Shown here: positions 1 through 41,398 of the stretch, in pieces
Position numbering within the stretch: the stretch's first letter is position 1
Layout of the letters: each line of letters begins with the position of its first letter
NCBI GenBank assembly: GCA_021202775.1
Contig: JAJQCJ010000020.1
Location: 22,627 to 64,024 of the forward strand
Source of the DNA: Clostridiales bacterium
Lineage (GTDB): Bacteria; Bacillota; Clostridia; Oscillospirales; Oscillospiraceae
Reading direction: 5' to 3'
Length of the DNA stretch: 41,398 nucleotides
Notes under the pieces: model-generated
Database searches by the model: none
What the model was told of the DNA's origin: nothing
Seen by the model: the letters and a program-made list of their open reading frames with translations, nothing else
Made by a program: the position numbers and the translations under genes

Positions 1-430
1 CCAGGGCGCAGACCAGCACCTCCTCCGTCTCATAGCAGTCCTCTGTGTGGGTGTGACCCTCGCTTTCCTCCAGCTCGCAGGTCAGATTGCCCTCCTCGTC
101 ATAGCAGTCCTCTGTGTGGGTGTGGCCCTCGCACTCCTCCAGTTCGCAGACCAGGGTGGTCACCGTTTCATAACAGTCCTCTGTGTGGGTGTGGCCTTCG
201 CTCTCCTCCAGGGTGCAGGTCAGCGCCGTCTCATAACAGTCCTCCGTGTGGGTATGTTCCTCCAGGCCGCAGTAAGTCTCGTTGGTCAGGGCGATGCCGG
301 TATAGTGAAGCTGCCAGAACACGCCGCAGGCGACCAGCAGCGCCAGAGCCAGCAGCAGAGAGGTCATCCGGCGGGCCTTCTGATGGTCCGCCCGGAACCG
401 CTCCACATAGGTATTCACTATGTTTTTCAT
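1..430 (-). CDS. Surface protein with GHTHTEDCY repeats, 3' end missing (partial)
   Basis: The frame is open from an ATG at 430 to the window edge, so only about 143 N-terminal residues are seen. A GGAGG site precedes the start. Residues 23-38 form a hydrophobic signal or anchor segment. After about residue 52 come four copies of a unit built on HTHTEDCY, at a DNA period of 69, 69 and 63 bp (31, 100, 169, 232), each followed by a Glu-rich C(T/E)LEE segment. Such His/Asp/Cys repeats occur in large cell-wall adhesins of gut Clostridia; metal binding is inference. It is the last visible gene of the pilus operon, 88 bp after a sortase, and may be the tip or an accessory adhesin. The remainder, including any LPXTG motif, lies outside the window. 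Confidence 0.75.
   Translation of the reverse strand, partial: MKNIVNTYVERFRADHQKARRMTSLLLALALLVACGVFWQLHYTGIALTNETYCGLEEHTHTEDCYETALTCTLEESEGHTHTEDCYETVTTLVCELEECEGHTHTEDCYDEEGNLTCELEESEGHTHTEDCYETEEVLVCAL
31..240 (-). repeat. Tandem 63-69-bp coding repeats
   Basis: Near-identical units starting CATARCAGTCCTCYGTGTGG (plus strand) recur at 31, 100, 169 and 232. They encode the HTHTEDCY motif of the partial surface protein. The high DNA identity between copies would allow copy-number change by recombination or slippage. Confidence 0.85.
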
Positions 431-518
431 AAACCTCCACCTCTGCTTTCGCCCCGGCGGCACCGCTGCCGCCTGATGTTGTCCGGGGAGCCGTCCCCGG
501 CGCAGAAATCTATTCCTG

Positions 519-1202
519 TCAGCCCGTCCGGCTGCACCGAACGGTCACCCGGGTCTGTCCACCGACGGTACAGGTGAACAGCGTCAGGTCCCATGCGCCG
601 GACTGCTGGCTTATCATCTCATCCACATCTGTCGGCTGAAGAATGACCACTTCCTCAACCGCGTATTGGAACACGGTGCCGCTGAGATCCGTAAAGGACA
701 GCGTGTCCCCCGGTTCCAGGTACTTCAAATTTCCGAAATGTCGGGCGTAGTTGTGCCCGCAAATGATCAGGTTCCCCGCCTCCGCGGAGCCGCTGTAGCG
801 GCCCGGGGCGATTTTCAGTCCCGCATAGCTCCACTCCGCCATGACGGGCAGCTCCAGCCCTAGGGCGGGGACGGTCAGAATGCCAATGTACTCATTGCCG
901 TCAAGGGCCACGGTCTCCGGCTGCGGGTCGGATGCCTCCGCCTCCGGCGACCCTTCGGCCTCCGGCTCAGCGTCGGACACCGCCTCAGCCTCCGGTTCGG
1001 CCTCGGCCTCCGAAGCGTCCTCTGCGGCGGCCTCCGCCGCCTCCACGTTGGCCTGAATGACCTCCTCCAGGGCGGCCTCCACCTGGTTGGCGGAGGTTCC
1101 GGCCCGGTAGTCGTCCCACCGGTTGTAAATCAGCAGGGCCAGGGCGGCCAGCAGGAGCACCAGCCCCAGCGCCATGCAAAGGGTGCTGAGCTTCTTCCTC
1201 AT
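519..1202 (-). CDS. Sortase (TLFTC-type transpeptidase)
   Basis: A 227-residue membrane-anchored sortase with an N-terminal transmembrane helix (residues 8-26), an Ala/Glu-rich linker (about 50-95) and a sortase beta-barrel. The catalytic residues are visible: His150 in ICGHNY, Cys211 in LTLFTCT and an Arg in RVTVRC (218 or 222). Sortases cleave LPXTG-like signals and join the protein to peptidoglycan or to the next pilin. The TLFTC form resembles class D/E-like or housekeeping enzymes more than the class C enzyme at 2091-2944, so it may anchor the finished pilus to the wall. Its ATG overlaps the stop of the minor pilin (ATGA), which implies translational coupling. The exact class is uncertain. 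Confidence 0.88.
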   Translation of the reverse strand: MRKKLSTLCMALGLVLLLAALALLIYNRWDDYRAGTSANQVEAALEEVIQANVEAAEAAAEDASEAEAEPEAEAVSDAEPEAEGSPEAEASDPQPETVALDGNEYIGILTVPALGLELPVMAEWSYAGLKIAPGRYSGSAEAGNLIICGHNYARHFGNLKYLEPGDTLSFTDLSGTVFQYAVEEVVILQPTDVDEMISQQSGAWDLTLFTCTVGGQTRVTVRCSRTG

Positions 1203-2077
1203 TCGTCTGTCTCTTTCCCGCCGGAGGCCCTCAGCCGCCAGCCCATAGCGAAGAGCAGCAGGCCGCAGACCGCCAGCACCGGTACCGGCCAGTTCAGCTG
1301 CCCGGTCTGGGGCAGGGTGGGTTCCTCCGGCTCTTCCGGCTCGTCGGGGGTGTCCGGCTCATCCGGTTCGTCAGGTTCGTCGGGATTGTCCGGTTCGTCG
1401 GGATTGTCCGGTTCGTCGGGTTCATCCGGGGTATCGGGTTCTTCCGGTTCTTCGGGTTCGTCTGGGTTATCGGGTTCGTCCGGCTCTTCGGGTTCCTCCG
1501 GCTCGTCCGGGGTATCGGGTTCGTCCGGTTCCTCCGGCTCGGTGGGCGTCACCGGCCCCACCTTGGGGCTGGCGTCCACCTCATAGTCCCACACGCCGTC
1601 ACTGTCCATGGGGACGGTGACGAGGAAGGGGTTGATGGTCTCATAGTTGTCGGAGGGGGTGGTCTGGACGATGAGGTACAGCCCCAGCGCCAGGCCGTCA
1701 AAGGTCACGGTGCCGTCCGCCCCCACGTCAGCGGCGGTGCCGCTGATGTCATTGTCCGCCGCATATCGGGCCAGTTCGGCGGCCAGGGCGGTGTCCGTCA
1801 CGTCCAGCTCGGCGCCGCAGCCCTGAAAGTCCTCGGTGTAGGTGTACGCCGCGCTGCCGTCCGCAAGGGACAATGTGGCCACATGATACAGGGTGAGTGT
1901 CCCGCCGGAGACCGGGTTCCCGTCCCCGTCCGTCAGAGTCACGGTGACGGAGCCGGTTCTGCTCAGGTCCGGAGACGTGTCCGCCGCCGCAAACGCAGTC
2001 ACTGCGGTGCCCAGCGTCAGCGCCAGGGCGGCCAGCAGGGCCAGCCCCCAGCGGGTCAGCCTATTGAATTGCGTCAT
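1199..2077 (-). CDS. LPXTG minor pilin with acidic Pro-rich stalk
   Basis: A 292-residue secreted wall protein. It has a Sec signal peptide (about 1-31, ending AFA-AAD), one pilin or Cna-B-like domain (about 40-170, with the GLALGLYLIVQT strand typical of SpaA-type folds), a stalk made almost only of E/D-E-P units (about 178-254), then LPQTG at 255-259, a hydrophobic helix and a charged tail. It lies between two sortase genes, 13 bp after the class C sortase, and has a GGAGG site upstream. It is probably the basal or minor subunit that the second sortase anchors, with the stalk spanning the wall. The stalk is low-complexity at DNA level, so repeat number may vary. Confidence 0.85.
   Translation of the reverse strand: MTQFNRLTRWGLALLAALALTLGTAVTAFAAADTSPDLSRTGSVTVTLTDGDGNPVSGGTLTLYHVATLSLADGSAAYTYTEDFQGCGAELDVTDTALAAELARYAADNDISGTAADVGADGTVTFDGLALGLYLIVQTTPSDNYETINPFLVTVPMDSDGVWDYEVDASPKVGPVTPTEPEEPDEPDTPDEPEEPEEPDEPDNPDEPEEPEEPDTPDEPDEPDNPDEPDNPDEPDEPDEPDTPDEPEEPEEPTLPQTGQLNWPVPVLAVCGLLLFAMGWRLRASGGKETDE
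1317..1545 (-). repeat. Low-complexity (E/D)EP-coding repeat
   Basis: About 230 bp of near-perfect short repeats (plus strand TCCGGYTCNTCGGG units, mostly 9-27 bp periods). They encode the wall-spanning stalk of the minor pilin. All unit lengths are multiples of three, so changes in copy number would keep the frame. Confidence 0.85.
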
Positions 2078-2090
2078 AACGGTTCGCCTC

Positions 2091-2944
2091 CTAGTGCTTC
2101 TTCCGGCGGGTGCTCACCAGCAGCCAAATCAGGAGAATCAGCAGCAGCGGCACGGCGGCCACCGACGCCACGATGAGCGTGTCGATCTGGTACGCCTCGG
2201 CGGTCACGCGAATCAGTTTGGTTTCCTCGGTCTCAATGCGCACGCCCCGGACCAGCAGCCGGTGGCTGTTGATGCCGTAGGGGGTGCAGGTCATCAGGGT
2301 GCAGTAGTCCTTCCCCTCCTCAATGTAGAGGTTTTCCGCCTCAGCGGGGAGGACGATGGTGATCTGGTCCACCTGATAGGTCAGCACCCGGTCCAGCACG
2401 GTGATGGTGAAGGTGTCCCCCACCTCCAGCTGGTCCAGATTGGTGAACAGCAGGGCGCTGGGGAGGCCCCGGTGGGCGGAGATGACGCAATGGGTGCTCT
2501 CGCCCCCACGGGGAGGCTGCTGCCCTCCAGGTGGCCCGCCGCGATTTGCAGCACGCCCTCGCTGGTGCCGTGGTAGATGGGCAGCTCCACATTGATTTTC
2601 TCAATGGTGATGTAGCCCATGATGCCGGTGGTGCTGATGTCCAGAATTTCCTCATAGCCCTCCACCGGCTCGTCGGACAGGAGGGCGGCGGCGGAGCCCA
2701 GGGCGGCCAACGCCTGGTTGTAGGCGTCGGCGGCCTCAAAGATGGCGGAATAGTCCTCTTCCTCCATCTCGTTCACCGCCGTGTCGTACTCTGCAATGAG
2801 CTTGCCGGCCCCTCTGGTGTTCCACCAGTTGCTGAAGGAGGGGTAAATCAGGAGGGACAGGCCCAGGAGGAACACGCACACCAGCACCACAGTGCCGGCC
2901 CGGCCCTGTTTCCGCGCCCCGGGCTGCTTCTTGCTGCGTTTCAT
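2091..2944 (-). pseudogene. Class C (pilin-polymerising) sortase, frameshifted
   Basis: The N-terminal frame (2944 to about 2508) gives a transmembrane helix and the sortase core as far as HLEGSSLPVG. The rest is in another frame: the catalytic His segment CVISAHRG, the Cys in LMTCTPYG, the Arg in HRLLVRG and a C-terminal transmembrane helix ending RRKKH. The break falls in a run of five C at 2503-2507 (G on the coding strand). One extra base restores an unbroken 284-residue class C sortase, a normal length. Such enzymes link pilin subunits through a pilin-motif lysine. As sequenced, the enzyme would lose His, Cys and Arg. It may be a real mutation, a phase-variable tract or a sequencing error. 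A GGAGG stands directly against the ATG, so the start is a little uncertain. Confidence 0.85.
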
Positions 2945-3032
2945 CCTCCATCAGGCCCTTTCCCTTTCGCTCCCTCCCGGTCTGCCCGGCCCAACCTGTC
3001 GGCGGGCCGGGGTCAGCCCTGTTTCACGGTGT

Positions 3033-4692
3033 TCAGTCCTTGTTCATGCGTCTTCTGGTGATGAGCACCACCACGGCGCCAACCACCAGCACGCCGCCCA
3101 CCACATAGAAGATGGTGGTGCCGATGTCGCCGGTGGTGGGCAGGTTACTGCCGGAGTAGTTGATAATGTTGGTGGAAATCGTGCCGTTGGTTGTACTCGT
3201 AGTAAAGGTATGCGAAGTCGTAATACCTGACGTTTCGCCGGTTTCATCCGTCTGAACCACAGTCAGCGATTTAATATATCCAGTTCCGTTAGCGTCTTCT
3301 GAGTGCTCCGCAGTTATCTTAAAGTAAATGGGGTCAAAAGTAAATGGGGTCAATCGTGTCGTAACCGGCCGGCGTCACGGTTTCCACAAGCTTATATTGG
3401 CCATCATCCAGGCCCGTGAAGGTGAAAACGTTGGTGTCCGTCCCGGTGATGACGGCGACTTCCTCATATTGACCCGTCTCCGCATTATACTTGTACAGTG
3501 TAAATTCCGCACCGTTCAGAGCGGTGCCGGTGGTGTTCGCGTACTTATTGACCACCAGCGTAAAGTAGAACACGGTCACAATATCCTTCGGCGTGGTACC
3601 GGTCTCCAAATCATCATAGGGATTGTTGGAGTACTCCAGGTACATTGTGTTGGTTTCCTGCCAGGCTGCAGTTGACAACAGCTCCGCAGTATAGGACACC
3701 GTCACCGTGTAGCCTGCGGCCACGGTGATCAGGTCACCGTTTTCGTCATAGAGCGCCTTTAGATCTTCAAAGACAACCTCGAAGGTGCAGTCATCCGTCG
3801 GGTCAGTAACAACGGTGTAGTTGGTATGTGTTACTGCATTTACCGTTGTCTTTTGGGGAACGGTCACAATACTTGTGCCGCTGGCGTTTGTAACGGTTAC
3901 AGTCACAGAGCTCTCATTAAATTCCAGACCATCCGACAGCGTATCGTGGAAGGTCAGGCTATAGAAGTCATACTCGCCGAATTTTGTGCCCAGCGTGGCG
4001 GTCAGAGTGAAGGGCACATCGTCGCCGATGTCATAGTCCGCAGTAGAATCGTAGGTGGTGGTTGATGTACTGGAGGAATCATTCACATCGCCGACCTTCT
4101 TCTCGCCGGAGGGGACGGAGGTTTTCGGGTTGACCTGCGCATTGCCCACGACCTTGATGACATTAAAGGAATAAGAAGCGTTGGTGCTGTCCGGCACGTC
4201 TGTATTTACAATCAGATAATAGCCCGCCGCAACGCCGGTGGCCGTGTAAGTACCGGTTGAGGCGTCATAAGTGAACGCAATTTTAGCACTATTATTAACA
4301 CAAGCCGCAACGATTTCTGAAAACGCTTCCATTTCGTCGGAGTCGGTTGTAATAGAATCCGAGGTCAAAATTTTCGCAACATCTTCTGCCGTCGAGGTGC
4401 TTGTAATGGTGTCGAACAGTCCGTACAGGGCGCTGTCCGGATCTGCGGAGGCTGTCTGCAGTGCCGCCAGCAGCGCATCCGAATCGACGCCGTCGCCCCA
4501 CTCAATGTTGGACAGTATGCCGTCGGAGTCGGAATAGTCGCCTTTGAAAATCTGGTACGCATAGTATGTGTAGCCTTCCGTGCTGTTGTTAATGGTGATC
4601 GTATAGGTGTCCGCCGCAAACGCAGGGCAGGTCAGGCCGAAGCACATCACCAGGGCCAGCAGCAGGCTGGCCAGCTTTTTCAGTTTACGCAT
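3033..4692 (-). pseudogene. Major LPXTG pilin, disrupted by a 16-bp duplication
   Basis: The first frame (4692-3334) encodes 452 residues: signal peptide ending AFA, an N-terminal pilin domain, the pilin-motif lysine in AQVNPKTS, a D2-type isopeptide domain, a second Cna-B-like domain and the E-box YKLVETVTPAGY. It then stops. The next frame (ending 3033) supplies the rest of the last domain, LPTTG, a hydrophobic helix and an RRRMNKD tail. The join is a perfect 16-bp tandem repeat at 3321-3352. Removing one copy restores a continuous 547-residue SpaH/EbpB-type backbone pilin with LPTTG at about 512. As sequenced, the product would be secreted without a sorting signal and could be neither polymerised nor anchored. 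It follows signal peptidase I and precedes its cognate sortase. AAAGGAG precedes the start. Confidence 0.88.
3321..3352 (-). repeat. 16-bp perfect tandem duplication inside the major pilin
   Basis: Two adjacent copies of AAAGTAAATGGGGTCA (plus strand) at 3321-3336 and 3337-3352. The unit is not a multiple of three, so it moves the reading frame just before the last domain and the sorting signal. Confidence 0.97.
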
Positions 4693-4757
4693 GATTCAAT
4701 TCTCCTTTTTTTCAGATTTTTTAAAATGGGTTGACAGTGTTGTGCCGAGGGCCGCCG

Positions 4758-4838
4758 CTAAATCCGCAGATGGAAGCGCACCAGCGCCCCCACCTCTCTG
4801 TGCAGATGACCCCTGTATTTCGGACAAATCATATGCAT
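4758..4838 (-). CDS. Possible 26-residue small ORF between signal peptidase and major pilin
   Basis: ATG at 4838 follows AGGGAGGT immediately after the signal peptidase stop. The frame runs 26 codons to a TAG and starts MHMICPKYRGH. The product is basic, with one Cys and several His and Arg, and has no signal peptide or membrane segment. I recognise no family. It could be a real small protein, a leader peptide coupling signal peptidase and pilin translation, or chance. The good ribosome site and the otherwise unexplained 154-bp gap are the only support. Confidence 0.35.
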   Translation of the reverse strand: MHMICPKYRGHLHREVGALVRFHLRI

Positions 4839-4846
4839 ACCTCCCT

Positions 4847-5434
4847 TCAATGCAAAATGGAAATCTGTTCCAGCGGCCAGATGCGGAGAATCACCTTCCC
4901 CAGAATCTGGTCCGTCTCAATACAGCCGATGGCGGTGGAGCGAGAGTCGATGGAGGTGGTTCTGTTGTCCCCCATCACAAAGTAACGGCCCTCCGGCACC
5001 TGATAGGGATAGTCCCGGTCGGTCTCCCCCAGGGCCTTCTCCGTCACATACGGCTCGTCCAGCAGTTTGTCGTTGACATAGACGCTGCCATCCTCGTCAA
5101 TATCCACCACGTCCCCCGGCCCGGCGATGACCCGTTTCAGCAGCAGCTTGTTCTGGTAGTAGAACCCCACCAGGTCGCCGGTCTCGAACTCCCCGCTTTT
5201 CAGCAGGACGATGACGTCCCCGTCGGAGAGGGTGGGCTCCATACTGCTGCCGGACACCTGGAGGACGGGCAGCACCATGGTGGCAATCAGCACCGCCACC
5301 GCCGCCACCACCACCAGGGCGTAAACGGTGGTGCGCAGGGTCCGGAGGTACCGCTTCTGATAGTTCAGCCGTTCCCGCTCCGCGGCCACGGCCTCCTCCG
5401 TGGGGAGGGTGACATACTTTGGCTTTTCGTTCAT
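4847..5434 (-). CDS. lepB: Signal peptidase I (pilus-locus type)
   Basis: A 195-residue type I signal peptidase. An N-terminal cytoplasmic stretch with the LNYQKRYLRTLR segment precedes one transmembrane helix (about 37-57). Ser64 in SGSSMEPT is the catalytic nucleophile and Lys100 in LLLKRVIAGPGD is the general base; the MGDNR box follows. It removes signal peptides of exported proteins at the outer membrane face. Its place between the coiled-coil gene and the major pilin suggests a dedicated SipA-like role in pilin processing or assembly. GGGGAGG precedes the ATG. Both catalytic residues are present, so it should be active, unlike some SipA chaperones that lack the dyad. Confidence 0.93.
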   Translation of the reverse strand: MNEKPKYVTLPTEEAVAAERERLNYQKRYLRTLRTTVYALVVVAAVAVLIATMVLPVLQVSGSSMEPTLSDGDVIVLLKSGEFETGDLVGFYYQNKLLLKRVIAGPGDVVDIDEDGSVYVNDKLLDEPYVTEKALGETDRDYPYQVPEGRYFVMGDNRTTSIDSRSTAIGCIETDQILGKVILRIWPLEQISILH

Positions 5435-5497
5435 ACCCGGCCTCCCCTCCGGCAGAAATCAAACGCCCCGGCGGAACCGGCCCTGTGTGCGTACATC

Positions 5498-6034
5498 CTA
5501 CGGCTCCAGCCTCTGTTCCCATACGTCCTCCCACATATGCCAGGCCAGGCCGGGGTACTTCTCCAGCGCCCGCCGGACGCTCCGGCGGAAGGCGGCGTCC
5601 TTCTGTTGGGCGAATTCCTCCGCCTGGGCTATCCGGGCCTGATAGTCCGCCTCCGCCTGGGCCAGCCGGGCTTCGGCGGCGGCATCTGCCCGGGCCAGCC
5701 GGGCCTGACAGTCCGCCTCGATTTGGTCGGCCTGGGCCTGGGCCTCGGCCAGCCGGGCGTCGACCTGGGTCAGACGCTGCTGCGCCTGGTCGTTGGCCGC
5801 CTCCAGGGAGGAGAGGTACTGCGCCGCCGCCTGCTGGGCGTCCTCAAAGATGTGGTTCAGGCTCAGGGAGGCCTCCGCGATGGAGCCCGCCTGCTCCAGC
5901 CGCAGGAGCCGGTCGTCCAGCTGCCGCTGCAGGACCTCGTTCTGCTCCCGGAGGGTTTTCTCGTTCTGCTGCAGGGCGTAGATGATTTCGATCAGCTCCG
6001 TGCGGTTCATCCTGCGCAATTCTTTTTCCGCCAT
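5498..6034 (-). CDS. Coiled-coil protein, first gene of pilus operon
   Basis: A 178-residue protein with an N-terminal MNRTELIEIIYALQ helix followed by long Ala/Gln/Glu heptads (about 20-160), predicted to be one coiled coil, and a Trp-rich tail (AWHMWEDVWE). It has no signal peptide or membrane segment, so it should be cytoplasmic. It resembles small DivIVA-like or trigger-type coiled coils that accompany signal peptidase genes in Clostridia pilus loci, but no function is known to me. It may organise assembly at the membrane or the septum. It is the first gene behind the promoter at 6145-6173 and 63 bp before the signal peptidase. A second ATG (MNRTEL) eight codons in is a possible alternative start. 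Confidence 0.75.
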   Translation of the reverse strand: MAEKELRRMNRTELIEIIYALQQNEKTLREQNEVLQRQLDDRLLRLEQAGSIAEASLSLNHIFEDAQQAAAQYLSSLEAANDQAQQRLTQVDARLAEAQAQADQIEADCQARLARADAAAEARLAQAEADYQARIAQAEEFAQQKDAAFRRSVRRALEKYPGLAWHMWEDVWEQRLEP

Positions 6035-6144
6035 GTCCCGTCAAAGGCCCCTTTCCGTGTGGGTGAACTGCCCCCACCTCCGGCAAGAAGGAGGCTTCGA
6101 GGGGTACTGACAGCCGCGGAAAGCCGGGCTGCCCAATTGAGCGA

Positions 6145-6173
6145 TTTATAACTATTTTACAACTATTTTACAA
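6145..6173 (-). promoter_or_regulatory. Putative pilus operon promoter
   Basis: On the minus strand, TTGTAA (6168-6173) is separated by 17 bp from TATAAA (6145-6150), in an AT-rich pocket about 110 bp before the first gene. The -35 element lies within the 11-bp repeats. Confidence 0.55.
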
Positions 6174-6182
6174 CTACTTTAC
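6150..6182. repeat. Three 11-bp direct repeats overlapping the pilus promoter
   Basis: AACTATTTTAC, AACTATTTTAC and AACTACTTTAC follow each other without a gap at 6150, 6161 and 6172. One-helical-turn phasing places the copies on one face of the helix, as expected for a cooperative DNA-binding regulator. They cover the -35 region. Confidence 0.8.
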
Positions 6183-6264
6183 AATAGTCAATGTAGCACT
6201 TTTCGTGGAAAATTGCAAGACCTCCTATGAAAAGATGTAGAAGTTTGTAAAAAATGACAATTAG

Positions 6265-6300
6265 AACCGGGAAAATACGGATGCTTTCGGCCCGGTTTTT
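6265..6300. terminator. Hairpin with T run between pilus promoter and XRE gene
   Basis: AACCGGG (6265-6271) pairs with CCCGGTT (6291-6297), followed by a T run to 6300 on plus; an A-rich flank gives T-richness on minus too. No plus-strand gene precedes it, so it either insulates the divergent units or ends an unrecognised small RNA. The surrounding 6183-6450 stretch holds no convincing gene. Confidence 0.55.
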
Positions 6301-6454
6301 GTGCAATTTGCTATTTCCGATAACGGGAAACTTGGATAGAAAGATTTAACTTTGCAAATAGTAACGAAATTGCGGTCAGGCGCACCGCTGGCGGCGGGTG
6401 AAGGCGGAGGCGGCAATTTCCAGAATTTCTCAAAAAATACCCTCCAATCTCGAA

Positions 6455-6528
6455 TTGACATTTACTGAATGTCATTCTTTTACAAGTATAGCACAAACTG
6501 AAGGAGGTGACAAGCACTGAATGTCAAT
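6455..6528 (+). promoter_or_regulatory. Operator and -35 region of the XRE gene
   Basis: TGACATT (6456-6462) and AATGTCA (6468-6474) form a perfect 7-bp inverted repeat with a 5-bp spacer, overlapping a consensus TTGACA at 6455-6460. A third half-site, CTGAATGTCA, covers the start codon of the XRE gene at 6521. No good -10 box is found at the normal distance. This suits autoregulation by the XRE protein; that is inference. Confidence 0.55.
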
Positions 6529-6790
6529 TTTGGAGGAACTTATGTTTACGAATAAAACAGCAGACGGCAGGAACAACCTCTGCGGTTTGGAAATCGCCCG
6601 CCTGCGCACCGCCCGCAAGTGGTCCCAGCGGCAGATGGCGGACCAGCTCCAGCTCATCGGCCTGAATCTGGATAAAAACGCAATTCAGCGCATTGAGTCC
6701 GGCCAGCGCTTCATCACGGATATCGAGCTGAGGTCCATTGCCATTCTGTTTGGCTGCACCGTGGATGCGCTGTACGCCGGCGGCGGGTGA
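6521..6790 (+). CDS. XRE-family helix-turn-helix regulator
   Basis: An 89-residue single-domain DNA-binding protein. The HTH runs from about residue 22 to 75, with RTARKWSQRQMADQL for the first helices and NAIQRIESGQR for the recognition region; TDIELRSIAILFGC closes the fold. AAGGAGGTGA stands 10 bp before the ATG. It is transcribed away from the pilus operon, so it is the obvious candidate for regulating that operon and itself; this is inferred from position only. It is similar along its length to the small regulator at 29676-29948 (shared IxRIExGxR and TDIE), so the two are probably paralogues. Confidence 0.85.
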   Translation: MSILEELMFTNKTADGRNNLCGLEIARLRTARKWSQRQMADQLQLIGLNLDKNAIQRIESGQRFITDIELRSIAILFGCTVDALYAGGG

Positions 6791-6825
6791 AAGCGGCCCG
6801 GCCTCCGGCAATCTGCGTGTTTCTC

Positions 6826-6854
6826 TTGCCTTTTCCCGGAGATTCTATTATAAT
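6826..6854 (+). promoter_or_regulatory. Promoter of dCMP deaminase gene
   Basis: TTGCCT (6826-6831), a 17-bp spacer and TATAAT (6849-6854), 33 bp before the GTG start. Confidence 0.75.
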
Positions 6855-6887
6855 GAGTGCAGAACAAAAGAACGGGAGGCGACCTGC

Positions 6888-7370
6888 GTGGAACAGCGTG
6901 TGGACAAGACCAATTACTATCTGAATATCGCGGAGACTGTGCTGGAGCGCTCCACCTGCCTGCGGCGGCAGTACGGGGCCATCATCGTGAAGCATGACGA
7001 GATCATCTCCACCGGCTACAACGGGGCCCCACGGGGCCGCCGGAACTGCGTGGACCTGGGCCGCTGCACCCGGGAGGAATTGAAGGTGCCCTCCGGCCAG
7101 CGGTATGAGCTGTGCCGCAGCGTCCACGCCGAGGCCAACGCCATCATCTCCGCCAGCCGGAACGACATGATCGGCGCCACCCTCTACCTGGTGGGCCATG
7201 ACGCCGCCACCGGTGCCCTGCTGACGGACACCACCTCCTGCTCCATGTGCCGCCGCACCATCATCAACGCCGGCATTGAGAAGGTCATCATCCGCAAAAG
7301 CCCCACGGATTACAACGTGGTACACGTGGAGGACTGGGTGCGGGAGGATGACACCATGCCGGAGGACTGA
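6888..7370 (+). CDS. dCMP (deoxycytidylate) deaminase
   Basis: A 160-residue zinc enzyme converting dCMP to dUMP, feeding thymidylate synthesis. The zinc site is visible: His80 and Glu82 in HAEAN, with Cys118 and Cys121 in SCSMC. The family usually has PCxxC; here Ser replaces Pro. The GTG at 6888 was chosen because GGGAGG lies 8 bp upstream, the promoter is at 6826-6854, and the family starts near this point; the open frame extends further upstream without similarity. The dCMP-deaminase reading (ComEB-like) rests on the N-terminal NYYLNIAETVLERSTC segment and overall length. It is a single gene, followed by its own gap and the proS leader. Confidence 0.9.
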   Translation: MEQRVDKTNYYLNIAETVLERSTCLRRQYGAIIVKHDEIISTGYNGAPRGRRNCVDLGRCTREELKVPSGQRYELCRSVHAEANAIISASRNDMIGATLYLVGHDAATGALLTDTTSCSMCRRTIINAGIEKVIIRKSPTDYNVVHVEDWVREDDTMPED

Positions 7371-7396
7371 AAAGCGCCAAACCGGTGAGAAAACCG

Positions 7397-7425
7397 TTGA
7401 CAACCGGTGGGAAACCCGGTATAAT
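7397..7425 (+). promoter_or_regulatory. Consensus promoter of the proS T-box transcript
   Basis: TTGACA (7397-7402), a 17-bp spacer and TATAAT (7420-7425): a perfect sigma-A promoter upstream of the T-box leader. Confidence 0.92.
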
Positions 7426-7436
7426 ATCCCCGAAAT

Positions 7437-7693
7437 GGCTGTGAAGAAACACAGTAGGCGTTCCCTGACGCAGAGAGAGGAGCCGGAAGGTGCAAGGCTT
7501 CGGGAAGGTGCGCTGAACCCGGTTCGGAGCCGCGGGTAAACCCCGCCGGGCGCGCCCGTTACAGCGTGGGGTGCAGGAGATGCACCCGCTGAGGCTCCCG
7601 CTGTGAGGCGGGGGCGAAGCTCAGGTGGTAACACGAAGCGTTCACGCTCTCGTCCTTGAAGCAATTCGGGGAGGAGGGCGTTTTCTTCTCCCC
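7437..7693 (+). promoter_or_regulatory. T-box riboswitch, proline-type, upstream of proS
   Basis: This transcribed leader has the T-box marks in order: AGTA near 7451, GAGAGAGG near 7475, GGTGCAAG in the stem I apex, then TGAA followed by CCC at 7518-7520 as a likely proline specifier. The conserved T-box AGGTGGTAACACG is at 7623-7635. A terminator hairpin, CGTCCT (7651-7656) with AGGGCG (7675-7680) and then TTTTCTT, competes with the antiterminator. Uncharged tRNA-Pro should bind and allow read-through into proS. The specifier was assigned by eye. Confidence 0.85.
7651..7687 (+). terminator. T-box regulated terminator
   Basis: CGTCCT pairs with AGGGCG across a small GAA/TTC inner stem, then TTTTCTT. 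The 5' arm is also the part that pairs with the T-box AGG in the antiterminator. Confidence 0.75.
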
Positions 7694-7736
7694 AAAGGGG
7701 TAGAATACACAAAAAACGGAGAAATGAGGTAATTTT

Positions 7737-9200
7737 ATGGCAAAGAACGGCAAGAAAAAGGTCAGCGCTATCACGTCCATGAGCGAGGACTTCACCAAGT
7801 GGTATACGGACATCTGCCTGAAGGCGGAGCTGGTGGACTACGCCAGCGTCAAGGGCTTCATGATCATGCGGCCCTACGGTTACGCCATCTGGGAGAACAT
7901 GACCAACATCCTGGACGGTATGTTCAAAAAGACCGGCCACCAGAACGTGGCCATGCCGGTGCTGATTCCCGAGAGCCTGCTGAAAAAGGAGGGCGAGCTG
8001 GTGGAGGGCTTCGCCCCGGAGGCGGCCTGGGTCACCATGGGGGGCAGCGACAAGCTGGAGGAACGGATGGCCATCCGTCCCACCTCTGAGACGCTGTTCT
8101 GCGACCACTGGGCCCACGTCCTCCAGACCTATAAGCAGCTGCCCATGCTGTACAACCAGTGGTGCAGCGTGGTGCGGTGGGAAAAGACCACCCGCCCCTT
8201 CCTCCGCTCCCGTGAGTTCTGGTGGCAGGAGGGCCACACCATCCATGAGACGGAGGCGGAGGCCGTGGCCGAGACGGAGCAGCAGCTGAACTGCTACGCC
8301 GACTTCTGCCGGGACGCCCTGGCCATGCCGGTGCTGAAGGGCCGCAAGACGGACAAGGAGAAGTTCGCCGGGGCCGAGGCCACCTACACCATCGAGGCCA
8401 TGATGAAGGACGGCAAGGCCCTCCAGTCCGGCACCAGCCACTACTTTGGGGACAAGTTCTCCAAGGCTTATGACGTGACCTTCCAGGGCCGGAACAACCA
8501 GCTGGAGTACCCCTATCAGACCTCCTGGGGCTGCTCCACCCGGCTCATCGGCGCGGTGATCATGACCCACAGCGACGACAACGGCCTGGTGCTGCCCCCC
8601 GCCATCGCCCCCATTCAGGTGGTGGTGATCCCGGTGGCCCAGCACAAGGAGGGCGTGCTGGAGGCTGCCTACAGCCTCCGGGACCGGGTGGAGGCCATGG
8701 GCCTCCGGGTGAAGTGCGACGACAGCGACCAGTCCAACGGCTGGAAGTACGCCGAGTATGAGATGAAGGGCGTCCCCCTGCGGGTGGAGATCGGCCCCAA
8801 GGACATGGAGCAGGGCCAGTGCGTCCTGGCCCGCCGGGACACCGGGGAGAAGTACGTGATTCCCCAGAGCGAGCTGGAGGCCAAGGTGCAGGAGCTTTTG
8901 AAGGCCATCCACGACGACCTGTACGCCGCCGCCGAGCAGCGCCTCCGGGACAACACCCTGGACTTCGACAGCGTCCCCGCCATCAAGGCCGCCATGGAGG
9001 AGCGTACCTGCTTTGCCCGCACCATGTGGTGCGGCAACGAGGCCTGCGAGATCGCCATGAAGGAGCTGGCGGGAGTGTCCTCCCGCTGCATGCCCCTCCA
9101 GCAGGAGCTGACCGAGGAGGAGCATGCCCGTCTGGGCGATGTCTGCCCGGTGTGCGGCCAGAAGGCGAAGAAGGTCATCGTCTGGGGCGTGGCCTACTAA
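7737..9200 (+). CDS. proS: Prolyl-tRNA synthetase, short (archaeal/eukaryote-like) type
   Basis: A 487-residue class II synthetase that charges tRNA-Pro. The RPTSET and RSREFWWQEGHT segments (motif 2 region) and GCSTRLIGAVIMTHSDD (motif 3) are present. An anticodon-binding domain follows (about 285-400), then a C-terminal zinc-like domain with CFARTMWCGNEAC and CPVCG, ending in the terminal Tyr typical of this type. The bacterial editing insertion is missing, which defines the short form found in many Clostridia. The start has GAGGTAA upstream. It stands alone behind a proline T-box, so expression should rise when tRNA-Pro is uncharged. Confidence 0.96.
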   Translation: MAKNGKKKVSAITSMSEDFTKWYTDICLKAELVDYASVKGFMIMRPYGYAIWENMTNILDGMFKKTGHQNVAMPVLIPESLLKKEGELVEGFAPEAAWVTMGGSDKLEERMAIRPTSETLFCDHWAHVLQTYKQLPMLYNQWCSVVRWEKTTRPFLRSREFWWQEGHTIHETEAEAVAETEQQLNCYADFCRDALAMPVLKGRKTDKEKFAGAEATYTIEAMMKDGKALQSGTSHYFGDKFSKAYDVTFQGRNNQLEYPYQTSWGCSTRLIGAVIMTHSDDNGLVLPPAIAPIQVVVIPVAQHKEGVLEAAYSLRDRVEAMGLRVKCDDSDQSNGWKYAEYEMKGVPLRVEIGPKDMEQGQCVLARRDTGEKYVIPQSELEAKVQELLKAIHDDLYAAAEQRLRDNTLDFDSVPAIKAAMEERTCFARTMWCGNEACEIAMKELAGVSSRCMPLQQELTEEEHARLGDVCPVCGQKAKKVIVWGVAY

Positions 9201-9268
9201 GGCCGGACGGCCTCCGGCGGAGCAGTATGTTATTATAATGTATACCCTCCGGACAGAGGACAAAACAT

Positions 9269-9300
9269 CCCCGCGCACCGCAATGGTGCGCGGGGATTTG
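9269..9300 (+). terminator. Likely terminator after proS
   Basis: CCCCGCGCACC (9269-9279) pairs perfectly with GGTGCGCGGGG (9285-9295); the following T run is short (ATTTG), so termination may be partial. Confidence 0.6.
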
Positions 9301-9329
9301 CTGCGGGGGCGGCCCGCTGCGGGGGCGCC

Positions 9330-9800
9330 TTGAGAGGGATATTATCAATTTAAGATACCATCTATCCTGAGCTGAGGGGAATAACGCAGCCTCACAGTCA
9401 GATGTCCACGACCAAAGGATAATAAAATTGCTCGTTCCGCCCGCCCTCGGCATAGGGAGCGAAGCGGAAATGCCGCTTGACGGCGGGGCGGAACGGCAAT
9501 CGTACCCAGCCGCCATCGGCGGCAGCTTTGGTGCGTGACAAGTTACATCGTCTCTAACGGGATAGACTACTGATAGATTGGACAGTGCGAAGCCCAGCGG
9601 GATACGGGGAGATTCTTAAGAGGGGGGCCACAGGTCCCTCTCTTGAGTCGTCCTCTTTTGCTACTTTTCTCGACGAATCGAGAAAAGTAGGCCCCGCTTC
9701 CCTGGCAAGGGAAGGCCGGACAAAATCTTTATGTTGAACGTTATCTAAGGAGTGCAGGCCCACCGGCCAAACAATGCCTTTATAGCGAACGTTGCCCAAG
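9330..9800 (-). repeat. Structured non-coding intergenic element, possible dispersed repeat
   Basis: This roughly 470-bp stretch between proS and a lipoprotein gene has no convincing gene; the short frames lack ribosome sites and look translated by chance. It is rich in perfect stems: GTTCCGCCC/GGGCGGAAC at 9434 and 9486, AGCGG/CCGCT inside that pair, CTACTTTTCTCGA/TCGAGAAAAGTAG at 9661-9690, and CTTCCCT/AGGGAAG at 9697-9714. From memory of similar genomes, such segments recur between genes in Oscillospiraceae and are often misannotated as small proteins. That is an impression, not a search result. It could instead be a structured RNA read leftwards. Confidence 0.45.
9661..9690. repeat. Perfect 13-bp-stem palindrome
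   Basis: CTACTTTTCTCGA, loop CGAA, then TCGAGAAAAGTAG. It has no T run suited to termination and is the strongest stem in the intergenic element. Confidence 0.9.
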
Positions 9801-9824
9801 AAGCACATTCAGCATTGCCCGTCC

Positions 9825-10316
9825 TCAGGTGTCCAGCGCGTAATAATACAGCGCCTCCGCGTCGGTGTCCAGCACCAGCACCGAAAAATTGTAGGAGTAA
9901 ATTTCCTCCGTGCTGTCCAGTGCAGGCGTCCCGGCATACATCCAGTAGCCGTCGGCGGGCAGGTTCTGGGCCCAGAACCCCTCCGACTCGTCGATGAGCA
10001 GGATGTCGGAGAGCTGTCCGTCCGGCCCGACGGCCTGCCAGTCCCCGCCGTCCTGGGCCTGGGCCACCAGTGCGTCATAGTCCTCCTGGGAGAAGGTGTA
10101 GCGGATCAGGGTGACGCCGTCCCCGTGGAAACCGCCGTGGCTCTCAATCAGCACCTCCGACGACGCGGAGGCGGGCAGGGTGAGGGAGAAGTCTGACTTC
10201 ACATCGTCGGCGTTGGACACAGCGCCGGAGCAGCCGGACAGCAGAATACAGATCGCCAGGGCGGCCGCCAACAGGCAGACGATACGGGAACCACGCAAAG
10301 CGTTTTTGTTGCACAT
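9825..10316 (-). CDS. Small lipoprotein of unknown function
   Basis: The 163-residue product has a lipoprotein signal peptide: a positive N-terminus, a hydrophobic core (about 13-25) and the lipobox LLSGC, so it should be attached outside the membrane. The mature part of about 135 residues has no recognised domain. It is rich in Asp and Tyr and contains a YTFSQEDYDALV segment. ATG 10316 was chosen because GAGGT lies upstream and the signal peptide begins there; the frame is open further upstream. It stands alone behind a promoter with three upstream 11-bp repeats, which suggests control by an OmpR-type response regulator. A cell-envelope stress role is speculation. Confidence 0.8.
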   Translation of the reverse strand: MCNKNALRGSRIVCLLAAALAICILLSGCSGAVSNADDVKSDFSLTLPASASSEVLIESHGGFHGDGVTLIRYTFSQEDYDALVAQAQDGGDWQAVGPDGQLSDILLIDESEGFWAQNLPADGYWMYAGTPALDSTEEIYSYNFSVLVLDTDAEALYYYALDT

Positions 10317-10339
10317 GACAGCATACCTCGTTTCTGAAT

Positions 10340-10363
10340 GGGCTGCAGGGGAGCAGCCCCTGC
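10340..10363 (-). promoter_or_regulatory. Overlapping hairpins in the lipoprotein mRNA leader
   Basis: GGGCTGC/GCAGCCC (10340-10359) and GCAGGGG/CCCCTGC share bases, so only one stem can form at a time. They lie between the predicted transcription start and the ribosome site. Confidence 0.5.
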
Positions 10364-10372
10364 GATGGTTCC

Positions 10373-10401
10373 AGTTTAGCACCGGCTCCGGCGAAGCGCA
10401 A
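10373..10401 (-). promoter_or_regulatory. Lipoprotein gene promoter
   Basis: On the minus strand, TTGCGC (10396-10401), a 17-bp spacer and TAAACT (10373-10378). Both boxes are weak (4 of 6 matches), as expected for an activator-dependent promoter. Confidence 0.55.
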
Positions 10402-10433
10402 TTAAGATTCCATAAAGATTCTATTAAGATTTG
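10401..10433. promoter_or_regulatory. Three 11-bp direct repeats (response-regulator-like sites)
   Basis: ATTAAGATTCC, ATAAAGATTCT and ATTAAGATTTG follow each other without a gap and abut the -35 box of the lipoprotein promoter. Direct repeats at 11 bp are the usual layout for OmpR/PhoB-family activators. No two-component system is encoded in the window. Confidence 0.7.
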
Positions 10434-10480
10434 GGGGAGGCGGCATTGTCCGATACCTGCCAGGACAAAATTATAAAAGG

Positions 10481-10509
10481 TTGACTCTGTCCACTAATTC
10501 TGCTATACT
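10481..10509 (+). promoter_or_regulatory. Promoter of the MarR-GNAT operon
   Basis: TTGACT (10481-10486), a 17-bp spacer and TATACT (10504-10509), 37 bp before the MarR start. Confidence 0.8.
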
Positions 10510-10545
10510 GTTTCGTGTAGAAAGTCTGCTGCGATTGGAGGGACA

Positions 10546-10992
10546 ATGAACATGGGAATGTACGATGAGGTGTGCAGCAAAATCAGAACGTTTAACCGCT
10601 TTTATACCGTGCAGATGGGGCTGCTGAACGCCAGTTATCTCGGAACCGCTTATTCCGTTACCGAAACAAGAATCCTTTTTGAGATAAAAACGCATAGCGG
10701 ATGTGTGCAGAGCGAGATTGCCAGAGCGCTGCGGATCGACAAGAGCTATCTGAGCAGAATCATCCGCCGCTTCACCGAGAAAGGGCTTGTGGAGAAACGG
10801 AAATGTGACAGCGATAAAAGAGCGGAGGCAATCACCCTGACCAAACTTGGGAATTGGGAGACCGCGCATTTGATTGCATTGACAAACAGCCGCATCACAT
10901 CTCAGCTGTCAGGATTAGACCAAAGCGAATGTGAGGCCCTTTCCGCCGCGCTGGATACAGTTATTTCGATTCTTGGAAAAGGAGTGTGCTGA
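10546..10992 (+). CDS. MarR-family transcriptional regulator
   Basis: A 148-residue winged-helix protein. The DNA-binding core is SVTETRILFEIKTHSGCVQSEIARALRIDKSYLSRIIRRFTEKGLVEKRK (about residues 36-86), with the wing at CDSDKRAEAITLT; the flanking helices should dimerise. MarR proteins usually repress nearby genes and release DNA on binding a ligand. It is co-transcribed with a GNAT acetyltransferase 1 bp downstream, a common pair in Firmicutes. GGAGGG precedes the ATG at 10546; an ATG two codons later is an alternative. The ligand is unknown. Autoregulation is likely but no clear operator was found. Confidence 0.9.
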   Translation: MNMGMYDEVCSKIRTFNRFYTVQMGLLNASYLGTAYSVTETRILFEIKTHSGCVQSEIARALRIDKSYLSRIIRRFTEKGLVEKRKCDSDKRAEAITLTKLGNWETAHLIALTNSRITSQLSGLDQSECEALSAALDTVISILGKGVC

Positions 10993-10993
10993 C

Positions 10994-11446
10994 ATGAAAA
11001 TCATACCATTTGAGGAACGCTATCGGCAGGATTTTATCGACTTCAACACGGACTGGATCGTATCCAACTTCGGACGCCTGGAGGAACACGACCTGGAAAC
11101 CTTTGAAACCATCGACGAAACATTGCAGGGCGGCGGAATGATTTTCTTTGCTGTGGAGGAGGATACGGCCCTTGCCGCCTGTATGGCGGCGCCGATGGAA
11201 GGCACAACGTGGGAGATCTGCAAGCTTGGCTCGAACAAAAACCTCCCCCATAAAGGCGCAGGCAGCGCCGTGTTCCGGGCCTGCATGGACTGGGCGCTGG
11301 ACCATGGCGCACAGCGGCTGTTTATCCTTTCCAACAGCAGGCTCAAACCCGCCCTCCACATTTATGAAAAGTTCGGCTTCCGGGAGGTCAGGCTGGACAA
11401 TTACGAGTATGTCAGAGGCGACATCGCCTTTGAATATACAGTCTGA
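10994..11446 (+). CDS. GNAT-family N-acetyltransferase
   Basis: A 150-residue acetyltransferase. The acetyl-CoA loop is degenerate but recognisable at LPHKGAGSAVFRACMDWA (about 84-101); ALHIYEKFGFREVR (about 119-132) is the classic C-terminal GNAT motif. The start at 10994 follows the MarR stop by 1 bp, with a GGAG site within the MarR end, so the two are translationally coupled; the frame is open further upstream inside the MarR gene. The substrate is unknown; small amines, antibiotics or protein N-termini are all possible. Confidence 0.88.
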   Translation: MKIIPFEERYRQDFIDFNTDWIVSNFGRLEEHDLETFETIDETLQGGGMIFFAVEEDTALAACMAAPMEGTTWEICKLGSNKNLPHKGAGSAVFRACMDWALDHGAQRLFILSNSRLKPALHIYEKFGFREVRLDNYEYVRGDIAFEYTV

Positions 11447-11574
11447 CAAACGAATGTCCGGTGGAGGCAGGGAGGAATTCGCTTCTTTCCCCCTGCGAAA
11501 GAAATAGAAACCACAATAATAAAGTGAAAACAGGATAAAATCAAAAAAACTGCAAACTTTTTCCCAGAAAACCC

Positions 11575-11603
11575 TTGACAAGCCGCCCGGAACATGGTAC
11601 ATT
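11575..11603 (+). promoter_or_regulatory. Main promoter of the S10-spc-alpha operon
   Basis: TTGACA (11575-11580), a 17-bp spacer and TACATT (11598-11603). An A/T-rich stretch at 11500-11560 upstream could act as an UP element, fitting a strong growth-controlled promoter. Confidence 0.75.
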
Positions 11604-11887
11604 ATGCAAGGTGCCCTCTTACGGGGGTCACTATGCGATGACGCGGGAGATTGCGGCGCTGCGCCGGTAACTTCCGCTGAGTATGTCCGGACCGGATTCG
11701 GGCGGCTGATTTCATACGCTGTGCCAGGGGCGAGTATATCGCCGCGCATGGCGGCCAGCCGGCAGGTTCTGTCGGCTTTCTGTGTGCCGCGGAGTGATAC
11801 ACGCGGCGGAGTGTACAGAAATTCAGCCCACCCCCATCCCTTCCAGCCATGTACGTCTAATGTACGAAACAAGGAGGAACACAAATC
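11604..11887 (+). promoter_or_regulatory. Long 5' leader of the S10 operon
   Basis: About 280 nt separate the promoter from rpsJ, with no convincing ORF. It has many G/C-rich inverted segments and a GTAC...GTAC pair (11850-11864) just before the ribosome site. It may hold an autoregulatory ribosomal-protein binding element, as S10 leaders do in other bacteria, but I could not match it to a known leader. Confidence 0.4.
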
Positions 11888-12196
11888 ATGGCAAACGAAT
11901 CTATCCGTATCCGTCTGAAGGCCTATGATCATCAGCTGATCGACGCCAGCGCAGAGAAGATCGTCGAGACTGCCAAGCGCACCGGCGCTTCCGTCTCCGG
12001 CCCCATCCCGCTGCCCACCAAGAAGGAGGTCGTCACCATCCTGCGGGCCACCCACAAGTATAAAGACTCCCGGGAGCAGTTCGAGCGCCGCACCCATAAG
12101 CGGCTCATCGACATCCAGAACCCCACCCCCAAGACGGTGGAGTCTCTGATGAACCTCCAGCTTCCCGCCGGCGTGGATATCTCCATCAAGCTGTAA
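11888..12196 (+). CDS. rpsJ: 30S ribosomal protein S10
   Basis: A 102-residue protein, the usual length. It carries the family segments [22 protein letters not shown] and [20 protein letters not shown]. It sits in the head of the 30S subunit and, with NusB, also takes part in antitermination. It is the first gene of the ribosomal cluster; AAGGAGG lies 10 bp before the ATG. An unusually long 177-bp gap separates it from rplC. Confidence 0.98.
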
Positions 12197-12373
12197 GACC
12201 GAGACGGCACACGTCCCTGAAACAGAGGGGACGCAATCAACTTCGTTGTACCCGTTTCCCGGCGTCTTGCGAGCCGGGAGGGTCATGTTGAGAGAGCAAT
12301 GGCTGACGCGTGAGCCCAATGCGCGGCGGGGCCAACTACCTCAACCAATAACCTTTAAGGAGGAAAACAAAAA
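12197..12373 (+). promoter_or_regulatory. Structured rpsJ-rplC intergenic leader
   Basis: The 177 nt hold several stems: CGTCCC/GGGACG (12212-12233), CAAC/GTTG (12238-12248), TCCCGGC/GCCGGGA (12257-12279), and GTTGAG/CTCAAC (12287-12345) enclosing GGCT/AGCC. These genes are normally packed tightly, so this is a candidate ribosomal-protein leader (L3 or L4 ligand), a processing site or an attenuator. No terminator T run is seen. Confidence 0.5.
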
Positions 12374-13102
12374 ATGGCCAATGAAAAAGCACTCATCGGC
12401 ACAAAGGTCGGCATGACGCAGATCTTTGACGAAGACGGCAAGGTCGTTCCTGTTACGGTCATCAAGGCAGGCCCCTGCACCGTCGTCCAGAAAAAGACAG
12501 CCGAGAAGGACGGCTATGAAGCCATCCAGCTGGGCTATCAGCCTACCACAGAGAAGCACCTGACCAAGGCCCAGAAGGGCCACCTGGCCAAGGCCACCGA
12601 CGAGAACCTGAAGGTCCTGAAGGAAGTCCAGTTCAGCGAGTATGACAAGCTGGAAGTGGGCGACATCCTGAAGGCCGATGTGTTCGCCGCAGGCGAGCAT
12701 GTGGACGCCACCGCCATCAGCAAGGGCAAAGGCTACGCCGGCGTGGTCAAACGCTACGGCGCACAGCGCACCCCCATGACCCACGGCGGCGGCCCTGTCC
12801 ACCGTCACGCAGGTTCCATGGGCTCCACCTCCACCCCGTCCCGTATCCGCAAGGGTAAGATCGGCGCGGGCCAGATGGGCGCGGAGCAGGTCACCATTCA
12901 GAACCTGACCGTGGTGCAGGTTGACCCTGAGATCGACCTGATCGCAGTCCGGGGCGCAGTTCCCGGCCCCAAGGGCGGCATTGTCGTGCTGAAGAGCACT
13001 GCCAAGGTCCTGGTGGAGAAGAAGGCCGGCGCGGCGATCAGCCTGAACCCGCAGAAGGCCTCCGGCCGGAACCCGCAGAAGGCTTCCGCAAGAAACCACT
13101 AA
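12374..13102 (+). CDS. rplC: 50S ribosomal protein L3
   Basis: A 242-residue protein, some 30 longer than the usual 205-215. The body has [18 protein letters not shown] at the start, the [13 protein letters not shown] segment and [11 protein letters not shown], which reaches toward the peptidyl transferase centre. The excess includes a C-terminal basic tail with a duplicated RNPQKAS unit. L3 is an early assembly protein of the 50S subunit. TTTAAGGAGG precedes the start, after the structured leader. Confidence 0.97.
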
Positions 13103-13124
13103 TTAAAGGGAAGGAGAGATTACA

Positions 13125-13745
13125 ATGGCTAAGGCTAATGTATATGATATTACCGGCGTTCAGACCGGCGATATCCAGCTGTCTGACGCTGTGTTCGGCA
13201 TCGAACCCAACGAGGCCGCTGTCCATGCCGTGGTCAAGAACCACCTGGCAAACTGCCGGCAGGGTACGCAGTCCGCTCTGACCCGCGCTGAGGTTTCCGG
13301 CGGCGGCCGGAAGCCCTGGAGACAGAAGGGCACCGGCCGTGCCCGCCAGGGCAGCACCCGCAGCCCCCAGTGGACCCACGGCGGCATCGTGTTTGCCCCC
13401 AAGCCCCGCAGCTACAGCTACACCCTGAACAAGAAGCTCAAGCGCCTGGCGCTCAAGAGCGTTCTGTCCGACAAGGCCGCCAAGAACGCCGTGTATGTGG
13501 TGGACGGCCTGGACCTGGACGAGGTCAAGACCAAGAAGATGGTTCAGCTGCTCACCGCCATCGACGCGGGCAAGAGCGTGGTTGTCACCGACGGCGTGAA
13601 GCAGAACGTGGTGCTGTCCGCCCGGAACATCCCCGGCGTGGTCACCACCCCCGCCACCATCCTGAGCGTGTATGACATCGTCAACGCCAAGAGCCTGGTG
13701 GTCGATAAGGCCGCCCTGGCAACGATTGAGGAGGTATTTCAGTAA
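13125..13745 (+). CDS. rplD: 50S ribosomal protein L4
   Basis: A 206-residue protein, the normal length. The long basic loop [18 protein letters not shown] and the following [15 protein letters not shown] are the hallmark; this loop lines the exit tunnel near the macrolide site. L4 of other bacteria can repress its own operon. GAAGGAGAG precedes the ATG, and its last base is shared with the next start. Confidence 0.97.
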
Positions 13746-14038
13746 TGACTGCTTATGATATTATTCGGAAGCCCGTCGTTACCGAGGCTTCCATGATGGC
13801 TACCAGCGACCGGCAGTACACCTTCGTGGTGGACAAGCGGGCCAACAAGACCGAAATCGCCTCCGCCATCGAGAAGATCTTCGATGTGAAGGTGGAGAAG
13901 GTCAACACCATGAACTATGATGGTAAGAAGAAGCGTATGGGCAACGGTCCTATGGGCAGGCGCCCCGCCTACAAGAAGGCTGTCGTCAAGCTGACTGAGG
14001 ACTCCAAGACCATCGAGCTCTTCGACGAAATGGTTTAA
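13745..14038 (+). CDS. rplW: 50S ribosomal protein L23
   Basis: A 97-residue protein with the family start [12 protein letters not shown] and the [20 protein letters not shown] segment. L23 sits at the tunnel exit and docks trigger factor and SRP. Its ATG overlaps the L4 stop (TAATG), so translation is coupled. Confidence 0.97.
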
Positions 14039-14053
14039 AGGAGGTAACGCATC

Positions 14054-14887
14054 ATGCCTGTAAAGACTTATAAGCCGACCACCCCGGCACGCCGCGGTAT
14101 GACCGTGTCCGGCTTCGACGGGATCGACAAGAAGGCCAAGCCTGAGCGCAGCCTCACCCAAAAGCTGAGCAAGCACTCCGGCCGCAACAGCTACGGCCGC
14201 ATCACCGTCCGCCACAAGGGCGGCGGCAACAAGAAGATTTACCGCATCATCGACTTCAAGCGGGATAAGGAAGGTCAGGCCGAGGTGCTGCGCCTGGAGT
14301 ATGACCCCAACCGCACCGCTTATATCGCCCTGATCCAGTACGAGGACGGCACCAAGAGCTATATCCTGGCCCAGTCCGGCCTGAAGAAGGGCGACAAGGT
14401 GGAGTCCGGCCCCAACGCCGACATCCTCCCCGGCAACTGCCTGCCCCTGGCCAACATCCCTGTGGGCACCGTCATCTCCTGCATCGAGATGCACACCAAC
14501 CACGGCGCCCAGCTGGTCCGGGCTGCCGGTGAAGCCGCCCAGCTGATGGGCAAGGAAGGCAAGTACGTTCAGGTCCGTCTCCCCTCCGGTGAGTACCGCC
14601 TGATCAAGGCCGACTGCCGCGCCGTCATCGGCGGCATCGGCAATGAGGATCATGGCAACATCCACATCGGCAAGGCCGGCCGGAAGCGCCACATGGGCGT
14701 CCGTCCCACCGTCCGCGGCTCCGTCATGAACCCCAACGACCATCCCCACGGCGGCGGCGAAGGCCGCGCCCCCGTTGGCCGTCCCGGCCCTGTCACCCCC
14801 TGGGGCAAGCCCGCCATGGGTTACAAGACCCGGAACAAGAAGAACCGTACCGAGAAGTTTATCGTCCGCCATCGCGGTGCGAAGTAA
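14054..14887 (+). CDS. rplB: 50S ribosomal protein L2
   Basis: A 277-residue protein, the usual length. The conserved core is visible as [31 protein letters not shown] and, near the end, [19 protein letters not shown], which includes the His close to the peptidyl transferase centre. L2 is required for subunit joining and peptide bond formation. Spacing to both neighbours is short (15 and 12 bp), with AAAGGAGG upstream. Confidence 0.98.
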
Positions 14888-14899
14888 GGAGGCATTAGC

Positions 14900-15169
14900 A
14901 TGAGCAGATCGATCAAAAAAGGCCCCTTCTGCGCCCCTGAGCTGCTGAAGCGGGTCGATGAACTGAACGCAACGGGTGAGAAAAAGGTGCTCAAGACCTG
15001 GAGCCGCAGCTCCACCATCTATCCCTCCTTCGTCTCCCACACCATCAACGTGTACAACGGCAAGAAGTTCATCCCCGTCTATGTGACCGAGGATATGGTG
15101 GGTCACAAGCTGGGCGAGTTCGCGCCTACCCGCACGTTTAAGGGCCACAGCGGTGGCAAGACCAAGTAA
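14900..15169 (+). CDS. rpsS: 30S ribosomal protein S19
   Basis: An 89-residue protein starting [10 protein letters not shown] and carrying [17 protein letters not shown] and [16 protein letters not shown], all diagnostic. S19 lies in the 30S head and contacts S13 and tRNA. It is a few residues shorter at the C-terminus than many homologues. AAGGAGG precedes the ATG. Confidence 0.97.
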
Positions 15170-15183
15170 GGAGGACATGAATC

Positions 15184-15522
15184 ATGAGTGAAGCTAAAGC
15201 GAGCTTGTCCTTCGCCCGCATCTCCCCCCGGAAGGTGAACGTGGTCTGTGAACTGATCCGTGGCAAGGACGTGGAGATGGCCACCGCCATCCTGAACAAT
15301 ACTCCCAAAGCAGCCTCTGAACTGCTGGTCAAGCTGGTACAGAGCGCAGCGGCCAACGCCGAGAACAACCACGGCATGGACCCCGATAACCTGGTTGTCA
15401 AGGCGGCCTACGCCGACGCCGGCATGACCATGAAGCGTATGCGCCCCCGGGCCAAAGGCCGCGGCTGCCGCATCGACAAGAGAACTTCCCACATCACCGT
15501 CGTGGTGGCGGAGAAGGAATAA
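15184..15522 (+). CDS. rplV: 50S ribosomal protein L22
   Basis: A 112-residue protein with LSFARISPRKVNVVCELIRG, the conserved opening, and the extended hairpin around KRMRPRAKGRG that reaches into the exit tunnel, where macrolide-resistance mutations map in other bacteria. GGAGG stands upstream, and rpsC starts 12 bp later. Confidence 0.97.
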   Translation: MSEAKASLSFARISPRKVNVVCELIRGKDVEMATAILNNTPKAASELLVKLVQSAAANAENNHGMDPDNLVVKAAYADAGMTMKRMRPRAKGRGCRIDKRTSHITVVVAEKE

Positions 15523-15534
15523 GGAGGCAAGAAA

Positions 15535-16344
15535 ATGGGACAGAAAGTAAATCCCCACGGCTTCCGTGTGGGTGTCATTAAGGACTGGGATTCCCGTTGG
15601 TACGCCAGCGATGAGAAGGTCGGCGACCTGATCGTTGAGGACAACAAAATTCGCAAGTTTTTGAAGAAGACCCTGTATGCCACCGGTGTGCCCAAGATCG
15701 AGATCGAGCGTGACAACGCGAAGGTCACCGTCTATGTCCACTGCGCCCGTCCCGGCATGATCCTGGGCAAGGACGCCACCGAGATTGAGAAGCTCCGCGC
15801 CCAGCTGGAGAAGATGACCGGCAAGACCGTGGCGCTGAACATCGTCGAGGTGAAGCGGGGCGAGGTGGACACCAACGCCCAGCTGGTGGCCGAGAACATC
15901 GCCCAGCAGATCGAGAAGCGTACCTCCTTCCGTCGGGCCATGAAGAACTCCATCGGCCGCGCCATGAAGGCCGGCGCCAAGGGCATCAAGGTCAGCATCG
16001 GCGGCCGTCTGAACGGCGCCGAGATCGCCCGCACCGAGCATTACCATGAGGGCACCATCCCCCTGCAGACCCTGCGGGCCGACATCGACTACGGCTTCGC
16101 TGAGGCTGCCACCACCTATGGCCGCATCGGCATCAAGGTTTGGGTGTACAAGGGCGAGGTGCTCCAGCAGACCCTGCGCACCACCCCCCGGACGCTGGAC
16201 CTGAGCAAGCCCTATCATGAGCGCAGCGACCGTCCCCGCCGCCGCAACGACCGCAGGAACGACCGCAACGACCGCAATCAGAATGGCCGCAGCCAGAACA
16301 CCGGCCGCAGCCGTCAACCCCGTAAGGAAGGAGGAGATCAGTAA
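15535..16344 (+). CDS. rpsC: 30S ribosomal protein S3 with extended basic tail
   Basis: A 269-residue protein, some 40-50 longer than usual. It opens [20 protein letters not shown]; the KH domain is at [20 protein letters not shown] (about 80-99), and the C-terminal domain at [15 protein letters not shown] and WVYKGEVL. The excess is a low-complexity tail of repeated RNDR/N/Q units after residue 230, likely disordered and RNA-binding. S3 shapes the mRNA entry channel. Its stop overlaps the L16 start (TAATG). Confidence 0.97.
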
Positions 16345-16772
16345 TGCTGATGCCGAAAAGGGTCAAGTACCGCAAGCAGATGCGCGGGCGCATGACCGGC
16401 AAAGCCAGCCGCGGCAACACGGTCAGCTATGGCGAGTACGGCCTGCAGGCTCTGGAGCCGGCATGGATCACCTCCCGTCAGATCGAAGCGGCCCGTGTCA
16501 CCATGAGCCGTAGCACCAAGCGTGGCGGCAAAATCTGGATCAAGATTTTCCCTGATAAGCCCATCACCAAGCAGCCTGCCGAAACCCGTATGGGTAAAGG
16601 TAAGGGCTCCCCTGAGTTCTGGGTGGCCGTGGTGAAGCCCGGCCGGGTGATGTTTGAGATCTCCGGCGTCTCCGAGGAGGCCGCCCGTGAGGCTCTGCGC
16701 CTGGCTGCGTACAAGCTGCCCATCAAGACCAAGATCATCAAGAAGGAAGCGGCAGAGGAGGTTGAAGCGTAA
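16344..16772 (+). CDS. rplP: 50S ribosomal protein L16
   Basis: A 142-residue protein starting [19 protein letters not shown], with [30 protein letters not shown] and [17 protein letters not shown]16 helps place the tRNA acceptor arm at the 50S A site. It is translationally coupled at both ends, with TAATG overlaps to rpsC and rpmC. Confidence 0.98.
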
Positions 16773-16978
16773 TGAAGGCTGTTGACGTGCGCGGCATGAC
16801 CCCCGCTGAGCTGGAGACCAAGCTGGTGGAGCTGAAGAAAGAGCTGTTCGAATTGCGCTTCCAGAACGCCACCAATCAGCTGAACAATCCCGGCCGTATC
16901 GCCGATGTCAAGAAGGACATCGCCCGGGTCAAGACAATCATCCGTGAGAAGCAGATCGCTGCTTCCACCGAGCAGTAA
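16772..16978 (+). CDS. rpmC: 50S ribosomal protein L29
   Basis: A 68-residue, mostly helical protein with the [22 protein letters not shown] and [18 protein letters not shown] segments. It lies beside L23 at the tunnel exit. It starts within the L16 stop (TAATG). Confidence 0.96.
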
Positions 16979-16991
16979 GGAGGGATCAACT

Positions 16992-17249
16992 ATGGCAAGA
17001 ACTTCTTCCCGCAAAACCAGAGTCGGCCTGGTTGTTTCCGATAAGATGGATAAGACGATCGTTGTGGCCATCGCCGACCGCGTGGCCCATCCCCTGTACA
17101 AGAAGATCGTCAAGAGAACCTATAAGCTGAAGGCCCATGACGAGCTGAATCAGGCCCATGTGGGTGACCGCGTCAGCGTGATGGAGACCCGCCCCCTGTC
17201 CAAGGATAAGCGCTGGAGACTGGTTGAAATCATCGAGAAGGCAAAGTAA
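16992..17249 (+). CDS. rpsQ: 30S ribosomal protein S17
   Basis: An 85-residue OB-fold protein. ATG 16992 was chosen because AAGGAGGGA stands just upstream and the protein begins [20 protein letters not shown], as in the family; the open frame extends back into rpm[20 protein letters not shown] and [18 protein letters not shown] are conserved rRNA-binding segments. Confidence 0.97.
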
Positions 17250-17261
17250 GGAGGTACCGGT

Positions 17262-17630
17262 ATGATTCAGGAAGAATCCTATCTGAAGGTTGCCGATAAT
17301 ACCGGCGCCAAAATGATTAAGACCATCCGCGTACTGGGCGGCTCCAAGCGGAAGTACGGCAACATCGGCGACACCGTGGTTGCCTCTGTCCGTAAGGCTG
17401 CCCCCGGCGGTCAGGTCAAGAAGGGCGATGTGGTGAAGGCCGTTGTCGTCCGCTCCGTCCGCGGTGTGCGCCGTGCAGATGGCTCTTACGTCCGCTTTGA
17501 CGAGAACGCTGCCGTTCTCATCAAGGAGGATAAGACCCCTGTGGGCACCCGTATCTTTGGCCCGGTGGCCCGCGAGCTGCGTGACAAGGATTATCTGAGA
17601 ATCCTGTCCCTGGCTCCCGAAGTGATTTAA
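17262..17630 (+). CDS. rplN: 50S ribosomal protein L14
   Basis: A 122-residue protein, the standard length. It starts [19 protein letters not shown] and has [19 protein letters not shown] and [13 protein letters not shown]. It forms part of an inter-subunit bridge and the binding site of silencing factor RsfS. AAGGAGGTACC precedes the start. Confidence 0.98.
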
Positions 17631-17644
17631 GGGGGTACCGAGAT

Positions 17645-17956
17645 ATGAAGATGAACATCAAGCGGGGCGATAACGTCATCGTCCTCAGCGGCAAGGACGC
17701 CGGCAAGACCGGCGAGGTCCTGACCGCCATGCCCGCCGAGGGCAAGGTCATTGTGAAGGGCGTCAACATCCAGTCCCGTCACACCAAGCCCCAGCGTCAG
17801 GGCGACGAGGGCGGCATCATCCAGAAGGAGGGCGCCCTGTATGCCTGCAAGGTCATGCTGGTCTGCCCCAAGTGCGGCAAGCCCACCCGCGTCGGCCACA
17901 AGTTTGTGGACGGCAAGAAAGTCCGCGCCTGCAAAAAGTGCGGCGAAGAAATCTGA
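17645..17956 (+). CDS. rplX: 50S ribosomal protein L24, zinc-ribbon form
   Basis: A 103-residue protein. The N-terminal KOW segment KRGDNVIVLSGKDAGKTGEV initiates rRNA folding. The C-terminal half holds two CxxC pairs (CPKC near residue 77 and CKKC near 97), giving the zinc-binding form common in Firmicutes. AAGGGGG is upstream. Confidence 0.97.
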   Translation: MKMNIKRGDNVIVLSGKDAGKTGEVLTAMPAEGKVIVKGVNIQSRHTKPQRQGDEGGIIQKEGALYACKVMLVCPKCGKPTRVGHKFVDGKKVRACKKCGEEI

Positions 17957-17975
17957 GAAAGGAGCGTAACGAACA

Positions 17976-18515
17976 ATGCCTGTTTTAAAGGATAAGTACA
18001 ATGCCGAGATCGCTCCTGCACTCATGCAGAAGTATGGCTACAAGAGCGTCATGCAGATTCCCCGGCTGGTCAAGGTCGTGGTGAACGTGGGCGTTGGCGA
18101 GGCCAAGGAGAACGCCAAGGTCATGGACGCCGTGGTGGGCGACATCGCCACCATCACCGGCCAGAAGCCCGTCATCGTCAAGGCCAAGAAGTCCATCGCA
18201 AACTTCAAGCTCCGTGAGGGCATGCCCATTGGCGTGAAGGTCACCTTGCGTCAGGATAAGATGTGGGAGTTTGTGGACCGTCTCTTCAACATCGCCCTTC
18301 CCCGTGTCCGTGACTTCCGCGGCATCAACCCCGACGCCTTCGACGGCCGCGGCAACTATGCCCTGGGCATCAAGGAGCAGCTGATCTTCCCCGAAATCGA
18401 GTACGACAAGATCGACAAGATCCGCGGCATGAACGTGGTCTTTGTCACCACCGCCGAGACCGATGAGGAAGCACGGGACCTGCTGGCTCAGCTGGGCGCA
18501 CCCTTTGCGAAATAA
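17976..18515 (+). CDS. rplE: 50S ribosomal protein L5
   Basis: A 179-residue protein, the standard length. [39 protein letters not shown] and [20 protein letters not shown] are diagnostic. It binds 5S rRNA and touches the P-site tRNA. GAAAGGAG precedes it. Confidence 0.98.
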
Positions 18516-18530
18516 CGAGAGGAGAACATC

Positions 18531-18716
18531 ATGGCGAAACTTTCTATGAAACTGAAGCAGCAGAGAGAGCCGAAGTACTCCACTCGCCGCTACAACCGCT
18601 GCAAGATCTGCGGCCGTCCCCACGCCTACCTGCGCAATTACGGCGTCTGCCGTATCTGCTTCCGGGAGCTGGCCTATAAGGGCGAGATCCCCGGCGTGAA
18701 GAAGGCTTCCTGGTAA
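18531..18716 (+). CDS. rpsZ: 30S ribosomal protein S14, zinc (type Z)
   Basis: A 61-residue short S14 with two CxxC pairs (CKIC and CRIC, 12 residues apart) that bind zinc, and [19 protein letters not shown]. This is the main S14 of zinc-replete Firmicutes. A 168-bp structured gap follows before rpsH, unlike the close packing elsewhere. Confidence 0.98.
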
Positions 18717-18884
18717 ACCGGGAACCCTGATTTGTCAACCAGCGTCAGAAGTCAGGCGGAATACCCGGCCCGCCTCCGGGCGTCAGCCCAAGGTTCCCCT
18801 GATACCCTGGCGCTTTGAACAGAGGGCATTTAAGCGAAAAAGCTGAAACCCCTGTAACCATCCATGTTAAGGAGGTCATTCATC
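18717..18884 (+). promoter_or_regulatory. Structured rpsZ-rpsH intergenic leader
   Basis: GGGAACC (18720-18726) pairs with GGTTCCC (18792-18798), closing a multi-branch fold. Inside are CTGA/TCAG (18727-18748) and either GGCGG/CCGCC (18755-18774) or CCCGG/CCGGG (18764-18780), which exclude each other. Being just ahead of rpsH, it may bind S8, the known repressor of the spc operon in E. coli. That is inference. Confidence 0.5.
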
Positions 18885-19280
18885 ATGCACATCACAGACC
18901 CTATTGCTGATATGCTGACCCGGATTCGCAATGCGAGCAATGCGAAGCACAGCACCGTCGATGTTCCTGCGTCCAACATGAAGAAGGCCATCGCCAAGAT
19001 TCTGCTGGATGAGGGCTATATCAAGAACTATCAGCTCATCGACGACGGCACCCAGGGCATCATCCGCATCACCCTGAAGTACAACGGCAACGAGCGCGCC
19101 ATCACCGGCCTGCGCCGGGTCTCCAAGCCCGGCCTGCGGGTCTATGCCGGCGCGGACGAGCTGCCCAAGGTGCTCCACGGCCTGGGCATCGCCATCGTAT
19201 CCACCTCTAAAGGCGTCCTCACCGACAAAGCTGCCCGGGCGCAGCACGTCGGCGGCGAAGTCCTGGCGTTCGTTTGGTAA
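18885..19280 (+). CDS. rpsH: 30S ribosomal protein S8
   Basis: A 131-residue protein. ATG 18885 was chosen because TTAAGGAGGT lies 8 bp before it and the family begins [16 protein letters not shown]; an in-frame start seven codons earlier has no similarity. KPGLRVYAG and the terminal [10 protein letters not shown] are conserved; [15 protein letters not shown] matches the S8 rRNA-binding loop. Confidence 0.98.
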
Positions 19281-19295
19281 GGAGGGTATCGTAAT

Positions 19296-19844
19296 ATGTC
19301 TCGAGTAGGAAGAGCGCCGATTACCGTCCCTGCCGGTGTAACGGTCACCATTGCCGACGGCAACCTGGTGACGGTCAAGGGACCCAAGGGCGAAATGCAG
19401 CGGGCCTTTAACCCCAACCTGACCATCAAGCAGGAGGGGACCGAGCTGCTGGTCACCCGCCCCAATGACAGCAAGGAGATGCGTTCCCTCCACGGCACCA
19501 CCCGTGCGCTGCTGCACAACATGGTGGTTGGCTGCCACGAAACCTTCACCAAGACCCTCCAGGTCAACGGCATCGGCTATCGTGTGGAGAAGAAGGGCAA
19601 CACCGTCACCATGAAGCTGGGCTATTCCCATGACGTGGTGGTGGAGGAGATCCCCGGCATCACCATGGAAGTGCCCGACGCCAACACCATCGTGGTGCGT
19701 GGCTGCGATAAGCAGGTCGTGGGCCAGTTCGCCGCCGTCATCCGCGGCAAGAGGCCGCCTGAGCCCTACAAGGGCAAGGGCATCAAGTACGCCGATGAAG
19801 TCATCCGCCGCAAGGAAGGCAAGACCGGCGCCAAGAAGAAATAA
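19296..19844 (+). CDS. rplF: 50S ribosomal protein L6
   Basis: A 182-residue, two-domain protein. It starts MSRVGRAPITVPAGVTV and ends with the conserved RGKRPPEPYKGKGIKYADE. L6 lies near the sarcin-ricin loop, where the elongation factors bind. AAGGAGGG is upstream. Confidence 0.98.
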   Translation: MSRVGRAPITVPAGVTVTIADGNLVTVKGPKGEMQRAFNPNLTIKQEGTELLVTRPNDSKEMRSLHGTTRALLHNMVVGCHETFTKTLQVNGIGYRVEKKGNTVTMKLGYSHDVVVEEIPGITMEVPDANTIVVRGCDKQVVGQFAAVIRGKRPPEPYKGKGIKYADEVIRRKEGKTGAKKK

Positions 19845-19858
19845 GGAGGTGTGCCTAA

Positions 19859-20218
19859 ATGATTACCCGTCCCAATACCAACGCGCAGCGTCTGAAGCGG
19901 CATAAGCGCGTCCGTGCCAAAATCTCCGGCACGCCCGAAAGACCCCGTTTGAACGTGTTCCGCAGCGAGACCAACATCTACGCCCAGATCATCGATGATG
20001 TGAACGGCGTGACGCTGGCTTCCGCATCCTCCCTGGACAAGGGCTTCACCTGCGACGGCGACAAGAAAGCCGCCGCCCGCCTGGTGGGCAAGAACGTGGC
20101 AGAGCGTGCCAAGGCCAAGGGCATCGACACTGTGGTCTTTGACCGCGGCGGCTATGTCTATCACGGTCGTGTCCAGGCCCTGGCTGAGGGCGCCCGTGAG
20201 GGCGGCCTGCAATTCTGA
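19859..20218 (+). CDS. rplR: 50S ribosomal protein L18
   Basis: A 119-residue 5S rRNA-binding protein with [38 protein letters not shown] and [29 protein letters not shown] precedes the ATG. Confidence 0.98.
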
Positions 20219-20235
20219 TGGGAGGAGGAAACAGT

Positions 20236-20733
20236 ATGCCCAGATATGAAAAAGAGGCCAGCGAATATATTGAAAAGCTGGTCTATCTGAACCGCGTCAG
20301 CAAGACCGTCAAAGGCGGCCGGGTCTCCAAGTTCTCCGCACTGATGGTCATCGGTGACGGCAAGGGCAAGGTGGGCTTCGGCATCGGCAAGGCCGCCGAG
20401 GTCCCCGAGGCCATCCGCAAGGGCATCGAGGACGCGAAGAAGAACATGATCACCGTCGCCATGTCCGGCACCACCATCCCCCACGAGGTCATCGGTGAGT
20501 ATGCCGCAGGCCGCATCCTGCTCAAGCCCGCTTCCGCCGGTACCGGCGTCATCGCCGGCGGCCCCGTCCGTGCCGTCATGGAGGCTGCCGGGATCACCGA
20601 CATCCGTACCAAGTGCCTGCGTTCCCACACCGCTGAGAACGTGGTGGCGGCGACCTTCGCCGCGCTGAAGGATCTGCGCACCCCTGAGCAGGTGGCAGCC
20701 ACCCGCGGCAAGCGCGTGGAAGAGATTCTGTAA
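20236..20733 (+). CDS. rpsE: 30S ribosomal protein S5
   Basis: A 165-residue protein. ATG 20236 was chosen because GGGAGGAGG lies just before it; the in-frame ATG at 20218 overlaps the L18 stop but has no ribosome site. [12 protein letters not shown]-like start (here [19 protein letters not shown]) and [20 protein letters not shown] are diagnostic. S5 helps keep decoding accurate. Confidence 0.97.
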
Positions 20734-20747
20734 GGAGGCTGACAACA

Positions 20748-20930
20748 ATGGCAAACATCAATATTAAGCTGGTCAAGAGCCTGAACGGCAGAATCGCCGC
20801 CCATAAGGCCACCGCCGCCGCTCTGGGCCTGCGCAAGATTGGCGACACCACTGTGCAGCCTGACAACGCCGCCACCCGCGGCAAGATCGCTCAGATCGGT
20901 TACCTGCTCCAGGTGACCGAGGAGCAGTAA
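20748..20930 (+). CDS. rpmD: 50S ribosomal protein L30
   Basis: A 60-residue short bacterial L30 with [25 protein letters not shown]. It starts 14 bp after rpsE with AAGGAGG upstream. Confidence 0.97.
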
Positions 20931-20943
20931 GGAGGACAGCACT

Positions 20944-21384
20944 ATGGAACTCTACAACCTGTCTCCTGCCGCTGGTTCCACCAAGGTCGGCAAGCGGAAG
21001 GGCCGTGGCGCCGGCACCGGCAACGGCAAGACCGCAGGCCGCGGCCATAAGGGTCAGAAGGCCCGCAGCGGCGGCGGCGTCCGCATTGGCTTCGAGGGCG
21101 GCCAGATGCCTCTGGCCCGCCGGGTGCCCAAGCGCGGCTTCAACAACATCTTCGCAAAGCCCCTGACCGCCATCAACGTCTCCGCTCTGAACAAGTTTGA
21201 GGACGGGGCCACCGTGAACCTCCAGTCCCTCATGGACGCCGGCCTGGTGACCCAGTGCAAGTACGGGGTGAAAATCCTGGGCAACGGTGAGCTGACCAGG
21301 AAGCTGACTGTCCAGGCGACCGCCTTCTCTGCCTCCGCAAAGGAGAAAATCGAAGCTGCTGGAGGAAAGGCCGAGGTGATCTAA
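20944..21384 (+). CDS. rplO: 50S ribosomal protein L15
   Basis: A 146-residue protein with the glycine-rich [21 protein letters not shown] and [15 protein letters not shown] segments that thread into 23S rRNA. Its TAA directly abuts the GTG start of secY, implying translational coupling. Confidence 0.98.
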
Positions 21385-22689
21385 GTGATTGAGACGATTC
21401 GCACCGCTTGGAAAATTCCTGAGCTGCGTAAAAAGTTGCTCTTCGTCGCTTTCATCTTGCTGATCTTCCGCCTGGGCAATAACATCCCCGTCCCGTTCAT
21501 CGACACGAGCAGCCTGCAGAGCTACTTCAACGCCCAGGGGAGCAACATCCTCGGTCTGTTGAACGTCATGAGCGGCGGCGGCTATGGCAGCGCCACCGTG
21601 CTGGCCCTCAGTATTCAGCCCTATATCAACGCATCCATCATTATCCAGCTGCTGACCGTTGCCATCCCCGCCCTGGAGCGGATGCAGCGGGACGGCGGTG
21701 AGCGGGGCCGGAAACGGCTGGAGCAGATCACCCGTTACACCACCCTGGGCCTGGGCCTGCTGCAGGCCTTCGGCTACTATATGATGATTCGGTACTATGA
21801 CTTCCTGTCCAACGAGACGGTCTGGGCCGGCATCGTCATCGTCCTGACCTTTACGGCAGGCTCCGTGTTCGTCATGTGGCTGGGTGAGCAGATCACCGAG
21901 TACGGCGTGGGCAACGGCATCTCCATCATCCTGTTCGGCGGCATCCTGTCCCGGCTGCCCAACGCGGTGTACTATATGTACACCGGCGTGTCCAACTGGC
22001 TGGCCGGTTCCACCGACGAGGACGCCGTCATGCTCCATCCCGCCTTCGTGCCCGTCATCATCATTGGCGTGGTGCTGATTCTGGTGGCCGTGGTCTTTGT
22101 CTCCCTGGCGGAGCGCCGCATCCCCGTCCAGTACGCCAAGCGCGTGGTGGGCCGGAAGATGTACGGCGGCCAGTCCACCAACATCCCCATGAAGGTCAAT
22201 ATGTCCGGCGTGATGCCCATCATCTTCGCCCAGACCATTGCCTCCATCCCCGCAACGATTGCGGCCTTTGTGCCCAGCTTTGCCAACTCCGCCTTTATGC
22301 AGGTGTTTGACACCGACGGTGTGCTGTACTGCATCATCTATGCGCTGCTGATCGTAGGCTTCTCCTACTTCTACGCCATGATTCAGTTCAACCCCGTTGA
22401 GGTGGCCAACAACCTGAAGAAGCAGGGCGGCTTCATCCCCGGCTACCGGGCCGGTCGTCCCACGGCGGACTTCCTGAGCAAGGTGCTGAACCGCATCACC
22501 ATGTTCGGCGCCCTGTACCTGATGGTCATCGCCATCCTGCCCATCATCACCGGCAACATCTTCAACATCAGCGCCCTGTCCATCGGCGGCACCTCTGTGC
22601 TGATCGTGGTTTCCGTGGCGCTGGACACCCAGAAAGCGCTGGAGGCGCAGATGATGATGCGCCACTACAAGGGCTTCCTGAACGGCTGA
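21385..22689 (+). CDS. secY: Preprotein translocase subunit SecY
   Basis: A 434-residue, ten-helix inner-membrane channel protein. The family start [17 protein letters not shown], the plug-region [35 protein letters not shown] and the cytosolic [12 protein letters not shown] loop are visible. It forms the SecYEG channel for signal-peptide proteins, including the pilins here. The start is GTG with no gap after rplO; the ribosome site lies in the rplO end. Confidence 0.98.
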
Positions 22690-22705
22690 TGGGAGGCTAC
22701 CTGGC

Positions 22706-23338
22706 ATGAAACTGATTCTGTTGGGGGCACCCGGCGCAGGGAAAGGCACCCAGGCTGAGATCATCAGCAAAAAGCTGAACATTCCCACCATCTCCACCGG
22801 CAACATCCTCCGTTCCGCTGTGCGGAACGGCACCCCGGTGGGGCTGAAGGCCAAGGCGTATATGGACGCCGGGGCCCTGGTGCCCGATGAGGTCATCATC
22901 GGGGTCATCGGGGAGCGGCTCCAGGAGCCCGACGCCCAGAACGGCTATATTCTGGACGGCGTCCCCCGCACCATCGCCCAGGCCGAGGCCCTGGAGAGCG
23001 CGGGCATCCAGTTCGACGCGGTGGTATCCATCGAGGTACCCGACGCCGAGATCGAGCAGCGCATGACGGGCCGCCGCACCTGCCCGGCCTGCGGGGCCAC
23101 CTACCACATCGTCGCCAATCCCCCCAAGCAGGCGGGCATCTGCGACCTGTGCGGCGAGGCCCTGGGCCAGCGCAAGGACGATCAGCCGGAGACGGTGAAG
23201 AGCCGTCTGGTCACCTATCATCAGCAGACCGAACCGCTGAAGGGTTTCTACGCCCAGCGGGGCCTGCTGAAGGTGGTGGACGTCCGGGGCAGCGTGGACG
23301 AGGTCAACGCCGCCATCATGAAAGTTCTGGGTGAATAA
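22706..23338 (+). CDS. adk: Adenylate kinase, zinc LID form
   Basis: A 210-residue enzyme interconverting ATP + AMP and 2 ADP. The P-loop [10 protein letters not shown] is at residues 7-16, the AMP site at STGNILR, and the LID carries CPAC and CDLC pairs that bind zinc, as usual in Gram-positives. The gene stands between secY and map, the standard Firmicutes order. A GGGAGG site precedes the ATG. Confidence 0.98.
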
Positions 23339-23340
23339 TC

Positions 23341-24150
23341 ATGGCTGATCGCATCGTCATCAAGTCGGAGCGGCAAATCGAGCTGATGCGGAAGGCCGGA
23401 AGGCTCACCGCTGAGGCCCGGGCCTACGGCGCATCCCTGGTGCGCCCCGGCATTACGACGAAGGAACTTGACAAGGCCATGTACAAGTTCATCATCGCCA
23501 ACGGCGGCTATCCCTCCTTCCTGCATCTGTACGGCTTCCCCGGCACAGCCTGCATCTCGGTGAATGACGAGATCATTCACGGCATCCCCGGCAAGCGGCG
23601 GCTAGAGGAGGGGGACATTGTCTCCATCGACATCGGAGCCTGCATCGGCTACGAGGGCATTGACAAAAAGACGGGCCTGCCCATCGGGGGGTACCACGGC
23701 GACTGCGCTGGCACCTACCCCGTGGGGCAGATCAGCGACGAGGCAAAGCGGCTGATTGAAGTGACGGAGCAGTCCTTCTGGGCCGGCATCAGGCATGCCG
23801 TGGCCGGGAACCGGGTCAGCGACATCTCAAGAGGGGTGCAGACCTGTGCGGAGGCTGCCGGGTTCGGCGTGGTCCGGGAGTACGTGGGCCACGGCGTGGG
23901 CACCAAGATGCACGAGGCGCCGGAGGTGCCCAACTTCGTCGAGCCGCACCGTCTGGGGGGCAACCCCCGGCTGGTGAAGAACATGACCATCGCCGTGGAG
24001 CCCATGATCAACGCCGGCACCCGCCACATCAAGCAGATGCCCGACGGCTGGACGGTGAAAACGGCCGATGGCAAGTACGCCGCCCATTATGAAAATACCA
24101 TTCTCATCACTGAGGGTGAGCCTGAAATCCTCACCCGGTGCGGAGATTGA
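23341..24150 (+). CDS. map: Methionine aminopeptidase with a loop insertion
   Basis: A 269-residue type I enzyme that removes the N-terminal Met from new proteins. The five metal ligands are visible: Asp97 (SIDIGA), Asp121 (YHGDCAG), His184 (GHGVG), Glu220 (AVEPM) and Glu251 (HYENT). The two Asp ligands are normally 11 residues apart; here they are 24 apart because of an extra EGIDKKTGLPIGG-type loop. It starts 2 bp after adk, so it is coupled. There is no N-terminal zinc or SH3 extension. Confidence 0.97.
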   Translation: MADRIVIKSERQIELMRKAGRLTAEARAYGASLVRPGITTKELDKAMYKFIIANGGYPSFLHLYGFPGTACISVNDEIIHGIPGKRRLEEGDIVSIDIGACIGYEGIDKKTGLPIGGYHGDCAGTYPVGQISDEAKRLIEVTEQSFWAGIRHAVAGNRVSDISRGVQTCAEAAGFGVVREYVGHGVGTKMHEAPEVPNFVEPHRLGGNPRLVKNMTIAVEPMINAGTRHIKQMPDGWTVKTADGKYAAHYENTILITEGEPEILTRCGD

Positions 24151-24151
24151 T

Positions 24152-24427
24152 ATGGAAGCTATCCACCCTTACGAAATCGTTCTCTCCTTGGCCGGACATG
24201 ACAGGGGCCAGCTCTTCTGCGTACTCAGCGTGGAGGAGGGCTACTGCCTGCTGGCGGACGGAAAGGGGAGAAAGCTGGACGCGCCAAAAAAGAAGAGCGT
24301 GAAGCATCTTCGGGGCGTAGGAACCAGCGCACATCCGGCAATCGTAGGATTGCAGAGAGGCGGCAAGATTTCTAACCGCGCCCTGCGCGCAGCACTTGCA
24401 GCCTTCCGCGAATCAAGTCCCATATAA
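24152..24427 (+). CDS. KOW-domain RNA-binding protein (L14e-like)
   Basis: A 91-residue protein. The N-terminal half is a KOW-like barrel ([33 protein letters not shown]), followed by a basic [10 protein letters not shown] stretch. It matches the small KOW proteins found between map and infA in many Clostridia and is described as similar to eukaryotic or archaeal L14e/L6e/L27e. The start is 1 bp after the map stop. It is probably ribosome-associated; its precise role is not known. Confidence 0.82.
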
Positions 24428-24440
24428 GGAGGCTGTTCTC

Positions 24441-24659
24441 TTGTCCAAAGAAGATATGATCGAGCTGGAAGGCGTGGTCGTCGAGGCTCTGCCGAACGCT
24501 GTATTCAAGGTAGACATTGGCAAAGGCCACACCATTCTGGCGAACATTTCTGGCAAGCTCAGAATGAACTATATCAGGATCCTCCCGGGAGATAAGGTGA
24601 CAGTCCAGATGTCCCCTTATGACCTGACCCGCGGCCGGATTACCTGGAGAAGCAAATAA
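24441..24659 (+). CDS. infA: Translation initiation factor IF-1
   Basis: A 72-residue OB-fold protein with [39 protein letters not shown] and the terminal [12 protein letters not shown]. The start is TTG at 24441: AAGGAGG stands 8 bp before it and the length then equals the family norm; the frame is open further back without similarity. IF-1 blocks the ribosomal A site during initiation. Confidence 0.97.
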
Positions 24660-24748
24660 CCCCGGAACATTCATCATCCGGGAACCGCGGAGCACGCCCT
24701 CTGGACAAGGGAACCCTCCGCGACAGGCAAAACAGGAGGTATAAAACG
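24660..24748 (+). promoter_or_regulatory. Structured infA-rpmJ intergenic segment
   Basis: Two stems: CCCGG/CCGGG (24661-24682), and CGCGGAG/CTCCGCG (24686-24722) enclosing CCCT/AGGG. No T run follows. It may set rpmJ translation or act as a processing site or protein-binding leader. Confidence 0.45.
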
Positions 24749-24862
24749 ATGAAAGTAAGACCGTCCGTAAAGCCCATGTGCGAAAAATGCAAGGTCATTA
24801 AGCGCAAGGGCAGAGTAATGGTGATTTGTGAGAATCCCAAGCATAAGCAGAGACAGGGTTAA
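24749..24862 (+). CDS. rpmJ: 50S ribosomal protein L36, zinc form
   Basis: A 37-residue protein, the exact family length, starting [19 protein letters not shown]. The zinc ligands C-x2-C-x12-C-x4-H are intact. GGAGGT lies upstream, and rpsM follows 18 bp later. Confidence 0.97.
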
Positions 24863-24880
24863 AGGAGGTGTATTGATCAT

Positions 24881-25249
24881 ATGGCACGTATTTCTGGTGT
24901 TGACTTGCCGAGAGACAAGCGTATTGAGGTCGGCCTGACCTATATCTATGGCATTGGCCTGACCAGCTCCAAAAAGATTTTGGCTGCGACGGGGATCGAC
25001 CCCGACATCCGCGTGCGGGACCTGACGGAAGAGCAGGAGAGCGCACTGCGTGAGGAAATCGGAAAGCACTACACGGTGGAAGGTGACCTGCGTCGTAACG
25101 TCGCTATGGACATCAAGCGCCTCATCGAGATCGGTTCCTACCGCGGCAGCCGCCATCGTAAGAAGCTGCCCGTCCGGGGCCAGAGCTCTAAGAACAACGC
25201 CCGGACCCGTAAGGGCCCCCGCAAGACCATGGCGAACAAGAAGAAGTAA
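24881..25249 (+). CDS. rpsM: 30S ribosomal protein S13
   Basis: A 122-residue protein with [25 protein letters not shown] and the basic tail [20 protein letters not shown]13 forms bridges to the 50S subunit and contacts P-site tRNA. AAAGGAGG precedes it. Confidence 0.98.
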
Positions 25250-25266
25250 AGGAGGGAACTTGAAAC

Positions 25267-25662
25267 ATGGCTAACAATAAGAAGAAGGTTGTGCGCAAGC
25301 GCAAGGACCGTAAAAATGTTGAGAAGGGCGCCGTGCATATTCGTTCCTCCTTCAACAACACAATGGTGACCATCACCGATCTGCAGGGCAACGCGCTGAG
25401 CTGGGCCTCTGCCGGTGAAATGGGCTTCCGTGGCTCCCGGAAATCCACTCCCTTTGCCGCTCAGACCGCTGCTGAGACTGCCGCCAAGGCCGCTCAAGAG
25501 TATGGCCTGAAGAGCGTGGAAGTGTACGTCAAGGGCCCCGGTCAGGGACGTGAAGCGGCCATCCGTGCGCTCCAGGCTGCCGGTCTGGAGGTCACGCTGA
25601 TTAAGGACGTCACCCCCGTCCCCCACAATGGTTGCCGTCCTCCCAAGAGAAGACGTGTCTGA
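25267..25662 (+). CDS. rpsK: 30S ribosomal protein S11
   Basis: A 131-residue protein with [53 protein letters not shown] and the basic end [13 protein letters not shown]. It lies in the platform near the E site. Confidence 0.98.
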
Positions 25663-25686
25663 TTCAAAGAAGGAGGAGTTATCGTT

Positions 25687-26292
25687 ATGGCAAGAAATAT
25701 GCAGCCCGTCGCAAAGCGCTGCAAGGCGCTGGGCCTGTCCCCCGCTGTGATGGGTTATTCCAAGAAAGTGACAAACCGCAACCCCAAGGGCCAGATGCGC
25801 CGCAAGCAGTCTGAGTACGCCACTCAGCTCAACGAGAAGCAGAAGGTCAAGTTCGTCTACGGCGTGCAGGAGAAGCAGTTCCGGGCCTACTACGAGAAGG
25901 CCGAGCGTCAGAACGGCATCACCGGTGAGATCCTGCTGACCACCCTGGAGCGCCGCCTGGACAACGTCTGCTTCCGCGCCGGCTTCGCCATGACCCGCCG
26001 TGAGGCCCGTCAGGTGGTCTCCCACGGCCATCTGCTGGTCAACGGCAAGAGCGTCAACATCCCCTCTTATCTCATCAAGGCGGGCGACACCGTAGAGGTG
26101 AAGGACAAGAGCCGCTCTTCCGTGAAGTTTAAGAGATTCCTGGGCGAGGATGCCATCATCGCCACCCTGCCCACCTGGATGGAGCGTCCCAACAAGGACG
26201 AGCTGAAGGTGGTTATCACCCGGCTGCCTGAACGTGCTGATATCGACTTCCCTGTGGAGGAACACCTCATCGTCGAGTTGTATTCCAAGTAA
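25687..26292 (+). CDS. rpsD: 30S ribosomal protein S4, zinc-less form
   Basis: A 201-residue protein. The S4 domain is at LERRLDNVCFRAGFAMTRRE through GHLLVNGKSVNIPSYLIKAGD. The N-terminus, RNMQPVAKRCKALG, keeps one Cys and lacks the four-Cys zinc site, as in many Clostridia. S4 starts 30S assembly and helps accuracy. AAGGAGGAG precedes the ATG. Confidence 0.97.
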   Translation: MARNMQPVAKRCKALGLSPAVMGYSKKVTNRNPKGQMRRKQSEYATQLNEKQKVKFVYGVQEKQFRAYYEKAERQNGITGEILLTTLERRLDNVCFRAGFAMTRREARQVVSHGHLLVNGKSVNIPSYLIKAGDTVEVKDKSRSSVKFKRFLGEDAIIATLPTWMERPNKDELKVVITRLPERADIDFPVEEHLIVELYSK

Positions 26293-26329
26293 TCCGTGGC
26301 CCTCGCATATTGGTGAGCTGTCAAACCAG

Positions 26330-26343
26330 GGTACTTTGGTACC
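26330..26343 (+). promoter_or_regulatory. Small hairpin upstream of rpoA
   Basis: GGTAC/GTACC with loop TTTG, flanked by CAG/CTG, in the 75-bp rpsD-rpoA gap ahead of the GAGGAGGG site. It could modulate rpoA translation. Confidence 0.35.
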
Positions 26344-26367
26344 GCTGACGAGGAGGGTAAAACTGAA

Positions 26368-27318
26368 ATGGTAGAAATCGAAAAGCCACGCATTGAATGT
26401 ATTGAAAATCCCGGTGACGCTTCCTATGGTAAGTACGTTGTTGAGCCGCTGGAGCGCGGTTATGGTACGACCCTGGGCAATGCCCTGCGGCGTATCCTGC
26501 TCAGCTCCCTGCCCGGCACGGCAGCCACTTCCATCAAGATCGCCGGCGTACAGCATGAATTCAGCACCATTCCGGGCGTCAAGGAGGATGTGACGCAGAT
26601 CGTCCTGAACGTCAAACAGATCATCGCCAAGCTGCACTGCACCGGCACCAAACGGGTGTATATCCAGGCGTCCGGCGAGGGCGAAGTCACCGCCGGGGAC
26701 ATCAAGTCCGACGGCGAGGTTGAAATTCTGAACCCGGAGCTGCACATTGCAACGCTGGGGGCAGACGCTACCCTGAACATGGAGCTGACGCTGAGTCATG
26801 GCCGGGGCTACGTCCCCGCCGACCGCAACAAGCCGGCTCAGACCATCATCGGCGTGATTCCGGTGGACTCGCTGTATTCGCCGGTGCTGAAGGTGAACTA
26901 CACGGTGGAGAACACCCGTGTGGGCAACATGACGGACTATGACAAGCTGACGCTGGACGTGTGGACGGACGGCACCATCTCTGCCAGAGACGCCGTCTCC
27001 CTGGGCGCGAAGATCCTGTGCGATCACTTCGCCCTCTTCACCGACCTGTCCGACACGGTGGGCAGCCGTTCCACGGTGGTGGAGAAGCCGGAGGCCGCCC
27101 ATGACAAGGTGCTGGAAATGACCATTGAGGAGCTGGATTTGTCTGTGCGTTCCTTTAACTGCCTGAAGCGGGCCAACATCAATACGGTGGAGGATCTGAT
27201 TTCCAAGACAGAGGACGAGATGATGAAGGTTCGGAATCTGGGCCGCAAGAGCCTGGAGGAGGTCATGAACAAGCTCTCCGCCATGGGCCTCTCCCTGGCC
27301 AAGGAAGAGAGCAACTGA
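26368..27318 (+). CDS. rpoA: RNA polymerase alpha subunit
   Basis: A 316-residue protein. The N-terminal dimer domain (about 1-230) has [22 protein letters not shown]; the C-terminal domain (about 245-310) has [22 protein letters not shown] and [11 protein letters not shown], which contacts UP elements and activators. Length and order (rpsD-rpoA-rplQ) are standard. Confidence 0.98.
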
Positions 27319-27381
27319 GTTCTGTACGATCAAATTTCAAAACTGTTTGCGTAACGTAAACGTTCCGAAGGAGTGAATCAA

Positions 27382-27720
27382 ATGGGTTATCGTAAACTGG
27401 GCAAGACGTCTGACCAGCGCAAGGCCATGCTCCGTCAGCTGACCACTGACCTGCTGGAGTACGGCCGCATCAAGACCACCGTCACCCGCGCCAAGGAGGT
27501 CCAGCCCATCGCCGAGAAGATGATCACCCTGGCAAAGAAGAACGATCTGGCCGCCTATCGCCAGACCCTCTCCTATGTGACCAAGGAATCTGTGGCGAAG
27601 AATCTGTTCGACACGGCGGGCACCAAGTATGCCGACCGCAACGGCGGTTATACTCGTATTGTCCGCATCGGCTTCCGCCGCGGCGACGCTGCTGAAATCG
27701 CTTATCTGGAGCTGGTGTAA
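27382..27720 (+). CDS. rplQ: 50S ribosomal protein L17
   Basis: A 112-residue protein starting [20 protein letters not shown], with [12 protein letters not shown] and [26 protein letters not shown] 27382 is preferred to a GTG at 27373, which lies within the GAAGGAG site. It is the last gene of the cluster and is followed by a strong terminator. Confidence 0.97.
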
Positions 27721-27756
27721 CCACCGGTTTCTGACAAGAAATTTCATAAGAATGTG

Positions 27757-27800
27757 AAAAAACCGCGTGTGGCCGGAGTATTCCGCCTCACGCGGTTTTT
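27757..27800 (+). terminator. Terminator of the ribosomal cluster
   Basis: AAAACCGCGTG pairs with CACGCGGTTTT (27789-27799), followed by more T. The A-rich 5' flank could also make it work leftwards. Confidence 0.92.
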
Positions 27801-27875
27801 ACAGAAAGTGGAGCGGGGCAAAGGACCCCAGCCGGGCAAAGTAGAAGGGTCCGCAGCCTTTGGCGGGAGTTTGCC

Positions 27876-27903
27876 TTGACTTTTCCACAGAATACGGTAC
27901 AAT
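27876..27903 (+). promoter_or_regulatory. Promoter of hypothetical / CorC-like pair
   Basis: TTGACT (27876-27881), a 16-bp spacer and TACAAT (27898-27903), 21 bp before the ATG at 27925. Confidence 0.65.
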
Positions 27904-27924
27904 AAAGCTATCGGAGGGGCTGTT

Positions 27925-28245
27925 ATGCTGCGTGATAATGAGAAATTCTATCTGCCCAATCTGCATCATTTCCAGAACGACAACACGTTCTACGGCTCCT
28001 TTCAGGGGCTGCGGTTCCGGGTGAAATCGGAGCAGGAGGAGGACGCCGAAGGGAAGCACTGGTTCATGGTGACTCTGTGCTGGTATGGCGACTTCTGCCT
28101 GGAGGAGAGCGATGTGGTGGACACGGCCCGGTTTCCCATGACCCCGGAGGGCTATGAGCAGGTGCTGGACTGGCTGGAAGAACAGTACCGCACCATGCTG
28201 GCGCGGGACAGCAGCGAGGCCCCTGACCCGACGACGAAATCTTAG
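27925..28245 (+). CDS. Conserved-looking hypothetical protein
   Basis: A 106-residue cytoplasmic protein without signal peptide or membrane helix. It is rich in aromatics (FYLPNLHHFQNDNTFYGSFQGLRF, then WFMVTLCWYGDFCLEES), with a helical EGYEQVLDWLEEQYRTML end. I recognise no family. A clear promoter, GGAGGGG site and codon use like its neighbours support a real gene. It lies 18 bp before the CorC-like gene and is probably in the same transcript. Confidence 0.72.
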   Translation: MLRDNEKFYLPNLHHFQNDNTFYGSFQGLRFRVKSEQEEDAEGKHWFMVTLCWYGDFCLEESDVVDTARFPMTPEGYEQVLDWLEEQYRTMLARDSSEAPDPTTKS

Positions 28246-28263
28246 GAGTGTGATGTTCCCTTT

Positions 28264-29574
28264 ATGGACAGTCAAACAGGCAGTACCATCCTGATTTTAG
28301 TATTGCTGATTGCGGCATCCGCCTTCTTCTCCGGCACGGAGACGGCCTTTTCCTCCTGCAACAAAATCAAGCTGAAAAGCTGGGCGGAGGACGGCGACAA
28401 GAAGGCGGAGGCGACCCTGAACCTGGTGGAGGATTACGACAGGCTGATCTCCGGTGTGCTGATTGGCAACAACATCGTCAATATCACCGCATCCACCCTG
28501 GCCACCCTGCTGTTCACCAGCTACTGGGTGACCTACGGCGCCACCCTTTCCACGGTGGTGATGACCGTGTTGGTGCTGATCTTCGGCGAGGTGACCCCCA
28601 AGACCCTGGTGAAGCAGGCCCCGGAGCGGTTCGCCATGGCGGTGACGCCGGTGATTCGGGGGATTTTGTGGGTGCTGACCCCCATCAACGCCATCTTTCG
28701 GCTGTGGCAGCGGATGCTGAGCCACTTCTTCAAGCTTGACGAAGGGGAGGGCATCACCGGCGGCGAGCTGATCACCATGGTGTCCGAGGCGGAGAACGAA
28801 GGCGGCCTGGAGGCGGGGGAGAGCAGGCTGATCCGCTCCGCCATCGAGTTTGGCGACCTGGAGGTGGGAGAGATCTTCGTCCCCCGGGTGGATATGATAT
28901 CCGCGCCGGACGACACCACGGCGGAGGAGATGGACGCCCTGTTCCGGGACTGCGGCTATTCCCGCCTGCCTATCTGGCACGAGGACAGGGACCACATTCT
29001 GGGTGTGCTGAACGAGAAGGACTTCTTCCAGGCCCACTTGGGGCCGGAGGACGACTGGCTCCACCTGATTACGGAACCCCTCTACACTACCCCCTCCGAG
29101 CCGGTGCAGGACGTGCTGAGCAAGATGCAGCGGCAAAAGACCCATCTGGCCATCGTGGTGGATGAGTTCGGCGGCACCGAGGGGCTGATCACTCTGGAGG
29201 ACATCCTGGAGGAGCTGGTGGGCGAGATCTGGGATGAGCATGACGAGGTGGTGGAGAACTTCAAAAAGCAGCCGGACGGCAGCTATTTGATTGCCTGCAG
29301 TGCAAATCTGGACGATGTATTTAAATTGTTTGACGTTCGCGGGGAGTGCGACAGCGACACGGTGTCCGGCTGGGTGCTGGATGAGCTGGGCCACATTCCC
29401 AAGGCCGGGGACCGGTTTACTTACGAGAACCTGGAGGTGACGGTCACGGCCATCCGCCGGATGCGGGTGCTGGAAATCCGCGTGGTGGTTCTGCCGGAAC
29501 CCCAGGAGGAAGAGGAGCACCGGCGCCCTGCCCGCAGAGGAAACGGCGGGGAGGGCGGAGAAGCCTCCGGCTAA
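28264..29574 (+). CDS. CNNM/HlyC-CorC family membrane protein
   Basis: A 436-residue protein. An N-terminal DUF21/CNNM transmembrane domain (about 1-185, with [15 protein letters not shown] and [15 protein letters not shown]) is followed by two CBS domains (about 205-330, with FVPRVDMI and [20 protein letters not shown]) and a CorC_HlyC domain (about 345-420). This family is linked to magnesium or divalent-cation efflux; the older name hemolysin is misleading. The tail is charged ([12 protein letters not shown]). The nearest AGGAG lies 15 bp before the ATG, longer than usual. Confidence 0.93.
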
Positions 29575-29586
29575 TCAAGTGCGCAG

Positions 29587-29629
29587 CCGCCCCGTGTCGG
29601 CCTTCGACGGCCGATGCGGGGCGGTTTTT
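29587..29629 (+). terminator. Strong terminator after the CorC-like gene
   Basis: CCGCCCCG...GGCC pairs with GGCC...CGGGGCGG over about 16 bp with a TTCGA loop, then TTTTT. Confidence 0.95.
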
Positions 29630-29675
29630 GAAAATCATTTCTTTTGTCCTAAATCAAGACATTTTGGTGTTGCCT

Positions 29676-29948
29676 ATGAAAAGAATCATTGATACAGAAC
29701 AAGTCAACCTGATTGGCCCCCGCATCAGGGCGGCCCGTGTGGCCGCCGGCCTCAGCCAGAAGCAGCTGTCAGAGCGGCTGGAGCTGCTGGCGGTTTACAC
29801 CTGCCGGGGTTCTATCTCCCGGATTGAGCATGGCAAACGGGCCGTCACGGACATCGAAATTGACGGCATTGCAAAAATCTTGCAAGTTTCTCCCAACGAA
29901 TTATTTGGATGGGATGAGGGCAAAGGGTCTGACGAACAGGTTAATTGA
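29676..29948 (+). CDS. Small XRE-family regulator
   Basis: A 90-residue protein with one HTH domain (about 10-75): RAARVAAGLSQKQLSERLELL, SISRIEHGKRAVTDIEIDGIAKIL. It shares its length and the IxRIExGxRxxTDIE core with the regulator at 6521. ATG 29676 is preferred on family length; an in-frame ATG at 29628 lies against the terminator. Neither has a good ribosome site, so leaderless or weak translation is possible. It lies between two terminators, so it is a single-gene unit. The target is unknown. Confidence 0.75.
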   Translation: MKRIIDTEQVNLIGPRIRAARVAAGLSQKQLSERLELLAVYTCRGSISRIEHGKRAVTDIEIDGIAKILQVSPNELFGWDEGKGSDEQVN

Positions 29949-29963
29949 CCGAAACAGAACAAC

Positions 29964-30011
29964 AACCGCACCGGCTCGGAACCGTTCTACGAGCCGGTGC
30001 GGTTATTTTGG
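29964..30011. terminator. Bidirectional terminator between convergent genes
   Basis: AACCGCACCGGCTCG (29964-29978) pairs with CGAGCCGGTGCGGTT (29990-30004). TTATTTT follows on plus and the A-rich flank serves minus, so it ends both the XRE gene and the leftward GH13 operon. Confidence 0.9.
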
Positions 30012-30025
30012 TTATGTGCGGTGCT

Positions 30026-31861
30026 TTACATCCGTTTCAGCAGCCAAAGGAATTCGTAGCCCCCCAGGGTCAGGACGCTGGGGTTTTCCACCGGCGCCCC
30101 CCGAAGCAGGTCGGTGTAGGTGCCTGTCTCGGACAGCCAGACCTTTTGCGGCTCCGGGCTGAAATTGTACAGGCCGTAGAGCTTTTCCCCGTCCTTGTAC
30201 CGGCCCAGGGCCAGCACGGCGTCGTTCCCGGTGTCCGCCGTCCAGAAGTCGGCGTCCGCGTCAAAGATGGGGTCGGACTGGCGCACCTCCTCCAGCCGCT
30301 GCAGTCCGTGGAACAGCCTGCTCTGGACGGAGTCCGGCTCCTGCCGCCGCGCTGCCTCGTCCCACTGGAAGTCTCCCCGGTGGAGGTATCGGCTGTCCCC
30401 GGCCTTCTCCGGGTCGTTCAAGTAGCCCCAGTCGTTGCGCTGGCCCACCTCGTCCCCGGCGTAAAGCACCGGGATTCCGCTTTGGGACAGCATGCAGGCG
30501 TGAAGCATCAGATCCAGGACCAGGGCCTGCTCCGTCATGGCCGGGCTTCCCGTTTCCATGGCCGTCTCCAGGCCGCAGAGGGAGGCTGTGGTGCCGCAGA
30601 GGCGGGCGTCCCCCAGCCGCTCATCGTCGTTGTACAGGGCCCCCCGGCTGGCCCCGTAAGGCAGCTTTCCGGTGAAGTAGTCGTTCAGGAATCGCTTGTG
30701 GGGCACCTCTCCCATGCCGAACCGGGCCAGGAAGGGGTAGTCCAGCCCCCAGCCGATGTCGTCATGGCAGCGGAGGTAGTTCTGGAAGGTGTAGCCTCTG
30801 GGGAGGGCCGCCACCTGGTTCAGCTGGTGGCGCAGGAGGCGCACGTCATGGGTGGCCACCGTGTGCCAGGTGGTACACATGGCCGTCACGTTGTACAGCA
30901 TATGACACTCCGGCTTTTCCGGCGTGCCGAAATAGGGGGCCACCAGGGCGGGCTCCATCACTACCTCCCCCAGCAGCAGGACGCCGGGGCAGACCACCTC
31001 GGTGACGATGCGCAGCATCCGCACCAGGGTGTGCACCTGGGGCAGATTCCGGCAGTTGGTGCCCAGCTGCTTCCAGATGTAGGGGACGGCGTCCAGGCGA
31101 ATCACGTCAATGCCCCGGTTGGTCAGGAACAGCAGGTTCTCCGTCATCTCCCGAAAGACCACCGGGTTGGCGTAGTTCAAATCCCACTGGTAGGGGTAGA
31201 AGGTGGTCATGACTACCTTTCCGATCTCCGGCTGCCAGGTGAAGTTGCCGGGGGCGTCGGTGGGGAACACCTGGGGCACCGTCTGCTCGTACTGGTTGGG
31301 GATGTCCCAGTTGTCGTAGAAGAAGTAGCGCTCCTGATACTCCCGCTCCCCGGCTTTGGCCCGGCGGGCCCACTCATGTTCTTCGCTGGTGTGGTTCATC
31401 ACGAAGTCCAGACACAGGGAAATGCCCCGCCGGTGACAGTCCCCGGCCAGGGCCTCCAAATCCGCCATGGTGCCCAGCTCCGGCTGCACCCGCCGGAAGT
31501 TGGAGACGGCGTAGCCCCCGTCGCTGCGGCCTTTGGGGCTCTCCAGCAGGGGCATCAGGTGGAGGTAGTTCACCCCGCACTCCTGGAGGTAGTCCAGTCT
31601 GTCCGCCACCCCCCGGAGGGAGCCGGCGAAGGGGCCGGTGTACAGCATCATCCCCAGACGGCTGCGCTGCCGGTACCAGCCGGGGTCAGCCTCCCGGGCC
31701 CGGTCGGACGCCTTCAGGTCCGCGGGCCGGGCCTGATATGCCTCCTCCATGGCGGTCAGCAGCGCCCCCAGGGTGTCCTCCCGGCCCCGGTACAGCTGGC
31801 CGTAGAGCCGGCTCAGCTCGTCATAGCGGGGGGCCAGCCTGGTCTGAAACTCCTCTGTCAT
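30026..31861 (-). CDS. Amylosucrase-like GH13 enzyme
   Basis: A 611-residue cytoplasmic alpha-amylase-family enzyme. Catalytic residues: Asp257 (VIRLDAVPY), Glu299 (LLLGEVV) and Asp367 (CHDDIGW). FVMNHTSEEHEWA and IWKQLGTNCRNLPQVH closely follow the amylosucrase (GH13 subfamily 4) pattern. Such enzymes act on sucrose, either transferring glucose to a glucan or hydrolysing it. As last gene of the alpha-galactoside locus it could split the sucrose left when GH36 removes galactose from raffinose. Transferase, hydrolase and phosphorylase activity cannot be told apart from sequence by eye. AAAGGAG precedes the start. Confidence 0.85.
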   Translation of the reverse strand: MTEEFQTRLAPRYDELSRLYGQLYRGREDTLGALLTAMEEAYQARPADLKASDRAREADPGWYRQRSRLGMMLYTGPFAGSLRGVADRLDYLQECGVNYLHLMPLLESPKGRSDGGYAVSNFRRVQPELGTMADLEALAGDCHRRGISLCLDFVMNHTSEEHEWARRAKAGEREYQERYFFYDNWDIPNQYEQTVPQVFPTDAPGNFTWQPEIGKVVMTTFYPYQWDLNYANPVVFREMTENLLFLTNRGIDVIRLDAVPYIWKQLGTNCRNLPQVHTLVRMLRIVTEVVCPGVLLLGEVVMEPALVAPYFGTPEKPECHMLYNVTAMCTTWHTVATHDVRLLRHQLNQVAALPRGYTFQNYLRCHDDIGWGLDYPFLARFGMGEVPHKRFLNDYFTGKLPYGASRGALYNDDERLGDARLCGTTASLCGLETAMETGSPAMTEQALVLDLMLHACMLSQSGIPVLYAGDEVGQRNDWGYLNDPEKAGDSRYLHRGDFQWDEAARRQEPDSVQSRLFHGLQRLEEVRQSDPIFDADADFWTADTGNDAVLALGRYKDGEKLYGLYNFSPEPQKVWLSETGTYTDLLRGAPVENPSVLTLGGYEFLWLLKRM

Positions 31862-31882
31862 GTCACATTTCTCCTTTTGGGA

Positions 31883-32596
31883 TCACATTCCCAGCTTTTT
31901 CATGTCCTCCAAGATCTCCCGCTCCGTCTGCACATGGCCCTCACCCGGGGCCTCCTCTTCCTCCTCCTGCGCCAGGTAAGGGGCGAAGGATTTCAGCAGC
32001 AGACTGGCGTTGAACATGGTGACCAGAGCAAAGCCGCACAGCACCCACAAAAAGGCATAGGTGGGCAGGTTCCCCCGATCCAGATAGGTCAGCGCCATGG
32101 GGACGATATTGGCCATCAATATGGCAACGGTGGCAACGGGCCGCTTGACCGCGAAGTACACCGAATCCATCAAAAGCTGCTTGAAGTTCACCTGAAAGGC
32201 GGCCATCACCGGGAAGATGTAGCAGGCCAGCACAACGGCTGCCACCCCAATGGCCATCAGCGGGTACCGGAACAGGGCCATCGCCCCGTCAAACTGGTTA
32301 CACCAGCTGATCTCCAGCCAAAGCACCGCCCCCAGCGCCGCCAGCGCCAGAAGGGAGAGGGTGCCCTGCCTGAAATTGTTCTTGAATCCCCGCCAGAAGG
32401 TGGAGAAGGGATTGCAGCTCTTCTCCCGCAGGCAGGTCAGCAGGGTGAAGTACAGGGCGGCGTAGCCCGCCCCCGCCGTCACCACCGGCAGGAGGGAGAG
32501 GACGAACAGCAGGTTCGCCGCGATGAGAATCCCGCAGCGGGTCATCAGCTGGCCAAAGACGCTGTCATTGTCCATAAAACCGCGTAAAAGTCGCAT
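31883..32596 (-). CDS. YesL-like (DUF624) membrane protein
   Basis: A 237-residue protein with about five hydrophobic helices. The opening FGQLMTRCGILIAANLLFVLSLLPVVTAGAGYAALYFTLLTCLRE matches the YesL family, found beside carbohydrate ABC transporters in Firmicutes. ATG 32596 has GGAGG upstream; the frame is open further upstream. The C-terminus is acidic (QEEEEEAPGE). Its role is unknown; it may help transporter assembly or regulation. It lies between a membrane-anchored unknown and the GH13 gene in one tight operon. Confidence 0.85.
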   Translation of the reverse strand: MRLLRGFMDNDSVFGQLMTRCGILIAANLLFVLSLLPVVTAGAGYAALYFTLLTCLREKSCNPFSTFWRGFKNNFRQGTLSLLALAALGAVLWLEISWCNQFDGAMALFRYPLMAIGVAAVVLACYIFPVMAAFQVNFKQLLMDSVYFAVKRPVATVAILMANIVPMALTYLDRGNLPTYAFLWVLCGFALVTMFNASLLLKSFAPYLAQEEEEEAPGEGHVQTEREILEDMKKLGM

Positions 32597-32615
32597 GAGA
32601 ACCTCCGTTCGTATT

Positions 32616-33290
32616 TTAGGAAAACAGATAACTGAGAAACAGGTCAATCTGGTCGATATGGGGGGCGTTGGCGGAGATGCCCAGGGCGCAGCCCGCGCTG
32701 TAATACTCCTCCAGCCGGGAGCCGGAGAGGTCGATGCCCACCGGCACCTGGGTCAGTTCCCCGGTGTCCTCCAGGTCGGCCTCCACGGTGAGGACACGGT
32801 CGGCATACTGCTCCGCCAGGTCGGAGACCCGCTCATCGGCAAGGCTCATCAGCCGCCCCGTCTCCCCCACCGCCAGCAGGTCGTCCGTCCCCATCACCAG
32901 CACGTCCAGGGTGCCCGCGTCCAGGTAGGCGGTCAGCAGCTCGTAATAGGTGCTGCCCACGGTGGAGCTGGTGGCGGGTTTGCAGTAAAGTTCGTCCTCA
33001 AACTGGAGGACGCCTGTGGTCAGGTCATATCCGGCGTATTGGGCAAAGCCGGTGTGCAGGTCGGAGCCCTCCCCCAAATCCGCCTCCACATTGGCGAAGC
33101 AGGCGAAGAACCAGGTCTCCGAGGGGGTGGTGACAGCGTGGTAGGTCATGGTGACAGTGAAAACCAGCACCGCGGCCAGCCCCAGAATCCACAGCTTATA
33201 GTAGTCCCAAATGTAGCCGGGCCGCTCCTTCAGGGGCAGGGCGCAAATCTTCTTCCACTCCGCGGCCATGCGCCCTTTCAGGGTATCCAT
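32616..33290 (-). CDS. Membrane-anchored hypothetical protein of the sugar operon
   Basis: A 224-residue protein. A cytoplasmic basic N-terminus with WKKICALPLKERPGYIWDYYKLW precedes one transmembrane helix (about 33-51); the remaining 170 residues lie outside and end in LFLSYLFS. No known domain is recognised, though the outer part, with a TYYELLTAYLDAGTLDVLVMG stretch, has a binding-protein-like look. Its ATG lies 1 bp after the GH36 stop, so it is translationally coupled. It is followed directly by a YesL-like gene, and the pair may act together. Confidence 0.75.
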   Translation of the reverse strand: MDTLKGRMAAEWKKICALPLKERPGYIWDYYKLWILGLAAVLVFTVTMTYHAVTTPSETWFFACFANVEADLGEGSDLHTGFAQYAGYDLTTGVLQFEDELYCKPATSSTVGSTYYELLTAYLDAGTLDVLVMGTDDLLAVGETGRLMSLADERVSDLAEQYADRVLTVEADLEDTGELTQVPVGIDLSGSRLEEYYSAGCALGISANAPHIDQIDLFLSYLFS

Positions 33291-33291
33291 G

Positions 33292-35535
33292 TCACTGCTC
33301 CCTTTCTAAGTGGATCTGAACGCTGGGGCAGTCGCCGTACAGCCGGGGGAGGACGAAGCCGCCGTACATCAGCGCCCCGCCGGTGTACACCCTGCCCTCC
33401 TCCCGGGCGGACAGGGGGCCGCAGTCGTTCCCGCCGCTGCACACGGCGAACTCGGAAACCCGGTACCGGGCGTCCTCCTCCAGCCCCCGGAGCTGCACGC
33501 GAATCAGCGGGGTGGTGGCCCGGACGTGGGTGACCACAACGCTGACCAGGGCCTCGGACTTGTCCGGCGAAACCGTCTGCCAGGAGGAGTGGTCGGGGGT
33601 TCGGGCGGGGTCGGTGAGGCGGTAGTAGTCCCCCTGCCCAATTAAATCAGCGTAACGGTGGAACCGGTCGATCTGGCGGCGGACAGCCGCCTTTTCCGCC
33701 TCCGTCAGAAGGTTCAAATCCAGCTCATAGCCGAAGGTGCCGTGCATGGCCACCACCCCACGGGTGTCCAAAGGCACCATTCGCCCGGTCTGATGGTTGG
33801 GGCAGGCGGAGACGTGGGCGCCCATGGCGGACACGGGGTAGCCGAAGGAGGTGCCGTACTGAATGGACAGCCGCTCCACCGCGTCGGTGTCGTCGCTGCA
33901 CCAGATCTGGGGGCAGTAGGCCAACATCCCGGCGTCAAACCGTCCCCCACCGCCGGCGCAGCCCTCCAGCAGCACCTCCGGGAACCGGGCGGTGAGCCGC
34001 TCCAGCAGGGCGTACACCCCCAGCACATACCGGTGGGCGGCCTCCCCCTGGCGCTCCGGCGGCAGGGCCCGGCTGTAAACGTCGGTGAGGCTGCGGTTCA
34101 TATCCCACTTGATGTAGGAGATGTTGTGGCGCTCCAGCAGGGCGGACAGCCTCTGATAGAGATATTCTACCACATCGTCCCGGCCCATGTCCAGCACAAG
34201 CTGATTCCGGCCCATGGTGGGGGCCCGGCCCGGCAGGGTCAGCGCCCAGTCCGGATGGGCGCGGTACAGGTCGGAGTCCTCGTTCACCATTTCCGGCTCC
34301 ACCCACAGCCCGAACTGCATCCCAAGGCCGTTGACCTCTGAGATGAGCCTGTCCAGCCCGCCGGGGAGCTTCTTCTCATTCACGAACCAGTCCCCCAGGC
34401 CCCGGTTCTCATCATACCGGCTGCCGAACCAGCCGTCGTCCAGCACCAGCAGCTCCACCCCCAGGGCGCTGGCCTGGCGGGCGATGGAGATGATTTTGTC
34501 CGTGTCAAAGTCGAAGTAGGTGGCCTCCCAATTGTTGATCAGCACCGGGCGGCGGCGGTTCACCCAGGGGCTGCGGCACAGGTTGCCGCGGATAAACCGG
34601 TGATAGTTCCGGGAGAGCTGCCCCAGCCCCTCATGGGAAAAGGTCAGCAGCACCTCCGGCGTCTGGAAGTGTTCGCCGGGGGCCAGGGTCCAGCGGAACT
34701 GTCCGTCCTGAATCCCCATGACCACCCGGGTGCCGCCGCTCTGGTCCCGCTCAACATCGGTCCGGTGGCTGCCGGAGTAGACCAGCATCAGGCCGCAGCA
34801 GTCGCCCTGGTCCTCGGTGGCGTCCCGCCCCGCCAGGATGACGAAGGGGTTGTGCTGATGGCTGGAGGCCCCCCGGCGGGAGGAAACCGTCTGAATCCCG
34901 CCGGTGATGGGGGCGCGGACCACCTGCCGCTCCATGTTGTGCCGCCCCTGGAAGTGGAGCAGGTCCCAGTCCCCGAAGGGGAAATCCAGGCACAGGGAGG
35001 CCGCCCGTTCCAGGGTCAGGGCGTTTTCCCCGGCGTTCCGCAGCCGGGCCGCCCTGGTGATGACATCCCGCTCCTCAAACACGCCGTAGTACAGCTCCAG
35101 CTCCAGCCCCGTCACCGTATCGGCCAGGGTGATCACCAGCGTCTCCGCCTCGCCCTCTCCGGCGAAGGCGGAGGGCATCCCCTCCACGGCGTACTTGCCG
35201 GGGAGGATGGCGTGGGAGACGTACCGGAACTCCGCCCCATAGGCCCCCTCCGCCCCGGAGACGGTGAGGCAGTTCACCCGAAAGTCCCCGGTGTTGCAGC
35301 CGGTGTACTCCTGGGGCATGGTGTCCAGGCTGGTCACCTTTTGCAGCCGCAGGGGGTAGGGGTTGGGGGAGAAGCCGAACTCCTCCGGGCGGTACAGGTG
35401 GCTCAGGCTGCCCTCTGTCCGGCGGCCATAGTACAGATGGCACAGGTAGCCCAGGGGGCCGATCTGCATCTGATAGGTGGTGGTGCGGGTGTGCAGGGTG
35501 AACAGGCGATCCTGCACTTGAAAAGAAATGCTCAT
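33292..35535 (-). CDS. Alpha-galactosidase, GH36
   Basis: A 747-residue cytoplasmic enzyme that removes terminal alpha-1,6-galactose from melibiose, raffinose and stachyose. It has an N-terminal beta-supersandwich (about 1-320), a catalytic barrel (about 330-660) and a C-terminal beta domain. Asp478 in IKWDMNR is the nucleophile and Asp548 in WCSDDTDA the acid/base, the same numbers as in well-studied family members. VLDDGWFGSRYDENRGLGDW binds galactose. ATG 35535 has GGAGGAAACC upstream; the frame is open further back without similarity. It lies downstream of the AraC gene on the same strand. Confidence 0.96.
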   Translation of the reverse strand: MSISFQVQDRLFTLHTRTTTYQMQIGPLGYLCHLYYGRRTEGSLSHLYRPEEFGFSPNPYPLRLQKVTSLDTMPQEYTGCNTGDFRVNCLTVSGAEGAYGAEFRYVSHAILPGKYAVEGMPSAFAGEGEAETLVITLADTVTGLELELYYGVFEERDVITRAARLRNAGENALTLERAASLCLDFPFGDWDLLHFQGRHNMERQVVRAPITGGIQTVSSRRGASSHQHNPFVILAGRDATEDQGDCCGLMLVYSGSHRTDVERDQSGGTRVVMGIQDGQFRWTLAPGEHFQTPEVLLTFSHEGLGQLSRNYHRFIRGNLCRSPWVNRRRPVLINNWEATYFDFDTDKIISIARQASALGVELLVLDDGWFGSRYDENRGLGDWFVNEKKLPGGLDRLISEVNGLGMQFGLWVEPEMVNEDSDLYRAHPDWALTLPGRAPTMGRNQLVLDMGRDDVVEYLYQRLSALLERHNISYIKWDMNRSLTDVYSRALPPERQGEAAHRYVLGVYALLERLTARFPEVLLEGCAGGGGRFDAGMLAYCPQIWCSDDTDAVERLSIQYGTSFGYPVSAMGAHVSACPNHQTGRMVPLDTRGVVAMHGTFGYELDLNLLTEAEKAAVRRQIDRFHRYADLIGQGDYYRLTDPARTPDHSSWQTVSPDKSEALVSVVVTHVRATTPLIRVQLRGLEEDARYRVSEFAVCSGGNDCGPLSAREEGRVYTGGALMYGGFVLPRLYGDCPSVQIHLEREQ

Positions 35536-35561
35536 GTCTGGTTTCCTCCGTGTGTGTGTCT

Positions 35562-36479
35562 TTATTCGTCCAGGGGGAGCAGCTCCCCTTCCGGACACTC
35601 CAAGTGTACCCGCGTCTCCTCCGGCTGCTGACGGTAGGCCCTGGGGCTGCATTGAAAGTGTTTGGAAAAGATGCGGCTAAAGGACTGAACGCTGGTGTAA
35701 CCCACCATGCTGGCGATGGTTTCCACCGGCAGGTTGGTCTCCGCCAGCAGCCGCGCACCCTCCCGCATCCGCAGGAGGATCATATAGTCCATGGGGGAGA
35801 TGCCCATCTTCTGGGTGAACAGCTTGGTGAAGTAGCTGCGGTCAATGCCGATGGAGGAGGACACCTCTCCGATTTTCATGGAGGCGAAGTTGCTGCGTAT
35901 ATAGGTCAACCCATGCTGAACATAGTCATTGGGATCATATTCTGAGTGAGTGCTGCGGGCAGCGCTGCTCCCGGAGCGGATGGCCAGGCCCAGGAACTGG
36001 TAGAGCACCCCCAGCCGCCACAGGTCATGGGTCAGGTTCAGCTCCGTCCTGTCCAGCAGGTCGGAGATCAGGGAGCTGAAGTCGGCGGGGTCGGTGTTGC
36101 AGTCCCGCAGGTTGACCCCCTCCGGAAATCCTGCCTGCTCCAGATAGTAGGGGGCCTTCTCCCCGCCGAAGGTGATCCAGCAGTAGGCCCAGGGGTTGGC
36201 GTGGCTGGCGCCGTACCTGGTCGTCTCGTGGGGCTTTGCCACGAAGATCTGGCCGTCGTGGACGGGCCGCTGGGTGCCGTTCACCTCCAGCCAGCCCTCG
36301 CCGGACATGACCACGTGGAAGTGGTACCCCGGCCGGTTCACGGGGCCGAAGGTGTAATCAGGGCGGCACTTCTCGATGCCGCAGCCCATGAGATAGAGGG
36401 ACTCCGTCTGGCGGTTCATATAGGTCATCTCGAACAGCCGGTACTGTCCCGCTTTGAAGAAAAACTGCGTCTTTGCCAT
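35562..36479 (-). CDS. AraC-family regulator of the alpha-galactoside locus
   Basis: A 305-residue protein. An N-terminal cupin-like sugar-sensing domain (about 15-160) and two C-terminal HTH motifs (about 195-295): MKIGEVSSSIGIDRSYFTKLF and LPVETIASMVGYTSVQSFSRIF, then the HFQCSPRAYR end. It most resembles MsmR/RafR-type activators. ATG 36479 was chosen for its GGAGGTG site; the open frame runs further upstream. Its place between transporter and enzyme genes on the same strand makes it the likely activator of both. Confidence 0.9.
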   Translation of the reverse strand: MAKTQFFFKAGQYRLFEMTYMNRQTESLYLMGCGIEKCRPDYTFGPVNRPGYHFHVVMSGEGWLEVNGTQRPVHDGQIFVAKPHETTRYGASHANPWAYCWITFGGEKAPYYLEQAGFPEGVNLRDCNTDPADFSSLISDLLDRTELNLTHDLWRLGVLYQFLGLAIRSGSSAARSTHSEYDPNDYVQHGLTYIRSNFASMKIGEVSSSIGIDRSYFTKLFTQKMGISPMDYMILLRMREGARLLAETNLPVETIASMVGYTSVQSFSRIFSKHFQCSPRAYRQQPEETRVHLECPEGELLPLDE

Positions 36480-36530
36480 GAGGGCACCTCCTTGAGGCGT
36501 CGGGTGGGGTTCGATGAAAAGCATCAATAG

Positions 36531-36565
36531 CCTGCCTCCGACAGAGGGGAACCGCCGGAGGCAGG
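36531..36565 (-). terminator. Hairpin after the second permease gene
   Basis: CCTGCCTCCG (36531-36540) pairs with CGGAGGCAGG (36556-36565). On minus only CTATTGATGCTTTT follows, so it is a partial terminator or a processing stem separating transporter from AraC and enzyme genes. Confidence 0.55.
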
Positions 36566-36591
36566 GGTGAAAGGAGAATGGGTATGTGGGG

Positions 36592-37431
36592 TTACAGTTT
36601 GCTGCCGGAGGTGGCGATGCCCTGAATGAACTGCTTCTGGAACACCAGATAGAGCACGATCATGGGGACGCAGGCCATCAGCGCGGCGGCCATCAGTTCC
36701 GGATAGTTGGAGCTGTACTGGCCCTGCATCTTGGCCAGTCCGGCAGACAGGGTGGTATGCTCCACCTCGGTGCAGACGATCATGGGCCACATCAGGTCCT
36801 TATAGGCGAACACGGCGGTGAAGATGCCCAGGCTCACCATGGAGGACCGGGTCAGCGGGGCCATAATGCGGAGGAACCGCTGGGGGATGTTGCAGCCGTC
36901 GATGGCGGCGGCCTCCTCCAGCTCCTTGGGCAGGCCCTGATAGCCCTGCTTCAGCAGGAAGGTGCCGAAGGCGGTGACTACGCCGGGGAACACCAGGCCG
37001 GCCACTGTGTTGGTCCAGCCCAGACTGGTCACCATGACGTACTGGGGGATGATGAAGATCTGGCTGGGCACCATCATCTGAATCAGAATCAGGGAGAACA
37101 GGAAGTTCTTGCCGGGGAAGTTCAGACGGCCGAAGGCGTAGCCCGCCAGGGTGGCGGTCAGCACGGCGCAGACCACCCGCCAGAAGATCATCAGGATGGT
37201 GTTTTTGTAGAGGTACAGGAAGTTGTAGTTTTTCCAGACGGAGACGAAGCTGTCAAATTTCCAGCTGGAGGGGAAGATGACGAAGGGGTTCACCGACGTG
37301 GCTTCAGACAGCGTCTTGAAGGAGGTCAGGATCATCCACAGGAAGGGCACCAGCATGGTGATGGAGCAGATGATGAGGACGAAGTGAATCAGGGCCTGGG
37401 TGGCCCGCTGCTTAGCCTGATAGCTTTCCAT
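36592..37431 (-). CDS. Sugar ABC transporter permease (MalG/MsmG type)
   Basis: A 279-residue inner-membrane protein with about six helices. The EAA loop, EEAAAIDGCNIPQRFLRIMAPL (about 190-211), contacts the ATPase. With the partner permease it forms the channel for oligosaccharides delivered by the binding protein. CTAAGGAGG precedes the ATG, 13 bp after the partner gene. No ATPase gene lies in the window; a shared MsmK/MsmX-type ATPase elsewhere is expected. Confidence 0.93.
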   Translation of the reverse strand: MESYQAKQRATQALIHFVLIICSITMLVPFLWMILTSFKTLSEATSVNPFVIFPSSWKFDSFVSVWKNYNFLYLYKNTILMIFWRVVCAVLTATLAGYAFGRLNFPGKNFLFSLILIQMMVPSQIFIIPQYVMVTSLGWTNTVAGLVFPGVVTAFGTFLLKQGYQGLPKELEEAAAIDGCNIPQRFLRIMAPLTRSSMVSLGIFTAVFAYKDLMWPMIVCTEVEHTTLSAGLAKMQGQYSSNYPELMAAALMACVPMIVLYLVFQKQFIQGIATSGSKL

Positions 37432-37443
37432 GTGCGCACCTCC

Positions 37444-38343
37444 TTAGTTGTAGAAGACCCACTTCTTCTCGCTCTTCTGCAAGAGGAAGGTGATGGCCAT
37501 GATGATCACCAGCATACACACCACAATGGCTGCGCCATAGCCCCGCTGGCTGTTGGTGAAGGTGTATTTATAGAAGATGTAGACCACCGACTGCACCGAG
37601 GACAGGGCCTGGTTGGTGTTGTCCATCACCATGTACACCAGGTCAAAGACCTGGAGGGCGCCGATGATGCGGGTCTGGAGGATGAAGAAGGTGGTGGGGC
37701 TCAGCAGGGGGATGGTGATGGAGAAGAACTGCCGGATGCCGGAGGCACCGTCGATGTCCGCCGCCTCATAGTAGTCGTGGGGGATCTCCTGCAGGCCGGA
37801 CAGGAACAGAATCATGTTGTAGCCTACGATGGACCACACGCCGATGACGCCGATGGAGATCCAGGCGATGTTGGCGTCGGAGATCCAGGCCACATTCAGG
37901 CCGAACAGGTTGTTCAGCAGGCCGAACTGCTGGTTGTACAGGAACTTCCACACCATGGCCACCGCCGCCGGGGCCGCCACCATGGGCAGGAAGAAGATGG
38001 TGCGGTACCCGCCCCGGAACTTGATCTTCCGGTTCAGGAGGACGGCCAGCACCAGGCCGATGCCGATGCCGAAGGGTACCTCAATGATAGCATACTTCAG
38101 GGTGTTCAGCAAGCTGCTCCAGAACTCGGAGCTGGTCAGAACGCTCTGATAGTTGGAAAGACCGATGAAGGTGTTGCCTCTGCCGAAGTCGCCGGTCTTG
38201 CAGAAGGACTGATAGATGGTGTAGACGATGGGGTAAAAGTTCAGGACGATCAGGCCGATCATGGTGGGGGCCACGAAAATCAGGCCCCACATGGCTTCAT
38301 TCTTTTCCGCCTTGGACATTTTCACTTTAGCTGCTTTAGCCAT
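37444..38343 (-). CDS. Sugar ABC transporter permease (MalF/MsmF type)
   Basis: A 299-residue inner-membrane protein with six helices. The EAA loop is EAADIDGASGIRQFFSITIPLL (about 200-221). The N-terminal cytoplasmic tail is basic (MAKAAKVKMSKAEKNEA). GGAAAGGAG precedes the ATG. It follows the binding-protein gene after a strong stem-loop. Confidence 0.93.
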   Translation of the reverse strand: MAKAAKVKMSKAEKNEAMWGLIFVAPTMIGLIVLNFYPIVYTIYQSFCKTGDFGRGNTFIGLSNYQSVLTSSEFWSSLLNTLKYAIIEVPFGIGIGLVLAVLLNRKIKFRGGYRTIFFLPMVAAPAAVAMVWKFLYNQQFGLLNNLFGLNVAWISDANIAWISIGVIGVWSIVGYNMILFLSGLQEIPHDYYEAADIDGASGIRQFFSITIPLLSPTTFFILQTRIIGALQVFDLVYMVMDNTNQALSSVQSVVYIFYKYTFTNSQRGYGAAIVVCMLVIIMAITFLLQKSEKKWVFYN

Positions 38344-38375
38344 ATGCGCTCCTTTCCATGGGGTTCATTCAAAGG

Positions 38376-38403
38376 GGGCCGGGGCGGAGGGATGCCCCGG
38401 CCC
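38376..38403 (-). promoter_or_regulatory. Intercistronic stem-loop after the binding-protein gene
   Basis: GGGCCGGGGC (38376-38385) pairs perfectly with GCCCCGGCCC (38394-38403). No T run follows, so it probably protects the upstream mRNA and keeps binding protein more abundant than the permeases. Confidence 0.65.
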
Positions 38404-38428
38404 AGGGGGAGGGAAACTCAGGCGGATG

Positions 38429-39799
38429 TTACTCTGTTGCCAGGATGTTGTTCATATAGGCGGCGCAGTCATCCAGCACAGAGCTCATGGTGGAGGTGTC
38501 CAGCCAGGCGTTCACCAGCTGCTCCCGGTAGTAGTTCTGCCAGGTGGTGGTGTAGTAGCTGTGGGGATAGGAGATCAGGGTGGCGGAGTCGTTCATCACC
38601 TGGACGGCGGAGGCGTCGATGCCCTTGGCGGTGATGACGTCGGCATAGGCGCTGTCAGCCCCCACATAACCGGCCAGGGTCACGCCCAGCTCGGCCTGCT
38701 TGACCTGCATATCGTAGCTGGAGAGCCACAGCACCAGGGCGGCGGCCTCGTCGGGATGCTCAGAGGTGGCGGAGGCGGACCAGGCCAGGGAGTTGTAGAT
38801 GGTCACCCGCTCGCCGTCGTCGCACTGGCCGTTGCCGTTGGCGTCGTAGTAGGGCAGGACAGCGGTGGCGTAGTTCTCAGAGCCGTCATAGTCGGTGAAG
38901 CCGGCCAGGGTGTAGTTGCCCTGGCAGATCATGGCCACCAGGTCGTTGGTGAAGAGGCCGCTGGTGCCGTTCTCGGAGACCAGGGACTGGGGGGCGAAGG
39001 CGTCGTCAATGAGCTTGCCCACGAACTCCATGGCGGTCTTGGTGGCGTCGGAGTCCAGGCCGGAGGTGGTGCCGTCCTCAGAGATGACGGTGCCGCCCAT
39101 GGCATAGACGATGTTCCACCAGCCGTCCTGGTCATTGGTGGTGTTCATGGCCGCGCCGTAGACGCTGCCGCCGCTGGCCTCGGTGATGCCCGCCGCCACC
39201 TCATAGTAGGTCTCCCAGGTCCAGGTCTCGTCGGGATAGTCGAAGCCGTACTCGTCAAAGATGGCCTTGTTGTAGAGGATGACGTTGATGTCGTGGTCCT
39301 TGGGGATGCCGTAGTATTTGCCGTCATAGGTGAAGGTGTCCACAGCGCCCTCGTAGTAGTTGGCCATGTCGATTCCATCGTCCGCCTCGATGTAGGAGGT
39401 CAGGTCCAGCAGGATATCGTTGGACATATACTTGTCCGCCTCCTGGACGTGCATCCAGAACACATCGGCCATCTCGCCGCCGGAGGCGCCGGCCTCCAGC
39501 AGGGTCCAGTAGTTGTCCCAGGTCACCACGTTGACCTTGACGGCGATGCCGGTGTCCTCCGTGAAGAGGTCGCAGATCTCCTGGATGCCGTCCTGCTGGT
39601 CAGAGTCCCAGACCCAGACCTGCAGCTCGGCGGAGCTGTCCAGTTCGGTGGCGGTGCTGTCGGCGCCGCCGGAGCTGTCCCCGCCGGAGTCCCCGGAGCC
39701 GGACGAGCTGCCGGAGTCGCTGCTGCCGCCACAGGCCGCCAGGGCGAACACCATCGCCAGAGCCAGCAGGAGCGTCATCAGTTGTTTGAGTTGTTTCAT
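38429..39799 (-). CDS. Sugar ABC transporter binding lipoprotein with EF-hand-like loop
   Basis: A 456-residue extracellular binding protein. The lipobox is LAAC with Cys23, followed by a Ser/Gly/Asp linker (24-50) and a two-lobe fold of the family-1 type (VWVWDSDQQDGIQEI start; DGKYYGIPKDHDINVILYNKA). It should bind raffinose-family or related oligosaccharides, judged from the locus. Residues 319-330 read DANGNGQCDDGE, a near-canonical EF-hand calcium loop. It is first in the transporter operon, behind a strong promoter, with GGAGGAAC upstream. Confidence 0.92.
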   Translation of the reverse strand: MKQLKQLMTLLLALAMVFALAACGGSSDSGSSSGSGDSGGDSSGGADSTATELDSSAELQVWVWDSDQQDGIQEICDLFTEDTGIAVKVNVVTWDNYWTLLEAGASGGEMADVFWMHVQEADKYMSNDILLDLTSYIEADDGIDMANYYEGAVDTFTYDGKYYGIPKDHDINVILYNKAIFDEYGFDYPDETWTWETYYEVAAGITEASGGSVYGAAMNTTNDQDGWWNIVYAMGGTVISEDGTTSGLDSDATKTAMEFVGKLIDDAFAPQSLVSENGTSGLFTNDLVAMICQGNYTLAGFTDYDGSENYATAVLPYYDANGNGQCDDGERVTIYNSLAWSASATSEHPDEAAALVLWLSSYDMQVKQAELGVTLAGYVGADSAYADVITAKGIDASAVQVMNDSATLISYPHSYYTTTWQNYYREQLVNAWLDTSTMSSVLDDCAAYMNNILATE

Positions 39800-39864
39800 T
39801 GCTTGTTCCTCCTGTCAAAATATGAAATTTCCCGGAGGGCTCATGCCTCAAGGAGATTATCATA

Positions 39865-39893
39865 AGTATAACCGCTGGAAAAACATTTGACAA
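39865..39893 (-). promoter_or_regulatory. Promoter of the transporter operon
   Basis: On minus, TTGTCA (39888-39893), a 17-bp spacer and TATACT (39865-39870), about 66 bp before the binding-protein start. Confidence 0.8.
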
Positions 39894-39919
39894 TGTTGCG
39901 ACGTGGGATAAACTTATCC
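39882..39919. promoter_or_regulatory. Two palindromes at the transporter promoter
   Basis: AACATT-TGAC-AATGTT (39882-39897) overlaps the -35 box, and GGATAAACTTATCC (39906-39919) lies just upstream of it. One could be the AraC-protein site or another sugar repressor site. Neither matches the usual cre consensus well. Confidence 0.5.
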
Positions 39920-40148
39920 GTTTGTGGAATTGAGTATCAAAAATGATTTTCCGAGAAAACCGGCGAATGATTCCGACATGCAGAGTGAATGGGAGAAACA
40001 GAGCATTTTTATGAACCGTTATTGGAGAAAACTTTGGAATACCGTCCCGTTCCCTTAGTGAAAATCACAAAAACGGGGGACGAAACGTCTTTCCCTGGAA
40101 GGAATTTGCGCGCGGCTATCCGCAAAAGGCACAAAGGGGATGCGCGAA
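39920..40148. other. Intergenic region without a recognised gene
   Basis: About 230 bp between the transporter promoter and the XRE terminator. Short frames are present but have no ribosome site or recognisable product; no repeat or RNA is seen. Confidence 0.6.
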
Positions 40149-40189
40149 AACCCGCCTGCCGGACGCCCTGGGGCGTCGGCAGGCGGGTT
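40149..40189 (-). terminator. Terminator of the XRE gene
   Basis: AACCCGCCTGCC and GACGCC pair with GGCGTC and GGCAGGCGGGTT with one bulged G; TTTTCG follows on minus. Confidence 0.85.
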
Positions 40190-40226
40190 GTTAGCCGGCT
40201 TTTTATTTGCGCGGAAAGCGCGTTTA

Positions 40227-40481
40227 TCACAGTTCCTCGCTGCGGTCCAGCCCCTCAAAGAAGGCGTCATAGGTGCAGTGATAAATGTTTCGTAGTTCTA
40301 TCAGAACGCTGGCCCGAATATTCAGCTCTCCGGCTTCATACTTTGCGTAGGTGGTGCGGCCAATGTCGCAGCCCCGGCGCTGGAGTTCTGCACAGAGCTT
40401 TTCCTGGGAGAGACCGTGGGCTGTGCGCAGTTTGCGCAGATTGCCGCCCATGTTGCGATCCCGTCGAATTTTTTGCTCCAT
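40227..40481 (-). CDS. XRE-family regulator, divergent from SLOG-like gene
   Basis: An 84-residue protein. The HTH (about 11-70) includes NLRKLRTAHGLSQEKLCAELQ and RRGCDIGRTTYAKYEAGELNI, ending IYHCTYDAFFEGL; the short pattern is typical of Clostridia XRE proteins. ATG 40481 was chosen on family length (MEQKIRRDRNMGGN) with GGGGTGAGG close by; an in-frame ATG at 40502 has no ribosome site. It shares its promoter region with the rightward SLOG-like gene and probably regulates both. Confidence 0.85.
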   Translation of the reverse strand: MEQKIRRDRNMGGNLRKLRTAHGLSQEKLCAELQRRGCDIGRTTYAKYEAGELNIRASVLIELRNIYHCTYDAFFEGLDRSEEL

Positions 40482-40504
40482 TTCCTCACCCCGCACAGGC
40501 ATTA

Positions 40505-40572
40505 ACCAGTATTGGTTGCAACTAAGCCTATCCTATGCTATACTCTTGGAAAATGTTGTCCGCGATACTGGT
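40505..40572. promoter_or_regulatory. Divergent promoter and operator region
   Basis: For the plus gene, TTGCAA (40516-40521), a 17-bp spacer and TATACT (40539-40544). ACCAGTAT (40505-40512) and ATACTGGT (40565-40572) are perfect inverted arms on either side of the promoter, and GTTGCAAC (40515-40522) is a palindrome on the -35 box. These are good candidates for the XRE operators. Confidence 0.65.
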
Positions 40573-40634
40573 CAACGGCGCTGCGGAAACGAGAAAATTT
40601 TGCCAGACAGCGGTGCCTGGCGGGGAGGAACGTT

Positions 40635-41078
40635 ATGGATGAAAAAATGGCGATTTGTACCTTCTTTGGTCACCGGGATTGCCCGGAATCCGTGAAGCCA
40701 CAGCTTCAGGCACTGTTGAGAAAGTTCATTGAACAGAACGGGGTAAGCCGGTTTTATGTTGGAAACCAGGGCCGCTTTGACAGCATCACGCGAAGCGTTT
40801 TGCGAGAGCTGAAAAAGGATTACCCCTCCATTGACTTTTGCGTTGTGCTGGCCTATATGCCCGGAAAGGCTGATCCGCTGCATCATCTGTACAGCGAAGA
40901 AACTATGCTGCCAGAGGGGATTGAAACCGTTCCAAAGCGTTTTGCCATTGTCTGGCGGAACAGATGGATGTTGAAGCAGGCAGATTATGTGGTGACGTAT
41001 ATCCGCCGGCCTTATGGCGGTGCGGCGCAGTTTGCAAAGCAGGCGAAGAGGCAGGGGAAACAGGTTTATGCGTTATAA
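40635..41078 (+). CDS. SLOG-superfamily (DUF1273/YoqJ-like) protein
   Basis: A 147-residue Rossmann-like protein. The opening ICTFFGHRDCPES and the end YIRRPYGGAAQFAKQAKRQGKQVYAL fit the SLOG superfamily, whose members bind nucleotide-derived ligands. ATG 40635 was chosen because GGGGAGGAA lies 5 bp upstream; the frame is open further back. Nothing in it points to a catalytic site for certain. A 7-bp stem (AAAGCGG/CCGCTTT, 41077-41104) overlaps its stop but lacks a T run. With the divergent XRE gene it makes a two-gene regulator-sensor unit. Confidence 0.65.
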   Translation: MDEKMAICTFFGHRDCPESVKPQLQALLRKFIEQNGVSRFYVGNQGRFDSITRSVLRELKKDYPSIDFCVVLAYMPGKADPLHHLYSEETMLPEGIETVPKRFAIVWRNRWMLKQADYVVTYIRRPYGGAAQFAKQAKRQGKQVYAL

Positions 41079-41137
41079 AGCGGCCCAAACTGTCCGTCCG
41101 CTTTCACGCATCACTGAGATAAAACGGAAAAATTAGC

Positions 41138-41166
41138 TTGTATCGAAAGAAAAGCCATGTTATAAT
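41138..41166 (+). promoter_or_regulatory. Near-consensus promoter reading rightwards, antisense to the edge gene
   Basis: TTGTAT (41138-41143), a 17-bp spacer and TATAAT (41161-41166). No plus-strand ORF follows within the window; the downstream gene is on minus. Confidence 0.6.
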
Positions 41167-41196
41167 GAAACGCAAAGTATCCCAAAAGTTCTTTTG

Positions 41197-41398
41197 CTAC
41201 CCCTTCGGGAAGATGCGCAGCGCCCCGCCCTGGCCGATATAGGCCAGAAAGACGTCGCCCCGCCCCAGCTGCCGCCCCGTCAGCGCCCGGTCCAGCCACT
41301 GCTCGTCGTGGCCTGCGGCGCGGAGGTTGCCGGACAGCACCTGCCCGTCCTGCAAGACGCTGAGGGGCAGGGTGGTCTGTTCGGGGGCCTGCCCCCGG
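41197..41398 (-). CDS. YetF/DUF421-type protein, C-terminal part (5' end outside window)
   Basis: The frame enters from the right edge and stops with TAG at 41197-41199. About 67 residues are seen, with LPLSVLQDGQVLSGNLRAAG, HDEQWLDRALTG and GDVFLAYIGQGGALRIFPKG. This is the pattern of the C-terminal soluble domain of YetF/DUF421 membrane proteins, of unknown function. The membrane part lies outside the window, so the call is tentative. Confidence 0.65.
   Translation of the reverse strand, partial: RGQAPEQTTLPLSVLQDGQVLSGNLRAAGHDEQWLDRALTGRQLGRGDVFLAYIGQGGALRIFPKG

What the first reader, a model, noticed from the sequence alone, without database searches (positions are those of the whole stretch)
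3321..3352. 16-bp tandem duplication switches the major pilin out of frame just before its sorting signal
Two perfect copies of a 16-bp unit stop the backbone pilin at residue 452. Deleting one copy restores a 547-residue protein with E-box, LPTTG and anchor. Perfect tandem copies of non-triplet length are classic slipped-strand sites, so this may be an on/off switch: off gives a secreted, unanchored pilin; on gives a polymerisable one. The rest of the gene is intact, which argues against old decay.
Basis: partly seen in the sequence, partly recalled or inferred. Interest (0 to 1): 0.8.

Follow-up and report, generated by a model that had tools for sequence, protein, structure and literature searches.

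The report
Tandem duplication breaking a pilus gene
In one draft genome of an uncultured Clostridia-type bacterium, a 16-letter stretch of the main pilus gene is repeated and throws the gene out of frame; it looks like a recent, private and in principle revertible mutation rather than a proven on/off switch.

Summary
Window 3321-3353 carries two perfect 16-bp copies plus one further base; 0 of 40 shuffles gave anything like it. They split the genome's only detected backbone pilin into a 452-aa N-terminal piece and an out-of-frame LPTTG anchor piece. In intact relatives both copies fall on the same residues, so the second copy is an insertion.

The switch reading has no support beyond the fact that tandem copies can revert. 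Of 88 distinct relative loci, 72 keep pilin and anchor in one ORF; none of 90 relative ORFs scanned has a non-triplet perfect tandem copy of 10-90 bp. One base of homology flanks the unit, so a single-copy gene would have no built-in repeat. The E-box survives the break; 59 residues before LPTTG are lost with the anchor. Best reading: a young, private, revertible loss-of-function duplication.

The parts
3321..3353 (-). 16-bp perfect tandem duplication (copies 3321-3336 and 3337-3352) plus one further matching base
3334..4692 (-). N-terminal piece of the backbone pilin, 452 aa: signal peptide (by eye), GramPos_pilinBB, most of a SpaA domain, E-box-like motif
3033..3353 (-). C-terminal piece of the pilin in another frame: end of the last domain, LPTTG, membrane anchor
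2381..2944 (-). sortase, N-terminal piece (the frame is homologous only up to the G run)
2091..2423 (-). sortase, C-terminal piece in another frame (frame open from about 2600)
1199..2077 (-). minor pilin-like protein with LPQTG and a repetitive acidic linker, one ORF; SpaA match 22.3 bits, just under the cut-off of 23.1
519..1202 (-). second sortase, one ORF
2..463 (-). start of a large surface protein with THTEDCY repeats; continues outside the window across a 100-base N gap into a 1185-aa ORF with LPSTG
4847..5434 (-). signal peptidase (Peptidase_S26)
5498..6034 (-). coiled-coil-like protein, no Pfam match (coiled coil judged by eye)

Best explanation
A recent 16-bp tandem duplication has broken the reading frame of the only detected backbone pilin gene of this genome. 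Ribosomes would stop after 452 residues, inside the last SpaA-type domain, so the product keeps its signal peptide and E-box but loses the end of that domain, the sorting signal and the membrane anchor. It could be secreted but not joined by its C-terminus to a growing pilus or to the wall (inferred). Because the two copies are perfect and adjacent, loss of one copy by slippage or misalignment is possible in principle (inferred), which makes this a revertible loss of function in the sampled cells. Nothing shows that it is an evolved switch: the repeat is private, and a single-copy gene would hold no repeat that favours duplication.
For: Perfect array, unique in the genome. Both copies fall on the same residues of intact relatives, so the second is derived. 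72 of 88 distinct relative loci have pilin and anchor in one ORF. 0 of 90 scanned relative ORFs has a non-triplet perfect tandem copy of 10-90 bp. Exact unit in 1 of 32 genus genomes, this one. Identical copies and open frames on both sides suggest youth. One base of homology outside the unit.
Against: No reads or sister strains could be examined, so polymorphism is not excluded. The same operon has a second break and other genes of the draft change frame at G runs, so consensus error is a live rival. Broken or anchorless pilin ORFs occur in other drafts of the genus (L008, L013, L015, L018), which could also be read as frequent switching or misassembly.
Confidence: 0.58

Rival explanations
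1. Assembly or consensus artefact: the second copy was introduced by a faulty join or by a mixture of strains, and the living gene is in frame.
For: The sortase beside it and three other genes of a 279-kb sample change frame at G runs, among them RNase PH. The contig is scaffolded, with a 100-base N gap in the same operon. Several genus relatives have contigs that end in, or change frame or content inside, the pilin gene (L008/L072, L013/L073, L015/L074).
Against: A 16-bp duplication is a different kind of error from a homopolymer error; the 33-bp array is short enough for ordinary reads to span (inference). No N gap lies at the array.
Confidence: 0.23
2. Working phase-variation switch: copy number toggles by slipped-strand mispairing, so that some cells make polymerisable pilin and the rest do not.
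For: Perfect adjacent non-triplet copies in a surface-structure gene; precedents are sortase pili of Bifidobacterium breve with G tracts (PMC9187656), pil1 of Streptococcus gallolyticus with leader repeats (PMC3894217) and capsule genes of pneumococcus with sequence duplications (PMC4243769). It is the only detected backbone pilin.
Against: Only two copies; private to this genome; no comparable repeat in 90 relative ORFs; one base of homology outside the unit, so the reverse step has no built-in repeat; sortase also out of frame.
Confidence: 0.15
3. Recoding: ribosomes slip forward at the stop codon of the first frame (UUU UGA C) and read on into the anchor frame, giving some anchored pilin with a few duplicated residues.
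For: The first frame ends in UUU UGA C within four U's (sequence), similar in kind to the release-factor-2 site (recalled).
Against: By eye there is no Shine-Dalgarno-like stimulator in front (sequence). The context is a by-product of the duplication. No test was made.
Confidence: 0.03

Closest known systems
Spontaneous tandem sequence duplications in pneumococcal capsule genes (cap3A, cap8E, tts; Waite et al. 2001 and 2003, seen only as citations in PMC4243769)
   Same: A duplication inside a coding gene for a surface structure, described as spontaneous and reversible
   Different: There both states were observed; here only one state of one draft genome is known. The sequences of those duplications were not compared
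G-tract pilus switch of Bifidobacterium breve UCC2003 (PMC9187656; abstract and passages)
   Same: A slippage site inside a coding gene of a sortase-pilus operon, in a gut commensal; truncated versus complete pilus product
   Different: Homopolymer of about 10 G with equivalents in other Bifidobacterium; here a private two-copy 16-bp repeat
pil1 of Streptococcus gallolyticus (PMC3894217; abstract and passages)
   Same: Repeat-number change controls a sortase pilus
   Different: Pentamer repeats lie in an upstream leader and act through transcription attenuation
De novo tandem repeats in the PenA beta-lactamase gene of Burkholderia thailandensis (PMC4169377; abstract and passages)
   Same: New short tandem duplications in a coding gene with high reversion
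   Different: Those change substrate range rather than break the frame (by the passages seen); one group was bordered by 3-8 base direct repeats, here one base

Membership tests
Sortase-assembled pilus operon (SpaA/FimA type) | Backbone pilin with SpaA/CnaB-type domains beside sortase genes | tested here: met
   GramPos_pilinBB and SpaA matches; two sortases and a signal peptidase adjacent; solved FimA-like pilins match the N piece at 1.5e-35
Sortase-assembled pilus operon (SpaA/FimA type) | LPXTG sorting signal and anchor in frame with the pilin domains | tested here: not met
   Present but in another frame in this assembly; in frame in 72 of 88 distinct relative loci
Sortase-assembled pilus operon (SpaA/FimA type) | Pilin motif with the linking lysine | tested here: inconclusive
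   One regular expression gave no match in the pieces; an NPK is seen by eye in the N piece
Phase variation by short-sequence repeats or tandem duplication | Perfect repeat of non-triplet length in a coding gene that shifts the frame | tested here: met
Phase variation by short-sequence repeats or tandem duplication | Two or more copy-number states in a population or among strains | not testable with these tools
   No reads and no second genome of the species held; viral contigs gave no relative
Phase variation by short-sequence repeats or tandem duplication | Switching in both directions at high rate | not testable with these tools
   Rates cannot be measured here; one base of homology outside the unit argues against frequent re-duplication
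Phase variation by short-sequence repeats or tandem duplication | Repeat site kept among related genes (supporting, not strictly defining) | tested here: not met
   0 of 90 relative ORFs scanned has a non-triplet perfect tandem copy of 10-90 bp; five of 7-8 bp exist; exact unit in 1 of 32 genus genomes

The most novel reading that the evidence does not exclude
A double-locked pilus switch: the 16-bp tandem copy in the pilin and the G run in its sortase both vary in the living population, so that only cells in which both genes are in frame build pili. This would be bet-hedging by two independent slippage sites in one operon of an uncultured Clostridia-type bacterium.
Probability: 0.06. Interest if true: 0.55.

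Novelty: new member of a known kind. Interest (0 to 1): 0.25.

Why it matters
If the copy number does vary in nature, it would add a pilus backbone gene of uncultured Clostridia to the surface genes toggled by a tandem duplication, and the claim is directly testable with reads. As it stands, it mainly shows how a sequence signature of phase variation has to be weighed against private mutations and consensus errors in draft genomes.

Tried and rejected
Looked for another carrier of the unit: in this genome only the two copies; in 32 genus genomes exact only here, with 2-mismatch matches in G002 (one) and G028 (two) that were not examined further. Viral contigs: 3 stretches matched a pattern, none a relative. 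No second genome of the species was available.

Looked for a conserved slippage site in relative pilins: none. Rejected 'old decay': copies identical, both frames open. Rejected 'the rest is intact' for the operon: the sortase is split.

Ab initio frame-break scan of 278,858 bases of G000: 86 candidates. The junction peptides of all 86 were read by eye (5 pairs, 61, the remaining 22; two pairs were seen in both 35 and 37). Most are antisense shadows or normal gene neighbours. Kept: the sortase, three other genes, and a pair at the N gap of the large surface protein. The scan missed the pilin break itself, so it is not sensitive and three is a lower bound; the sorting was not blind. Two of the three are backed by Pfam matches split over two frames; the third has no Pfam match and rests on a repeated domain seen by eye. 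A check for contaminant contigs in the sample was not made (the draft is rated 2.95% contaminated).

One search gave many chance pairs from antisense frames and its output was cut; only the two window pairs with more than 40 subjects were used. Survey: 91 loci given, 3 duplicates, 88 distinct: 65 with one ORF and anchor, 7 the same but touching a locus end, 6 large other proteins, 6 with no anchor near the ORF end (L008, L013, L015, L018, L053, L096), 3 running off, 1 without a hit (L017). The tally takes the best ORF per locus, so it hides defects elsewhere: L027 has a second pilin with two in-frame stops and L039 an in-frame stop near its start. Against my reading: anchorless pilin ORFs are not rare in drafts of this genus.

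Paper searches; two gave nothing used. Structure prediction and fold search were not used.

Full report
WHAT WAS CHECKED. The window is bases 22627-64024 of contig C149 of a 2.52-Mb draft in 174 contigs (95% complete, 2.95% contamination). TRF places a perfect array at 3321-3353: period 16, 2.1 copies, 100% matches; the period-16 match runs for 17 bases. Forty order-1 Markov shuffles of the window gave no perfect non-triplet tandem copy of period 14-80, and the window has one. At up to two mismatches the unit is found nowhere else in the genome.

WHAT IT INTERRUPTS. The minus-strand ORF 4692-3334 codes for 452 residues with Pfam GramPos_pilinBB (1.9e-16) and SpaA (1e-12); ORF 3353-3033 carries Gram_pos_anchor (7.6e-07). 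The N piece matches four distinct solved sequences named FimA-like or surface proteins (9uvm, 9uvr, 8wg6, 8wxd; best 1.5e-35), reaching residue 399 of the 479-residue 9uvm chain. An intact relative, L022, aligns with 9uvr and 9uvm nearly end to end, through LPXTG. So this is the backbone pilin of a sortase pilus. The operon, read on the minus strand, is: coiled-coil-like protein (by eye), signal peptidase, backbone pilin, sortase, minor pilin, second sortase, large anchored protein. It holds the only SpaA match above cut-off in the genome, the only relative of the N piece there, and two of the genome's four sortase matches.

THE SECOND COPY IS THE DERIVED STATE. In intact relatives the end of the N piece and the start of the C piece fall on the same residues, for example N 452 on L022 residue 417 and C 5 on residue 411; the 11-row alignment (two window pieces, nine relatives) shows the same columns used twice. 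Of 91 loci examined, 88 are distinct; 65 have pilin and anchor in one ORF and 7 more do but touch a locus end; 6 are large other proteins, 6 have no anchor near the ORF end, 3 run off the locus and 1 had no hit.

The E-box-like LVETVTPAGY is at residues 435-444, before the break, so it is in the truncated product too. Between the duplicated stretch and LPTTG lie 59 residues that align with the C-terminal part of relatives. The truncated form therefore loses part of its last domain, and may fold poorly (inference), not only its anchor.

A SECOND BREAK NEXT DOOR. The adjacent sortase is split into ORFs 2381-2944 and 2091-2423; 42 subject ORFs from other loci support the split, against 45 for the pilin. 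Of 67 relative loci with a sortase match (duplicates not removed), 61 have both halves in one ORF, and in the other 6 the ORF runs into a locus end. That tally hides an in-frame TAG near the start of the L040 sortase and a second, fragmented sortase in L048. In the window the frame changes at a short run of G.

IS THE ASSEMBLY TO BE TRUSTED? I took 20 further stretches of the genome, 217,833 bases, and, with 61,025 bases of the window's contig, scanned 278,858 bases for frame changes. All 86 candidates were read by eye. Three further genes change frame, each at or beside a run of G: an FMN-dependent dehydrogenase and a repeat-domain protein in L131, and RNase PH in L141. Pfam supports the first and the last: FMN_dh positions 16-102 and 204-349 in different frames, RNase_PH and RNase_PH_C in different frames; the repeat-domain protein has no Pfam match. 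The scan missed the pilin break itself, so three is a lower bound. Three in about 273 kb outside the operon would give about 0.07 in 6 kb, so a second break beside a chosen one has a chance of roughly 6% (my arithmetic): suggestive, not strong. Breaks of one kind in housekeeping genes point to consensus error, and the sortase break may be one more. The 16-bp duplication is of another kind and is more likely real DNA in at least part of the population (inference).

IS IT A SWITCH? A switch should be visible as a kept repeat site in relatives, or as two states in a population. The first was tested: in 191,334 bases of 90 relative ORFs (large other proteins and duplicates included), scanned for periods 7-90, there were five non-triplet perfect tandem copies, of 7-8 bp each. 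Among 32 genomes of the genus the exact unit is in G000 alone; G002 and G028 have matches with 2 mismatches that I did not examine. The second could not be tested. The anatomy is one-sided: two adjacent perfect copies can lose one, but outside the unit only one base repeats, so a single-copy gene would have little to favour duplication (inference). In the beta-lactamase study one group of duplications was bordered by direct repeats of 3-8 bases, while another was ascribed to other paired elements (PMC4169377, abstract and passages).

PRECEDENTS. Pneumococcal capsule expression is reported to be lost through spontaneous, reversible sequence duplication (PMC4243769, passages; the Waite papers cited there were not read). 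Sortase pili are switched by G tracts in B. breve (PMC9187656, abstract and passages) and by leader repeats in S. gallolyticus (PMC3894217, abstract and passages). A search for papers holding 'phase variation', 'pilin', 'clostridia', 'gut' and 'sortase' gave five, of which only PMC9187656 is a study of such a switch, judged from the listing. So the principle is known; this would be one more instance if real.

VERDICT. Observation right, mechanism unproven. Most likely a young, private, revertible loss-of-function duplication (0.58); artefact 0.23; working switch 0.15; recoding 0.03.

Noticed in passing
window 2091-2944 (-): The sortase beside the pilin is split over two frames at a short G run.
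   Followed up: yes
window 6145-6184: 11-bp direct repeats (3.6 copies, 93% matches) upstream of the pilus operon, overlapping promoter-like sites on both strands; possibly regulator-binding sites (inference).
   Followed up: no
L131 about 9728 and 19620; L141 about 8499: An FMN-dependent dehydrogenase, a repeat-domain protein and RNase PH of the same genome change frame at or beside G runs.
   Followed up: partly
L066 19528-19627; L131 424-433; L140 3896-3905: N gaps, one of 100 bases in the repeats of the large surface protein, and poly-C-rich sequence beside the two 10-base gaps.
   Followed up: no
L027 4892-6776; L039 4937-7031; L040 6639-7572: In-frame stops inside relatives: TAA and TGA in the second pilin of L027, TAA near the start of the L039 pilin (same gene as L118), TAG in the L040 sortase.
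   Followed up: partly
L096 1497-4077: Pilin and sortase lie in one 860-aa ORF without a stop between them; the LPGTG motif is internal.
   Followed up: no
L072, L074, L077: Genus relatives whose pilin-like gene changes frame or content partway: L072 passes into an unrelated-looking frame, L074 and L077 change frame near a GYY motif. No tandem copy of period 10-80 was listed for them.
   Followed up: partly
window 1319-1541: 9/18/45-bp repeats code for the acidic, proline-rich linker of the minor pilin; periods are multiples of three.
   Followed up: no
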